A DNA stretch of 64,000 nt from Rhabdophis nuchalis (taxonomy: Eukaryota; Chordata; Lepidosauria; Squamata; Natricidae). Numbering within the stretch: position 1 is the stretch's first letter; each line of letters begins with the position of its first letter. The stretch is from contig CM077644.1 in the NCBI GenBank assembly GCA_039707465.1, positions 214,829,962 through 214,893,961 on the forward strand, read 5' to 3'. The notes beneath the pieces were generated by a model that was not told where the DNA came from, searched no databases, and saw only the letters and a program-made list of their open reading frames with translations. The position numbers and the translations under genes were made by a program. Below are positions 1 through 64,000 of this stretch, in pieces.

Positions 1-82
1 GGTGATGAGCCGAAAGGCAGAAAAGGAAAGCAGTATGCTTCCTCCCTTAATTGGGGCTTAACAGGGTGTTGTTACACAAGTA
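1..82 (+). repeat. Unit X, 5' module of the hammerhead-SINE family, copy 1
   Basis: A module of about 75 bp that recurs four more times in the window: 7433-7482 minus, 7843-7912 plus, 8161-8205 minus and about 42756-42796 plus. It starts with a short hairpin (GCC-GAAA-GGC around 9-18) and ends in a conserved stretch around 48-72 that finishes in CAGGGTGTTGT. In the 42.8-kb copy it directly precedes the tRNA-like and ribozyme parts, so it is probably the 5' module of that element. The family is not one I can name. Confidence 0.6.
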
Positions 83-92
83 TATATATATC

Positions 93-133
93 CTAGTCTC
101 CCTGACATATTTATTGATCAGCTCAAAAATGCA
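93..133 (+). repeat. 3' tail module of the hammerhead-SINE family, without its ribozyme
   Basis: The sequence starts CTAGTCTCCC and runs into TTTATTGATCAGCTC. That is the downstream half of the hammerhead element seen whole at 42951 onward. The tRNA-like part and the ribozyme 5' of the predicted cleavage point are absent here and are replaced by a short TA run. Confidence 0.6.
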
Positions 134-190
134 ATGTACGTATGTATGTATGTATGTATGTATGTATGTATGTATGTATGTATGTATATA
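134..190. repeat. (TATG)n microsatellite
   Basis: A tetranucleotide run of about 13 units that grades into TATATA. It sits between the hammerhead-tail module and the PLE terminal repeat. Confidence 0.9.
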
Positions 191-480
191 TGCTGGTATT
201 GCTGTCTTCAGGTGTTTTCCCGTGTAAGCATGAAATTGTTGTTGCAACGTTTCAGCAAGATCTCACTTGCCATCTTCAGGCTTCGGTCTGTGGTTCGTAA
301 CCGCAGACCGAAGCCTGAAGATGGCAAGTGAGATCTTGCAGAAAAGTTGCAAGCCTTCGTAACTGCAGACCGAAGCCTGAAGATGGCAAATGAGATCTTG
401 CAGAAACATTGCAATAACAATTTCATGCTTACACGGGAAAACACCCGAAGACAGCAATACCAGCATACCTACACCCGTGA
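191..480. repeat. PLE terminal region with large inverted repeat
   Basis: The outer arms 191-290 and 366-465 are inverted copies of each other. An inner partial copy (304-350) is a 62-bp tandem duplicate of the right arm. Each copy carries CUGAAGA, a GC-rich stem and GAAAC, followed by ACACGGGAAAAC. Closely similar sequence (GAAACGTTGCC, ACACGGGAAAAG) lies at the PLE 3' end (7335-7372), which identifies this as PLE terminal (pLTR-like) sequence. Inverted or partly duplicated termini are typical of Penelope-like elements. Confidence 0.65.
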
Positions 481-508
481 AAATCTACGAAAGCAAATAT
501 ATATAAAC

Positions 509-728
509 TCTGGCTTAGATATGTAGATGATACTTTTGTAATTTGGCCACACGGAAAAGAAAAACTAGACAACTTCCTCACACATCTCAACATCCTACAC
601 CCCAAAATACAATTCACTATGGAAATAGAAGATAACAACCAACTTCCCTTTCTGGACGTCCTAATCTACAAAAAACCCAATGCTCCCTAGGACATACCAT
701 CTACCAGAAAAAAACACACACCAACCGC
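509..728 (+). pseudogene. Penelope-like element reverse transcriptase, C-terminal part of RT
   Basis: In the frame beginning at 511 the translation reads WLRYVDDTFVIWPHGKEKL and continues to QLPFLDVLIYKKPN. RYVDDTF is the RT catalytic YxDD box (motif C) of Penelope-like retroelements, and the FLDVLIYKKP segment that follows is also typical of the family. A small indel near 690 shifts the frame; the next piece reads LGHTIYQKKTHTNR up to 728. There the PLE is interrupted by L2 DNA and resumes at 6409 in register. Everything 5' of motif C is missing, so this is a 5'-truncated, dead copy. Confidence 0.8.
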
Positions 729-746
729 TGTGGGCGACACTCTTAT

Positions 747-1238
747 ATGGCCCAGCATATCCCATTTTATCTACCCATGTACTCAAGGTCTGATCTCCTC
801 TCCCTGCGAGAGTTCCCCCTCTCGCAGGTTTGCCCTTTAAATCTGACAAGGGCCCACCTCGAGGATGGATATATTAATCAAGAGAGGTGGGCGCATCACA
901 AGTTAAGGGGGTTTTTAGCTAAATTTTTAATCAGGATTTTAGGGGGCCCCAGGGTGGTGGGTGGTTGGTTTTTAGAGGGTCTTAGGAAGGAGGAAGGGAT
1001 CAGGCAATCTAAGGCTAGGAATATGGTCAAGCCGGTTGACGGAACAAATAGAGCAACGGACGGGTCCGATAAGGGGAGGGGGAACCCGGGTCGACCTAGC
1101 AGAGGGTTTTGCAATCAGTACAGTCGTAGGGAGGGTAGGGGCGACAGGAGACAGGCAACATACCATCGGGTTGGGGAACGCAGCCACTGGTTACAGGCGG
1201 TCGTGTGCCCCGACCCCCTGACCTCCCCCAAGAGCTAG
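747..1238 (+). other. Open stretch in the L2 5' leader, possible ORF1 remnant
   Basis: A 163-codon open frame upstream of and overlapping the endonuclease frame. The product is basic and rich in Gly, Arg and Ser in its second half, with no motif I can assign (no CCHC knuckle, no esterase triad). It may be a small ORF1-like protein, or simply GC-rich leader that happens to be open. Confidence 0.25.
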
Positions 1239-4092
1239 GTGGTCAAGGTTCACAGAACCGGGGCCCTAGGTTGATGTTATGTAACGCCAGGTCCATGGTC
1301 AACAAAGCCCCCCTCATTAATGACCTTGTGTCAGAGGGGGAGCCGGACCTGGTGGGGATTACGGAGACCTGGTTGGGCCACGAAGGGGGTTTACCCCTCG
1401 TGGAAATGTGCCCACCAGGTTACCGCGCCTTCCATCAGCCTAGGGCCCTAGGGAGGGGTGGGGGAGTGGCGATTATGGTTAAGGAAGGTCTTGAGCCGAA
1501 GGAGACCACAGTCCCTCAGACAACCGGCTGTGAATCTCTCTGCGTGAGATGGGGCCTAGGGAGGCAGTTGGGCGTGTTAGTTGTATACCTGGCTCCTCAC
1601 TATGCAACAACAGCCCTGCCCGAGTTCCTAGAGGTGATAGTCGAGGCGGCAGTTGAGACCCCCAGACTGGTAATCAAGGGGGACTTTAACTTGCCGTCGG
1701 CGGGCAAAGCCTCTGGAGCAGCTCGGGAGTTCATGGCCTCCATGACAGCCATGGACCTGACCCAAGTAGTTTTAGGCCCCACTCACGAGGGGGGAAACAC
1801 GCTGGATCTGATCTTTGTCTCGGGACAGTGGAGTTGTGATCTGGGAATAGGGGATCTAGCCATCACTCCCTTGTCATGGACAGATCACGCTCTCCTTCGG
1901 CTGGACTTTCCAATCGCTTCACCTCACCGCGGGGAGGCGGAACCGGATACTCCTAGATGGTTCCGCCCCAGGCTTCTAATGGACCCGGAAAGGTTCCAGA
2001 GGGAGCTTGGGCCAATTCCTGTGACCCTGCCTCGCGACTTGACTGAGGACCTAGTGGCCGCATGGTTAAGTGCGGCCGCGGGGGCCTTGGACCGAGTCGC
2101 GCCCTTGTGGCCTCTCTTGCTGCGGCGACGAACCACCCAGGCTCCCTGGTTTACTGAGGAGCTTCAGGGAATGAAGCGCCACAAGAGACGCCTAGAGAGC
2201 AGATGGAGATCCTCTCACTCCGAAGCCGACCGAACACTAGTGAGAACCCATATTAGGGCTTACCTAGTAGCGATAAGGGTGGCCAAACGTGAGTATTGTG
2301 CCACTCTTATTGCATCCGCAGATAACCGCCCTGCCGCCCTGTTTGGGGCGACCCGCTCCCTCCTTCATCAGAGGCCGCGGGAAGCCCCTCTGCAAGGGTG
2401 AACAGAGGAATTTGGGATTTATCTGCAGGAGAAAATCACTCGGATTCGGAATGAGCTACCCTCCACCGACAGTGGTCCTGTGGGACTGTCCAAGACTAGT
2501 CTTGAGGTTCCTTCTTGGGAGGAGTTTGACTTTGTCACCACCGAAGATATGGACAATTTGTCAAGGAAACTTAGGGCGACCACATGTTTATTGGACCCGT
2601 GTCCCTCCTGGCTTGTACTGGCATCCTGGGAGACGACACGAGGCTGGCTCCAGGACATTGTCAACACATCTTTGAGTGAGGGGTCCTTACCTGCCATCTT
2701 GAAAGAGGCGGTAGTGAGGCCCCTCCTCAAGAAGCCGTCCCTGGACCCAGCATTGTTGGAGAACTATCGTTCGGTCTCCAACCTTCACTTTTTGGTGAAG
2801 GTTGTTGAGAGTGTGGTAGCCCAACAGTTTCCGCGACACCTGGAGGAAGTTGATTATCTAGACCTGCGCCAGTCCGGCTTCCGACCCGGGCATAGCACCG
2901 AGACGGCATTGGTTGTGTTGGTTGATGATCTCTGGAGGGCGCGGGATAGAGGTTATTCCTCTATCCTAGTCCTATTAGACCTCTCGGCGGCTTTTGATAC
3001 CATCGACCATGGTATCCTATTTCACCGACTGGGAGGGTTGGGGCTGAGAGGCACCGTTTTGCGGTGGTTCTCGTCCTACCTCTCTGATTGGTCGCAATAT
3101 GTGTTGACGGGAGGGCAGAGGTCAACCTCGAGACCCCTCTTATGTGGGATTCTTCAGGGGTCAGTCCTCTCGCCCCTCTTGTTTAACACATATATGAAGC
3201 CGCTGGGTGTGATCATCCGTGGTTTTGGGGTGGAGTACCATCTGTACGCTGACGACACTCAGCTGTACATATCCACCCCAGACCACCCCAACGATGCTGC
3301 CGAAGTGCTGTCCCGGTGTTTGGAGGCCGTACGGATCTGGATGGGTGGTAACAAACTCAAGCTCAACCCTGCCAAGACTGAGTGGCTGTGGTTTCGGCAC
3401 CCCGGTACAGCCAGATTACTCCAACTCTGGCCATTGGGGGCGAAACACTGGCCCCCGTGGAGAGGGCGCGCAATTTGGGTGTCCTCCTGGATTCCCGGCT
3501 GTCCTTGGAGGACCATGTGGCGCCTGTGGCCAGGGGGGCATTTCATCAGGTACGCCTGATGCGCCAATTGCGCCCCTTACTGGACCGGGCTGCCCTTTGC
3601 ACAGTCACTCAAGCTCTCGTGACGTCCCGACTCGACTACTGTAATGCTCCCTACATGGGGCTTCCCTTGAGGTGCACTCGAAAGCTACAGCTAGTCCAAA
3701 ACGCAGCCGCGCGTGTAATTACGGGAGCCACCAGATGCTCCCACATAACACCGATCCTGCGCGAGCTGAATTGGCTTCCTGTGGCCTTTCGGGTGCGCTT
3801 CAAGGTTCTGACGACCATCTTTAAAGCGCTCCGTGGCTCGGGGCCTAGTTATATGCGAGACCGCCTCCTGCCCCATACATCCCTTAGACCGATACACTTC
3901 CACAGAGAAGGCCTTCTCAGGGTGCCGTTGGCCGGACAATGCCGACTGGCGACACCCAGGGGAAGAGCCTTCTCTGTGACGGGCCCAGCCCTTTGGAACG
4001 ACTTACCCCCTGAATTACGCACCATCACCGACCTCCGCCTCTTCTGCCAATGTCTGAAGACATACCTTTTCCAACAAGCCGGCCTAGCCTAA
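1205..4092 (+). pseudogene. L2 ORF2: AP endonuclease and reverse transcriptase, two lesions
   Basis: The translation begins with an EN domain: [15 protein letters not shown], the [11 protein letters not shown] box, IKGDFNLPS (catalytic GDFN) and [10 protein letters not shown] (catalytic His). RT follows, with SGFRPGHSTETAL, LLDLSAAFDTIDHGILFHRL, GSVLSPLLFNTYM and LYADDTQLYIS. A C-terminal part of about 200 residues ends FQQAGLA. Two lesions are visible. One is a nonsense TGA at 2399-2401 where a sister copy (18340 region) has CGA, probably CpG decay. The other is a one-base deletion near 3395 that moves the frame from that of 1205 to that of 3382. Otherwise about 960 codons are open, so this insertion is young. 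It would encode the nicking and reverse-transcription activities for target-primed retrotransposition. Confidence 0.85.
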
Positions 4093-4311
4093 CCTCCCAC
4101 AGGGACTTCTAGATAGTTTTAAATTGGGTATTTTAATAATTTGGCTTTTAGCACAGGATCAGGATAATTTAATATTTATTTTAAATTATGTATTTATTTT
4201 GTGTACTTTTGTATATTTTTAAATTTCCTGTGCGCCGCCCTGGGTCCTCTGTGGAGAAGGGCGGGATATAAATATAAATAAAATTTAAAAAAAATAAAAA
4301 AAAATAAACAT

Positions 4312-6408
4312 GGCCCGAATCTGACCGAACACAGGCAAGAGCCCAATTGAGGACTTACCTTGTGGCGATAAGGGTGGCCAAACGTCATTATTGTGCCACT
4401 CTTATCGCATCCGCAGATAACGCCCTGCCGCCCTGTTCAGGGTGATCCGCTCCCTCCTTCAACAGAGGCAGCGGGAAGCCCCGCTGCAGGGTAGAGCAGA
4501 GGAATTTGTAGAGTATCTGCAGGAGAAAATCGCTCAGATCCGGAGCGAACTGGCCTCCACCGACTGTGGTCTGGAGGGATTATCGGACGCAGGTCTTGAA
4601 ACATCTTTGTGGGAGGAGTTTGACTCTGTTACGTCCGACGATATGGACAGGTTACGTGGGCGACTGCAAGCTACCACATGTTTATTGGACCCTTGTCCCT
4701 CCTGGCTTATACTGGCATCCTGGGAGGTTACACGAGGCTGGCTCCAGGAAGTTGTAAATGCTTCTTTGAGTGAGGGGTTCTTGCCAACCGTCTTGAAAGA
4801 GGCGGTGGTGAGGCCCTTCCTCAAGAAGCCTTCCCTGGACCCAGCATTGTTGGTAAATTACCGTCCGGTCTCCAACCTTCACTTTTTGGCAAAGGTTGTA
4901 GAGAGTGTGGTGGCACAACAGTTTCCCCGTCACCTGGAGGAAATTGATTATCTGGACCCGCGCCAGTCCGGCTTCCGGCCTGGGCACAGCACCGAGACGG
5001 CATTGGTCGCGTTGGTGGATGATCTCTGGAGGGCCAGAGATGGGGGTTGTTCCTCCATCCTGGTCCTATTAGACCTCTTGGCGGCTTTCGATACCATCAA
5101 CCATGGTATCTTATTGCATCGACTGGAGGGGTTGGGGGTGAGGGGCACCGTTCTACGGTGGTTCTCCTCCTACCTCTCCGGTCGATCGCAATTTGTGTTG
5201 GCAGGAGGGCAGAGGTCGACCTCGAGACCACTCACTTGTGGGGTGTCTCAGGGGTCGGTCCTCTCGCCGCTCCTGTTCAACACATATATGAAGCCGCTGG
5301 GCGAGATCATCCGTGGTTTTGGGGTAGAGTACCATCTGTACGCTGATGACATTCAGCTGTACATATCTACCCCAAACCACCCCAACGATGCCGTCGAAGT
5401 GATGTCCCGGTGTCTGGAAGCCGTACGGATCTGGATGGGAAGGAACAGACTCAGACTCAACCTGTCCAAGACCGAGTGGCTGTGGTTTCCGGCGTCCCGG
5501 TACAACCAGTTTATTCCATCACTGGCCATAGGGCGCGAACACCTAGCCCCCATGGATAGGGCTCGGAACTTAGGCGTCTTCCTGGATACCAGGCTGTCGT
5601 TAGAAGATCATTTGACGGCCGTGGCCATGGTTCTACCAGGTTTGCCTGGTTCATCAGTTGCGGCCCTTATTGGACCGGGACGTCCTTCGCACAGTCACTC
5701 ATGCGCTCGTGACATTCCGTCTAGACTACTGCAATGCTCTCTACATGGGGCTCCCCTTGAGGTGCACCCGAGGCCTACAGTTAGTCCAGAATGCAGCCGC
5801 ATGAGCAATTATGGGAGCTCCTAGTTGCTCCCATGTAACACCGCTCTTGCGTGAGCTGCACTGGCTGCCTGTGGCCTTTCGGGTGCGCTTCAAGGTGCTG
5901 ATTATCATCTTTAAAGCGCTCCATGGCACGGGACCTAGTTATCTACGGGATCGCATCCTACCCCACACATCCCTGCAGCCGATTCGCTCCCACAGAGAGG
6001 GACTTCTCCGGGTGCCGTTCACTAGGCAATGCCAGCGGGCGACGCCCAGGGGAAGGGCCTTCTCTGTGGCGGGCTCAACCCTCTGGAACGACCTACCCCC
6101 CGAACTTAGAATGACCATGAACCTCCGTTCTTTCTGTCTGAAACTCAAGACTTACTTTTTCCAACAGACCGGCCTGGCCTAACTCTACCTAGCCTTTAGC
6201 CTGACATCAAATTGTTTTAATTGGTTTTTAAGGGTAATAGTTTTAATTTATTGTAAATTTTAGCACAGGGTTAATAATTTAATTTGATTTTAAATTTTGT
6301 ATATTGTCTTGTTTTTATATGCTTTTTTAATTTCCTGTGCACCGCCCCGAGTCCCTTTTTGGGAAAGGGAGCGGTATATAAATTAAATAAATCTAATCTA
6401 ATCTAATC
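4312..6408 (+). mobile_element. L2-clade LINE, 5'-truncated (L2 copy 2)
   Basis: It begins within the spacer between EN and RT (equivalent to about 2219 in copy 1), so the endonuclease is lost. It keeps the RT and the L2 3' end with the CCGAGTCCC box and GGTATATAAATTAAATAAA. The tail is a run of ATCTA units at 6390-6408. It lies head to tail with copy 1 and is followed at 6409 by resumed PLE sequence. Confidence 0.85.
4442..6182 (+). pseudogene. L2 reverse transcriptase remnant (copy 2)
   Basis: The RT frame 4442-5824 contains SGFRPGHSTETALVAL, LLDLLAAFDTINHGILLHRL, GVSQGSVLSPLLFNTYM and the active-site LYADDIQLYIS. Near 5625 a frameshift leaves the conserved C-terminal text, which resumes in the frame of 5811 (APSCSHVTPLLRELHWLPVAFRV) and ends at 6182 with FQQTGLA. 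The substitution of Thr by Ile after YADD is a copy-specific change. There is no endonuclease, so the copy could not have moved by itself. Confidence 0.8.
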
Positions 6409-7315
6409 TATTTAAATGCACAATCCCATCACCACACTGCACAGATCAACTCCGTAGCCAAGACCCTCATCTCCAGAACCAAACGCCTAGCTGACAAAGA
6501 CCACCTGAAAACTGAATTACACACCCTCACAAAGATATTAATCGCCAATGGATTCCAAAGAAACACAATTACCAACCTAATCTAAAGGGAGACACCCCCC
6601 CAAGAACCAAAACACAGAACAAGACAATGGCATCGCCCTCCTCCCTTACATCAAAGGCACAACAGATAAAATCAGCAAAATTCTCCATAAACACAATATC
6701 AAGACATCCTTCGACACTAACCAAAAAATAGCCAACATCTTAAGAAACCCCAAAGACAAGATCCAGCTAGAAAACCAAGGAATCTATGAAATACCATGCA
6801 AAATCTGCCCAGCCACATACATTGGACAAACTAATAGGAGAATTAATGCACGCATTGCAGAACATAAGAATGCTGTCAAAAAACAAGAAAATACTTCCTC
6901 CCTTTTCCAACACCTCAAAGCAACAGGACATGAAATTGATTTTGAAAAAAAATTGCTCTCCAAAACTGAACACTTCAACAAGAGAATAATTATGGAAGCT
7001 ATTGAAATAGAGAAACACCCCAACATGAATAAACGTGATGATGCCTCCCGCCTGCCAGACATCTGGAAACTAGCTCTGGCCATTAAACGAGTCCCAGCCA
7101 CAAAAACTGACAGCAGACCCAGAACAACACAGGACACCATCACCAATCAACTCCAACAAACATCAACTCCATCTACCAATCAGGATGTGACAAATCAGCC
7201 AACCAATCCATTTAAAGCAGCAGAGCCAGCATTCCAACCCCCCCTACCTCTACTTATAGAAAAACTGCCACTTCGATCACAGTTTACTCACAAGAAAACA
7301 AAGGCACCAGTCTGA
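6409..7315 (+). pseudogene. PLE linker and GIY-YIG endonuclease domain
   Basis: The frame of 6409 reads YLNAQSHHHTAQINSVAKTL, then LADKDHLKTELHTLTKILIA, the normal PLE thumb region, up to a TAA at 6582. Just beyond it, in the frame of 6779, the linker GIALLPYIKGTTDKISKIL is followed by GIYEIPCKICPATYIGQTNR and RINARIAEHK. These are the GIY and YIG signatures, the catalytic Arg region and the downstream Glu side, preceded by the CxxC that Penelope GIY-YIG domains usually carry. The frame stays open to the TGA at 7313-7315. In living PLEs this domain nicks target DNA to prime reverse transcription. The endonuclease looks undamaged here although the element lacks most of its RT. Confidence 0.8.
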
Positions 7316-7348
7316 TGATGACGGGTGTGATCTCGTCGAAACGTTGCC
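7312..7348 (+). ncRNA. Hammerhead-like core at the PLE 3' end (candidate, probably not functional as it stands)
   Basis: CUGAUGA (7312-7318) is followed by a GACG/CGTC stem around a 10-base loop and then GAAAC. This is the order of hammerhead core boxes, with one extra U before the stem. The same core, varied, occurs in the left terminal copies. The TGA of CUGAUGA is also the stop codon of the GIY-YIG frame. I could not pair a convincing stem I, and stem III would be only AC/GU. PLEs are known to carry hammerhead motifs in their terminal repeats. Confidence 0.4.
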
Positions 7349-7400
7349 AAAACACTTTTAATTTTACACGGGAAAAGACCCGAATAAACCAAAACCTACC

Positions 7401-7401
<1 letters not shown>

Positions 7402-7431
<30 letters not shown>

Positions 7432-7482
7432 GTTTCCACAACACCCTGTTAGGCCCCAATTAAGGGAAGAAGCATACTGTTT
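7402..7482 (-). repeat. TA microsatellite and unit X, copy 2
   Basis: A (TA)n run (about 7402-7428) is followed by unit X in reverse orientation (7433-7482). Copy 1 at position 1 is in forward orientation, so the PLE nest is bracketed by inverted X units. Confidence 0.65.
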
Positions 7483-7504
7483 TATATATATATATATAAA
7501 CGTT

Positions 7505-7650
7505 TTTGAGCTGATCAATAAATAAGTCAGATCTATTTTGAGCTTTTTAGCTCTCATCAGCTAGCCATACCCTTACTGGGATTTGAACCGGGGCTGTATT
7601 GCATGCCAGGCAGGAGCCTTAGCCATTAGGCCACCAGGTTCTCTTCCTGA
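7505..7650 (-). mobile_element. tRNA-derived hammerhead SINE, copy C (decayed)
   Basis: On the minus strand the order is A box TGGCCTAATGG (7623-7633), B box GGTTCAAATCC (7579-7589), then a hammerhead region (7520-7566) and the TTTATTGATCAGCTC tail. The ribozyme has CUGAUGA and a perfect GAGCT/AGCTC stem II, but the invariant G12 is A (AAAA in place of GAAA). The 3' strand of stem I is missing, so cleavage should be abolished. Confidence 0.7.
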
Positions 7651-7671
7651 TCATTCTCATATATATATATC

Positions 7672-7790
7672 CACTGGTTCGAATCCCAGTGGTGTGTGGC
7701 CAACTGATGAGAGCTAATAAGCTCGAAATAGATCTATCTTGGTCTCTCAAATTTAAATTTATTGATTAGCTCATAAAACTAACACACATA
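7672..7790 (+). mobile_element. tRNA-derived hammerhead SINE, copy D (5'-truncated)
   Basis: It begins just before a perfect B box GGTTCGAATCC (7676-7686) and so lacks the A box. It continues through an intact hammerhead core and the tail ending TTTATTGATTAGCTC. Its left edge is a short TA run. Confidence 0.7.
7698..7744 (+). ncRNA. Type I hammerhead ribozyme (copy D)
   Basis: Every invariant core base is present. C3-A9 is CTGATGA (7704-7710). Stem II is GAGCT/AGCTC (711-715/720-724) with loop AATA. G12-A15.1 is GAAA (725-728). Stem III is ATAG/CTAT (728-731/734-737). The cleavage-site base H17 is C738 after AUC. Stem I GGCCAA (698-703) pairs with TTGGTC (739-744), six pairs including one G-U. 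It would self-cleave the transcript after 7738. Activity has not been shown; the folding is read directly from the bases. Confidence 0.75.
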
Positions 7791-7842
7791 TCTAAAAAAA
7801 TTTACACAACATAATTCATGGTTCTCTGTCTAGATGGTCTCT

Positions 7843-7912
7843 GGTGATGAGCCGAAAGGCAGAGAGGGAAACAGTATGTCTCCTCCCTTAATGGGGCCCT
7901 AACAGGAAGTTG
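7843..7912 (+). repeat. Unit X, copy 3
   Basis: Begins GGTGATGAGCCGAAAGGCAG and matches position 1 onward with small differences. It directly precedes the full SINE copy A, the same order as at 42.8 kb. Confidence 0.65.
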
Positions 7913-7942
7913 TGAAAATAATTATCTATACTAAATACTCCT

Positions 7943-8150
7943 GTCTTAGGTGATGCAATGGGTAGAGCCGGTTAGGCTGTAGTGCTAGGCTTCTGCCTTG
8001 GATGCATTAAAGCCCCGGTTCGAATCCCAGTGGTGTGTGGCCAACTGATGAGAGCTAATAAGCTCGAAATAGATCTATCTTGGTCTCTCAAATTTAAATT
8101 TATTGATCAGCTCATAAAACTAACACACACACACATATATCTATATCTAT
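7943..8150 (+). mobile_element. tRNA-derived hammerhead SINE, copy A
   Basis: The tRNA-like head has an A-box-like TGATGCAATGGG (7951-7962) and a consensus B box GGTTCGAATCC (8017-8027). The hammerhead (8039-8085) follows 11 bases later, then the tail to TTTATTGATCAGCTC and an ACACAC/TA run. An internal pol III promoter upstream of a self-cleaving motif suggests that the transcript would be processed in cis. A Schistosoma SINE-like family (Sm-alpha) is a known parallel. Confidence 0.75.
8039..8085 (+). ncRNA. Type I hammerhead ribozyme (copy A)
   Basis: Identical to copy D across the 47 bases: core CTGATGA 8045-8051, stem II 8052-8056/8061-8065, GAAA 8066-8069, stem III to the C17 cleavage base at 8079, and stem I GGCCAA (8039-8044) with TTGGTC (8080-8085). 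No core mutation is visible. Confidence 0.78.
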
Positions 8151-8160
8151 ATATATATTT

Positions 8161-8260
8161 GTGTCACAACACCCTGTTAAGCCCCAATTAAGGGAGGAAG
8201 CATACATACATAATAAGGGAGGAAACATACATACATATTTATTGATCAGCTCAAAAAAAC
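8161..8260 (-). repeat. Unit X, copy 4, and tail fragment
   Basis: Reverse-orientation X (8161-8205), then CATA repeats and one more TTTATTGATCAGCTC tail in forward orientation (about 8239-8254). This is the right edge of the nest. Confidence 0.6.
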
Positions 8261-8280
8261 CCTAACATACATACATACGA

Positions 8281-8568
8281 TTGATATGAGATTCTATATA
8301 AACTGCAAGTGAAGACTATTGTGAGGAAGCACAAAAGCCTCGTAACAAATCAACATACTGTATGTAACTGGAGGATGTTTTTATGTTTTGTGTGTGTTTG
8401 TTTTAAAATAAAAAATGTATTTAAAAAATTATCTGAAAACACTATAAAAGTACATTTTTAGTTTTAAACCATGAAAGAATAATTCCTTAAAATTCCGGCC
8501 AATATTCATAGCAGAAAAGCATTTACAAAGATTCAATAATTGAAGTACTGCAAAGATGCCTCAAAAAA
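8281..8568. other. Unassigned AT-rich sequence
   Basis: No coding frame, RNA gene or repeat that I recognise. Confidence 0.4.
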
Positions 8569-8781
8569 AGTGAATATTTTGGACATGTGATATGACACCC
8601 AGAAAAATACGGCATTCTTCACTTAATCCTCCAGGGAAAGACTGAAGGCAAACGAGGTCCAGGCAGAAGAACATCATGGCTGCAAAACCTAAGGGACTGG
8701 TTTGGACAAAACTCAGCAACACTTTTTCATGAGGCTGACAAAAATAGGATTGCCGACATGATCACCATCGTCCGATGGTGA
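8569..8781 (+). pseudogene. LINE C-terminal fragment (RTE-like)
   Basis: In one frame it reads SEYFGHVI-stop-HPEKYG, then LQGKTEGKRGPGRRRTSWLQ and NLRDWFGQN, ending IVRW with a stop at 8779-8781. The G-K-R-G-P-G-R-R-R-x-S-W-L pattern is typical of the extreme C-terminus of RTE/BovB-like LINE polyproteins. The clade is uncertain because no RT is left. Confidence 0.55.
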
Positions 8782-9091
8782 ATATGGCACAAGACGAAAG
8801 ATGCCTCAGTCCTTTTAAAACCAGAAACTCTAGCAGCTTTCTATGCAAGACTGTACCAATCTTTAATGCTTTAACATTATTTTTTCTTGCTATTTTCTCT
8901 GGACCTCTTTGCTAATATAGGCTTCTGATAAAAGCCTAAATCTTACTATGTTAAGGATAGTAATAATTGTCCCATCTTACTTTGGATTTTAACTAATTAC
9001 ACATTAGATTGTGTCAAAGCCATCCCTATCACAGGCCACTTACTAAAAATGTAACTGAATCAGCTGCATTATTACTTCCAGCATTACTTAC

Positions 9092-9204
9092 TGAATTCAC
9101 AGGAGGTGTTGGTATAGGAAGCAACCCTCCACCAGGAATCAGGCTTGTCATTGTTGGAGCAGGAGCCAAGAGAGAGAGGGCTTTGGCTTCATCTGGGATT
9201 TTAC
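9092..9204 (-). CDS. SREK1: SREK1 coding exon 3
   Basis: The translation is KIPDEAKALSLLAPAPTM, then TSLIPGGGLLPIPTPPVNS. This is the linker after the first RRM of SREK1 (SFRS12/SRrp86), just before a Pro/Leu-rich spacer leading to RRM2. The acceptor is CAG at 9205-9207 and the donor is a consensus GTAAGT at 9086-9091. The exon starts with two bases that complete the Gly codon split with exon 2 and ends in phase 0. Later exons (RRM2, the RS and Glu/Lys-rich tail) were looked for between 1 and 9091 and not seen, so they should lie outside the window. SREK1 modulates splice-site choice by binding other SR proteins in the nucleus. Confidence 0.9.
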
Positions 9205-11604
9205 CTGAAGAGCAAAATGGTTTTGTTATCAAAAGTAAGGCCACCTTTCAAATTTTACTCTTCTATTTACTATTTCCCTTCAACTTAAATATAGTAAAGA
9301 AAAAAAAACTACAACAGCCTTTTAAAAAAAGCAAAACAACACACGTCTTCCTTTCCCCTACTCCACTAGGAACAATAAGTGAGCAAAACTACAATCTCAT
9401 TACCGGATTTTTACTTTAAAAACTGAACAATGAGTAGATAATTATTTAACACTTTGAGCTATGGGTCACCTGTACTGGAAACTTAATGTTCATGAACCAA
9501 ACGATATCAAGCATGGACGCTTTCGCAGGACGTTGTTTCACGGTGATCGAAAGGTGTGTTACACATGACAACCGTTCGTGTTGGCTGCATCACTAATAGC
9601 ACACAGAACATCAGATACAGAAAAGAAGAACATTTTTTAAAGTTTAATCCCCAGAAATGGCAAATAACCAAATCAGTCAAAAAGAAAAAAGAGGAAACAG
9701 GTGTGTGCTAAGCAAAAACTGGGCTTTTCTTCTGCTGAAAGTGGCTGTGAAAAATATTGCCAGTTGATCACCAGTTGTCAATCTGGTACAACAAATCAAG
9801 CAAGGCAAGGAGTCATAGTGTAAGTACTTTGACCTAACAAGGCTCACAGCTCTGTAGCATTATGAAGGATAGTGTAATCTAGTCTTTGCAAAAATATTTA
9901 CTTGATCACTGGCATGTTTGTTACATCTGCATAATCAGTGCAACTGATCCACTGTTGTTTTTACAAGATGACAAGGACATTCTCTCTCGCTATACATATT
10001 CAGGGAGCAAAGTTTACCTCAATAAAATTGCTCAAGTTCTTAACTCAGAAATGTTTCATGTTAGGGATTGAAAATTAGGATAAAAATACTTTAGATAATT
10101 AAATAAAAATTACTTTACACTAACCATGGTTATCCATATTTGAAGATTGAATATTTGAATAATTTGATTGAATTGATATTTATTAAAAATGTACTTTAAG
10201 GATAACCAATTTATACTACTCTTTAAGATGCTTTACAGCGGCTAACTACTAAATTTGTGGGTTATACCCAAACAGTCTAAATGTAAATATTTTAAGCACA
10301 GGACTACTAAAAGGATTAGCTCCTAATCTATCCAGAAATTACAGACTGCAGATGGCAAAGTACTCTGCCAAGGAGCCACCACTGTCTGAAGTAACTATTA
10401 TTAGAGCAAGCACAAGAATTTTAGTCAATCTGGCCTCATAAAGCATTAATTATCTAGAATTATAATAGCATTAATTGTAAGAAAAAATACAGATAATTTT
10501 TTATTTTCAAATCCTCACCAACTAATCTACTAATGCTATAATGTTCCATTAAAAAAGCCACAGATATAATGTAGATAACAACACAGATCTCCATATTAAG
10601 CTCAAAAAAAGTTATTCCACTTCAAAAAGGGAAAGATGTTTCTGATGTTAAAACATTACCTAAAGAGCTATATTTAAAATACTGACAATTTGAGTTTTGG
10701 AAGGATATTATTTAAAACGTTTTATATATAAAAGTTAAAACACTACAAACTTTGACTGAAAGATTAAACCAGCTACATCAAAACCATATTATAGTTTCAC
10801 TTGGTTTAATAGATTTAAAAATAATAGAATCTTGACTGAAATAGTAAGTGGACTGCATTTAAATGAAAATATTTCAAACCTAATTTCCTATCGTTCTATA
10901 GGCCCAGAGTTCAAGTGCACATTCCAAAATAAATGGTTATAAACTGCAATCTTCCATGACCGTTTCTAATTGGGAATTCTCCTACAGATGGACGACATTT
11001 AATTCAATCGAGGCATCCAACAGTCAAAAAGGGAAGTAACTAATTTTCAATGATTTTCATCTCCCCTGTAAATTTCCTCATTTCAGGAAGCAGCATGGGA
11101 AATCATACAGAGAAGTGAAAAGTCATAAAATAACTTCCCTCACTTAATTGAGAAACTTTTGATCAGTGGGTGGCCACCAAGTATATATAACAGATAGCAA
11201 TTTATAGTAAATACTGAACTTTCTAATCTATCATACTACATGTAACTAATTTACTAGAAAACAAGCCTTCTTTTAAAAATCAACAAAATGAATATGTATT
11301 CAAATCTAAAGAAAATAAAATAATTTTTAAACATCTGCTAAACACACTTACATCCAGAAAGGGCCCAACTGTACCTCACTGAACTTGTGCAAGACCAAAA
11401 TTTTAATCCAATAAATTATTCCAGACTAAATATCACTGCATGTTTTCAGTGTAATCATAAAAAGAATGAAAATTCATAAAAATGTATCTCAGTAGTTATT
11501 TTGGCAAAAGACATTCCCATGCATAGGACTCCTTAATTTCACAACACAGCACTGGTGATGGCTCAAATGACACTTAAAAGCAATGATGTAAAAGCATGGA
11601 TATT
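9205..11604. other. SREK1 intron 2, AT-rich part without recognisable features
   Basis: No exon, RNA gene or clear transposon seen; only short AT-rich runs. Confidence 0.4.
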
Positions 11605-11740
11605 TATTATTTATTTATTTATTTATTGGATTTCTAGACCGCCCCCTCTCCCCGAAGGGACTCAGGGCGGTGTACAGGTAAAAAATTAAAACAATGACAA
11701 TCAACAATACATATAAACTAAAATCTAATTAAATAATATG
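11605..11740 (-). mobile_element. L2 3'-end fragment
   Basis: On the minus strand it has the L2 terminal box (CACCGCCCTGAGTCCC), a short spacer and an AATAAATAAATAAATAAATAA tail at 11605-11626. Only about 100 bp of the 3' UTR is kept. Confidence 0.75.
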
Positions 11741-14700
11741 CACAAATGTTTTTTTTACTCAGAACTAGACTATGCTATTTTAAACTGATTAATAACTCTA
11801 ACAACTACTTCAATCTGTGTAATTTAATTTATCAGTTTAAAGCTTCTATGAAAAGTTTCAGCCCCTTACTTTATATTTCTAAATAATTTGTAGCTTTAGT
11901 AAAGATCCTGCTGGTCTATTAGATAAACCAAAATTTCCAGTAGGGGTTGCTGCTAATTATGTAATTCCCTATTTACTTATAAAATTATCAGAGCACGGTA
12001 AAATATATTTATTAAAGAAAAAATATATGCAAAACTATGATAAAAGATGCCAAAATAATTTGTGAACTCTCATCCCTGTTGCAAAAAAGAATGTAGCAAA
12101 AGTTATTGTTCTTGGGAAGGTTCTGTAGAAAATATTCAAATTCTACGTGTCTGTTAATCCGAGACAGAATGTCATAATCATTGCCAAGACGCAAGAAAAA
12201 AAATAGTGATGCTTGTCACCTTCTCATAGAATGCTACAGTGAAGAGAAGACAATATACAAAACAAACACTGGTCAGCACAGAATTATTTTGAATATTCCC
12301 TATTTTTTTTAGATTTGTTACAGAAATTAGTATATTGAATATCAAAATTAAATAAATAGAAAACCTATTAGTCTTGAAATAACATTAGCCTTCTTGACAT
12401 ATATCATATTACCAATATGTTTATATGCTCTGCAGTTCAAATCTCAATGGGAAATTTCAACAGGCTTCCATAAAGCTTAGGCATGAAGAACATTTGCTCA
12501 AATACATATTTTGAAAAGTAACAGAGAGGTTCAAGGTGGGGGAAGGGGGAGAAGAAAGTTTCTGAAGACATTACAGAAGAAATGAACACTTCAAAACTTA
12601 GTCCAGAGAAATCAATTCATAATATAGAAGTTTAACTATATGGAGATAATGTAAACCATTTGATCACTTCATTTGATACTCAATATAGTCCTAATTAAGA
12701 ATACAGAAATTATTTCCACTGATTTCAAATTATCTAAACTTACAATTGCACTTACAGTTTAAATGTAAAGTCTAAATTGACTTTAGAATTATGTCAGCTC
12801 TTACTGACACAGTATTAGTTCCACAGAATAGATTTAAAATGAATCATGAATTCCTATAACAGAACAGCATTTTTACAGAACTGAAAAACCAGTTCACAAA
12901 TAGAAACAAAAGAATTACAGCAAAAAAGGGACAAAATTAAAAAAAAAAGAAGAAAAATAAAGCAAAACAAAATAATAAAACAGAGACAGGGCGTCCATCT
13001 TCTGCAGGCCAGACTTCGTTCTCATTTTCCCCCATGAAGTTGTCACTTGGCGGCAGGTTTAGTGGCATGGCAAACAATGCCTAATTCAGGCAAGTGTAAC
13101 AGGTCTGCCTTGGCCAGTCTAGTCATCTAATAATGCACAAATATCACACAGAGAAAACATACAAAACCAAATTAATAGTCAAAATCCATCTACCAGAAAA
13201 TGTGGACATAAAAGTTCAGAATGATGATTAAAGGTGGTATCAGATGTATTTCAATCTTGTCTTCTCTCAAACTAGACCGAAGTCAGAGAGAAATCTCAAA
13301 TACACATAAAATGAGAAGGGGGGACCACGCATTTTGACAATGTGATGTTGCACTGTATCCAAAATCACAAAGTTAATCATGAAGTATGAGTTATATATTT
13401 GATATCATTTTTTTCTATTCATTGAAGCTATTGCCACACAAAGTTGGGAATAATTCCTGACAGACAACATGAACATTTTTAAAAGGTCTTAACATTCTTC
13501 CCTCCCCATGTCTGGATTTTGTACAATAAATTCATAAATATTAGGTATCACACTATTTGGATTTCCCAGTAGAGAGTAGATCGACAGAGCATGTGTGCTC
13601 TACAGCCTATGTAACTCTCCACTCTTCATATGAAATCCAAGGAAACTGCTAGGTTGGTATATATAAGCCTATGGATTTGATCTGAGCATTTTACTTTAAT
13701 AAACCATATGAATCACTTGTAATTAAACTCAAAATTTAAATAATTAAGAAATTATATTTACCCAGCACTGACTGCAGAGGAATAGTTTTGCATACTTACT
13801 TTGGAATAGTTGCTAATAGGCTTACTTTTAGGTAGGCTTATTGGTAGAATAATCCTTCCCAATTCAAGTATCTTTCCACTGTGCTCAATGAATTCCTCAA
13901 ATTCTCAGCCAAAACATCTGGCTAAAAATTATATTAACTGAAATTTAGCATATTTGGGGAGTAAAAAGTTGGGAAAGTCACCACATAAATTTAGAGATTT
14001 TGAAAAAAAGAATTTACACTGGAGGAGGGAGTAAATGCCAATGACTGCTGCATTCTCTTCAATTGTTTTTATGTGTATCAATTTTTAGTTCCCATGCAGT
14101 TAAAATGGTAAATTAAAGACAAAATTCAAACTGATTGATTATATGCATAATCTTTGATGTCATATCTTATTGACTTTATACCCCATAATAGGGAATGCAT
14201 TTTTAAAAATCTAGTAACTCATTGAGGGAGGAATTACAATGTATCGAAGTGCCATTGTAGTAGCTTTCTGTTAACTCATATTATTGAGCCAAGTATAAAG
14301 GGAAAGAATAGGACTAAGGAACCCTAAATCCTCTGCATTAGTCTAGCAGATACATAGTGAAGTTAGTAAAGAGAGATTTTTTCAGTTGAAGAAATCTTTG
14401 TGTCTTTCTGGGTTGTTTTTAGCACAAAGACAAGTAGAAGAACAGAAATTGTCTTTTCATATGCTCTTCTACTCCAGGCATGGAAAATCCAGATATATGA
14501 TGGTATATTCTCTGTTGTATCCTTATTAGAAATCAAATATAAAAATACAAGCGAGATTATAATTTAGATCAGAAGTACAAATCAATATATTAAGACAAAA
14601 AAATTTCAAAGATGTACATGTACAACCTTTGATAACTATGCTAGTTTATGAAGCTGCTCCAATATCATATTGTTGTAGACAAAGGGAATAGATGAACATA

Positions 14701-15017
14701 TTAAAGCAATTATTTTTTAAATATTTGCTCTTCCTGAATAAATCATATTAAACATAAGTACAAGCAAAATGAATCAGCAAAAATTACATGACTTAACTTA
14801 CTAGTACTTTTAAGTTGTCACTCTTATCAGACAATTTTGTTTTTAAAACAAAATAAAGAAACTCATTTGTAATATTCTCTATCTAGATATGTCCACGTTT
14901 TTGCACTGGAAAAAATTTGTTACTTAAAAAAAGAACTATTTCACATTGTGTCCCCTGAAGTCAAACTATATAACTGTACTGTATAATTAACATAACCCTT
15001 TCTATATATAGCAATAG
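11741..15017. other. SREK1 intron 2, repeat-poor stretch
   Basis: Over 3 kb with no transposon that I recognise. A segment at 12960-13140 stands out by its higher GC and lack of repeat character, and on the minus strand it is followed by a long pyrimidine tract ending in TTTTTCAG near 12881 (see findings). No protein-coding exon could be supported. Confidence 0.35.
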
Positions 15018-15235
15018 TTTGGTGTAATGGTTAAAGCATCAGGCTAGAAACCAGGAAACCATGAGTTCTAGTCCCTGTTCAGGCACAAAGCCAGGTGGGT
15101 AATCTTGGGTCAGTAGCTTTCTCTCAGCCCTAGGAAGGAGGCAGTGGCAAACAATTTCTGAAAAACCTTGCCAACTGCAGTAACTTGTACAGGCAGTCAA
15201 TGAGAATCAAACATGACTGAATGTACGGGAAATAT
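15018..15235 (+). mobile_element. tRNA-derived SINE with BovB-like tail (Sauria-type)
   Basis: The head has A box GGTGTAATGGTTAAAGC and a B-box-like GAGTTCTAGTCCC. The body includes CTCTCAGCCCTAGGAAGGAG, and the 3' end AGAATCAAACATGACTGAA resembles the BovB LINE terminus. This matches the common squamate Sauria SINE layout, mobilised by BovB. Confidence 0.75.
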
Positions 15236-15236
15236 A

Positions 15237-15291
<55 letters not shown>

Positions 15292-15292
15292 C
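15236..15292. repeat. (ATCT)n microsatellite
   Basis: About 14 perfect units immediately 3' of the SINE, probably grown from its tail. Confidence 0.95.
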
Positions 15293-15679
15293 TTTATTTT
15301 CTTCATGATATTTAATCAAAAATTTCACAGAATTAAGTTTGCCAAGAATTGTGACAAAATTATAAGGACTAAGAAAAGCAAATAAGGATGCAACAGCACC
15401 AAAAGATACTTTTTTTATATTTGTATTTTAGCAAATAATCTTCCACAGCCCAAAGAGCTGTGAAGCTATTTTAAAATAAATAATAAATGAAAAATGAACA
15501 GAAAAAACAATCTTTCGGATTACACATAGGCCTATCAAGGGAGCTTCTCATTCTACAGTCATTAATTAAAACGTTAAACAATAACTTATGTTAATTGGAT
15601 AAATATATTACAAAAGAAAAAATGGAATAAATGAACACGTGAGAAAAACTGAAAGTGTTCCAGTCGCAAAGGAAGCCAA

Positions 15680-17330
15680 TATATAGGCTGCGTAGAACTG
15701 TTCAAATGGTGTTTGGAAGCAAAAGTTTAGCATAAGCTAATAATGCTAAGAATAATAGAAAGGACTTCTTTAGATATGTTCACAATAAAGAAAAATGAAG
15801 ATGACAAAATATTAACAGATAAAGTAAATACAGTCAGAACTATTCAATCCCTCTTTTAGTTCAATTTTTTTTCATGAACAGAAGAATTTTGTCAAGAAAT
15901 TAGGAAAAGTAATAGGTTGAGATGCTTCAATTTGGAGTTGTACTCAGTAATCTAAATGAACCCTTTAAATTCTGTGGCTGAAGCTTGGGAATAACAGAAA
16001 CATGGCTGGGAATTATCTTTTTTATTTTGAATGAGTTTAAACTTCCAGGGCTGGATGAACTACATGAAATAAATAATCCTCTTGACTGAATTCCTCGAGA
16101 ACTGAGCAAATGCCAGATGACTAGAAGAGAGACAATAATGTCCCTATCTTCAAAGAGAGGAAAAAGATTCAGAAAAGTATGTGCCAGTCAGCATGACATC
16201 AATACTTAGGAATTTTGGAAAAGATAAAGAAATTAATTTGGAAAAATATACTTACTTACTTACCAAATGTTAGCATGGACAAATCTTGTCAAAGTAATCT
16301 TATGTCATTTTTGACTGAGTACTTCTTGAACACATTTTGGGAATGCTGTATATTTAGTGCACAAGACATTTCAAAAAGTAACTCATGACATTATTAGCAA
16401 AATAGTCAAGTAAGGACTGGATGACAAATAAGTGGACACATCTGGGTCAGAAATCATACTCAGAAGGTGCATATTGATGGTTGCTCATCAAATCAGAAAG
16501 TTTTCATACAGAATGCCACAAAGATCAGTTCTATGTCTTCAACTCTGCAATATTTTTATTAATCAGTTATAATTGGATGAAGAAAAGGAAATGCTTCTAA
16601 AATTTGTGGAGAACATGATACAATGAGCTAGTTAATGCACCCATAGTCAGAACTAAAATAAGTAATGATCTTGACTGATTTGGAGAATGGTCTAAAAGTA
16701 AGAGAATAACATTAATCAGAAATAAGTGCAAAACTTTTTCTTAGAAAACAACCATTAATTGTACAAGCATAGGGTGGAAAATATATAGCCAGGGAATAAT
16801 ACTTATAAAAAGGCAAATCATGGCAAATACTATTTCTACTTCTTTCTGTTTTGCTCAAAATAGTGTAATACTTCCAGGAGGATTCAAAGAAGTTGTAGTA
16901 GATCCAGAGAACAGCAATGAGAAACTAGAAAATAAATATTATGAAGTGAAATTGCAGAGATTGTACATGCTTAGATTTGAGGGGGGAGTACACAACTGAG
17001 GGGAAATATGATAGAACTCTTTAAATATCTGATGTTACAAGAAGCCAAATAAATTCTCTCATTTGAAAAGGTAATTAACCAAAAAACAATTTAAATTTCA
17101 GAAAGGCAGACTTTGACTGTTAAAAGAAAGTTTCTAATAGTAAGAGCAGTTCATAAAGGAACCAGACGCTGTTAATTCTATATTTTTAACTGATTTATAG
17201 AAAACAAAAGGCTAAGAAAGCAAAGGCTGAAAATGTCTCTCCCTGAGGGAGATGGGCAATCTAGAAACAAAACAAAAAAATGGCAATGCTGAAATCAGTG
17301 GTTTCCAGCTAGACAGAACCATTATAGCAA
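15680..17330 (+). pseudogene. Ancient CR1 LINE, heavily decayed
   Basis: Short readable islands follow the CR1 order across many stops and shifts: a KKFF-type box near 15760, KYVPVSMTSI (the CR1 NYRPVSLTSI box) near 16180, a YNWM segment near 16570, and MIELFKYLM (the C-terminal LFKYLKG box) near 17010. No intact frame is left. It is much older than the L2 copies. Confidence 0.55.
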
Positions 17331-17654
17331 AAGTAACTCAACCACCTCCAAGGCTCATCCTCTATCTCACCAAATAGTTTTAATTTAGAAGGGAGGTAAT
17401 ATATACCTAAAGTTTAAACTATGGACCATAGATGCAGCTGTAAGGTTGCAGTGGACAATCAACCGTTAAGTGTTGAAATATGCTGTGCCTTCACTGAGTG
17501 CCATTTCACTTGTATTCTCAGTCTTGAATTATTTATATTTTGATTAAAAATCCCACCTTTTAACTTCTGCCTGAATAATTAGAATTGTTATTGTTCTCAA
17601 CTACTGTTCCCAGCATTTTCCTTTCTACTGAACTATACATGAATTATTAGTAAT

Positions 17655-20197
17655 GCCGTCGGTAGGCGAAACCTCTGGTGCAGCTCGGGAGTTCATGGCT
17701 TCCATGGCAGCCATGGACCTGACCCAGGTAGTTTTGGGCCCTACCCACGAGGATGGACACACCCTGATCTCATCTTCGTCTCGGGACAGTGGAGTCGTGA
17801 TCTGGTAATAGGGGATTTAGTCATCACACTCCTGTCATGGACAGATCACGCTCTCCTTCGGCTCGACTTTCCGATCGCTGCACCCCATCGCGGGGAGGCG
17901 GAACTGGATATTCCTATATGGTTCCGCCCCAGGCTTCTGATGGACCCGGTAAGGTTCCAAAGGGAGCTTGGGCCAATTCCTGTGGACTTGCCCCGCGACT
18001 CGACTGAGGACCTAGTGGCCGCATGGTTAAGTGCGGCCACGGGGGCCTTGGACCGAGTCGCGCCCGTGCGGCCTCTCTTGCGGCGACGATCCACCCGGGC
18101 TCCTTGGTTCACCGAGGAGCTTAGGGAGATGAAGCGCCACAAGAGACGCCTAGAGAGCAGATGGAGATCCTCTCGCTCCGAAGCCGACCGAACACTAGTG
18201 AGAACCTACATTAGGACTTACCTGGTGGCGATAAGAGTGGCCAAATGTGAGTATTGTGCCACTCTTATTGCATCCGCAGATAACCGCCCTGTTTGGGGTG
18301 ACCCGCTCCCTCCTTCATCAGAGGCTGCGGGAAGCCCCTCTGCAAGGGCGAGCAGAGGAATTTGGGATTTATCTGCAGGAGAAAATCACTCGGATTGGGA
18401 GCGAGCTGCCCTCCATCGACAGTGGTCCAGCTGAGGTTGCTCTTGAGACACCATCTTGGGAGGAGTTTGATTTTGTTACTACCGAGGATATGGACAAGTT
18501 GTCAAAGAGACTTAGGGCTACCACATGTTTATTGGACCCGTGTCCCTCCTGGCTTGTACTGGCATCCTGGGAGACGACACGAGGCTGGCTCCAGGGCATT
18601 GTCAACGCATCTTTGAGTGAGGGGTCCTTGCCTGCCGTCTTGAAAGAGCCGGTAGTAAGGCCCCTCCTCAAGAAGCCGTCCCTGGATCCAGCATTACTAG
18701 AGAACTATCGTCCCGTCTCCAACCTTCACTTTTTAGTGAAGGTTGTTGAGAGTGTGGTGGCCCAACAGTTTCCGCGACACTTGGAGGAAGTTGATTATCT
18801 AGACCCGCGCCAGTCCGGCTTCCGACCCGGGCATAGCACCGAGACGGCATTGGTCGCGTTGGTTGATGATCTCTGGAGGGCGCGGGATAGAGGATATTCC
18901 TCTATCCTAGTCCTATTAGACCTCTCAGCGGCTTTTGATACCATCGACCATGGTATCCTATTGCGCCGACTGGGGGGGTTGGGGCTGGGAGGCACCGTTC
19001 TACGGTGGTTCTCTTCCTACCTCTCTGGTCGGTCGCAATATGTGTTGGCAGGGGGGCAGAGGTCGGCCTCGAGGCCCCTCGTATGTGGGGTACCTCAAGG
19101 GTCGGTCCTCTCGCCCCTACTGTTCAACACATACATGAAGCCGCTGGGCGAGATCATCCGTGGTTTTGGGGTGGGATATCATCTGTACGCTGATGATACT
19201 CAGTTGTACATATCCACCCCAGACCACCCCAACGATGCCGTCGAGGTCATGTCCCGGTGTTTGGAGGCCGTACGGATCTGGATGGGTAGTAACAAACTCA
19301 GGCTCAACCCATCCAAGACTGAGTGGCTGTGGCTTCCGGCACCCCGGTTCAGCCAGATTATTCCAACTCTGGCCATTGGGGGCGAAACACCGGCCCCCGT
19401 GGAGAGGGCGCGCAATTTGGGTGTCCTCCTGGATTCCCGGCTGTCCATGGAGGACCATGTGGCGGCCGTGGCCAGGGGGGCTTTCCATCAGGTACGCCTG
19501 ATGCACCAATTGCGGCCCTTACTGGACCGGGCTGCCCTTCGCACAGTCACTCAGGCCTGTACTGTACTGTAATGCTCTCTACATGGGGCTTCCCTTGAGG
19601 TGCACTCGAAAGCTGCAGTTAGTCCAGAATGCAGCCGCGCGGGTGATTACGGGAGCGCCTAGACACTCCCACATAACACCTATCCTGCGCGAACTGCACT
19701 GGCTTCCTGTGGTCTTTCGGGTGCGCTTCAAGGTTCTGACGACCATCTTTAAAGCGCTCCATGGCTCGGGGCCTAGTTATATGCGAGACCGCCTCCTGCC
19801 CCATACATCCCTTAGACCAATACGCTCCCACAGAGAGGGCCTCCTCAGGGTGCCGTCGGCCGGACAATGCCGACTGGCGACACCCAGGGGGAGAGCCTTC
19901 TCTGTGGCAGGTCCAGCCCTTTGGAACGACTTACCCCCTGAACTTCGCACCATCTCTTAAGACACATTTGTTCCATCTAGCCGGCCTAGCGTAGCCCCCT
20001 ATACTGACTTTTAGATAGTTTTTAAATTTGGGGATTTTAATCTGGTTTTAGCACAGGTTCTATTGAATTAGTTTTTTAAATTTTATATGTTTTGTATGTA
20101 TTTTAATTTTCCTGTGCGCCGCCCTGGGTCCGTTTGGAGAAGGGCGGGGTATAAATTGAATAAATATAAATATAATAAATATAATATAATATAATAA
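17655..20197 (+). mobile_element. L2-clade LINE, 5'-truncated (L2 copy 3)
   Basis: It starts inside the EN domain (equivalent to about 1690 in copy 1) and runs through RT to the L2 3' box (CCGCCCTGGGTCCG), GGGGTATAAATTGAATAAA and a TATAA-rich tail. It sits in SREK1 intron 2, antisense to the gene. Confidence 0.85.
17940..19960 (+). pseudogene. L2 EN/RT remnant (copy 3)
   Basis: Two overlapping frames (17940-18434 and 18247-19572) are joined by an apparent 8-base deletion near 18290 relative to copy 1. RT motifs SGFRPGHSTETALVAL, LLDLSAAFDTIDHGILLRRL, GVPQGSVLSPLLFNTYM and LYADDTQLYIS are all intact. A deletion near 19558 shifts the frame again; the C-terminal part (19583-19960) ends early because of a further deletion before the usual KTYLFQQAGLA. 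Confidence 0.8.
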
Positions 20198-21063
20198 CAT
20201 TTTTATAAATTCTCTCTTACTTGTATGGCTATTTCACTTTCTTGCCTCTCTACTGAAGCTACAAAAGTGGCTTTAAATATAAGTTCTAAGCTAACAAAAC
20301 CCAAAGCTAATACATGAATAACTGATCATATAAATATTTTGCAACACTAATATAAAAAATAAATGCAATCTAAAACTAACAAAAGTCTAAAAAAACCCAT
20401 AGAACACCCCATTTAAATAAAATTCCAACAATATTAGAAGTAAATACAGGAAGTGTTCTTTAGGAAGGCCTTTGTCTTGAAAAATAGCATGGGCATAAAA
20501 ATATATCCTTAAGTTAAAATGGCTAACACCTTATGCTGTATGAGATTTCTCATGGGAGATTTAATTTCAGTAATTTTAAATGTTAAATTTTCAAATTATT
20601 TAATTTTGAGATTACCTGAAGCAATCTGGGGATCTTGGTGTGGTGTTGACGCCACTAAGTAACTACTCTCTATAATATATCATATTTTGTATCATTTATT
20701 ACTGGAAAAGATACGATACCTCGCTTGGAAAACTTATTCTATTTTCATAACTCATAATAAAAACTAAAAAATATGGTTTCTATTGCTATAACAAAGACGT
20801 GTGATTACTCTCATTTAATTAAAAATATGTTTAGGACATTTTCATATATAAATATGTCTGTGGTTGTTCAACTCAATTTTCCTAGGCAAATGGCAAACAA
20901 CACACATTGGAATAAAAGGAATTAGTGAAAGAAGCAAGTTCTCATCCTTGTAAGACTACATTACATTAAAGAAAGTATGCACATATTTGCTGAAAAAACA
21001 TATGGAACAAACTGACAGAGTGGAGACCACAAAAATGAAAAACACCATACTGAAAATACCAAC
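20198..21063. other. SREK1 intron 2, unassigned
   Basis: AT-rich, no recognisable feature up to the donor of exon 2. Confidence 0.4.
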
Positions 21064-21197
21064 CTTCTGCACAGGGTACAACTATCAGAGCTCTGTCAAT
21101 AAAAACTGTGTTTGTTAGATGCTGGGCCACACCAACACTTGATGACTCTCGAAACTTAATATAACATACTTTGGAAGAAAAAGCGAGCGGTGCATTG
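21064..21197 (-). CDS. SREK1: SREK1 coding exon 2 (rest of RRM1)
   Basis: The translation reads NAPLAFSSKVCYIKFRESSS, then VGVAQHLTNTVFIDRALIVV and PCAE. The RNP1-like strand KVCYIKF and the final beta strand of the first RRM are here. The first base completes the Asp codon split with exon 1 (GA|C) and the last base starts the Gly codon completed by exon 3 (G|GT). The acceptor is TTGCAG (CAG at 21198-21200) and the donor is GTTGGT (21058-21063), a weaker site. The text is very close to mammalian SREK1 as I recall it, which supports a functional gene under strong constraint. Confidence 0.93.
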
Positions 21198-21754
21198 CTG
21201 CAAGAAAAAGAAAACCAATTATATTTTACAGTTTCATCTTTTTTTCAAAAACATTTGTGAACACATAAACGCCAAAAATTGTCTTATATTTTTCAATATC
21301 GTTTAATGTATCTTACACTATTACACATGAAAGTTAATTATAGAAGATATCAGTTCTTCTACAGATTCTTAATCTCTTATATATATACTTTATATGTGTT
21401 TAAGAATATCAAGCTTTTGCCAGACAATATTATTCAACAACTGAATTTTCTATTTACTCCATAATAAAATATAGCTAGCTCTAAGCATAATCATAGCCTT
21501 GGTGATAAAACATTATTTCACTACCATTATTACTTAGGTTTAAAAGTAACTAAAAATATTCTACTTTCTATAAACTATGGTTTACTCCAATAACGCTTTA
21601 ATAAGTGTCACATGAGTCTTCTATAATTAGTCTATATAGATAAGACCTTCTAAACAACTTAGGCTGATCTTGAAAAACCACAGTTCAATTCAATCTATTT
21701 AGCTAAATTCTAATTCATAGACATTCAATCTGAAATAAAGATGGTGCATTATGT
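21198..21754. other. SREK1 intron 1, unassigned
   Basis: AT-rich, nothing recognised. Confidence 0.4.
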
Positions 21755-21997
21755 CAGGGGTCTCCAACCCCCGGTCCGTGGACCGGTGCCGGTCCATGGC
21801 TTGATAGGAACCGGGCCGCAGGGCCGAGTGAGCCGACTCCCCCCCGCATGCTCATGCGCTGCTTGTTCCTCCTCCCCCCTGCGTGTGCATGCGCCGCCTG
21901 TCCCCCCCCCCCCCGCTCCTCCTCTACGCCAGCCGGTCCACAGAATTTTCTTTAAAATGAAACCGGTCCCTGGTGCAAAAAAGGTTGGGGACCCCTG
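21755..21997 (+). mobile_element. Non-autonomous hAT transposon (MITE)
   Basis: Terminal inverted repeats CAGGGGTCTCCAAC and GTTGGGGACCCCTG bound a 243-bp GC-rich element. It is flanked by a perfect 8-bp target duplication CATTATGT (21747-21754 and 21998-22005), which is diagnostic of the hAT superfamily. No transposase is encoded. Confidence 0.92.
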
Positions 21998-22005
21998 CAT
22001 TATGT

Positions 22006-24019
22006 GACTTATGAACTAAAATTATATTTAAGAAATGATTTAACAGAAACCATCTGAATTGTTTTTCCAAAGCAAGCCTGATTTCTATTTCTTCCTTTGA
22101 ATGCCTTATTTCTTTCTTACATTATCATTACTTCTTTGACATTAAACCTGCAGGGTCATTTTTAATATTTAAGAGTATTTTAGTTTCTATAAGAGTATTT
22201 TAATTTCTATAGAATAATTCCAATTATTTTCCTCTACATAGGTGTAATTTTAAAGGGCTTAAAAATCCTTAAAATGAATAACTATTTTGGGTTCAAATTG
22301 TGTTACACAATGTTGATAATCAAACTGTAAATATATTATTAATACTCCATATTTCTGTTACAAGGCCAGTCAAAACAGCTAAAATTTTAATACATTTAAC
22401 AATTAGATTAATTGCAGGCATGGAAGACCAAAATCTGAACTAGAATATTGTAGCCAATAAGCAGCATCTCCAATATTACCTATGATGAGTCTTCTGCATT
22501 GGCATTCAATTTTGGAAAACTATTAATAATAATGCTCATTGCACAATTATTTATATTTAGTTCATATTTAGCTTAGTTATTATTACTGCATATTAGAAAA
22601 TAATACTTAATAAAGCATGCTTCAAAGACTACAAAATCTTTATTTGTATTAATTAATATTAATTATTAATCTGAGTAAACAGGAAAGAGAACAGAAAAAT
22701 TTCAACATCAGTTAATTAAAAATAATATACAATCAGACAAAATACTCTGATCTCAAAAATGGTAACAGGGTCTGGAATGGCAAAACTGTTAACTGTCATA
22801 ATGAAGGTTAACAATAGAAGGATCATGTATAACATTAGATATATTACTAAAGCAGTGAAATATGCAAATTCATATTCAAAAAGCAATAAAAATTAAATCT
22901 AAAATTGGGCAACAAAAATATATTTATTTATTCAATATTTTGACTGCAGTTTGAATTTGCTGAACAGAGATTAGTGTAAGGAGATACTAAAAGGCTTTTG
23001 AATTCAAGAAAGAAACAACATAAAAAGTCAGTGATCAACAGTTTGTTTTATCTCAAGATGTGTATGGACAATCTAGTATCCATATGCAGATTTCCAGATT
23101 CCAGGATTGCAGAACTGGCATTTTGTAGTAAAAAAGCTATTTTAGCGAAAATAAATGGTGATGAAGAATATAGAGTGGGGATAATATAATTCTCTCTTTT
23201 AGAGATGTCCCATTCCTTTCCTGCTATTAAATCAAACGAAATATTAAAAAGGAATATAACTCTAAAACTTTTCTTTTTTCTAAAGCATCTTTTTTATCAA
23301 TTCCTGTTGTTTTGTAAACGTGGTGCTTTACCTGGACATGCTGCACAAATCGAGCTAAATGAGGTTTATTTAATAAAGTTTAACAAAGTCATGGTTTATG
23401 TGATACATGAAACTAACCAATAGAAAGTATTTTTGTATGCCTTGCATATCAGGATCTGATGGGGAGACTATTGGAAGGCTGGAGCAGACTATTTATGAAA
23501 AGTAAAAGTTGATTTAAGTATATTTTGGCATTTCTAATAAAACAATTATTTCTGCATTCTATATTTTTACACATCAAGAATTAAAAAATAAACTTAGATT
23601 TTTATTGTATACTGTTATGAATAAATTATAATGAAGAGTTGGGAATGGCAATGCCAAGGATCAAAGAAAGAAAATTATTCCCCAAAATTAAAAAAGCTAG
23701 AAAAGGAGAAAAACAGCAACAAAGAAAGCAAAACTTTCAAATCCTAAATCCTAATAGCACTATAGATTTTATTTTATTATCTGCTATCATCACTTTTTAT
23801 AAAGTTCAAAATTCTGACTTCAGAGTCCTGGCTGAGACTCCCCATCCCGAAAAGATACGATGAGTAGGGACTCTGCGAAAGCTCCAAGTAAAAAATGGAG
23901 AAACTAAATATGTACAACCTATAGGACAGCAGGGAATGGAGGGGAGGTAACATGACTGAAAGTCTGAAACCTTTATATTAAGGGTGTGGATGAAGTACTA
24001 GAAGGCAGTATTTTCAGTA
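22006..24019. other. SREK1 intron 1, unassigned
   Basis: Two kilobases of AT-rich sequence with only short open frames that I regard as chance. Confidence 0.4.
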
Positions 24020-24245
24020 TTAAGCAAAAATCAAAACGTAAGGGCATAATCTCAAACTGATAGGAGGAAATTCAAAAGCAATGTTTGAAAGCTTGGGACC
24101 AGCTTCCAGCAGAAACAGTGGGTGAATTATTAGTAACTGAGTTTAAACATAAACCAATGTCCATCATCTGACAAACATTTTAAAAATAAAAAACTCTCAA
24201 AAGACAGGCTGGATGGACGACTAGAGGTATTTTTCTGACATCAGA
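24020..24245 (+). mobile_element. Probable old CR1 3' fragment
   Basis: A weak readable island, RRKFKSNV then LGTSFQQKQWVNY, resembles the CR1 C-terminal RRNFLTVR...WNSLPxEVV region. Highly decayed, no tail preserved. Confidence 0.35.
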
Positions 24246-24794
24246 AAAACATTTTCTATGTTTTCTTTTACTTGGAATGTCCTTCATCTGAATTAAGTCT
24301 ACATTCACTTCTAATATTCAGGACGCTTTTAAGAACATGCCTTTTTCAACGCCAGATAAGTGAAGCAACAGAAAAGCATGTATAGTAAGTACATAGGTAT
24401 TTGCTTTTGGGTATATCTTAACCTTAAGGTTTATCTTTTTAATAGAATCATGTCTGCTATCAGTGACTTTTATCCCACAGCACATTCACATGCAGAATTC
24501 TAACTAAATTGATTATAACAAGTACTTGAACACAAGTTGGGAATCTTTTGGGGAAACCCTAACAATTCAACTTACCCTGAATATTATTGAAAGACTGTAA
24601 GATATGCATATCAAGATTTAAGATTTTACATAAGGTGTAAAGTATCTGTGATTGACCATAAAATGTTCAATTTATCCACAATATTAAACTGAAGATGCCT
24701 TAAATAGGTTGCAATTCCTATCCTAACCGTACTGAATTGGTGGTTCTGCCCCATGAAATTTCATTAATCCCTGTTCCAATTAAGTAAACAAAGA

Positions 24795-24855
24795 TAGAAA
24801 ATAGAATAGAATAGAATTCTTTATTGGCCAAGTGTGATTGGACACACAAGGAACT
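24795..24855 (-). repeat. (TAGAA)n run and adjoining interspersed repeat end
   Basis: A TAGAATAGAATAGAAT run is followed by TTTATTGGCCAAGTGTGATT and GGACACACAAGGAA. I recognise this junction as a recurrent squamate repeat, but I cannot name the parent family. Confidence 0.5.
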
Positions 24856-25349
24856 GAAGCTCTGCAGGGACCTAAGGTTGGTTGAAAGAATAAGGCTGAT
24901 AAACGGCACCACAGAATCTAATTCGGGCGGTTGGATGAGCTGAGGGGGAGAAGTCTCTGGGAAGGAGCTAGAGGGCTGCCCTTGCCGCATCTTTTTCAAA
25001 GCCAAACCAACGGAGCTCCCACAGAAAGAACCTTATCTGCAGAGGGCTCGGATCAGGACTTCTAACAAAGAAGCGCCAACCGGCGGCCTTTCTCACAATA
25101 CCGAAAGGGAAAAGAATGATAGGACTGAGAGGGAAGAGGGAGAAAAATAAGTCCGTTAATAGGTGCCATCTTCAGTCCGGGCAACAATCCTATCAGAAAG
25201 CAAAAGCTCCAAAACGGAGCTACTCCCAGCCACCCACAAGCAAAATGGAGGGCGCAGCATCCGGTCAGCTTTTTTTTTTTTCAATATACCCCTTTCCTTA
25301 AAAGACTGTCATTCCCGCCATTCTCTATGGCTTCCCGGGCCTCACTTAC

Positions 25350-25510
25350 TCCGGAGGGTAAAGGCGCAACTCCTCAATGTCACCTAGGAAACCGAAGAGC
25401 GTCCGCATCTGCTCACTAGTAACCGCGGAGGATAAATTAGTGACTTGAATAACCGAAGTAGGAGTTAAAGGAAAGCCGAGGGGGACCCCGATTCCACCGC
25501 TGTTCATCAT
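25350..25510 (-). CDS. SREK1: SREK1 coding exon 1 (start codon, first half of RRM1)
   Basis: The translation from the first ATG is MMNSGGIGVPLGFPLTPTSV, then IQVTNLSSAVTSEQMRTLFG and FLGDIEELRLYPP. This is the SREK1 N-terminus with the RRM1 RNP2 strand VIQVTNL. Two ATGs lie back to back (25508-25510 and 25505-25507). As I recall it, the family starts MNSGG, so either may serve; I took the 5' one because it is met first by scanning. The same frame stays open upstream to an ATG at 25625-25627, which I judge to be 5' UTR or promoter. The donor GTAAGT (25344-25349) splits an Asp codon. SREK1 is a nuclear RS-domain regulator of alternative splicing. Confidence 0.92.
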
Positions 25511-25960
25511 GATGGCGGCAATTTCTCTCTCTGACCCAAGCCAACGCACGTAAGCGAAGGGACGGAAGTTACCATAGAAATGGCGTCTTATCCTAGAGTG
25601 TTTATACGTTGCGATGTTTCCGTTCATGTGGTATTCTATGAGGTGGGAAGCGTTAACAGCGCTAGCCCTACGGGTATGGCTTTCCTAGAAAGGTTGTTTT
25701 GTAGAGGAGGGTCGGGGGGAAATCGCTATTTTGGACTGTCATTGTGAACTAGGAGTGATACATTATCTCGCCACTATTGGAATTGAAGTCCAGCACGTCT
25801 GAAAAGGGAGAAGTCGGAGAGGACAGCTCTATGGTCAAAGTATCTCAAATACAAAAACCAAGGCACAATGCGAAGCCCAACCTTTCCTCAAGCCGGGACG
25901 AAGTTCTCCCGCATAAAGCAAATTCACTGGTTGACGCACGTGGGAACCGGGGAGGGGGGG
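25511..25960 (-). promoter_or_regulatory. SREK1 5' UTR and probable promoter
   Basis: GC- and CpG-richer than the surroundings, with no TATA box in view. Next to the start codon, GATGGCGGC (plus strand 25511-25519) fits the YY1 consensus often found at housekeeping initiators, and a second ATGGCG lies near 25578. The transcription start cannot be fixed from sequence alone. Confidence 0.45.
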
Positions 25961-26486
25961 GGTGTTTTAGGCTGGTGCAGGGTATGACGACATACAGTAT
26001 TTTGTAAGCCTAATTTGAATTACCCACAATTTTAGCGCCTTAAGCACATTTTCTTGTCTCGTGTTTATATAAAACATGTTTTATAGAATTATGAGACAAA
26101 GAAAAACATCTTTTAAGTAGCGCAAGCGTCTTCTATAGGTGGATTTTCCATGCATGGCAACAATCCTTCACGGCACTAAACAATATTATTTGCGTTGTTC
26201 GGTTGTGCACAGATTAGACCAGGTTTAAAAAACGCATCCTAGGAATGAGGCTCCTGCGCCAGCTTCAGAGCCATAACACGTTCAACTCTTGGAAGTGTTA
26301 GGGGTTTGGGAATCCACAGCCACCACAACTGCTCAATGTCATGGCAGATGCCTGAGAGGCGGACAAAACGAGGCTTGGCCAGAAAGAGGTCTTGGTATGT
26401 TTTCAGAGCTTTCATGCTAATTGAGTGTCTTCTCACAAATCACGTATTTTCCTCACATACAATGAATGCAAGGTTTATCAGTTTAG

Positions 26487-26632
26487 CTGTGGCCTAGAGG
26501 TGGAGCTCTAGCCTCACAAGCAGGAGTTTGTGAGTTCAATCCTAGGTAGAGGCAGATGTAGGGTCTCCTGCTTGGGCAGGGGGTTGGGCTAGATGACCTG
26601 CAAGGTCCCTTCCAACTCTGTTAATTCTCTAT
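26487..26632 (+). mobile_element. tRNA-derived SINE with CR1-type tail
   Basis: A box TGTGGCCTAGAGGTGG and B box GAGTTCAATCC form a tRNA-like head. The 3' part (GGGTTGGGCTAGATGACC, CCCTTCCAACTCTG, TTAATTCT) is the CR1 3' end. A CR1-mobilised SINE. Confidence 0.75.
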
Positions 26633-26707
26633 CCCGGCTTTTCACGGTTCTTTGAAAAATCTAAGCGGAAGAGCAGTAACGGAATAAGAGAGAGGTTTTT
26701 CCAAAGC

Positions 26708-26748
26708 GGGTGGGGTGGGGTGGGGTGGGGTGGGGTGGGGTGGGGTGG
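26708..26748. repeat. (GGGGT)n microsatellite
   Basis: Seven or more tandem GGGGT units; G-rich on the plus strand and able in principle to form a G-quadruplex. Confidence 0.9.
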
Positions 26749-27587
26749 AGAGGACACCGAGAAGGACCAGGGGTGGGATCCTAGCAGCTCTCTCTGTACT
26801 GGGGTCCTCAGCAAGCTTTCCTCTGGGTAGATTCAACTCGCTTCAGAGATGGTCCCTAAGAAGCCTGGCAAATATTTTGGACAATTTTGGATATCAAATT
26901 TTAGTATTAACAGTTCAGGGATGAAAAAGGAGTCAAAAAAAGATTCAGATTTTGAAACACTTTGATTTCTAGGTGTGAAATGGCCAATGATCTTAAGTAA
27001 GCAAAAAGCCCTGGACTAGTTTTGACAAATTTGTATTTTAAACACACTTATGTTTTCAAAATGAACTGCTTGTTTGACTTGCAATACTTATTAGTAATTA
27101 GTATTGAATTTGTGTTAATAATTGTGCAAATAGAACTCCCACAAAGCATACTTGAGAGACCTGGAAAAGCATCCTCTAAATTGTTGCCATTGATAAATGG
27201 CTGTGAATTTCATTTAAGAGTCAATCTGTCTATCTACTTACCTTCAGGAATAGCAATAAGTATAAAATGATTTGTTCATACATTGTATTTAATTCAAATA
27301 ATTTTTTAAAAATTCTTTAAAAATTCCAAGGGGGGATTCAACAATTTATAAAAAATAAAACTGATGTAAATTGAAACCAAGAAAGTACACATAACTTTAA
27401 AGAGCATTAGTTTATTATCTATTCTTCTCATGTGTTACTCCAGAAACAATTTAATTATATACAAAAAAACTGGAATGCTGAATAAATGCTGATCAATAAA
27501 AACATTACAGAGCGGCTGACAAGGGAATAGTTATTTTAAAAAGTAGTATACAGCAAATTAATGATAAAGGCTTGATTCTGTGTGTCC
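26749..27587. other. Intergenic ERBIN-SREK1, unassigned
   Basis: Between the probable ERBIN poly(A) site and the SREK1 promoter; no feature recognised. Confidence 0.4.
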
Positions 27588-30186
27588 TTTATTGCTATGA
27601 TTGTGTTCACTGATGTGTTCAAGTATGTACACATTTTTAAACTCCAGTCAAAAATAGTAAAAAAAATATTTACACAATAAATATGTGGGACTTTTTCCAA
27701 AAATTTCATTTGAACTGATTCTTTAAAGAACTGTTACAAAAAAACCTGAATTGATAACATGATTCATTCTGTATCTATTCCATCGAATTTCCAGATATAT
27801 TTTGATAAAATGAGAAACATTAAAAACCCATGGCTTCAAGAAATGTCTTCCTGTTTTGATGAGCTTCTTTTTCAACAATCTCTCCTCAAACATTTATTCT
27901 GACAATGTTTTTCCCCACAAAAGAACTTTAAACAGAATTTTATTTCCTTGCAAACAGACAATAAGCACCATTTTTCTTGCACTGTTACTTTAAACAATAA
28001 AAAAATTTGGCAATGTTTTTAACAAAAAATATTCAAATGAATTTCTAATTTAGTTTAAGGAATATTTCTCATTTCATACAAAATACAATATTTTGGGACA
28101 TATTTCATTCTTACATCTTGTATGCAAAGATAAATTGAATCCATATTCAGTTTTGAAACTTATCTATCACATAATTATTTTGTTTCTTTATATTCTCTTT
28201 ATTAAAAGACTGAATTTAATAGTTAAAAGCAATGAATATGAATGTGAGTCACTGAATAAATTGTAAATAAAATAACAACACTGAAGCCTGTCACCATATA
28301 ACTATGTTTTTTAAAGATTAACAGCACACAGAAAATGTGAATTTTACCAAAATACAGCACATTTCTGCTAATATAAAAAAACAATGCCTATGTAAATTTT
28401 AATAAAATCAACTAAAATTAATGTACAAAGAGTTGTTAAAGGATTTCAATTAAAATTAAGAATTATATGCATTACAATATTCAGTTGGTAAGAGAAGTGC
28501 AATATCATTTAAGTTTAGGAATTCAAAAACTACTGAGAGCTAACAATGTGAAGTTTCCATTCAAGTATGCTTTCCAAAATCTTTAACAGATTGGTACTTT
28601 GCGAAATTTATTTTTAAAACTATCAATTTCTATTAAAATTTCAATTAAATGAATATTTTTTCAATGATGGGTTGATCATTCACTTTTAAAAACAGTTGCT
28701 GTCTTCTATGGCACTTTTCTGTGGTCCATAATATCTATGTATTACTTTTTATCTTGTGAATTAGGAAATATTATCTCTGTTACATCATGAACATGAAGAA
28801 CATAAACATTTGTCATAAACAAAATTATAATCCAATGTTTTATGCAAGTAATAATAAACAAAAGGCAGCTTGTAATAAATCACTCTTACATTAATATAGT
28901 TAGAAATCCTTTAATGACTCTGAAGTGTCGAGTTCACATTTAATGTCACCTGTAGGAACAGCCCTTTGAAGAAGATCACATAAGTTGGTGGGCCTAAAAA
29001 ATACCTGTCCCTTTACAATAGGGCGCAACCTTCTATTGCTGTGCAACAGCGTCCCATAACCTGGCTTTGGTTATAGCTCCATCGTATTATTTATTTTAGT
29101 CTCACAAGGCAATTGAAGGCCAACGAAAATCAAGAGTCCTTTTGAAATCGTTTATTCTGGGGCACCCCAATCTTCATATGGCTCAGTATCATAAGCCTCC
29201 TTGAAAAGACCACAGCTTTTCTCATCAGAACATGCACATGTTAAAATTCAATGTGTCTACGCATCATCATCATACATTACAGGCAACACAGCAAAAACTG
29301 GCCATTTCAGGTTCTTTTCAAAAATGTATAAATAATTTGAATATGGAGCATCTCATACAAGGCAGAAGAAAATCATCCTTTTATATAAAAGCAGGAATTT
29401 TCGTAATGAGAGTTCCTTTTCAGTACAACTCCATAGAATATTTTAAAAAAATATGTGTGATTAAAAACACTCAAAACTAAATTACACATAAGAATATGAA
29501 AGGCAATGGATTTGATATGAACCAATCCTGTAGAACTTCCAGAAGTATATTATTCATTCTGCCTTTTTAAAAAAACACCTTCATTTTTATTGCATTTTTT
29601 CCAATTGGTACATATAGATTCTCCCTTAATTTTAATTTCATACTTTTACCTAGCCTTTTAATTTAATCCAATCAGTCCACTTTCAGTCTACCAATTATTC
29701 ATCTATACAATACGCACATTGTAAAGCCAACTTTTAAAATTTCTTACCAATATCTACCGAAGTGGTTTCAACAAAGATTCTAAAACTAAATGAAAAATTA
29801 AAGGCAACAAAACTGCTAAAGGACAGAAAGCCCTGCCATCTGTCCACTGGCTACAATGGAGGCTCCTTGTACACAAAAGTTATTTAATGTATATGAATTA
29901 TCCACAAAATAAACCTACCATCTGTACAAAATATACCACAGGTTTGTTCTTGAAGGAGTGATCCTTGATTGCCACACTGTCTTAAAACAATTTAGCTCTA
30001 ATCACCATATGCATTTCCATAACTGCTTCATTTATATTCTTTACAGTGGTTTCCCCCATAACCACAAATTCATTATTTTATTACTGTACATAGTTTTAAA
30101 AGTTTTGCATACAAAAATAGTCAAAATATTAAGTTTTCCACAAGTCCTTCAAAAATTACACAGAATTTCCTCTTTCTCCACAGTGT
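27588..30186 (-). other. ERBIN: Probable ERBIN 3' UTR
   Basis: A repeat-poor AT-rich stretch directly 3' of the ERBIN stop. On the minus strand AATAAA occurs several times; the furthest one I would use is at 27588-27593. The end point is an inference, and shorter 3' ends are possible at other AATAAA sites (for example near 29585 and 29145). Confidence 0.4.
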
Positions 30187-30291
30187 TTAAGAAAGCTCTC
30201 GAACAATAGTAAGTTCCACTGTGTTCTGAAAAGTCTTTAGCAAAGATACTGCTTGCCCATGATCAATACTGATGAAGCTATATCCATTAGC
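30187..30291 (-). CDS. ERBIN: ERBIN last coding exon (end of PDZ domain, stop codon)
   Basis: The translation is [20 protein letters not shown], then [14 protein letters not shown] and stop (TAA, 30187-30189). It contains the last helix and strand of the PDZ domain. The His in IDHGQAV is the alpha-2 His expected of a class I PDZ. ERBIN ends a few residues after the domain, as usual for LAP proteins. Acceptor CAG at 30292-30294, phase 0. Confidence 0.95.
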
Positions 30292-30903
30292 CTGAAAAGA
30301 AACAAAAACATTAATAAATTAAAAGCAAATATTTTCAACAAGTTTTTAAAATTTGTTTTTGAAACTTATTTTGTTTTGGAACACCATTCAAATGAAATTC
30401 TAATTTATAATTTTCAGAAAACTTTACTGTTGTTCCAATAACATGTAAATGGAGGAGGAACAAACATATGTTCAACATACAGTCACCGCCACTATCTACT
30501 ACCTCTAGGAACTGAATTAACAAAATCATTGTCATCATTACAGCTAAGATTATAAGCTACCAAATCCTGAAATATTAAATCGTTAATTCAAACACTTTAT
30601 CTGGAAACTTTACTAAATACTGTACTATTTTGCAATAAGACTCAAAATGGTAATTCCTCCGCCTTTTTATTTAAAATCAAAGATTTATATACAATTATTC
30701 ATTTTTAATCATTTGTATGCTGCCTTCAGAATTTTTTTCAGGGTGGTTTATAATATGTGACAGAGAAAAGACAGTATTAATAGACTTTTTCCTAATTGTT
30801 TACATAAGGGGGAAACAGGTAAAATTCAGAAAACTGATAGAATCTTGCAGACAAAGACATAACATTGTTGAAAATAATTTATGAAGACTTTAAATTATAT
30901 TAC

Positions 30904-30978
30904 CTGAATAATTTTATCTCCTGGCTGTAATAATTTTGATGCGGGTCCTTCAGCCTGGACTCTAGTCACAAAAATACC
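30904..30978 (-). CDS. ERBIN: ERBIN PDZ exon (middle)
   Basis: 25 codons, [20 protein letters not shown] then DKIIQ, the central PDZ strands with the LQPGDKII turn. Donor GTAATA, acceptor GAAG. Phase 0 at both ends. Confidence 0.95.
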
Positions 30979-31831
30979 CTTCAAGATAACACAAACAGAA
31001 TTAGTATTCATCTTATAATAAACATGTATTTATATTGGATAGAAGCAGCTATTGGCTGGCTATATTATTTTGAACAAAAAATATTTCAAATCTAAATTCA
31101 TGCATGTTACTAAAGCCACTAAAATGTGTAGGAAATGTATGACTAGGGCAGTTAGTAGATATGTGGGATTCTGCAGCCCAATCTCTGAATAATATTATAT
31201 TTATACTTGCCTCTGATACAAAATAAATGTTAACTACATAGTAATGAAAATAAAGAATTGGTAATGAACCCAGCTTAATATCACAATATTAGACCATATC
31301 AGTCAGTACCACACAAGTAGAATGGCAATGGTTAATATTCCAAATCTTTTTTACTGCATAGAACTTTTATTTCTGCTATGGCAAAGCTCCCAACCGGGAA
31401 GCTATCATAAAACTTCCAAACATTCCCAAGCCCCCACCCCCACCCCCCAGTTTTAAGTAATACAATTCTTCCATTCTGAATGGAAGAATTAGGAAAGGAA
31501 TTGGCTATTTATCAACTGCCAGGGGGTAACTGTAGTGCATTGATTTCCTGAAGCCTAATGAAAAGCCTTATTGGTCAGAGTGATGATCATTATGGTAATT
31601 ACATTGGTAATTGATCTCATGGATTCTGAAAAGGGTGCAGCTGGACTGCTAGGTTTATCAACCTACAGGAATCAATTTGCATAGATTTTTGTTAGCTGAC
31701 ATCTACAGGTTCCACTAGCCTAAGTCTTTTCAATATATAGCAGATTCTACACTTCAATTTGTTTATTTAGAGAGCCATAAAGTATGCTTACTTCCTAAAT
31801 ATTGGAGAGGTTGGGGGAGACTTATGCCAAT

Positions 31832-32405
31832 GATAAGGTGACCAGACGTCCCGCTTTTTTGGCGGGACAATCACGCTTTTCAAGAATTAGTCCCGCCCCC
31901 CACCGCCTCTTAAAAATGTCCCGCTTTTTGCCTGGAGAGGCGGCGGGGGGCAGGCGGCGGCCGCTCTGCATGCGCTCAGAGGCGGCTTGCGGCCAGGGCA
32001 GCAACGCGGGCAGGAAGCGGTGGCCAGAGGGGGCTGACGGACAGGTGGGGGCCGGCGAGGGAGGAGCAAGCGAGAAGCCAGCAGGTGGAGGAGGAAGAGG
32101 ATAGCTGTGCGCGGCTGGGGCGCAGCCCTGAACTTTGCGGCACGGCCGCAATGCACTTACAGCCGCTCTGAGCACCACCGCCGCCGCCTCCCCGCCCAAG
32201 CCGGCCACTCTCAGCGCATCACGGTGCAAACTTCAGGGCCGCGCGGGCTCCGGCTGAAGCCCTGAACTTTGCGCCGCTCGTCCCGGACGAGCTGGGCAGG
32301 GAGGGGACGCAGAGGCAGTGGGGCTCACGCCTGGCCGCTGTCAGCGCATTAGCCAATGACAATCTTCCCTGCTCGGTTTCCCCATTGTTTTTCTGGGGAA
32401 CCTAG
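31832..32405. repeat. GC-rich interspersed repeat, family unknown
   Basis: It starts GGTGACCAGACGTCCCGC, with tandem variants of a TCCCGCTTTTTxGCGGGAC motif, and then runs over 400 bp of CpG-rich sequence inside an AT-rich intron. I see no protein supported by motif. The start resembles a repeat head that I have seen in reptile genomes, but I cannot assign it. Confidence 0.45.
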
Positions 32406-33139
32406 CAGGGATGGTTGGAAATAGTGTTACTGTAGTGTTATAGTGTCACTGTATTGTTGAAATTATTTTCTATTACACACTATGTTTATGTTATGTTTAA
32501 TTTTTTTCTTATTTTCATGGTGAAGACAGCTTTTTTTTTAAATCAAAAGATTATGTAAATGGTCAAACATCATTTCAGTATTTTAATCCTGAAAATTTGA
32601 AGACATTTTGAAAACTGTATTATGAAATGTTAATGAAAAATAAGCACACAAATAAGTCATAGTGAGATAGATGTAGGAAATTAAAATTCACATTTTAAAC
32701 ATACTTTTTTATATTTTATGTTCATTATAAAGATGTAAAGATATTGGATGGCATCCATGAGGAAAAAAAAGTACCATTTTAAACCCAGAACAGCTAAATG
32801 GACACAAAGAATTCCTGTTTCTGTGGAATTTCATTTAACGAAGAACAGAGGGAAGGATTAAATATTCTATTTGAAGTAAAGGCAATATGGCAATGCAAAA
32901 ATCAAACCTGCAAATAACAGTGCAGATCTTTTAATGTCAAGGCAGTGTGATTTCTAGTATGAATTGCTTAGCGGCTTAACAGTCACATTCCATATTAACA
33001 ATTCTTTAAGAAAATTAAACAGAGTTCATTGCAATAGTTTAACCATATTCCGTTATCTCACAAATCTTCAGAAACTGAGTGGCAAATAAGCTAAAGAAAC
33101 AAGCCAATCCACCCGCACAAGATGTGGTGTATATGTGAA

Positions 33140-33515
33140 GAGTTACAATTCTCCTCCTTCTTTGTGGCAGCCTTTGAGATATAGCAGTCTTCCGATATCT
33201 CAGAGGCTGCCACAAAGAAGGAGGAATCAAACTAGTCTCCAAAGCACCTAAAGGCAGAACAAGAAGCAATGGGTGGAAATTAATCAAGGAGAGAAGCAAC
33301 TTAGAACTGAGAAGGAATTTCCTGACAGTTAGAACAATTAACCAGTGGAACAGCTTGCCTCCAGAAGTTGTGAATGCTCCAACACTGCAAGTCTTCAAGA
33401 AGATGTTGGATAGCCATTCGTTTGAAATGGTATAAGGTTTCCTGCCTGGGCAGGGGGTTGGACTAGAAGACCTCCATGTTCCCTTCCAACTCTGCTATTG
33501 TATTGTATTGTAACT
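33140..33515 (+). mobile_element. CR1 LINE 3' end with a 5' foldback
   Basis: From about 33220 it reads as CR1 C-terminus (SNGWKLIKERSNLELRRNFL, TVRTINQWNSLPPEVVNAPT) with one or two changes. It then carries the CR1 3' UTR (GGGTTGGACTAGAAGACCTCC) and an ATTGT-unit tail. Its 5' edge is duplicated in inverse orientation (33151-33182 against about 33195-33229). Confidence 0.8.
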
Positions 33516-33818
33516 CACCAGTTAGGAAATGAAAGTATGAAAGAAACAGATTTATAGAAAGTACTCGTGATTTAGATTACAAAATGTACAAAATGATGTT
33601 TAATTATATACAATTTTAGGATTTATATGAAATATTTATAAACAATGTATTAAGAATACATGAAAAAAGCATTGTCAAACAAAATATTCAACTCTGACGT
33701 ATAAATTATCAGTATATTTGTGATATTTGTATTTTCAATTTTTTCAAATGGTAAACAGTGCCTCAATGGATAAAGGATAAATGTTCATTTAAAAAACATA
33801 TTTTTAATTAATACTCAC

Positions 33819-33911
33819 ATCATCATCTGGTCTAAAGGGGTTTCCTCTACCCCCAACTCCTCCTGATATACTAAATCCAAGTTCTGGGTCTTTTTCAATT
33901 CTTACTCGAAT
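33819..33911 (-). CDS. ERBIN: ERBIN PDZ exon (start of domain)
   Basis: 31 codons, [20 protein letters not shown] then [17 protein letters not shown] is the carboxylate-binding (GLGF-type) loop of the PDZ domain, which in ERBIN binds C-terminal peptides such as those of ERBB2 and delta-catenin family proteins. The donor GTGAGT is strong; acceptor TTTTAG. Confidence 0.95.
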
Positions 33912-34074
33912 CTAAAATATGAAACATAATATTTAAAAGCAGGTTACCTACATATACAAGACTGTGAAAATGAAGATAATCAACCCAATTATCTTGAATA
34001 TGTTAGGGATATTATTATTTTTACAGGTTTTTTGTTTAGTTATTTTAGAGGTATTGTTTATATAAACAAATGAA

Positions 34075-34470
34075 GAACGGTTGCAAGAACTGGGCATGTC
34101 TAGTTTAATGAAAAGAAGGACTAGGAGAGACATGATAGCGGTGTTCCAATATCTCAGGGGTTGCCACAAAGAGGAGGAAGTCAAGCTATTCACCAAGGCA
34201 CCTGAGGGTAGAACAAGAAGCAATGGGTGGAAACTAATCAAGGAAAGAAGCAATTTAGAACTGAGGAGAAATTTCCTGACAGTTAGAACGATTAATCAGT
34301 GGAACAGCTTGCCTCCAGAAGTTGTGAATGCCCCAACACTGCAAGTCTTTAAGAAGATGTTGGATAGCCATTTGTCTGAAACGGTATAAGGTTCCAGCCT
34401 AGGCAGGGGGTTGGACTAGAAGACCTCCAAGATCCCTTCCAACTCTGCTATTGTATATTGTGTATATTGC
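34075..34470 (+). mobile_element. CR1 LINE 3' end
   Basis: An open C-terminal frame at 34081-34389 (YLRGCHKEEEVKLFTKAPEG, then the RRNFLTVRTINQWNSLPPEV box) is followed by the CR1 3' UTR and an ATTGTAT tail. Heavily 5'-truncated; antisense to ERBIN. Confidence 0.88.
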
Positions 34471-34764
34471 TTTTGTAAACTACACTGAAGGGAATCAAAA
34501 GTTAGCTAGATACACTTTATTTAAAATAAATAAAGTGTATCTAAAATGTTGACAGCGTTCCTAAGTAACGTCTATGAAAGTAAAATAGTACTGTCATAAT
34601 AAAGCCATTATCATTTTTGTATCATTTTCACTTCTGAAAGAGGCCAGTGGAAGAAAACAGCAAAACAGAATCAGTTAAATATAATTTTCAGTGCTTAGTT
34701 ATGGGAATGAAATCCATAATCAATTATGGATCAATGATCCATAAAATAGAAATGTCTCCCTTGC

Positions 34765-34974
34765 CTCTTGTTTTGATACCTCATGGCATTGTCTGGTTGG
34801 ACCTTGAGGTTGACTATAGGGAGGCTGATGGGCAACTTTAAGCATCAGATAATCAATCAATTGCTCTCTGGAAGGATGTCTTGCCACCGATGTTTGGGGT
34901 CCAGCATGATGGATTTGACTATAGTTTGGCTGAGATCTTGAGGGATGACCCATCTGCCCATTCATCAAAGGTAT
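34765..34974 (-). CDS. ERBIN: ERBIN exon upstream of PDZ, with GC donor
   Basis: 70 codons, IPLMNGQMGHPSRSQPNYSQ through ARHPSREQLIDYLMLKVAHQ to CHEVSKQE. This is the conserved linker before the PDZ. Acceptor TATTCAG. The donor that keeps the expected SKQE|IRV junction is GAG|GCAAGG, a GC rather than GT site. A GT alternative five codons upstream (GAG|GTATCA, exon end at 34780) keeps the frame but drops VSKQE. I prefer the GC site because the protein text matches the family there. Confidence 0.9.
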
Positions 34975-35277
34975 CTGAATAAATGAAACATCTCTTAAGT
35001 TAATGTTTACACAAACAAGAATATATTTTGATTTACTCAGCTATTCTATGTATGCACAAAGAACACACCTGCACAAAAACACTGTATTTTGAAAACTACA
35101 ATAATTTATTTATGACTTCTAAACAATCTATTCACTTTCATTTGGAATTGTTCTTACTGACAATCAAACTCTAAAACGACTTATAAAACATTTGAGAATC
35201 TGCTAATGTATTTCATGGTCTCATATCTCTCAGATGTGTTTCATTTCCGGAGAAAACAAAGTGACAATCACCTAATT

Positions 35278-35865
35278 ACCATATTTTTCGAGTATAAGAC
35301 GCTCCGAAATATAAGACGCACCTAGATTTTGGGGACAAAAAAGTGAAAAATAGGCCCTCAGGAGGCTTCATGAGCTTCCCTGAAACCTCCGGAGCGCTCA
35401 AAATGACGCTCTGACCAAATCGGAAGTGACGCTCAAAATGATGTTCCGCGCAAATTGGATGTCACTTCCAGTTTGGTCGGCACGTCATTTTGAGTGCTCC
35501 GGAGGCTTCCCTGAAGCCTCCACAACACTCAAAATGACGGTCCAACCAAACGAAGTGACGTCCAATTGCTCAGAGCATCATTTTAAGCGGTCCGGAGGCT
35601 TCAGGAAAGCGTCCTGAAGGTTGCTGAAGCCTCCGGACCACTCAAAACGACGCTCCAAGAAAATTGGACATCACTTCCGGTTTGGTCGGAGCATCATTTT
35701 GAGTGCTTGGAGGCTTCAGGGAAGCCTCCTGAAGGTCGCTTAAGCCTCCAGAGCGCCTCTGGGGGGGCGGGGGGGTGCTTTTTTCGCTATCCCCAGGCTC
35801 CTATAAAGCCTCTGGAGCCTGGGGAAGGCGAAAAGAGCATGAAACTTATCATAAAAAATAAGCTG
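35278..35865. repeat. TATAAGACGC-type repeat with internal minisatellite
   Basis: It opens with ATATTTTTCGAGTATAAGAC, which I recognise as the end of a widespread vertebrate non-autonomous repeat. It then continues as imperfect tandem copies (roughly 100 bp period) of a GGAGGCTTCAGGGAAGC / CAAAATGACGCTC segment to about 35760, followed by a G run. Confidence 0.5.
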
Positions 35866-35935
35866 TGATTAATTTTCTTTGCAATGAGATACTTTGCTCT
35901 GAGTTACATTTGCTCTGGTTGCCCACAATTCAAAA

Positions 35936-36173
35936 GAATAGCAATAACACTTAGACTTATATACCGCTTCATAGTGCTTTTACAGCTCTCTCTAAGCAGT
36001 TTACAGTATCAGCATATTGCCCCCAATAATCTGGGTCCCCATTTTACCCACCTCGGAAGGATGGAAGGCTGAGTCAACCTTGAGCCAGTGAGATTTGAAC
36101 TGCCGAACTGCAGCTAGCAGTCAGCTGAAAAAGCCTGCAGTACTGCACTCTTACCACTGTGCCACCTCGGCTC
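35936..36173 (-). mobile_element. tRNA-derived SINE with L2-type tail
   Basis: On the minus strand it has A box GGTGGCACAGTGGTAAGAGT and a B-box-like GCAGTTCAAATCTC. The 3' end GAAGCGGTATATAAGTCTAA resembles L2 termini. Same sense as ERBIN. Confidence 0.75.
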
Positions 36174-36579
36174 AAATCTTCCCATTTAATATATCAACTC
36201 TGCCCACTTCTCCCTCCCTTTTCCACATATCAATTGATAAGTATCTGAATAGCACTAAGCATCTACTGTAGATGAAGAATGGCAAGAGTGCTATGGTCAT
36301 ATACTTTTCTTTTTTAAACTGTGTCCAGCCTGTACTTTCTTCCTCAGATCAGCTCTTGCAAAACCCCTTGGCATTAACCTACAATGGCTCTGTTTGTTTC
36401 ACAGATGGTTCACTTTTTCCAACTAGCACAAAAGCAGTCCAATGTTTCATTGCTTCTAGTCCTACTTTTGACTGCCAGTCTATCTTTTCAACTTCTTATA
36501 AATGACATTGCTGAAGTCATATAATGAAATTCTTCACCAATTCACAAGATTGTTTAATATTTGAATTACTTTAATGATT

Positions 36580-36895
36580 AGGTCAGTAAGGGGAGGCAGG
36601 GAGTTAATGCATGGACATACCAGTACTGATAAGAGACTAGGTGCTAATGCCAAGGGACATATTATTATTATAATTATTATGATTCGGAGTCAGCCAGATA
36701 TTTTGACTATGCTTGGCATTCTTATCCACCTAACAAGTCCTTTGAAAAAAGCTGAGATAGGCAGATGTTTTTGTTTGATGGTTATTATGGTTCATCATAT
36801 CGTCAGCCAGATGTTTAGACTGGATTTGGCATTTTTATCCACCTTTCAAGTCTTTCCCAAGGTCCCGTAATAGGCAGTTATTATTATTATTTGTT
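36580..36895 (+). repeat. Two tandem copies of a non-LTR 3'-end-like repeat
   Basis: The segment GTCAGCCAGATGTTTAGACT with GGCATTTTTATCCACC occurs at about 36689-36755 and again at 36805-36870, each followed by a TTATTATTATT tract. The family is possibly R4-type; not certain. Confidence 0.45.
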
Positions 36896-37140
36896 AGTCC
36901 TCCTGGGCATTGAGTATCTACTTCATTCCTACAATGGTAATAATTTTATATTTTACTGAAAAGAAGAATGCTTAATTGAAAAAAGAGGAACAATCTTTCA
37001 ATCAGCAACAGCAGAAGGAAGAGACGAAGGTAAAGCACATGAACCTAAAGGTCATATATGTAAAATTAACATGTAAACAATACTAATTACTATCACTACA
37101 TTACAGTCACACATGATGAATGAATCGTACAATTTATTAC

Positions 37141-37263
37141 CTGCACAGGAAGTTTTTTAATGGTATCTGGAACAGCCTCTTTCAGACCAAGTGTGGCAGT
37201 TGAATAATTCTGCTGTCCAGAAATGAATACATCCTCCTCTACTGGATTAGCTGTTTGGGGATG
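37141..37263 (-). CDS. ERBIN: ERBIN cassette exon b (41 codons)
   Basis: HPQTANPVEEDVFISGQQNY, then STATLGLKEAVPDTIKKLPV and Q. The ISGQQNYS core matches an optional segment known in mammalian ERBIN isoforms between the central disordered region and the PDZ linker. The 123-nt length and phase 0 ends allow skipping without frame loss. Acceptor TTTTCAG, donor GTAATA. Probably alternatively spliced. Confidence 0.85.
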
Positions 37264-38039
37264 CTGAAAATTACAAATAAAAGCATGTAAACATTTCTGC
37301 TATATACCAAAGCAAGTTAACCCTTTTTCATGCTGTTCACAAGTTTGTTCCTGTATATTGCCTTACAAATTACGTCATTTAGCTTCTAAGCATACCTCTT
37401 AATAGCAGCTTTGCTATTTATTTTCTCCTAGAAACTGAAATATAGCATGACTTTGGACAAGTGGAGATGCTCTTCAATGACTGCTGCCATTAGTGCTTCA
37501 GTTTAAAATAAAAGGAAAGTCCTTGAACTGTTGAATCTATCACGTGTATTTTATGCAGGGAAGCAATATAGGAAATCAAATCAAAGACAAAAGTTACACA
37601 GGAAGAATATGGTTTTATTAAATTACAGACGTTCATAGTTAATTTTGCCCATGAATTAGACAGCAAAAAAAAATGATGAAAAAATGAAAGAAACTACAGA
37701 AGTGGACATGGATGCAAGTGAATATAGACATTTACATAGTACCAAAGTATGTATAAAATTTATACTGGTGCCAAAAGTGGAAGAAAGAGAAAATATACCG
37801 ATAGAAGTCAGACGTCTGCCTAGTCAGTGTGATGGAGGACTAGAGTGAGAATTGTATTTTTTTTTTTTACTCAAAAGACCATAAGTGCTGTGTATGGAGA
37901 AGCAATCTAGACTTGAAAACAGACTACTTATGGAAGGAAGGAAGCATAAAAGATAGTCACATTCATATCTGATCAATAAGATGAACAAATCTGATTAGAT
38001 CAATCAGACAAACACATGACAAGAAAGTAGGTTCAGCCT

Positions 38040-38170
38040 TACTGATACTAGAGTACATCCAATATGTGTCTGTGCACATGCGCAGACGTGGTGCGTGTGT
38101 GCAAGCAAAGCGAGCAAGTGCGCTCACATTTGCGAACTGATAGGGAAGGTAAGTGAATCCCACCTGGAAT
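38040..38170 (-). repeat. Interspersed repeat fragment, unnamed
   Basis: A CpG-bearing stretch around CATGCGCAGACGTGG and GGGAAGGTAAGTGAATCCC that looks like a repeat end; no family assigned. Confidence 0.3.
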
Positions 38171-38903
38171 ATCCATTTATCAAGAAAAATGAAAGATACC
38201 AAAATCTTTATTATATATACTTTAATCTGTGAATAAATAAATTTATAAATTAAGCTCTGTTATTACTTCCAAACATGAATATATAAAGAAATCTATTTAT
38301 TTGCATAAAAAATATATATTTTGAAATTTTCCAAGCAAAAACCCCTCTCACAATTCAGAATGCTTGATCAACTTGGATCATTTAAGAAATTCAAGAGGCT
38401 ATCTATTTATGTTTAAAATCATAGTGGTTCTGAACAAATGGCAGTTATGCCTATTTCTATAAGTTAGTTATCGTAATGCCCTTGTTGTCATGTGATCAAA
38501 ATTTGATTGTACTTATGACAATAGGTACCATAACTTCAACTCCCCAACCAATATCCTCTCCCATCTCTGCTCTTTAACTGCAATGCTCTTCACTGCTTCT
38601 GCCAGCCTGTGCTCCACTGTCTCTGCTGTCTCTGGCTAACCTTCACAAGGTATGCCTGGATCTTTGCAAGGCTGCTGTTTACCAGGCCAGGCCTTCTGCC
38701 GGCTGTTCGATTTTAAAGGCTCACAAGAAGGCTTACCAACTTGCAATTTTGACAAGGACACATAGGATAGGGTTAAAAAGGGGGGGGGGGGTGACCCCGA
38801 TGGTGCGATCAAACCTCTGCAGACAGTTTGCCACAATTGAACAGCTTCGATTGCACTATCATGACCACCGTCCCAGTTGCGGAGACCCCCTGAATTCCAC
38901 ATA

Positions 38904-40519
38904 CAGTTGCAAGAAAAAGTATGTGAACCCCTTGGGATTACGTGGAGTTTTACATGAATTGGTCATAAAATGTGCTCTGAACTTCATCTAAGTCACAACA
39001 ATAACAAAACACAGTCTGCTTAAAATAATACTACACAAACATTAGATGTTGCCATGGTTTAATTGACCATAACATGTAAACATTCACAGTGCAGGGAGGA
39101 AAAAGTATGTGAGCCCCTAGCCTAATGACTTCTCCACAAGCTAATTGCAACCAGGAGTGAGCCAACCTTGACTCCAATCAGTGTGATGATATTGGATGTG
39201 TTGCTGACAGCTGTCCTGCCCTTTAAAAATACACACCTGTTTTGGGTTTACTGGTTTCAAGAAGCACTGCCTGATGTGAACCATGCCTCGCAGAAAAGAG
39301 CTCTCAGAAGACCTACGATCAAGAATTGTTGACTTGCATGAAGCTGGAAAGGGTTACAAAAGTATCTCCAAAAGCCTTGATGTTCATATATCCATGGTAA
39401 GACAGACTGTCTAGAAATGGAGAAAGTTTAGCACTGTTGCTACTCTCCCTAAGCATGGTTGTCCTGTAAAAATGACTGCAAGAGCACAGCGCAGAATGCT
39501 TCATGAGGTAAAGAAGAATCCTAGAGTGTCAGCTAAAGACCTACAGAAGTCCCTGGCACATGCTAACATATTTGTTGACACATCTACAATGAGGAAAACA
39601 TTAAACAAGAATGGAGTACATGGGAGGACACCATGGAGGAAGCCATTGCTGTCCAAAAAAAATATTGCAGCACGTTTGAAGTTTGCAAAAGAGCACCTGG
39701 ATGTTCCACAGCACTACTGGCAAAATATACTGTGGACAGATGAAACCAAAATTGAGTTGTTTGGGAAGAACACACAACACTATGTGTGGAGAAAAAAAGG
39801 CACAGCACACCAACAGCAAAACCTCATCCCCACTGTAAAACATGGCAGAGGGAGCATCATGGTTTGGGGCTGCTTTGCTGCCTCAAGGCCTGGATGGATT
39901 GTTGTCATTGATGGGAACATGAATTCCAGAGTTTATCAAGACATTTTGCAGGAAAACGTACAACCATCAGTCCGCCAACTGAAGCTCCGCAGAGGATGGG
40001 TGATGCAACAGGACAATGACCCAAAGCATACAAGTAATTCAACAAAAAAATGGTTTCAACAGCACAGAATACGCCTTCTGGAGTGGCCCAGTCAGAGTCC
40101 TAACCTCAACCTGATTGAAATGCTGTGGCATGACCTTAAGAGAGCGATTCACACCAGACATCTCAAGAATATTGCTGAAAGAGTTTTGTGAAGAGGAGTG
40201 GTCCAAAATTACTCCAGATCGTTGTGCAAGTCTGATCTGCAACTACAGGAAACGTTTGGTTGAGGTTATTGCTGCCAAAGGAGGGTCAACCAGGTGTTAA
40301 GTCCACCGGTTCACATACTTTTTCCTCCCTGCACTGTGAATGTTTACATGTTTTGTTCAATTAAACCATGGCAACATCTAATGTTTGTGTAGTATTATTT
40401 TAAGCAGACTGTGTTTTGTTATTGTTGTGACTTAGATGAAGTTCAGAGCACATTTTATGACCAATTCATGCAAAACTCCACATAATTCCAAGGGGTTCAC
40501 ATACTTTTTCTTACAACTG
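38904..40519 (+). mobile_element. Tc1-like transposon (full length, IR/DR type)
   Basis: Terminal repeats CAGTTGCAAGAAAAAGTATG and its inverse bound 1616 bp between TA target dinucleotides (38902-38903 and 40520-40521). The inverted repeats extend to about 215 bp. An inner direct copy of the AAAAAGTATGTGA motif lies at about 39105 and mirrored at about 40320, the IR/DR arrangement known from Sleeping Beauty-type Tc1 elements. Inserted in an ERBIN intron, antisense to the gene. Confidence 0.93.
39282..40300 (+). pseudogene. Tc1 transposase (DDE), one stop and one frameshift
   Basis: [20 protein letters not shown] starts a paired-like helix-turn-helix domain. The catalytic triad is present in order: WTDETKIELFG (first Asp), QQDNDPKHTS (second Asp), and [13 protein letters not shown] (Glu, 34 residues later in the DD34E pattern). 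Two lesions inactivate it: TAG at about 39411-39413 inside the DNA-binding domain, and a frameshift at about 40165-40190. After the shift the text resumes as [20 protein letters not shown] and ends IAAKGGSTRC. The copy is otherwise full length (about 340 codons), so it is fairly young. Confidence 0.92.
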
Positions 40520-40521
40520 TA

Positions 40522-40840
40522 GTTTGGTTGCAGGTGGGGCACGACATCAGTGAGCACATCATTCTTAGGAAGAAGGCAGCTGCCTTACAAAGGACTAGGT
40601 TGGTGCACCTTGCCAATAGTGGGAGAAAGAAAACAAGAGATCAGCTGAAGGCCCTTGTACACAGGGTAGCCAAAAGGGCAGAGAGATGGGTAGAGATAGG
40701 CAGGTGCAGATAGTTGGAAGCAACCTCTAATCTTACTGAAATCTGGGACTGGGGCAAAGCTGTGAATGGCTTGAGTCAGTGTGTATTGTAATGCCTGGGT
40801 GGAATTAACAATGGCAAATGGCATTATCATCATTAAAACA
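40522..40840 (+). other. Possible repeat-derived segment right of Tc1
   Basis: A frame of about 60 codons (MQVGHDISEHIILRKKAAAL and on) ends at a TAG, with a run ending ATTATCATCATTAAAA at about 40823-40839. It looks like the 3' part of an older non-LTR element split by the Tc1, but I cannot name it. Confidence 0.3.
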
Positions 40841-41242
40841 ATGTGGTCATGTGACATTATGCCTTATGACTGTGTCTCTTCATGATGGGAATTCCAGCCT
40901 CAATTACTGCCATAACCTGAGGATTCCCTGTATGTTCATATTTCACCAAAATCTTTTAAGTCATCTGCCAATGCAACAAATAAACTCATTCCATAGACTG
41001 TTCCACAGACTAAAACATGCCAATGAGTATTTTTAGAATCAGATGATGTCTGCTGTTTGGCTCAGAGCAGGAAATGCAGAAATATTAAGGGTGGATTCAT
41101 GCATTATTCTTAAATCATTACCTTTTTAAACTATTACAGTAATGGATAAAATCAAACATAGTAAAGATTTCACAAATTTCAAAAATTCAATCGGTCATTT
41201 CCAATTTCCTTTCAGCAAGCATGTTATTAGGAGTGTACTCAC

Positions 41243-41386
41243 ACGAAGAACTGGAACACCAGAACTTCTTCCATCTGCAACACTCAAAGCAACATTGCCC
41301 TGGCTGCCATGCAGATCCCTAGAGCTGCCATAGTAAAAGTTGCTAACTGGAGCATAATTGGAATTAAAGGACCGTGACAGCATGCT
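41243..41386 (-). CDS. ERBIN: ERBIN cassette exon a (48 codons)
   Basis: SMLSRSFNSNYAPVSNFYYG, then SSRDLHGSQGNVALSVADGR and SSGVPVLR. The LSRSFNSN and SSRDLHGSQG blocks match an isoform-specific segment of mammalian ERBIN. Phase 0 at both ends and 144 nt, so optional inclusion keeps the frame. Acceptor TATTCAG, strong donor GTGAGT. Confidence 0.88.
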
Positions 41387-42755
41387 CTGAATAAAGAGGG
41401 GACAGATAACAGAGATTAGTGCAGCATGCATAAATCACAAGCCATGTTATACACAAAGTCAGTGCAGACACGCAGATTGTATATCATGTTATAACCATGC
41501 AAACAAAAAACTGTCCCGCTGTGAATACAAAATCTCAGTCACATGCCATGTGATTTTTCACAATATAATTGAACATGCTGTCTGACATAAACACCACACA
41601 AAGCTCAGCATACACCCATTCATTGGCCAGAACCACCTCTCCCTATCTGCCCATCCCAAGAGACCAGATTTTGGCGGGGGGGGGGAGGGGAGGCATGCTC
41701 CAGGTTCACTTCCTGAAATCTTGCCATTTAGTAAGACATTGAAAGTGTGCCTTTTCCACTTTCACTACAGAGTGAAAGCCCAATGGAATTTCAGCACTTA
41801 ATAGATGAGATCGATTGAGATCACTATGAGATCAACCCATTGTGAAAAGGGCACACAAACTATAAGACCGGGAACCAGATTTGAATTGAAGATCAATATC
41901 CGATTTAAATGCAATTTAACAATATTTCCAGTATTATCAAAACTTAATGAACAAAGCAAGCTCCAGAAAAAGTCCTACAGAAGGAAGCCTGCTAATCACC
42001 CTTTAAAACCAGGTTTACTCAGAGTGGCGTCCAAGAACAAATGGAACAAGAGCCAATCGAGAAAAGAATTGTTATTAAGCTCTAGCATGAAGGAAAACCA
42101 AGCCTGCCTCTAACAAAGTACAATGTTTTAATGCATCTTGAGATTGTAAAGACAGCGCTAGGAAACATAAATCAAATAGCTTCAGGGATGTCAATGTTTC
42201 CAAATGTACTGGCTTGGACATCATATTGGAATGGAGATTACTTTGATTATAAGAGATTACTTTGACTACAAAGACTTTGTCCATAAAGAAATATTATATT
42301 GATTTCATCATCATAGATTATCATGAACTACTAAATTACTTTGCATGTTTATTGCTGCTTCTTCTTCTTACTAATTATAGCCTAGTTCCCAAACAAAAAC
42401 TTAAATATATTCAGCTATATTAGGAAGATGCTTCTCCCAAATCTATAGCCATAAGAAATATCTTGGCTTTGTTTGTTTTTACTGGTTGTTGTTGATGAGT
42501 TTTATTGAAGTAATATAAATTGTTTCGCTTGCTTCCTGCTGGGCTCAAAATAGTCTGTGCTAGATTGGATTGCAATTAATTATTTTAATTCAGTTCCATA
42601 ATTTCTTAAGACAATTTTTTAAAATATTTTTTAAAAATCCTATTGTCAATATTTTTGTAGAGTGGGCAACAGCACTCAGCCTGAAGTACCATCCTACGTT
42701 TTGTGGCTTTAAAGTAATATGTGTGTGTATGTGTATATATATATACACAGTTCTG
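41387..42755. other. ERBIN intron, unassigned
   Basis: No exon or recognised transposon; a short G run near 41676 and AT-rich sequence elsewhere. Confidence 0.4.
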
Positions 42756-43020
42756 CTCCCTCCCTTAATTGGGGCTTACCAGGGTGTTGTGACACAAATA
42801 TATACTTATTCCCCTGGCTCAGCTGATCAGGAGGAGAACCTGGTGGCTTAGTGGCTAAAACATCTGCGTAACATGTAACACAGCCCCAGTTCAAATCCCA
42901 GTAAGGATTGGCTAGCTGATGAGAGCTAAATAGCTTGAAATAGATCTATACTAGTCTCCCTTATTTATTTATTTATTTATCAGCACAAAAATGTATCACA
43001 TATACATACATACATATATA
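42756..43020 (+). mobile_element. Complete hammerhead-bearing tRNA SINE (copy B)
   Basis: The modules in order are unit X (about 42756-42796), a spacer, a tRNA-like region with A box TGGCTTAGTGG (42844-42854) and B box AGTTCAAATCC (42888-42898), a hammerhead (42910-42956), and a tail of TTTA repeats with TATCAGCAC and CATA repeats. It lies alone in an ERBIN intron, far from any PLE body, which shows that the X-tRNA-ribozyme unit moves as an independent element. No coding capacity. Confidence 0.78.
42910..42956 (+). ncRNA. Type I hammerhead ribozyme (copy B, extended stem I)
   Basis: Core CTGATGA is at 42916-42922. Stem II GAGCT/AGCTT (923-927/932-936) closes with a G-U. GAAA is at 937-940, stem III ATAG/CTAT follows, and H17 is A at 42950 (AUA triplet). 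Stem Ia GGCTAG (910-915) pairs with CTAGTC (951-956). Beyond a 3-by-2 internal loop, a distal stem Ib GTAAGG (901-906) pairs with CCTTAT (959-964). An interrupted stem I of this kind is what natural hammerheads use for tertiary contact with loop II. Confidence 0.8.
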
Positions 43021-43439
43021 AAACAACAGGGGATTGTTTAAGCCAATATAACATTCAAGACTCTCAGAACATTCTTAACGTGGCCCATATTGTGTGTTTT
43101 TTTTTATTCCAAGCATTTTTTTCCCTTGCTTTCCCTCTAATAAAGATACTGCTGGTGGACAAAATTAAAATAAACTACATAGTGAAAAAACACTTTTGCA
43201 AATCAAGCGAAGATAGGCATAAATGAAACACAATATTGTGCATGAGAGAAAGAGAGAAAAAGCATCCATCGTTTCTCAAAAGTCTGTGGAGGGATAGATG
43301 AAAAGAAATTTGTTATTGCCATTTAAATCTAAAGCAAACAGACTTTCTATCAAAAATTCACTATGTTTTTATGGCAGTCTAAGGCAGTCTCATGTTCCTG
43401 GAAACACTTACCAAGGAAAATAGGTTGGTATGGAATGTT

Positions 43440-44490
43440 GCAAGTACACCAGGCAGCTAAGAAGAAAAAAGGGCACTGGGAAATATCTGAATGGCAGTGA
43501 AGATGATGTGCTGAAGCTAATATACGAGGAAGGCTTACTGTATACTGGAGAGACCATATTGGCCAAAAGAAAGACCAAATGAAGACTAGAAAAGAGACAT
43601 GGCAAGGGATTGCCAAGGCAAAGCATTATAGGGCTAGTACATTAAAAAAAAAGGAAGCAAAGCAGGTAACAATAAGGTCTGGTAATGTAGCTAAGAACAT
43701 GAAATTGAATAGAGACAGAGGAGCTAATTATGGCTGCACAAGTCATTAAAAACAAATGCAGAGAAAGCCAGAATTGAGAAGACACCAACAAACAGCAAGT
43801 GCTGCCTCTTGCAAAGAAGCTGAACAAACAGTGGACCAAATTAGCTGCTATAAGAAGATTGAACAGATTGACTACAAACCAAAGACTGAGAATCTGCATA
43901 GACATTTACAAACTATGACATGACAAAATAACAACAATGGTATATTGGAAGATCTGCAAGAAATACAATTTGCCTGCATGCAAGAATTGGTGGGATGACA
44001 AAACAGAAAAAGTAATAGAAAATGAAGAAGCTAACGTAGTCTGGGGTTTTAAAATTCAAATGCATAAACACTTGTCACATAACATCCCAGACTTAAAAAT
44101 TGTCAATAACAGGCAAATGAAGTCTGAATAGTAGACATTGCAATAGTTGGAGACAATAAGATATATTAAAAAGAACTGGAGAAAGATCACAATATAAAAA
44201 CCTGCAAACAGAAGTAGAACGACGAAAGAAAGCAATGGTAGTGCAGGTAGTAATTGCTACCTTGGATATAATCCCAATATCTTTGGAGCACCACTTGAAC
44301 ATCATCAGCATTGACAAAATACTCATCGGTCAATTGCAAAAGGCAGTTTCACTTTCAAAGGTATCTTGCAACGATACCTTTAATATCATCAAACAACACC
44401 TGTCTATCCCAAGTCCTTGGAAAGGACTTGATAGGTGGATAAAAATTCAGACAAAAAATCTGGCTGACGGTACGCCCAGCGGTAATATAT
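43440..44490 (+). pseudogene. R4-like LINE fragment with REL-endonuclease-like C-terminus
   Basis: Readable islands are WKICKKYNLPACKNWW, then KVIENEEANVVWGFKIQMHK, IPDLKIVNNRQ and, after a stop, VDIAIVGDNKI. The last part is VVQVVIATLDIIPISLEHHL, QLQKAVSLSK and a stop at about 44490. The PD...VDIAI spacing fits the restriction-enzyme-like endonuclease of R4/R2-type LINEs. Several stops and shifts. Clade call is tentative. Confidence 0.5.
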
Positions 44491-45299
44491 AAAGTTCAAA
44501 TCAATCTGCAAATCCGCATTTAAAGGAAAATAGTACCTGAAACATCCAACATAAATAAATATTCAAGAAAAGCATTCCTCCACTCAAAGATATAAATGCT
44601 GCAGACACACAAGGCGGATGTTGATCCTAACCATAACAGATCAACATCAATAGATATGAGCCACATAATATAATCGTTTACATTCCAGAATATTTTTTTC
44701 CACTTAAAATATTCAAGAGTATAGTTTACCAGACAGGAAAGCTTCTGTTTTGACTTATTTAAAACTTCCTGTTTATTTGCAAGTTTCTATGTCAAACTGC
44801 TAATGTACAAAGCTGGAAGAAATGGATACCTATAGTGACAGGCTATCTTTTGAGGGAAATAGGCCTGACCCAAATACTTCTAAGGAAAAACTATTTCATA
44901 ATTAAATTTTTTACATCAAACAATCCCAATCCTTGACGTCTCACAGTCAAAAGATGATTGAATTTATTTAAGTATGCTTGCTAATAGTCTTTAATATCAT
45001 CCATGAGGCCAAATGAGTCTTATATTTAACAGTTTACCATATCAGCAGCTTTCCTCTAATCTCTACCGTTGCATCAGAAAGTTAGAAAATACAGGTTTTT
45101 TTGATCCACACTTTCACCAAGCCCATATTGGGAGAGAAATAGAGAAAAATATGGAAAGGCAATAGAAATCAATACAGAATTAATATCTGTGTAATGGTAC
45201 ATCAAGACTGGGAACAAAAAAAAACCACACACAAATTTCTATGTGAACTTTTTCAACGCTATATTATGTATTAAGTTTCACGTTTCTGTGTTACTAGAT

Positions 45300-45545
45300 A
45301 TAGGTAGACCTTGATATTCAACTGTAATTATGGCCATAAATTGTACCAGTCATTAAGTGACTAATCATGTGACTGATTTTATGACTTTTTCAACTGCTGT
45401 CAGGAATTTTGAATGTAGTTTCGTAAATAGCCCTGAGGAAATCCTCTGTAAGTTCAAACATCCACTAAGTGGCTGGTCAGCTCTGAGGAAATCCACTGTG
45501 ACTTCAAACATCCAGTAAGTGGCTGGTCATAAATTGAAGATTACC
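45300..45545. repeat. MITE-like repeat, internally deleted
   Basis: It starts TAGGTAGACCTTGATATTCA and carries CATTAAGTGACTAATCATGT, GTAAGTTCAAACATCCA-type duplications and ATAAATTGAAGATTACCTATA at its other end. It is a diverged relative of the 49.7-kb element. Confidence 0.5.
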
Positions 45546-46029
45546 TATATATTGCCACTTTCCTAGTACCCCAGAAAAATTAAATCATTTGAAAAATTGC
45601 TATCACCCCTCTGGGAAGTAAATATATATTTGATATTTTTCATTTTAACAAGAATGTATAATCAGCAAAGCAATAACCGTATCACTTTAGTAGGATATTA
45701 TATTATCTCGGCATTTCAAACATGCTGCTGAAGATGGTTGATTTTCATCTGCTTAGATGCGATAAACATTAACTTTATGGAAATAATTTTCTTGATGATT
45801 TTACAGTTCTTCCTTACAAATAAAGCATACTATGTATTATAATAAAACATCTAGCTGGGTAATCCTAAAGCTAACTTACCTATTGTATGAACATGAGTTT
45901 ATTACTAAACCAATTATTGAAATTTTGAATTATAATATCACAATGACGTATCCCTTAAAACGGCAGGCTTTTACCAGCTTCATAAAAAACGGACTGCTGA
46001 ATTCAAGAAGAGGAAGTAAAACTGCTTAC

Positions 46030-47554
46030 CTTTTCTAACTTCTTGGCCTCTATGTGCCGTAGTACTTGTTCCCTCCAGTCATGAGGAACTTTATTTTTTC
46101 CTGTAGGATCCATCAGAGAGTATTCAGAATTAACTCTTGGATTTGTTCTTTTAGACGGACTAGTCCTTGAGTAATTGAAGTCACTGACCGACATAGTTCT
46201 CTCTGGTATATCGTTTGCTGAAGGACGGGCACTCTGAGGTCGGGGTACATTTGGTCCATCAATGCTATGTGTTCTTGCAGAAAGAGGTCTCTGTTGCCCT
46301 GACAATTTTGGCGGGACTCTTCCCGCTGAATGCAAATCCCTATATGTCAAATAATCCCCCTCAGAAACCAGAGGACGGCGTGAAGATCCAGAATCAACAT
46401 TAGCTGAGGCAGTAGAAGACACACTACTCTGTCGCTGGAGAGTATTTCGGGTTGCACTAGAAGGATGCCTGTCATTTGGCGAAACAGCCCACATTTCCAT
46501 ATGCCTACTGCCCATCCTTTGATGCATATTATAGGCAGCACTAGCTCTAACGTTATTATGGTTAGAGAAATTCATGTTGGCCGAATGTTTTGCAGAAGTG
46601 CAGCTCTCTGTACCATCTAGCCTTGGTAAGCGCTGAGAAGACAAGCAACTTTGTTCAGCTACAGGATTTTGTTTCTGGAGCCACAAAGACTCTTTGGGTA
46701 CAATATTGCTGCTGTATTGTATATTATATTGAGGGGTAGAGAATGGTTGTGAGGAATTCGGTCCTTGCCCTCTACCTGTATTGGTGTCTTCAGGATTATG
46801 ATTCAAATCAAATTTAATTGCTGTTTTTGTAGATATTAAATCAGAGGATGATGAACATCCAGGAAATACTTGTAATGGCTGATCATATAAGAGAGTAGCT
46901 GACTTGCTCCGGACTATATTTTTTCCATCTGCAGCCATACCTGCTGATTTTATTGCTGGATTGGGGTGCTGGGATCCACTGTCATTTAGAATATCACAGA
47001 TTTTTAGAGCACCTGTCTCCATGTTAGTTATGCTATGGGATTTCACTACTGGCCCACTCCTCTGCGGAGACAAGTCTTCAGTGCTTTTTGAAAGACACAT
47101 TTCCGAAGAAGAATCCGTTTCAATGGTGGCACTTCTCTTTAGCTCTGACTTTCTTGCGGAGTGTGGCATGTCTTCAGAATGTCCATTGATACTATTTATT
47201 GGGCATACATTTGGATATTTATTTTCATTTTCCAATTGTTCAATTTCTTCTTTCATATGGTCATTTATCAAGTCCTTTATTGACATCTCTGTTGATTTTA
47301 TTTGATTCACTACATTAGATTGTAGTCCCTCTTCAGCTAATTTGCAGATATTCCTGTTGATCTGATGCACATTGTGAGGCTCATCAGTGGCATTGTTTAG
47401 TTCAACACCTTTCTCTATTAAAGCTAATCTCTCCTCAATATTTAAACTGAATTCAGATAGATTTGTGATTTTATCTGGAGAGTTCATTTTTTCTTCTATC
47501 AGAGCACTTACTTCTCCATTTTGCAAAAGACTGTTAGAATTTTCATCTTCTTCC
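46030..47554 (-). CDS. ERBIN: ERBIN large central exon
   Basis: 508 codons from the split Arg codon to the donor GTAAGC (46024-46029). It begins EEDENSNSLLQNGEVSALIE and ends WREQVLRHIEAKKLEK. This is the long, low-complexity, Ser/Asn/Thr-rich central region of ERBIN, predicted disordered, rich in phosphorylation-type SxxS and basic RSxS sites. Conserved islands include SKSTEDLSPQRSGPVVKSHS, NIVRSKSATLLYDQPLQVF, SANMNFSNHNNVRA and ERTMSVSDFNYSRTSPSKR. The region links the LRR/LAP-specific domains to the PDZ and holds partner sites in mammals. The exon is uninterrupted, acceptor TTTACAG. The shadow frame beyond 46030 is read-through into intron. Confidence 0.96.
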
Positions 47555-48029
47555 CTGTAAAATAAAGCAATTATAAATATAACAAGAGAAAATTTATAAA
47601 TTGGCCATATTGGATAAATACATTTGAAGAAAGCAGCAGTAAGCCAGATTTAATCATCTGTAGAGACAAATGAACTGGACTCAGACTCCATTGATTTCAA
47701 TGGATTTTACTTAAATTTGCATTTAATTTCTTATAGTGATCAGACCAAGATAACGTAAACTATTGTAAATACTGTATAATCAAAAAACTGATTACAGTAT
47801 CAATTTAAAATATTGTTCAAGGGTTTATTTTAAATCATCTGATAGTTCATTTAACATTTTTATTTAAATAATAGTAATGAAAGAGATATCAGTCAACCAA
47901 GACAAGAGGGAGTAGTAGAACTTATCTAAGGGTGATAATGGGATTAAACCTCTTTTCAGTCTTTTCTAACCAACAAACAATGTGATACACCAGGAAATTG
48001 TGAACTGCATGATGAAGGGGCAGTCACAC

Positions 48030-48560
48030 AAACAGAAACATTGTTAAGGATTATCTCTTTATTCTGAATGAATTTAAATCTTCAAAACAAGACAGCGGAA
48101 CCAGTTAATACCTAGTTGAACCCTTCTCTGAGCAATCCTGGAGAACTGGTGAAATGCCAGATAGCTGGAGGATAAGAAATGTTGCTCTTTCTTCAAAAAC
48201 AGATAAAGGAATATCCAGAAATTCAATCCGACTGACATTAGGATTTAGAAAGATGTTTCAGAAATTTATAGAATGAAGTCTAATAGCATCTTGAAAACAA
48301 TGCAGTGTACAGATTTGTCAAGAACAAAATTGACAAATTAATCTTATTGCATTTCTTTGATTGGGTTATTTTATTAATGAATTGAAGGAATATCCATAAT
48401 ATATGTTGACTTCAGCAAACGATACAAATACCTCACAATATTCTGATTAGTGAGGTAATTAAGCATACTAGATGGCATGACAATTATGAAGTAGAGACGA
48501 TGCTTATTAAATTTGCAGATGATACAAAATTGCAGAGGATTAAAAAAAATGTAGAAAGAA
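48030..48560 (+). pseudogene. Old CR1 LINE fragment
   Basis: A decayed CR1 RT: a readable VDFSK box near 48402 (the CR1 DFSKAFDT region) and LLKFADDTKLQR near 48508 (active-site FADDTKL). Many stops; no 3' end. Confidence 0.6.
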
Positions 48561-48612
48561 ATATTTTTTCATCATTTCAAATGGTCATAACATACTATAA
48601 TATTTTTCAAAC

Positions 48613-48796
48613 CTGATTTTGGTATTGACAGTCATGGTAATTTCTCTGTCTGGAGAACACAATGATGCTTCTTGGCTACTGTCAGTATTTAGAGATTCTG
48701 AATCCGACATTCGGGAAGGAGAGGAACAATTGCTATTATTCTGATTGCTGTTATGGGTGGGATCATCAGACGAAGAATCTACTGCTTTACTGTCAT
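48613..48796 (-). CDS. ERBIN: ERBIN exon (Ser/Asn-rich region)
   Basis: DSKAVDSSSDDPTHNSNQNN, then SNCSSPSRMSDSESLNTDSS, QEASLCSPDREITMTVNTKI. The exon opens with two bases that complete a split Asp and closes with two bases of the Arg codon finished by the large exon. Acceptor TTTTCAG, donor GTTTGA (weak). Confidence 0.95.
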
Positions 48797-49019
48797 CTGA
48801 AAATAATTTGATTTGATTTAGAATATTTGTATTACTAATTCATGCAAAGGTACATCTATAGTATGCATTCCCTTTTAAATGAGACTTTCATAGCCAGTAA
48901 ATATCAGGGCCCTTATGAATCATCTGGAGGAACACCTTCCTGGAACTCAGTGAGGCTTCTCAAAACCTGCAGCTTGAAGCTTCATGTCCTCTCAAAGAAA
49001 TATCCACCAGAGTCATAGG

Positions 49020-49305
49020 TGGTATTTAGCAGGTTCTGACCAGTTCTGGAGAACCAGTAACTGAAATTTTGACTAGTTCAGAGAACTGTTAAATACACCT
49101 CTGAGTGGCCCCGCTCCCATCTATTCTCTGCCTCCCAAATCCAAGCTGATCAGGAGGAAATGGGGATTTTGCAGTAACCTTCCCCTGGAGTAGGAAGGGA
49201 ATGGGGATTTTACAGTATTATTTCCCTGTCATGCCCACCAAGCCAAACCCCCCCAAGGCACACCCACATAACCAGTACTAAAAAAAATGTGAACCACTGA
49301 CCAGA
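49020..49305 (+). repeat. Interspersed repeat (GGTTCTGACCAGTTCTGGAGAACC type)
   Basis: It contains TTCTGGAGAACCAGTAACTG, then GAACTGTTAAATACACCTCTG, a duplicated AATGGGGATTTT(A/G)CAGTA segment and CATGCCCACCAAGCCAAACC. I recognise it as a common squamate element without a coding part, probably a DNA transposon derivative. Confidence 0.5.
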
Positions 49306-49667
49306 GTGCCAGTAAACTAGCTAAAGAATAGCTTAAGAAAAGCACTTCTATTTTTTGGAAGATGAATGAGTCTGAATGACTCATGCAACCCTACTAAATA
49401 TGCTTAACTACCTAAAATAGTTGATTTTAAGTTTGAATAGGCTGAAGAATCAGTATTTCTATACTAGTATTAGGATACAAGTATGTCTTTTTGCCAAATG
49501 GTTCCATAATATTATGATTTCACAGTAAGTCATATTTAATGGCTCCATAAAGTTCTCATTCTCCATAAAGCTTTCATAATAATCAGCATGTTTGTTTTGT
49601 AACTTTAATGATTTTACCTGGAACAATCGGCTTTGTACAAAAATATTCAATTTTACTTGAAATACAG

Positions 49668-50035
49668 CTAAGTCCTTGACTTACAACAGTTTATTTAGTG
49701 ACTGAATTTATAACAGCACTAAAAAAGTCACTTACAATCTTTTTTTCACACTTACGGCCATTGCAGTATCCTGATAGTCATATGACCAAAATTCAGATGC
49801 TTGGCAACTGGTTCCTATTTACAACAGTTGCAGTGATCAGCCTTTGTGATTTCTATCAAGCAAAGTCACTGACTGGGGAAGCCAGATTCACTTAACAATC
49901 ATGTCACTAACTTAACTGCAAATTAACAACCATGGCAAGAAAGGTCACAAAATGGGGAAAACTCACTTAGCAAATGTCTCACTTAGCAACATAAATTTTG
50001 GGCTCAATTATAGTTGTAACTCGAGGACTACCTAT
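49668..50035. mobile_element. Non-autonomous DNA transposon (MITE)
   Basis: The two ends are imperfect inverted repeats: TAAGTCCTTGACTTACAAC on the left, and on the right the inverse of TAGGTAGTCCTCGAGTTACA. The inside has many CTTAACAA/GTTAAG/GTCACTAA motifs but no frame. It is about 365 bp; superfamily unassigned. Confidence 0.6.
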
Positions 50036-50287
50036 ATTCATCTTGGGGCTTTGAGTATACTGAAATATATTAATTTTTTGTGAAATCATAAGGCAGCAGT
50101 TTGGTAAATAAAAACATTTGTACATTTCTTTACAATGAAAATATCTGACAAATTATGTGTTCAAATCTTACAAAATAGCAAATGCATTGAAGAACACTTT
50201 AACAAAATAGCAACAAAATTATAGGGACTACAAACACAAAATAGTAAAACTTTATCATCCTAATCTAAGTATATTTATACTAATTAT

Positions 50288-50318
50288 TTATATTAACCCC
50301 CCCCCCCCCCAAATTAAG
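50288..50318. repeat. Poly(C) tract
   Basis: An uninterrupted C run of about 14 bases in AT-rich intron. Confidence 0.7.
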
Positions 50319-50767
50319 ATAATGCAATACAGAATAGATAATAAAGCAGCAAATAAACAAAGCATAGATAGTGGTTAGCATATCAAACAAACTAGGCTGC
50401 AAGGTATAATAAAGAGTTGCAGATTTGGCTTATTTAGGTTAATCCAAAATTGAAGATGTGGAAGACAACAAGTATAACAAACCCAAATAATAAGCACTGA
50501 ACTGGAAGAAGGTAGGTAGAATACAAGGAAACAGCGACAAAATCAAATTTAAGCACACAGATCTGCCTTTACACAGCATTGTGATCTCTTCTGTTTCCCA
50601 ATAGCTACAATCCAGAAACAAACAACTGAAGAAAAGTGTAAGTAAAAATATGTGCGTATAAATGTATTTTTATGCTACTTTTCAAACAAAACTCTTATTT
50701 GTAACTTTAATCAATTAAGAGAAATAGATCTCTTTTTAAAAGCATTTATCACTGAATAAAGGTCTAC

Positions 50768-50882
50768 CTTTTTTGCTATTGCCAAGTGCTACTACTTTTG
50801 GTTGGTTAAGGGAAGTTTCTATGAGAGGAGGTCTCATTTCTGCTACTTTCATTTCCTCATCAGAAGATAGTTCTTCTGATTC
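50768..50882 (-). CDS. ERBIN: ERBIN exon (acidic region)
   Basis: ESEELSSDEEMKVAEMRPPL, then IETSLNQPKVVALGNSKK. Donor GTAGAC, acceptor TTTACAG. It ends with one base of the Asp codon completed by the next exon. The acidic SSDEE cluster is conserved in the family. Confidence 0.95.
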
Positions 50883-50972
50883 CTGTAAAAGAAGATGAAC
50901 ATCAGGTTTGTCAACATAACTACAATCTATTTAAACAGCCTTTGAGGTCAACACAAAGATCTTGAAGCAGCA

Positions 50973-51121
50973 GTCTCTTAACTTTTCTGACACCAGGGAC
51001 AGGTTTTGTGGAAGACAATTTTTCATGGTTTCGGTTTTGCTTGCTCACCCCAGCTGTGCAGTCCGGTTCTTAACAGATCAGGGACCGGTATGAATCCGTG
51101 GCCTGGGGGTTGGTGACCCCT
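50973..51121. mobile_element. hAT MITE relic
   Basis: The core TTTTCTGACACCAGGGACAG with GGAAGACAATTTTTCATGG, and the right end GGTTGGTGACCCCTG, relate it to the 21.8-kb hAT element's superfamily. The left terminus is degraded. Confidence 0.6.
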
Positions 51122-51344
51122 GCCTTAAAAGATTTTCCACAAAAACTGCTCTTTAAGAGATATATATCTGTATTTGGAAAGCTGGTCTTCAGCAGAGAAC
51201 TTGCCACCAAAGACTAAAAATGTTACCTCACAGGGGTTTTAACTTAGGCTAGTAAAATATGGAACACAGTGAAAAATATATTTTCCATACTGAATACTAG
51301 TAATAATAGTATGTAGGATATTTGTAAGTTACAAACATCTCATC

Positions 51345-51870
51345 TTTGTTGTTTGTTGCAAAGTCATGTCTGACCTATCATGACCCCACGGACAACATTC
51401 CTCTAGGCCTCCCTGTCCTCTACCATCCTCTGGAGTCCATTTAAGCTCACGCCTACTGCTTCAGTGACTCCATCCATCCACCTCATTCTCTGTCGTCCAC
51501 TTCTTCTTTTGCCCTCAATCTTTCCCAGCGTTAACCTCTTCTCCAGTGAGTCCTTCCTTCTCATTAGGTAGCTGAAGTATTTGACTTTCATCTTCAGGAT
51601 CTGGCCTTCTAAAGAGCAGTCAGGGTTGATCTCCGCTAGGAGTGACCGGTTTGGTCACCTTGCAGTCCAAGGGACTCGCAGGAGACTTCTCCAGCACCAG
51701 AGTTCAAAGGTCTCAATTCTTTGGTGCTCAGCCTTTCTTATGGTTCAACTTTCACAGCCATACGTCGCAACTGGGAAAACCATAGCCTTGACTATATACA
51801 CTTTTGTTGGCAGGGTGATGTCACTTGCTTTTTAGTATGCTGTCTAGATTTGCCATAGCTCATCTAACTT
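51345..51870 (-). pseudogene. BovB (RTE) LINE 3' fragment
   Basis: On the minus strand the C-terminal text MRRKDSLEKRLTLGKIEGKR, RSGRQRMRWMDGVTEAVGVS, LNGLQRMVEDREA is characteristic of BovB, followed by its 3' UTR with GTCATGATAGGTCAGACATG. Upstream, decayed polyprotein reads through two frames. BovB is known to have spread horizontally among squamates and ruminants. Confidence 0.85.
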
Positions 51871-52347
51871 GAGGCTATATAAATGAAACATTTATTATAC
51901 CTGACTTCTTTTAACCATGCTGGCTGAAATTTTTCTGATATGAATTCTCATAAAGTTATAAAGCAAGGGCAGTAAAAAATAGAAACAATAGCAGCAGCAA
52001 TATTTTATTTACACAGAAATAATAAAAATATATTTTTGAAATTTGCTACTAGGTAACAAATAAGGTAATTATTATTCACATTTATTTAAATTTATTATTC
52101 AGTTAAAAAGTTTGAAGTTGTAACTAACAGGACAATCCTGTCCATGAGTACTGAAATGCATGGTAGTTTTGGAAGACCTGTATAGGATTATTCTATTTTT
52201 AGGATGCATGTATACGATTACTGTATGAAGTATGCATGAGAGGTTAGTTATTGTTTTAGAGTTATAAAAATAAATAAATATTGAAAATATGTTTTATCCA
52301 CATTTAATGACATGATAGAGAATAAGACACAGAAACATAAAAAATAC

Positions 52348-52524
52348 CTCCAGAGTATCTTCATGGTTAACAATTGGCTTCACATTTTCTGAGATTTTAA
52401 CTTGATTGTTCATCTGTGAGTTTCTGGTACTGTTCTCATCTGATTCATTAGGTTTCTGCACACAGTTTCCCATAACATTCTGCTCGTTTTCCATTTTGTT
52501 TTTCACTGGAGTAATTTCTGAAGT
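52348..52524 (-). CDS. ERBIN: ERBIN exon
   Basis: 59 codons: TSEITPVKNKMENEQNVMGN, CVQKPNESDENSTRNSQMNN, QVKISENVKPIVNHEDTLE. Acceptor ATTTAG, donor GTATTT. Less conserved than its neighbours, but the VQK and IVNHED blocks match the family. Confidence 0.93.
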
Positions 52525-52796
52525 CTAAATATTTAACATAGTAAGAAAAGAGATTCCGATTGGATGAGGTCTCTTAAGTATACTAAAGATAATGTGCAGA
52601 TATTATAAATAATCAGTATCCCCCACTTCCTCAGATTCCGATTTTGATATCAGATAAATTTAGCAGTTGCAAAGTATTACTGACTCCAGGTTGCAACATA
52701 TCTTGCTGCATTTCAATAATAAAACGAGGATTGCAAAATAATTAAGCAGCTGGAATTCAATCAGTGGGACCTCACTCAACAAAATTAGCAGGATTG

Positions 52797-52990
52797 GTCA
52801 CAAATGTTATATCCTCGACCTGCGACCGGTCTCGAGTTACGACCGGCTGCAGGTCTTCCAGGCTGCCTCCGAGAAGCCATGGAGACAGGCTGTAGCAAGT
52901 AAGCTAACCGACAGACGCGCCTGATTGGCTGAGGCGCGCCTGGCCTCTATTCTCAACCCCTCTGAGAATCTAACAACAAATAAAGTGGGA
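52797..52990. repeat. CpG-rich repeat-like segment
   Basis: A short GC island (CCTCGACCTGCGACCGGTCT, CGCGCCTGATTGGCTGAGG) with AATAAAGTGGGACTTACTG at its right end, the look of a SINE or MITE end. Not identified. Confidence 0.35.
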
Positions 52991-53732
52991 CTTACTGTAT
53001 GTTCAAACAAAAGAAATGAAAATGTATTATAGTATAAAGAAAGGTACTATAAGTCATCAAATCCAAAGCTTACCTACACTGATCGGAACGCTTTCCTACC
53101 AGCCCATTATAAACTCAACTATATATGTAAAAAAGGAGCTATTTATATAGTTAAAATATAGAATAAACAAGTTTTTAGCTAAAAAAATATAAAACAATAT
53201 AGTTCTATGCAGGATTATTATTATTATTATTTTATTTTATTTTATTTTATTTTTTACAAAATATTATCATTTTTATTGCTTTCTGCATTTCTTCCAAAAA
53301 TGCTTATAGCAAACATGTTTATTTACCCAATCAAACCATGTTACTATAATACAGTAGTCTGAATTTGTTTCTTGAATTTCAGATATATGGCCTTGATCCA
53401 ATGTATTTCTGCAAATTAGAATAATTTATTTTATTACAGGGCATTAACTAAGTGGAATGTTTCGGATTGTATTTCAAGGATCAACATTAACAAAAGTATA
53501 AGTTATCTTCTTTTTTTTAACAGTAGCTAAGCCCCATGTATCAATTACTCTCATTCCAGGCTAGTAGTTGGAAGTACTCCAAGACCCTGCTCAAGTCAGT
53601 GTGATATCCATCTGTAGAAAACCTACCAGCTTTTTCTCTTCTTGACAGGAGCTGATGTGGCCACTTACCTGCTTGTTACTGACAAGCCAGAGGGCTTTTT
53701 TGATGATCCCACCAAGACTTTGGAATGTTGTT

Positions 53733-55560
53733 TTAATAATAATAATAATAATAATAATAGTTTAATTTCTTGACCGCTCCTCTCCCCGTAGGGACTCGGA
53801 GCGGTGCACAGGGAAACTAAAAACCATAAATATACAATCAAGAACATCTTAAAAACAAATTAAATAGTACCTGTGCTAAAATACCCAATCTAAACTAAAA
53901 TTCCCACTATACACTAAAACCCCATAGAGAGAGACTACCCCAGACCGGCCAAGCAGAAAAAATATGTTTTTAATTTCAGACGGAAGGAGCGGAGGTCCGT
54001 GGTCGTTCTAATGTCGGGGGGAAGGTCATTCCAGAGGGCAGGGCCCGCCACAGAGAGAGCCCTTCCCCTGGGCGTCGCCCGCTGACAAAGTCTAGTGGAC
54101 GGCACCCGGAGAAGTCCCTCTCTGTGGGAGCGAATCGGCCGTGAGGAAGTATGGGGCAGGATCCGATCCCGCAAGTAGCTAGGTCCCGAGCCATGGAGCG
54201 CTTTAAAGATGATAATTAGTACCTTGAAGCGCACCCGGAAGACGACAGGCAGCCAGTGCAGCTCGCGCAGGAGAGGTGTTACATGGGTAAACCTAGAGGT
54301 ACCCAGGATTGCCCGCGCGGCTGCGTTCTGGACCATCTGCAGTCTCCGGGTGCACCTCAAGGGAAGCCCCATGTAGAGAGAGTTACAATAGTCCAGTCGA
54401 GATGTCACGAGAGCATGAGTGACTGTGCAAAGGGCGTCCCGATCCAATAGGGGGCGCAACTGGCGAACCAGGCGAACCTGGTAAAACGCCCTCCTAGCCA
54501 CGGCTGTCACTTGATCTTCCATGGACAGCCGGGCATCTAGGAGGACACCCAAGTTGCGCGCCCCATCCACAGGGGCAAGATGTTCGCCCCCTATGGCCAG
54601 CGATGGAGTTAGCTGGTTGAATCGGGCAGCCGGAAACCACAGCCACTCGGTCTTGGTCGGGTTGAGTCCGAGTCCGTTACTTCCCATCCAGATCCGTACG
54701 GCTTCCAGGCACTGGCACATCACCGCTACGGCATCGTTGGGGTGGTTTGGGGTAGATATATACAGCTGCGTATCATCAGCGTAGAGATGATACTCTACCC
54801 CAAAACCACGGATGATCTCGCCCAGCGGCTTCATGTATGTGTTGAACAGGAGAGGCGAGAGGACCGACCCCTGAGGAACCCCACATGTGAGGGGTCTCGA
54901 GGTCGACCTCTGCTCTCCTGCCAACACAAATTGCGATCGGCCAGAGAGGTAGGAGGAGAACCACCGTAAAACGGTGCCTCCCACCCCCAACCCCCCCAAC
55001 CGATGCAATAGGATACCATGGTCGATGGTATCGAAAGCCGCTGAGAGGTCTAATAGGACCAGGATGGAGGAACAACCCCCATCCTTGGCCCTCCAGAGAT
55101 CATCAACCAACGCGACCAATGCCGTCTCGGTGCTATGCCCGGGCCGAAAGCCGGACTGGCGCGGATCTAGATACTCAACTTCCTCCAGGTGACGGGGAAA
55201 CTGTTGTGCCACCACACTCTCAACAACCTTCGCCAAAAAGGGAAGGTTGGAGACTGGACGATAGTTGTTCAAAAGAGCTGGATCCAAAGAGGGCTTCTTG
55301 AGGAGGGGCCTCACCATAGCCTCTTTTAGAGAGGCAGGCAAGGAACCCTCACTCAAGGATGCGTTGATAACCTCTTGGAGCCAGCCTCGTGTCACCTCCC
55401 AGGATGCCAGTACAAGCCAGGAGGGACACGGGTCCAATAAACATGTGGTGGCTCGCAGTCGCCCACGTAACCTGTCCATATCCTCGGAAGTAACGGAGTC
55501 AAACTCCTCCCAAACAAGATCTGTCTCGTGGCATCTCACTGGGCCATCAATGGAGGGTTT
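53733..55560 (-). mobile_element. L2-clade LINE, 5'-truncated (L2 copy 4)
   Basis: On the minus strand it begins just before the RT region and ends with the L2 box and a (TTA)n tail (53733-53760). It sits in an ERBIN intron in the same sense as the gene, and no lesion is seen in its RT frame. Confidence 0.87.
53935..55539 (-). CDS. L2 reverse transcriptase, open frame (copy 4)
   Basis: A 534-codon uninterrupted frame: LLDPCPSWLVLASWEVTRGW, SGFRPGHSTETALVALVDDL, LLDLSAAFDTIDHGILLHRL, CGVPQGSVLSPLLFNTYMKP, YHLYADDTQLYIS (YADD active site), and the C-terminal LRELHWLPVVFRVRFKVLII to FFCLAGLG. The endonuclease is lost by 5' truncation, so it is not autonomous. The initial Met is likely fortuitous. 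Confidence 0.8.
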   Translation of the reverse strand: MRCHETDLVWEEFDSVTSEDMDRLRGRLRATTCLLDPCPSWLVLASWEVTRGWLQEVINASLSEGSLPASLKEAMVRPLLKKPSLDPALLNNYRPVSNLPFLAKVVESVVAQQFPRHLEEVEYLDPRQSGFRPGHSTETALVALVDDLWRAKDGGCSSILVLLDLSAAFDTIDHGILLHRLGGLGVGGTVLRWFSSYLSGRSQFVLAGEQRSTSRPLTCGVPQGSVLSPLLFNTYMKPLGEIIRGFGVEYHLYADDTQLYISTPNHPNDAVAVMCQCLEAVRIWMGSNGLGLNPTKTEWLWFPAARFNQLTPSLAIGGEHLAPVDGARNLGVLLDARLSMEDQVTAVARRAFYQVRLVRQLRPLLDRDALCTVTHALVTSRLDYCNSLYMGLPLRCTRRLQMVQNAAARAILGTSRFTHVTPLLRELHWLPVVFRVRFKVLIIIFKALHGSGPSYLRDRILPHTSSRPIRSHREGLLRVPSTRLCQRATPRGRALSVAGPALWNDLPPDIRTTTDLRSFRLKLKTYFFCLAGLG

Positions 55561-55975
55561 TGCTACCAGACTTTAAATGCTATTGTCATATATTATTTAT
55601 ATGTTCTTAATTGTGCTGGGTGTTATCATTTGAGGCGGTTTCTGAAGGTTTCTTTAGATTTTTAAACAATTTGATTCTTTATAGGTTATTTTATTCTTTA
55701 TCTTAATTGTTATCTATTAGTTGTAATGTTAAGTGAATGAACCAGTCTGCTAACCAAAATTGTGAAACACATTATTTATTTCTGATACATCTATCTTGGA
55801 TGAACATCTTGCAAAATGTACAGAATGTCATTTATAAGGTTTTTTTCAAATTGTCTTCACATTAACTATAGTTAAAATAAAAATTAAAACAGTTCAAATT
55901 TTCGCTGCTCTCAAAAATTATTAATAGATGTGTAGTGAAAAGTTAGAAAATTTCAAACATAAAACTGAATCTAAC

Positions 55976-56146
55976 CTTTACTCCTATATCCTTCACTGAA
56001 GCTTGCTGGCTTTCTTGCTTTGCTTCTTTATTAGTTTCTTCTGTGTTTTCTTCATCTTTTAATCGGTGTACTATTGTTTGAACAGTTTTGACCATATTCT
56101 TCAGTTCATCAGGGTAAGGTGTTGGATACCTCTTCAAATTACCCTC
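55976..56146 (-). CDS. ERBIN: ERBIN exon
   Basis: 57 codons: [57 protein letters not shown]. The [27 protein letters not shown] block is among the most conserved parts of ERBIN after the LRR/LAPSD. Acceptor CTGTAG, donor GTTAGA. Confidence 0.96.
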
Positions 56147-56225
56147 CTACAGAAAATAAATCAATTTTAAATTTAACCAGTTATAAATTGCAGCAAAGAG
56201 TGTTCCATATTCTGATCAACACAGT

Positions 56226-56640
56226 ACATGCAGATACTCCTCAATTTACTACTACAAGGGGGTACAGAATTTTGGGTGTAAATTGTTAAGGGCAGTTGTT
56301 AAGTGGGTCACCATGTGACCTGACTCTATTTCATAACCATTTTTACAATAGTCGTAAATTAAGTCACCAGCCATTAAGCAAATCAAGTGGTTGTTGTCAA
56401 CCCTGAAGCTGACCTGATTGAAGCCATTTTTGACAGCTTCAGTGTTGCCACACTAGAGCTGAGGGATAGGGAGGGGGGAGTTGAAATAGTTGGGGTTCCG
56501 TAGCCAAAACAAAATGCTTTCTGTTGTGAACCAAGGACATTCTCACACCCTGTCGGAGAAAAAGGGAGTGATGTCACCCAACAACATGACTTGAGGCGTG
56601 ATTGGACCAGGTAACTGATTGTTTTGAGAAAGTGACAACA
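56226..56640. repeat. Diverged MITE-like repeat
   Basis: Contains ACTCCTCAATTTACTACTAC, AATTGTTAAGGGCAGTTGTT, AAGTGGGTCACCATGTGACC and CCATTAAGCAAATC, the same motif set as the 49.7-kb element, broken and extended with unique sequence after about 56400. Confidence 0.45.
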
Positions 56641-57221
56641 TTTTATTTTAAATTAGATGAAAACTGTGGGAGTCCTCAGAGTCTGTTTTCACCAGATCTG
56701 TGCCAATATGATATTTCCAATAAAGCTATTCTTTGAGGAATTTACCTACCTTGGAGTTTTACCTGATATGGATCTATTACTTGTAACCCTGACAGTTGTT
56801 AAGGGAATCCAGCATATCCAATGGAACTTTTTTGCTGTTTTCTGCCAGAAATTGCAGACACAGGATACTTCAACCAGTCATAAATGTGAACCAGTTGCCA
56901 AGCACCCAAAATGCATTGGTGGGAGAGCATTTTATGACAGTCAAAAGTACTGTCTGTAAAAGGCTGTAAAACATGCTTTCTGAGGTTTACATACCTTCTA
57001 ATGATCAGTAAATAAGGGCTATCAGTAACAGCACCTATATCTTGGTCACTTTCCATCTGGAGTACACTTGGGGCTACCTTTGAAGACCATCCGGAAGTGT
57101 TGGCTGCCACCACCCCTCAGTTTGCTCATGTTACATGCCTGATATGCAAGCTGTACTGCCTCCAAGTTTTCTTCCAGGTACAATTTAAGGTGCTGGTTAT
57201 CACCTTTAAACCTCTTCAGCA

Positions 57222-57325
57222 AGGGTCTCCAACCTTAGCAACTTTTAAGACTTGTGGACTTCAACTCCCAGGATTCTGGGAGTTGAAGTCCACAGGTCTT
57301 AAAGTTGCCAAGGTTGGAGACTTCT
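57222..57325. repeat. Near-perfect palindromic MITE
   Basis: GGGTCTCCAACCTTAGCAAC on the left mirrors GTTGCCAAGGTTGGAGAC on the right. The centre GACTTCAACTCCCAGGATTC / CTGGGAGTTGAAGTC folds with almost no loop. I recognise this foldback as a frequent squamate repeat. Confidence 0.8.
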
Positions 57326-57510
57326 GCTCTTCAGAACAGGTTATCTGTAGGATCACCTCTCCCTGAGATTATCTGCACACCCCATCAGATCAAATAGGAT
57401 ATGTGTGACAGATTATGCACCTCAGCAAAATATTACATCCAAAGCAGCTTGTGGTTGATCTGTAAAGGATAAAGCTAAAGGCAGGATAACAGAATAAAGC
57501 AAATACATAC

Positions 57511-57632
57511 TCTAGGCGGTGCTTCTCTTTCATCTTTATCTTCATCACATTCAAAAGCCACCTGAGCACGCTGCTTCCTTTGCTCCTCCCACAGTGAAGG
57601 ATTGAAACTCTCATTATCAGATATGAACATAA
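57511..57632 (-). CDS. ERBIN: ERBIN exon (LAP-specific region)
   Basis: MFISDNESFNPSLWEEQRKQ, RAQVAFECDEDKDEREAPPR, preceded by two bases of a split Val. This block follows the LRRs in LAP proteins. Acceptor TATTCAG, donor GTATGT. Confidence 0.96.
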
Positions 57633-58029
57633 CTGAATAAAAGTATAAAGGTAATAAATAATAAAGTAATAAAAATAAAATAAAAATAAAGTAATTCATA
57701 CAACAGCAGGTAGCATTTCTTAAAATCCTCCTTAACAAAACAGTCTGAATGCACTATAAACAGCTAAAGCTCAAGCCCCAATTTGAAATGAATGAAGTTT
57801 CCATTTCCATTACTACCTAACAACAGGGATAGTCAAGATCTAATGAACTTTTCTGAAATCAAGTGAAAAATATTTAGATCTGAAAACTCATGATCACTTA
57901 ATTGTTTTTTAAAAAATGAAATAAAATGTTTATAGACAGTCCTAAACATTACAAGTTACTTGGTGATCATTCAAAGTTACAGCAGAACCCTCTCCCCCAC
58001 AAAAGGTACTTACAACCCAGTTCTGCTTA

Positions 58030-58053
58030 CACACACACACACACACACACACC
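58030..58053. repeat. (CA)n microsatellite
   Basis: Twelve CA units. Confidence 0.9.
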
Positions 58054-58069
58054 ACTCTCACGTGGCTGC

Positions 58070-58390
58070 ATTTTGGGCACTTGGCAACTTGCCCACATTT
58101 ATGGCTGTTTGCAGCATCCTGCGGTCATATATGACCCCAATTCATGATGTTTTTGCTGAAAAACGCATTTACTTCTGATTTTCAGCAAAGATGCAAATAA
58201 ATTTGTTAACGATCCTGGCAGTCATTTAACATCTGCAGCAATCACTTTATAAGTATGGTGTTTGCTTAACAACCATCACAAAAAAAGGCCATAAAATCGG
58301 GTCAGTCATGTGAGGGGCCGCTTTATGACTGCCGTGACTTATGACATAATTGGCCAGCTCCATTATCATTGTTAAGTTGAGGACTAATTT
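58070..58390. repeat. MITE-like repeat copy
   Basis: GGCACTTGGCAACTTGCCCA, GGTCATATATGACCCCAA, GTTTGCTTAACAACCATC and TTGTTAAGTTGAGGACTAA share the motif set of the 49.7-kb element in the same order. Confidence 0.55.
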
Positions 58391-58989
58391 TACTAATTTC
58401 TCTAAGTATCACAATTTCAGTATTCTCTACAACTGAAAGACTGCTGAGGAAACAATCACTTGGTTTTTTTTCCAAATTTGTTAATTTATATTTTGGTCCA
58501 GATAGTGCACTCAGACTGTCCTAAGGGTTACAATTATCTATGTTTATAAACAGTAATGAGGGAAATTATGCACAATGAATCTATTCATCTTCCCATCCCA
58601 ATTATAAAGACTTGATAAAGCATGAAGCAATTTATAAAATAGATAATGTGGTTCCATTCCTAATGTATTCCAGAAGGCAAAATTTCAGGCAGCTCCCAAT
58701 TATTTCACAAGGATTTCTTCTTTATGTAGTTTAAATTGTACCACCTTGGTTTTTTTCCTTTTATATAAGACAGTAGGTGGGATTTTAATCTGAGCCATAA
58801 CTTTCAATTTATTCTTTACTCAATGCTCAGAGTATGTCCAGAACATAGACACAAAACACATTCATTTATGTGCTGTAAAGTTACAGTGTAATATGCCTTA
58901 AACAGCGGTTGTTTAGATGCTGCCTCACAAGTCTGTGAGGCCAAACCCTAAAATCTTTCAGCATCCTAATGGTCATCATATCATTATTA

Positions 58990-59926
58990 CAGCTGAAACT
59001 CGAAAAATTAGAATATTGTGCAAAAGTTCATTTATTTCAGTAATGCAACTTAAAAGGTGAAACTGATATATGAGATAGACGCATTACATGCAAAGCAAGA
59101 TAGTTCAAGCTGTGATTTGTCATAATTGTGATGATTTTGGCGTACAGTTCATGAAAACCCCAAATCCAATCTCAGAAAATTAGAATATTAAATGCAATCA
59201 ATAAAACAAGGATTTTACATAGAGCAATATCAGACCGCTGAAAAGTATAAGCATATATATGTACTCAGTACTTGGTTTGGGCCCCTTTTGCAGCAATTAC
59301 TGCCTCAATGCGGCATGGCATGGAAGCTATCAGCCTGTGGCACTGCTGAGATATTATGGAAGACTAGGATGCTTCAATAGCGGCGTTCAGCTCTTCTGCA
59401 TTGTTCAGTCTCATGTCTCTCATCTTTCTCTTGGCAATGCCCCATAGATTCTCTATGGAGTTCAGGTCAGGTAAGTTTGCTGGCCAATCAAGCATAGTAA
59501 TCCCACAGTCATTGAACCAGGTTTTGGAGCTTTTAGCAGTGTGGGCAGGTGTCAAATGAAGTCAGCATCCCCATAAAGCGCGTTTGTGGAAGGAAGCATG
59601 AAGTGCTCCAAAATTTCCTGGTAGATGGCTGCGTAATGAAGCACAGTGGACCAACACCAGCAGATGACATGGCTCCCCAAATCAACACAGACTGTGGAAA
59701 GTTTACACTGGACTTCAAGCATCGTGCAGTGTGTGCCTCTCCATTCTTCCTCTATACTCTGGGTCCTTGGTTTCCAAATGAGATGCAAAAGTTGCTCTCA
59801 TCAGAAAAGAGGACTTTGGACCATTGAGCAACAGACCAGGTCTCATATATTAGTTTCACCTTTTAAGTTGCATTACTGAAGTAAATGAACTTTTGCACGA
59901 TATTCTAATTTTTTGAGTTTCACCTG
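58990..59926 (-). mobile_element. Tc1-like transposon, internally deleted
   Basis: Inverted ends (CAGCTGAAACTCGAAAAATT on the left, the inverse of CAGGTGAAACTCAAAAAATT on the right, matching for about 75 bp) lie between TA dinucleotides. At 937 bp it is shorter than an intact Tc1. Confidence 0.88.
59364..59800 (-). pseudogene. Tc1 transposase remnant
   Basis: On the minus strand pieces in three frames read VKFP-like SSVNFPQSVLIWGAMSSAGV, then APAHTAKSSKTWFNDCGI (second catalytic Asp lost or shifted), WPANLPDLNSIENLWGIAKR (the Glu) and the C-terminal NAEELNAAIEAS. The DNA-binding domain and first Asp region are deleted. This lineage differs from the 38.9-kb Tc1. Confidence 0.8.
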
Positions 59927-59958
59927 TATATTGGTGAGAGCTACAGAATTTAAATATT

Positions 59959-59961
<3 letters not shown>

Positions 59962-60030
<69 letters not shown>
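59962..60030. repeat. (TAA)n microsatellite, L2 tail
   Basis: About 23 TAA units that form the expanded 3' tail of the minus-strand L2 next to it. Confidence 0.92.
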
Positions 60031-60038
<8 letters not shown>

Positions 60039-61716
60039 TTCTAAACCGCACCCTCTCCCCACAGGGACTCGGGGCGGTGCACAGGCACAGTAAAACAATA
60101 AATACATATAAACATTTCATTAAAAATAAATTAAATCCAAACCTGCGCTAAAATTCCCATTAAAACTAAGCAATATTACAAAACCCCAATAAAACCCCAA
60201 AGACAGAGAGACTATCCTAGGCCGGCCAGACAGAAGAAATGAGTTTTTAATTTGAGACGGAAGGAGCGGAGGTCCGTGGTGGTCCTAATATCGGGAGGGA
60301 GGTCGTTCCAGAGGGCCGGGCCCGCCACAGAGAGAGCCCTTCCCCTGGGCGTCGCCCGCTGACAAAGTCTAGTGGATGGCACCCGGAGAAGTCCCTCTCT
60401 GTGGGAGCAAATCGGTCGTGAGGATGTATGAGGCAGGATCCGATCCCGCAGATAGCTAGGTCCCGAGCCATGGAGCGCTTTAAAGATGATAATCAACACC
60501 TTGAAGCGCACCTGGAAGACGACAGGCAGCCAGTGCAGCTCGCGCAAGAGCGGTGTTACATGGGTAAACCTAGTGGTTCCCATAATTGCTCGCGCGGCTG
60601 CATTCTGGACTAGCTGAAGTCTCCAGGTGCACCTCAAGGGGAGCCCCATGTAGAGAGAGTTGCAATAGTCCAGTCGGGATGTCACGAGCGCATGAGTGAC
60701 TGTGCGAAGGGCGTCCCGATCCAATAGGGGGCGTAATTGGCGAACCAGGCGAACCTGGTAAAACGCCCTCCTGGCCACGGCTGTCACTTGATCTTCCATG
60801 GACAGCCGGGCATCCAGGAGGACACCCAAATTGCGCACCCCATCCACAGGGGCAAGATGTTCGCCCCCTATGGCCAGCGATGGAGTGAGCTGGTTGAATC
60901 GGGCAGCCGGAAACCACAGCCACTCGGTCTTGGTTGGGTTGAGCCTGAGTCCGTTACTTCCCATCCAGACCCGCACGGCTTCCAGGCACTGGCACATCAC
61001 CGCTACGGCATCGTTGGGGTGGTTTGGGGTAGAAATATACAGCTGGGTGTCGTCAGCGTATAGATGGTACTCTACCCCAAAACCACGGATGATCTCACCC
61101 AGCGGCTTCATGTATGTGTTAAACAGGAGAGGCGAGAGGACCGACCCCTGAGGCACCCCACATGTGAGGGGTCTCGAGGTCGACCTCTGCTCCCCTGCCA
61201 ACACAAATTGCGATCGGCCAGAGAGGTAGGAGGAGAACCACCGTAAAACGGTGCCTCCCACTCCCAACCCCCCCAGCCGATGCAATAGGATACCATGGTC
61301 GATGGTATCGAAAGCCGCCGAGAGGTCTAATAGGACCAGGATGGAGGAACAACCCCCATCTCTGGCCCTCCAGAGATCATCAACCAACGCGACCAATGCC
61401 GTCTCAGTGCTATGCCCGGGCCGAAAGCCGGACTGGCGCGGGTCTAGATAATCAACTTCCTCCAGGTGACGGGGAAACTGTTGTGCCACCACACTCTCAA
61501 CAACCTTCGCCAAGAAGGGAAGGTTGGAGACTGGACGATAGTTGGTTAATAAAGCTGGATCCAAAGAGGGCTTCTTAAGGAGGGGCCTCACCATAGCCTC
61601 TTTTAGGGAAGCAGGCAAGGAACCCTCACTTAAGGAAGCGTTGACAACCTCTTGGAGCCAGCCTCGTGTCACCTCCCAGGATGCCAGTACAAGCCAGGAG
61701 GGACACGGGTCCAAAA
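60031..61716 (-). mobile_element. L2-clade LINE, 5'-truncated (L2 copy 5)
   Basis: Very close to copy 4 in sequence but truncated slightly later (starts at the LLDPCPSW region). L2 3' box at 60045-60080. Same sense as ERBIN. Confidence 0.87.
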
Positions 61717-61732
61717 TACTTGTTTCTCCCAT
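60212..61732 (-). CDS. L2 reverse transcriptase, open frame (copy 5)
   Basis: 506 codons uninterrupted. The first residues MGETSI come from flanking intron; L2 text starts LDPCPSWLVLASWEVTRGW. All RT boxes are intact (AFDTIDH, GVPQGSVLSPLLF, YADDTQLYIS) through to the end FFCLAGLG. Endonuclease missing. Confidence 0.8.
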   Translation of the reverse strand: MGETSILDPCPSWLVLASWEVTRGWLQEVVNASLSEGSLPASLKEAMVRPLLKKPSLDPALLTNYRPVSNLPFLAKVVESVVAQQFPRHLEEVDYLDPRQSGFRPGHSTETALVALVDDLWRARDGGCSSILVLLDLSAAFDTIDHGILLHRLGGLGVGGTVLRWFSSYLSGRSQFVLAGEQRSTSRPLTCGVPQGSVLSPLLFNTYMKPLGEIIRGFGVEYHLYADDTQLYISTPNHPNDAVAVMCQCLEAVRVWMGSNGLRLNPTKTEWLWFPAARFNQLTPSLAIGGEHLAPVDGVRNLGVLLDARLSMEDQVTAVARRAFYQVRLVRQLRPLLDRDALRTVTHALVTSRLDYCNSLYMGLPLRCTWRLQLVQNAAARAIMGTTRFTHVTPLLRELHWLPVVFQVRFKVLIIIFKALHGSGPSYLRDRILPHTSSRPICSHREGLLRVPSTRLCQRATPRGRALSVAGPALWNDLPPDIRTTTDLRSFRLKLKTHFFCLAGLG

Positions 61733-61853
61733 GAAACATGTTTAAGACTTTTGCAGGTGTTTTGAATTTCTAATGTCAGGTAAACAAATCCAATCTCAGC
61801 ATTTTTTATTTCAAGTAGAATTTTGTATAATAATCAATAAATGTAGTTCTTAC

Positions 61854-61953
61854 CATCTTCAGATCTTGGTTGTTGTGGAAACATATAATTAGTAACAACA
61901 GTTTCCTGTGTTTCTGGATCAACTTCTTTTTGAAGTGGAATGAGAGGTTTAGA
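61854..61953 (-). CDS. ERBIN: ERBIN exon
   Basis: [33 protein letters not shown] plus one base of the next Val. It directly follows the last LRR. Acceptor TACACAG, donor GTAAGA. Confidence 0.95.
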
Positions 61954-62562
61954 CTGTGTAGGAAAGAAGGGAACATTTTTGAATACATATATAGATTAGG
62001 CAGGTTAAGCTACTACAATTCAATTTTTATCTAATTATTTATATAATTTGCTGCAAAACATTAAATATGATTGTTTGAGACCAGTTCAAAATTTGCTCTG
62101 GATTATTAGATGATTGTTCTGTACAGATTTCAAAGGGGCAAAAATCTGCTAGCATGGGCAAAAGCAACAAGGTCTACTTGAATGATTCAACGTGCCTGAC
62201 TCCACAGAATCTTATCTCAGTTCTGAAGGTATAGTGATAAAAGACAGAACTGTATACCGCTCCAAAAGTTAATTTATTATATTTGCTCTGCCACTTCATA
62301 TTAAGAGATAAACCATGATTTGGAATTAGTCATTGGTAATTGTTTGCACACAAAACAAATCTTATGTTGATAGCAAAAGAATATCTAAGATATATAACGA
62401 TAAGATAAACATGTGTTGAAATAAAGAGGGGGGAGAGAGGGAGAGGGAGGAAAGAGAGTTGGGCAATTATGTAAATTTGATAAATAAGTAAATAAATATT
62501 CCTGTTTAATTATAACCACAATGTGTATATAATGTGAGGTGGGTCACATATTATATAGGGCA

Positions 62563-62721
62563 GGGCGAACCTGGTAAAACGCCCTCCTGGCCACGGCTGT
62601 CACTTGCTCTTCCATAGACAGCCGGGTATCCAGGAGGACACCCAAATTGCGCACCCCATCCACAGGGGCAAGATGTTCGCCCCCTATGGCCAGCGTTGGA
62701 GAAAGCTGGTTGAATCGGGCA
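62563..62721 (-). mobile_element. Internal L2 fragment without either end
   Basis: It matches 60747-60905 of copy 5 with about six differences over 159 bp, but has no L2 3' end and no tail. Flanked by ordinary ERBIN intron sequence. Confidence 0.8.
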
Positions 62722-63038
62722 CTTTTATAGACAACAAAGGGAAGATATTTCTTAAGAAACTGAGTAGTAACTGCTCAGAGAGTTTTTTGAGTATCTAAAA
62801 TTCTTTCGATGACAGTTCTTTCAATTCATTTCTGGGCAAAGTAATAATAAAATATTTTTCTCATCAGAAACATAGCAACATATTCAATCCATCACTTCAT
62901 GATAAAAATATCAAATGTACAAGTCAATATTATTAAGTAATTTCACAATGTATTTTCAATTCAAGTGCTACTTTTAAAGAGTATTCTGTTTCAAAGGAAA
63001 ATATAAATATTATATTATGAAATACAAATACCATTTAC

Positions 63039-63108
63039 CTGATTATCTGATAACCACAAAGCAGTCAAATGTTGCAGTTGCAAAATGCTATAAGGCAAAT
63101 ACTTCAAT
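63039..63108 (-). CDS. ERBIN: ERBIN exon (last LRR)
   Basis: LKYLPYSILQLQHLTALWLS, DNQ after one base that completes an Arg codon. The pattern LxxLPxSIxxLxxLxxLWLSxN is a leucine-rich repeat. Acceptor TTTACAG, donor GTAAAT. Confidence 0.95.
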
Positions 63109-63888
63109 CTGTAAATAAGTCAAGATGATTGTTTAGCTAATCAGCAAATCAAAACAGTAATAATTATTTATTATAAAATACAGCAATAAAATGGTGTGTT
63201 CCACATTCCTATCCATTTTAATTGTGTAATTTTTCTCTTTTTAATTATTATTGGGATTGCAAATTATTGTTGTAGTAAGTTCAGCTTTTTAAGTGATTCC
63301 AGACAGCTTTACACAGCTAGACTGTGAATAAGTTCTGAAGCAGAATTCTCAAATAATACAGGGGTAAGGCATTTGCACACTGCTCTGGATCATTGAATAA
63401 TATAAATGAATTAAAAACAGAGGCAAAAAGAGAGGCAAATCCATGATGTCTTCAACTTGTCACTTTGTCTTCCTGGTGTGAAATACTGCCCTTTTTCTTG
63501 CCAACACAAGTGCAACCCCTGCAATCTTCAAACTTATCTGGAATCAAAGTACATTTCTCTTGCAAACAACTATGCTCTTTCCTCAGTGCCCATCCCTGTC
63601 TAAATTCTTAAATCACATTTGCTAATGCTTCCTAGACATACCTTTTCCCACCAACAGACACTATAAAATAATACATCAAACTATTTTATATAACCTATGC
63701 TTTATATAAATAAAATATATTACATATTCATTCAAACTTCATCCAATGAAACAAGAATTCCCCATTTGAATAACCCATCATTTTATACTTATAACAATTC
63801 TACATGAGAAATAGCGATTGGATTAAATCCATCCAGAGCTTCATTGTGAAAAATAGAATATTCATGCAAAATAATTTAAGTTACAAAC

Positions 63889-64000
63889 CTATTATCACTT
63901 AAATTTATAACTTTTAATTTCTGCATATCACCCATTTCCTCTGGAAGAACCTCCAATTTATTAGAATGAAGAAACAAAACAGTTACATATTTCCAGCTTC
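63889..64000 (-). CDS. ERBIN: ERBIN exon (LRR), runs off the window
   Basis: [36 protein letters not shown]: one and a half LRRs of the LAP type (LxxLPEEMG). The donor is GTTTGT. The exon starts beyond 64000, and the first LRR exons and N-terminus lie outside. Confidence 0.95.

Follow-up and report, generated by a model that had tools for sequence, protein, structure and literature searches.

Why should a type I hammerhead ribozyme stand directly behind a tRNA-like promoter motif in a squamate genome, and what copies the repeat that carries it? The question is raised by positions 42901–42964 of a 64,000-nt stretch of Rhabdophis nuchalis DNA (contig CM077644.1; hereafter the window, with coordinates counted from its first nucleotide), in which a sequence-only reading had recognised a tRNA-derived SINE carrying a complete hammerhead.

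The focal hammerhead and its promoter-like motifs

The forward-strand sequence at 42901–42964 is assigned, from the sequence itself, Rfam and covariation, to a type I hammerhead ribozyme with an interrupted stem I and predicted cleavage after A42950. The core can be read off directly, with CTGATGA at 42916–42922, GAA at 42937–42939 and A42950 at position 17. Stem II has five base pairs (42923–42927 with 42932–42936), stem III has three (42940–42942 with 42947–42949) closed by a 4-nt loop, and stem I has six, formed by GGCTAG (42910–42915) and CTAGTC (42951–42956). Beyond a 3x2 internal loop, 42901–42906 pairs with 42959–42964 to give the distal stem Ib. A B-box-like element, GTTCAAATCC (42889–42898, forward strand), ends 2 nt 5' of the hammerhead, and an A-box-like stretch, TGGCTTAGTGG (42844–42854, forward strand; the A-box consensus is TRGYNNARNNG), ends 34 nt before the B box. 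All of these motifs lie within one copy of a larger repeat, at 42748–43026 on the forward strand, which aligns to the unit consensus from u254 to u198 (head, tRNA-like part, hammerhead and tail) and is flanked by simple repeats on both sides.

A strict hammerhead descriptor found three sites in the window, all belonging to the same family, and none in 300 Markov-simulated windows, in keeping with the earlier judgement that such an architecture is unlikely to arise by chance. An Rfam scan of the window at the gathering threshold returned no match; Hammerhead_1 and HH9 matches are located, but all fall under their curated cut-offs. The focal match to Hammerhead_1 (RF00163, 42910–42956) reaches 22.3 bits against a curated 34 (E-value 0.84 when the entire window is searched with all families), and the focal copy scores R1 92.1 bits. 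Its departures are a G-U pair at the base of stem II (U11.1) and an A at position 17, and its internal loop I is one base shorter than the family consensus GTAAGGGTATGGC. Both A17 and a G-U pair at 10.1–11.1 slow hammerheads; by its sequence, the focal copy is a weakened or worn member of the family. With energy folding alone, the focal, C and F sequences formed stems I and II, stem III appeared in none, and the lineage B sequence took a different fold.

The B box recurs in lineage units A, B and F, and an A box fitting the pattern occurs in A only. The tRNA-like part at 7568–7640 (reverse strand) scores 21.1 bits with the Rfam tRNA model against a cut-off of 29, and ARAGORN predicts no tRNA in the window. 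As judged from these motifs, the pol III signals in the unit are modest, and they suggest a tRNA-type promoter for a self-cutting retroelement. Avoidance of the pol III terminator was considered and dropped: TTTT is absent from three unit sequences but with P values of 0.46–0.70. The label 'tRNA-derived SINE' can be kept in part. A mobile repeat with a B box it is, but its tRNA score lies below the Rfam cut-off, and 'SINE' alone misses the anatomy of retrozymes and Penelope-like elements (PLEs), because the unit is ~330 bp long and is arranged in tandem or as head-to-head pairs, its 3' ends being internal.

A large family with a constrained ribozyme

The genome search covered 1.92 Gb in 348 contigs. 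Three DNA queries returned 1573, 3245 and 1192 first-look candidates, 40 of each being scored, and the lists of copies were ordered either best-first or by position, from the start of contig C1. The exact core pattern CTGATGAGAGCTNNNNAGCTYGAAATAGATC has 14,022 genome matches (reversed-pattern control, 0), and a second pattern made up of stem I (GGCCAG/CTGGTC) and CUGANGA only has 10,739 (control, 0); the two sets overlap, so the counts are not additive. Sequence and genome copies together bear out the proposal that a repeated mobile element has a type I hammerhead immediately 3' of a tRNA-like B box. One core pattern scanned across viral contigs found no match. Among 12 loci scanned, the best hammerhead score was 33.4 against the Rfam cut-off of 34. 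For lineage B and F copies (25.8–31.3 bits) and some A and C copies (up to 31.9) the Rfam family reported is HH9 (RF02275), with scores well under its cut-off of 52.

A covariance model made from five lineage strings and run on 45 loci gave 119 copies, 88 of them distinct. In the distinct copies 93.1% of cells are paired, against 89.5 in shuffles, and 78 cells carry a double change, against 23.5 (reached in 0 of 500 shuffles), figures that kinship among copies inflates; slid controls pair merely 25–52% of cells. Of the five covariation measures, two stand out less, namely the number of pairs with a double change (11 against 7.4; 8 of 500 shuffles) and the number of pair types (26 against 23.1; reached by 28 of 500). 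The cleanest set comprises the first 100 listed of the 10,739 matches, for which stems II and III lay outside the search pattern. Here 793 of 800 stem II/III cells are paired, and in the 22 distinct rows of those 100 the figure is 169 of 176, the shuffle maximum being 162. The same 100 contain pairs that switch together, at 10.1–11.1 (GC 62, AT 35), 10.2–11.2 (GC 78, AT 21), 10.3–11.3 (GC 94, AT 4) and the third pair of stem III (GC 73, AT 27).

The core obeys the expected rules. N7 is A, C or T in 46, 33 and 21 of those first 100 matches, and is also the freest core position in the 88 distinct copies (T 79, A 6, C 3). In the latter, H17 is C in 54, A in 31, T in one and G in none, with two gaps, and pair 10.1–11.1 is most commonly G-C (50), with G-U in 29. 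The family has the CUGANGA...GAA core, the A15.1–U16.1 pair and three helices, of which II and III are closed by loops and I is open. All three show compensatory rather than random changes, so that the genome copies withstand the refuting test set in the sequence-only reading. Core decay is also seen, with G12 changed to A in 9 of the 88. Stem Ib, singled out in the sequence-only reading, is present but is conserved less well than any other helix, with the outer two pairs forming in 69% of cells and the inner three in 90.6%; in the lineage B copies of the window, three of its five pairs are non-standard. When lineage units A, B and F are compared, identity is 83–85% in the hammerhead, 40–46% in the 5' tRNA-like part and 70–79% in the B-box stretch. 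These patterns indicate that the ribozyme of the family is under constraint.

The unit also contains a second conserved RNA hairpin (CTCTGTCT..GGTCTCTGGTGATGAGCCGAA..AGGCAGAG) at u204–258, found at 7830–7880 in a lineage B copy of the window. It is 76–85% identical among lineage units, shows U-A to C-G and G-C to A-U changes (119 copies, 104 distinct), and could be a protein-binding site. A candidate second ribozyme in the unit (GGTGATGAGCCGAAA) was set aside; the alignment shows a plain covarying hairpin.

Within the window, BLAST identified relatives at 7500–8260, together with a piece lacking the full ribozyme at about 1–131. Alignment and Rfam define a forward-strand lineage B tandem of ~1.4 units at 7656–8129, with hammerheads at 7685–7761 and 8026–8102 whose HH9 matches (7690–7758 and 8031–8099) reach 27.8 bits against 52 (E 0.0089). 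A reverse-strand copy at 7418–7653 was placed by alignment and comprises a head piece (7418–7477) and a unit (7478–7653) with a decayed hammerhead (7515–7580). BLAST and alignment further gave a head fragment at 8152–8205 (reverse strand), a tail fragment at 8236–8272 (forward strand) and, at 1–128 (forward strand), a head (1–91, u224–314) joined to a tail (92–128, u127–163), with no complete ribozyme between the two.

Anatomy of the unit and its insertions

The unit consensus is 328 nt long and was built from 27 of 31 units, four from locus L027 being left out. Same-strand ribozyme neighbours 200–420 bp apart number 31, of which 19 are spaced at 312–341 bp; at L027 the steps are 255–263 bp. 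Alignment of 80 loci to the three lineage units gave 201 chains, mostly one to few per locus. Neighbours within 3 bp of each other are head-to-head in 39 cases, tail-to-tail in 2 and on the same strand in 11, and among 100 exact matches listed by position the corresponding numbers within 500 bp are 11, 4 and 10. Locus L029 duplicates the place of L015; it was dropped from the chain-likeness and 5'-start counts and kept in the count of neighbour orientation.

Free 3' ends cluster at two sites inside the unit, the first at u163–189 in lineage A and u177 in B (CTAACACA), the second at u298–315 in A and u320/328 in B, and in many cases the sequence continues as (CA)n, (TA)n or (CTAT)n. Of the free ends, 77 of 140 on the 3' side and 28 of 71 on the 5' side have a microsatellite no more than 36 nt away; in control stretches the figure is 116 of 3,047. 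Flanks of this kind would mask any target-site duplications. The 5' ends are scattered, with fuller bins at u253–259 (12) and u134–140 (11) among 197 starts. No pile-up is seen at the cleavage site, where u124–131 holds 5 of the 197 starts against 4.8 expected; the bins at u134–147 (21 starts) lie 6–20 nt beyond that site and leave the top bins when chains shorter than 60 nt are removed. Since the cleavage site is unmarked and 140 of the 197 chains cross it, the templates would have been either uncleaved or religated.

Association with Penelope-like elements

Directly upstream of the unit cluster in the window lies the 3' part of a PLE open frame with a GIY-YIG motif (6581–7315, forward strand), for which Pfam GIY-YIG gives 19.8 bits against a cut-off of 22.6. 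It runs into a hammerhead-like motif of the PLE's own, CTGATGATGACGGG...GTCGAAAC (7312–7345, forward strand), seen in the sequence and giving no Rfam hammerhead match. A motif of the form CTGATGA...stem...GAAACG, unlike that of the unit, is likewise present at PLE 3' ends elsewhere (L089–L096).

A genome search with the window PLE protein, in which 150 of 7266 candidates were scored, gave 178 matches, many of equal score and with long frames of up to 924 aa. Among the matches listed, PLE neighbours within 8 kb were counted by eye as 7 head-to-head, 0 tail-to-tail and 6 on the same strand, and in the regions read the PLE 3' ends give way to (TA)n or (CA)n at one or the other of two points. The units show this PLE type of insertion anatomy, with tandems, inverted arms and internal 3' ends. 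They also keep company with PLEs: of 19 PLE ends, 11 have retrozyme units within ~700 bp, compared with 2 of 19 control windows displaced by 137 kb (Fisher p 0.003). The PLE of the window, from which the idea came, does not enter the count, and the score cut of 30 was set after the scores had been seen (weakest counted, L097 at 36; highest uncounted, L104 at 19). Addition of a first batch, which has no controls of its own and from which the tandem regions L089 and L090 were omitted, gives units beside 14 of 25 non-tandem PLE ends (p 0.002). The exact PLE hairpin string occurs in 13 of the 19 second-batch regions and is missing from L102, L106, L107, L113, L114 and L115; L102 and L106 carry variant forms of the string, the sequences of L114 and L115 start at a later point of the PLE tail, and all 19 regions were kept despite the missing strings. 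An alternative count of 26 of 80 loci with a PLE was rejected as too high, matches of window 6340–6395 looking like another repeat.

Similarity to the unit sequence was not found in the PLE 3' regions L089, L090 and L094–L096 (five regions), and the unit matches in L091–L093 are inserted units. The association of units with PLE ends could reflect a common liking for microsatellites. Taken together, the common arrangement and the association point to PLEs as the copying machinery. At one locus, L019, positions 351–555 contain a stretch resembling a PLE 3' end (351–437) and an inverted repeat with GAAACGTTGC, adjoining a retrozyme piece.

A model for the copying cycle and its alternatives

The reading that we favour, at a probability of roughly 0.73, takes the feature for the ribozyme domain of a non-autonomous 'retrozyme' of ~330 bp with a tRNA-like promoter, copied by PLEs, with cleavage, pol III transcription and the identity of the enzyme as its predicted elements. 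Pol III transcription, driven by the tRNA-like A and B boxes, would run through a single unit or several. The type I hammerhead, whose structure the covariation shows, would cut the multi-unit RNA once per unit and so create 5'-OH ends. A PLE RT/GIY-YIG enzyme would begin reverse transcription inside the RNA at either of two AC/AT-rich sites, which lie about 50 and 175–200 nt 3' of the cleavage position, primed from nicked microsatellite DNA, a step consistent with the observed 3'-end sites and frequent microsatellite flanks. Priming on both DNA strands would produce two arms meeting 5'-to-5', as in the head-to-head pairs observed, and tandems would stem from longer templates or from template switching. 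The ribozyme would be retained as the cycle needs it, which we infer because the hammerhead is so much better conserved between the three lineages than the tRNA-like part (83–85% against 40–46%). The more specific proposition, of a pol III-driven retrozyme with the ribozyme as its conserved body that parasitises PLEs in an amniote genome, is put forward tentatively and at less than even odds.

Another route to the same insertions, one proposed for retrozymes, is that the hammerhead produces one-unit RNA circles, which are then copied by rolling reverse transcription. The length of the unit and its tandem arrangement are compatible with such a route, a religated circle would allow insertions to cross the cleavage site as they do, and some tandems are near-identical (L064, 0.992; L066, 0.986). 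Overall, however, likeness within a chain does not exceed that between random copies of the lineage (0.883 against 0.867 in A, n=40; 0.848 against 0.902 in B, n=27), with within-chain likeness above the 95th percentile in three cases in A and one in B, and L009, L015 and L028 join units with unlike tRNA-like parts. One-unit circles are therefore disfavoured as the usual template, and we judge this route rather unlikely.

The PLE-copied retrozyme must also be weighed against an ordinary LINE-dependent tRNA SINE, in which the hammerhead is incidental and the tandems and inverted pairs are secondary rearrangements. Such an element would have A and B boxes 5' of its body, as here, where the B box is present in all three lineage units compared, and in lineage A slightly more 5' ends than expected lie close to where pol III should start (11 of 127 starts at u1–12 against 4.6 expected), other bins being equally full or fuller. 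Random rearrangement, however, is not expected to leave head-to-head pairs that abut with gaps of 0–3 bp, 39 of them against 2 tail-to-tail. The 3' ends at two internal sites are followed by CA, TA or CTAT repeats and not by an A-rich tail, and chains that start upstream in the head could not have come from transcripts initiated at the A/B boxes of an isolated unit. A LINE-driven SINE is, on this evidence, improbable.

Spread mainly by DNA-level duplication, as a satellite-like repeat whose ribozyme is a passenger or only processes long transcripts, would suit the regular arrays at C1:252399–253833 (five units at exact 347-bp steps) and C1:5646232–5648354 (seven units at exact 346-bp steps), and the 255–263-bp steps of L027. 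It is made very improbable as the general explanation by the 201 chains over 80 loci, mostly one to few at each, with two 3'-end sites and on many contigs. The arrays on C1 are mostly of lineage CTGACGAGGGCT, and their exact steps resemble newt satellite hammerheads. A chance look-alike or decayed motif without function, to which the sub-threshold Rfam score of the focal copy and core hits such as the G12 change in 9 of 88 copies might lend colour, is already contradicted by the covariation, the N7/H17 rule, the conservation at lineage level and the 0 of 300 simulated windows.

Relation to known hammerhead elements

Judged by anatomy, the closest known kinds would be the metazoan non-LTR retrozymes and Sm-alpha. 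Features found here that define retrozymes are a unit within 170–400 nt with a type I hammerhead in tandem, and PLEs in the genome. Metazoan non-LTR retrozymes such as those of axolotl likewise have, in the available text, a ~330-bp unit, a type I hammerhead with a short helix III, tandem copies, very high copy number and PLEs in the host genome (PMC7229834). They differ from the present unit in that the latter has tRNA-like A/B boxes, head-to-head pairs and internal 3' ends at microsatellites, and the terms 'polymerase III', 'SINE', 'reptile' and 'lizard' are all absent from the text of PMC7229834. The axolotl retrozymes form tandem units of 330 and 350 bp, and their hammerheads are described as weak when monomeric and better as dimers (PMC7229834); the short stem III suggests, by analogy, that the hammerhead of the present unit may also work better as a dimer. 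The same text leaves the partner of retrozymes open, naming PLEs as a strong candidate, and a 2020 review, in the text available, describes animal retrozymes as having no conserved motif to tell which autonomous element moves them (PMC7761336).

The Sm-alpha/Sj-alpha elements of Schistosoma are likewise described as SINE-like, tRNA-related and hammerhead-bearing, with more than 10,000 copies (PMC2770079). They belong to another phylum than the host of the present unit, and the likeness is one of description. We know of no two-site 3' ends or PLE association for these elements.

The Anolis PLE PAc, in the available account, also has a hammerhead and tandem copies (PMC11167929). According to that account, reverse transcription by its protein in vitro is initiated within an AC-rich stem-loop, with a preference for AT-rich targets and extension of both strands, and unprocessed RNA is the main insertion substrate. 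Unlike the ~330-bp unit, PAc has a frame for RT and endonuclease, the beginning of which lies within its hammerhead region (PMC11167929). The PLE 3' ends described above resemble the PAc 'tail' as presented there.

The intronic hammerheads of amniotes (HH9) are reported, in the text available, at conserved intronic sites (PMC6155905), whereas the unit described here is a mobile repeat; the HH9 matches are a lead, and nothing more, to the origin of the intronic hammerheads. The squamate SINEs Squam1, Squam2 and Squam3 are also tRNA-related, SINE-derived tandem satellites occur (PMC10702118, PMC7983390), and Squam3 is given as derived from Ther1 (PMC7983390, available text). The distinction of the unit from all three, above all from Squam2, is a provisional one drawn from text: the word 'ribozyme' is absent from PMC10702118 and 'hammerhead' from PMC7983390. 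No description of a squamate hammerhead SINE was found in a literature search with subscription papers mostly outside its scope, which is no proof of novelty.

The 3'-end sites, head-to-head arms, microsatellite flanks and company of PLE ends provide a concrete and testable partner for a retrozyme. A PLE-parasitising retrozyme, if the proposal is true, would be a link showing which enzyme moves animal retrozymes, and such elements could be a source of intronic hammerheads such as HH9. The more than 14,000 core matches form a large natural set of hammerhead variants, in which compensatory changes can be read directly.

Other elements in the window

LINE-like frames occur in the window at 1139–3559, 4421–6182, 17643–19960, 53935–55572 (reverse strand) and 60212–61741 (reverse strand), endonuclease and RT domains being confirmed only for the frames at 1139–2398 and 2402–3556. 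A Tc1/mariner-type transposase frame (HTH_Tnp_Tc3_2, DDE_3) is present at 39415–40191. At 57247–57300 lies a 54-nt near-perfect inverted repeat, matched by mir-5408 on both strands below the cut-off, which is perhaps the remnant of a small DNA transposon.
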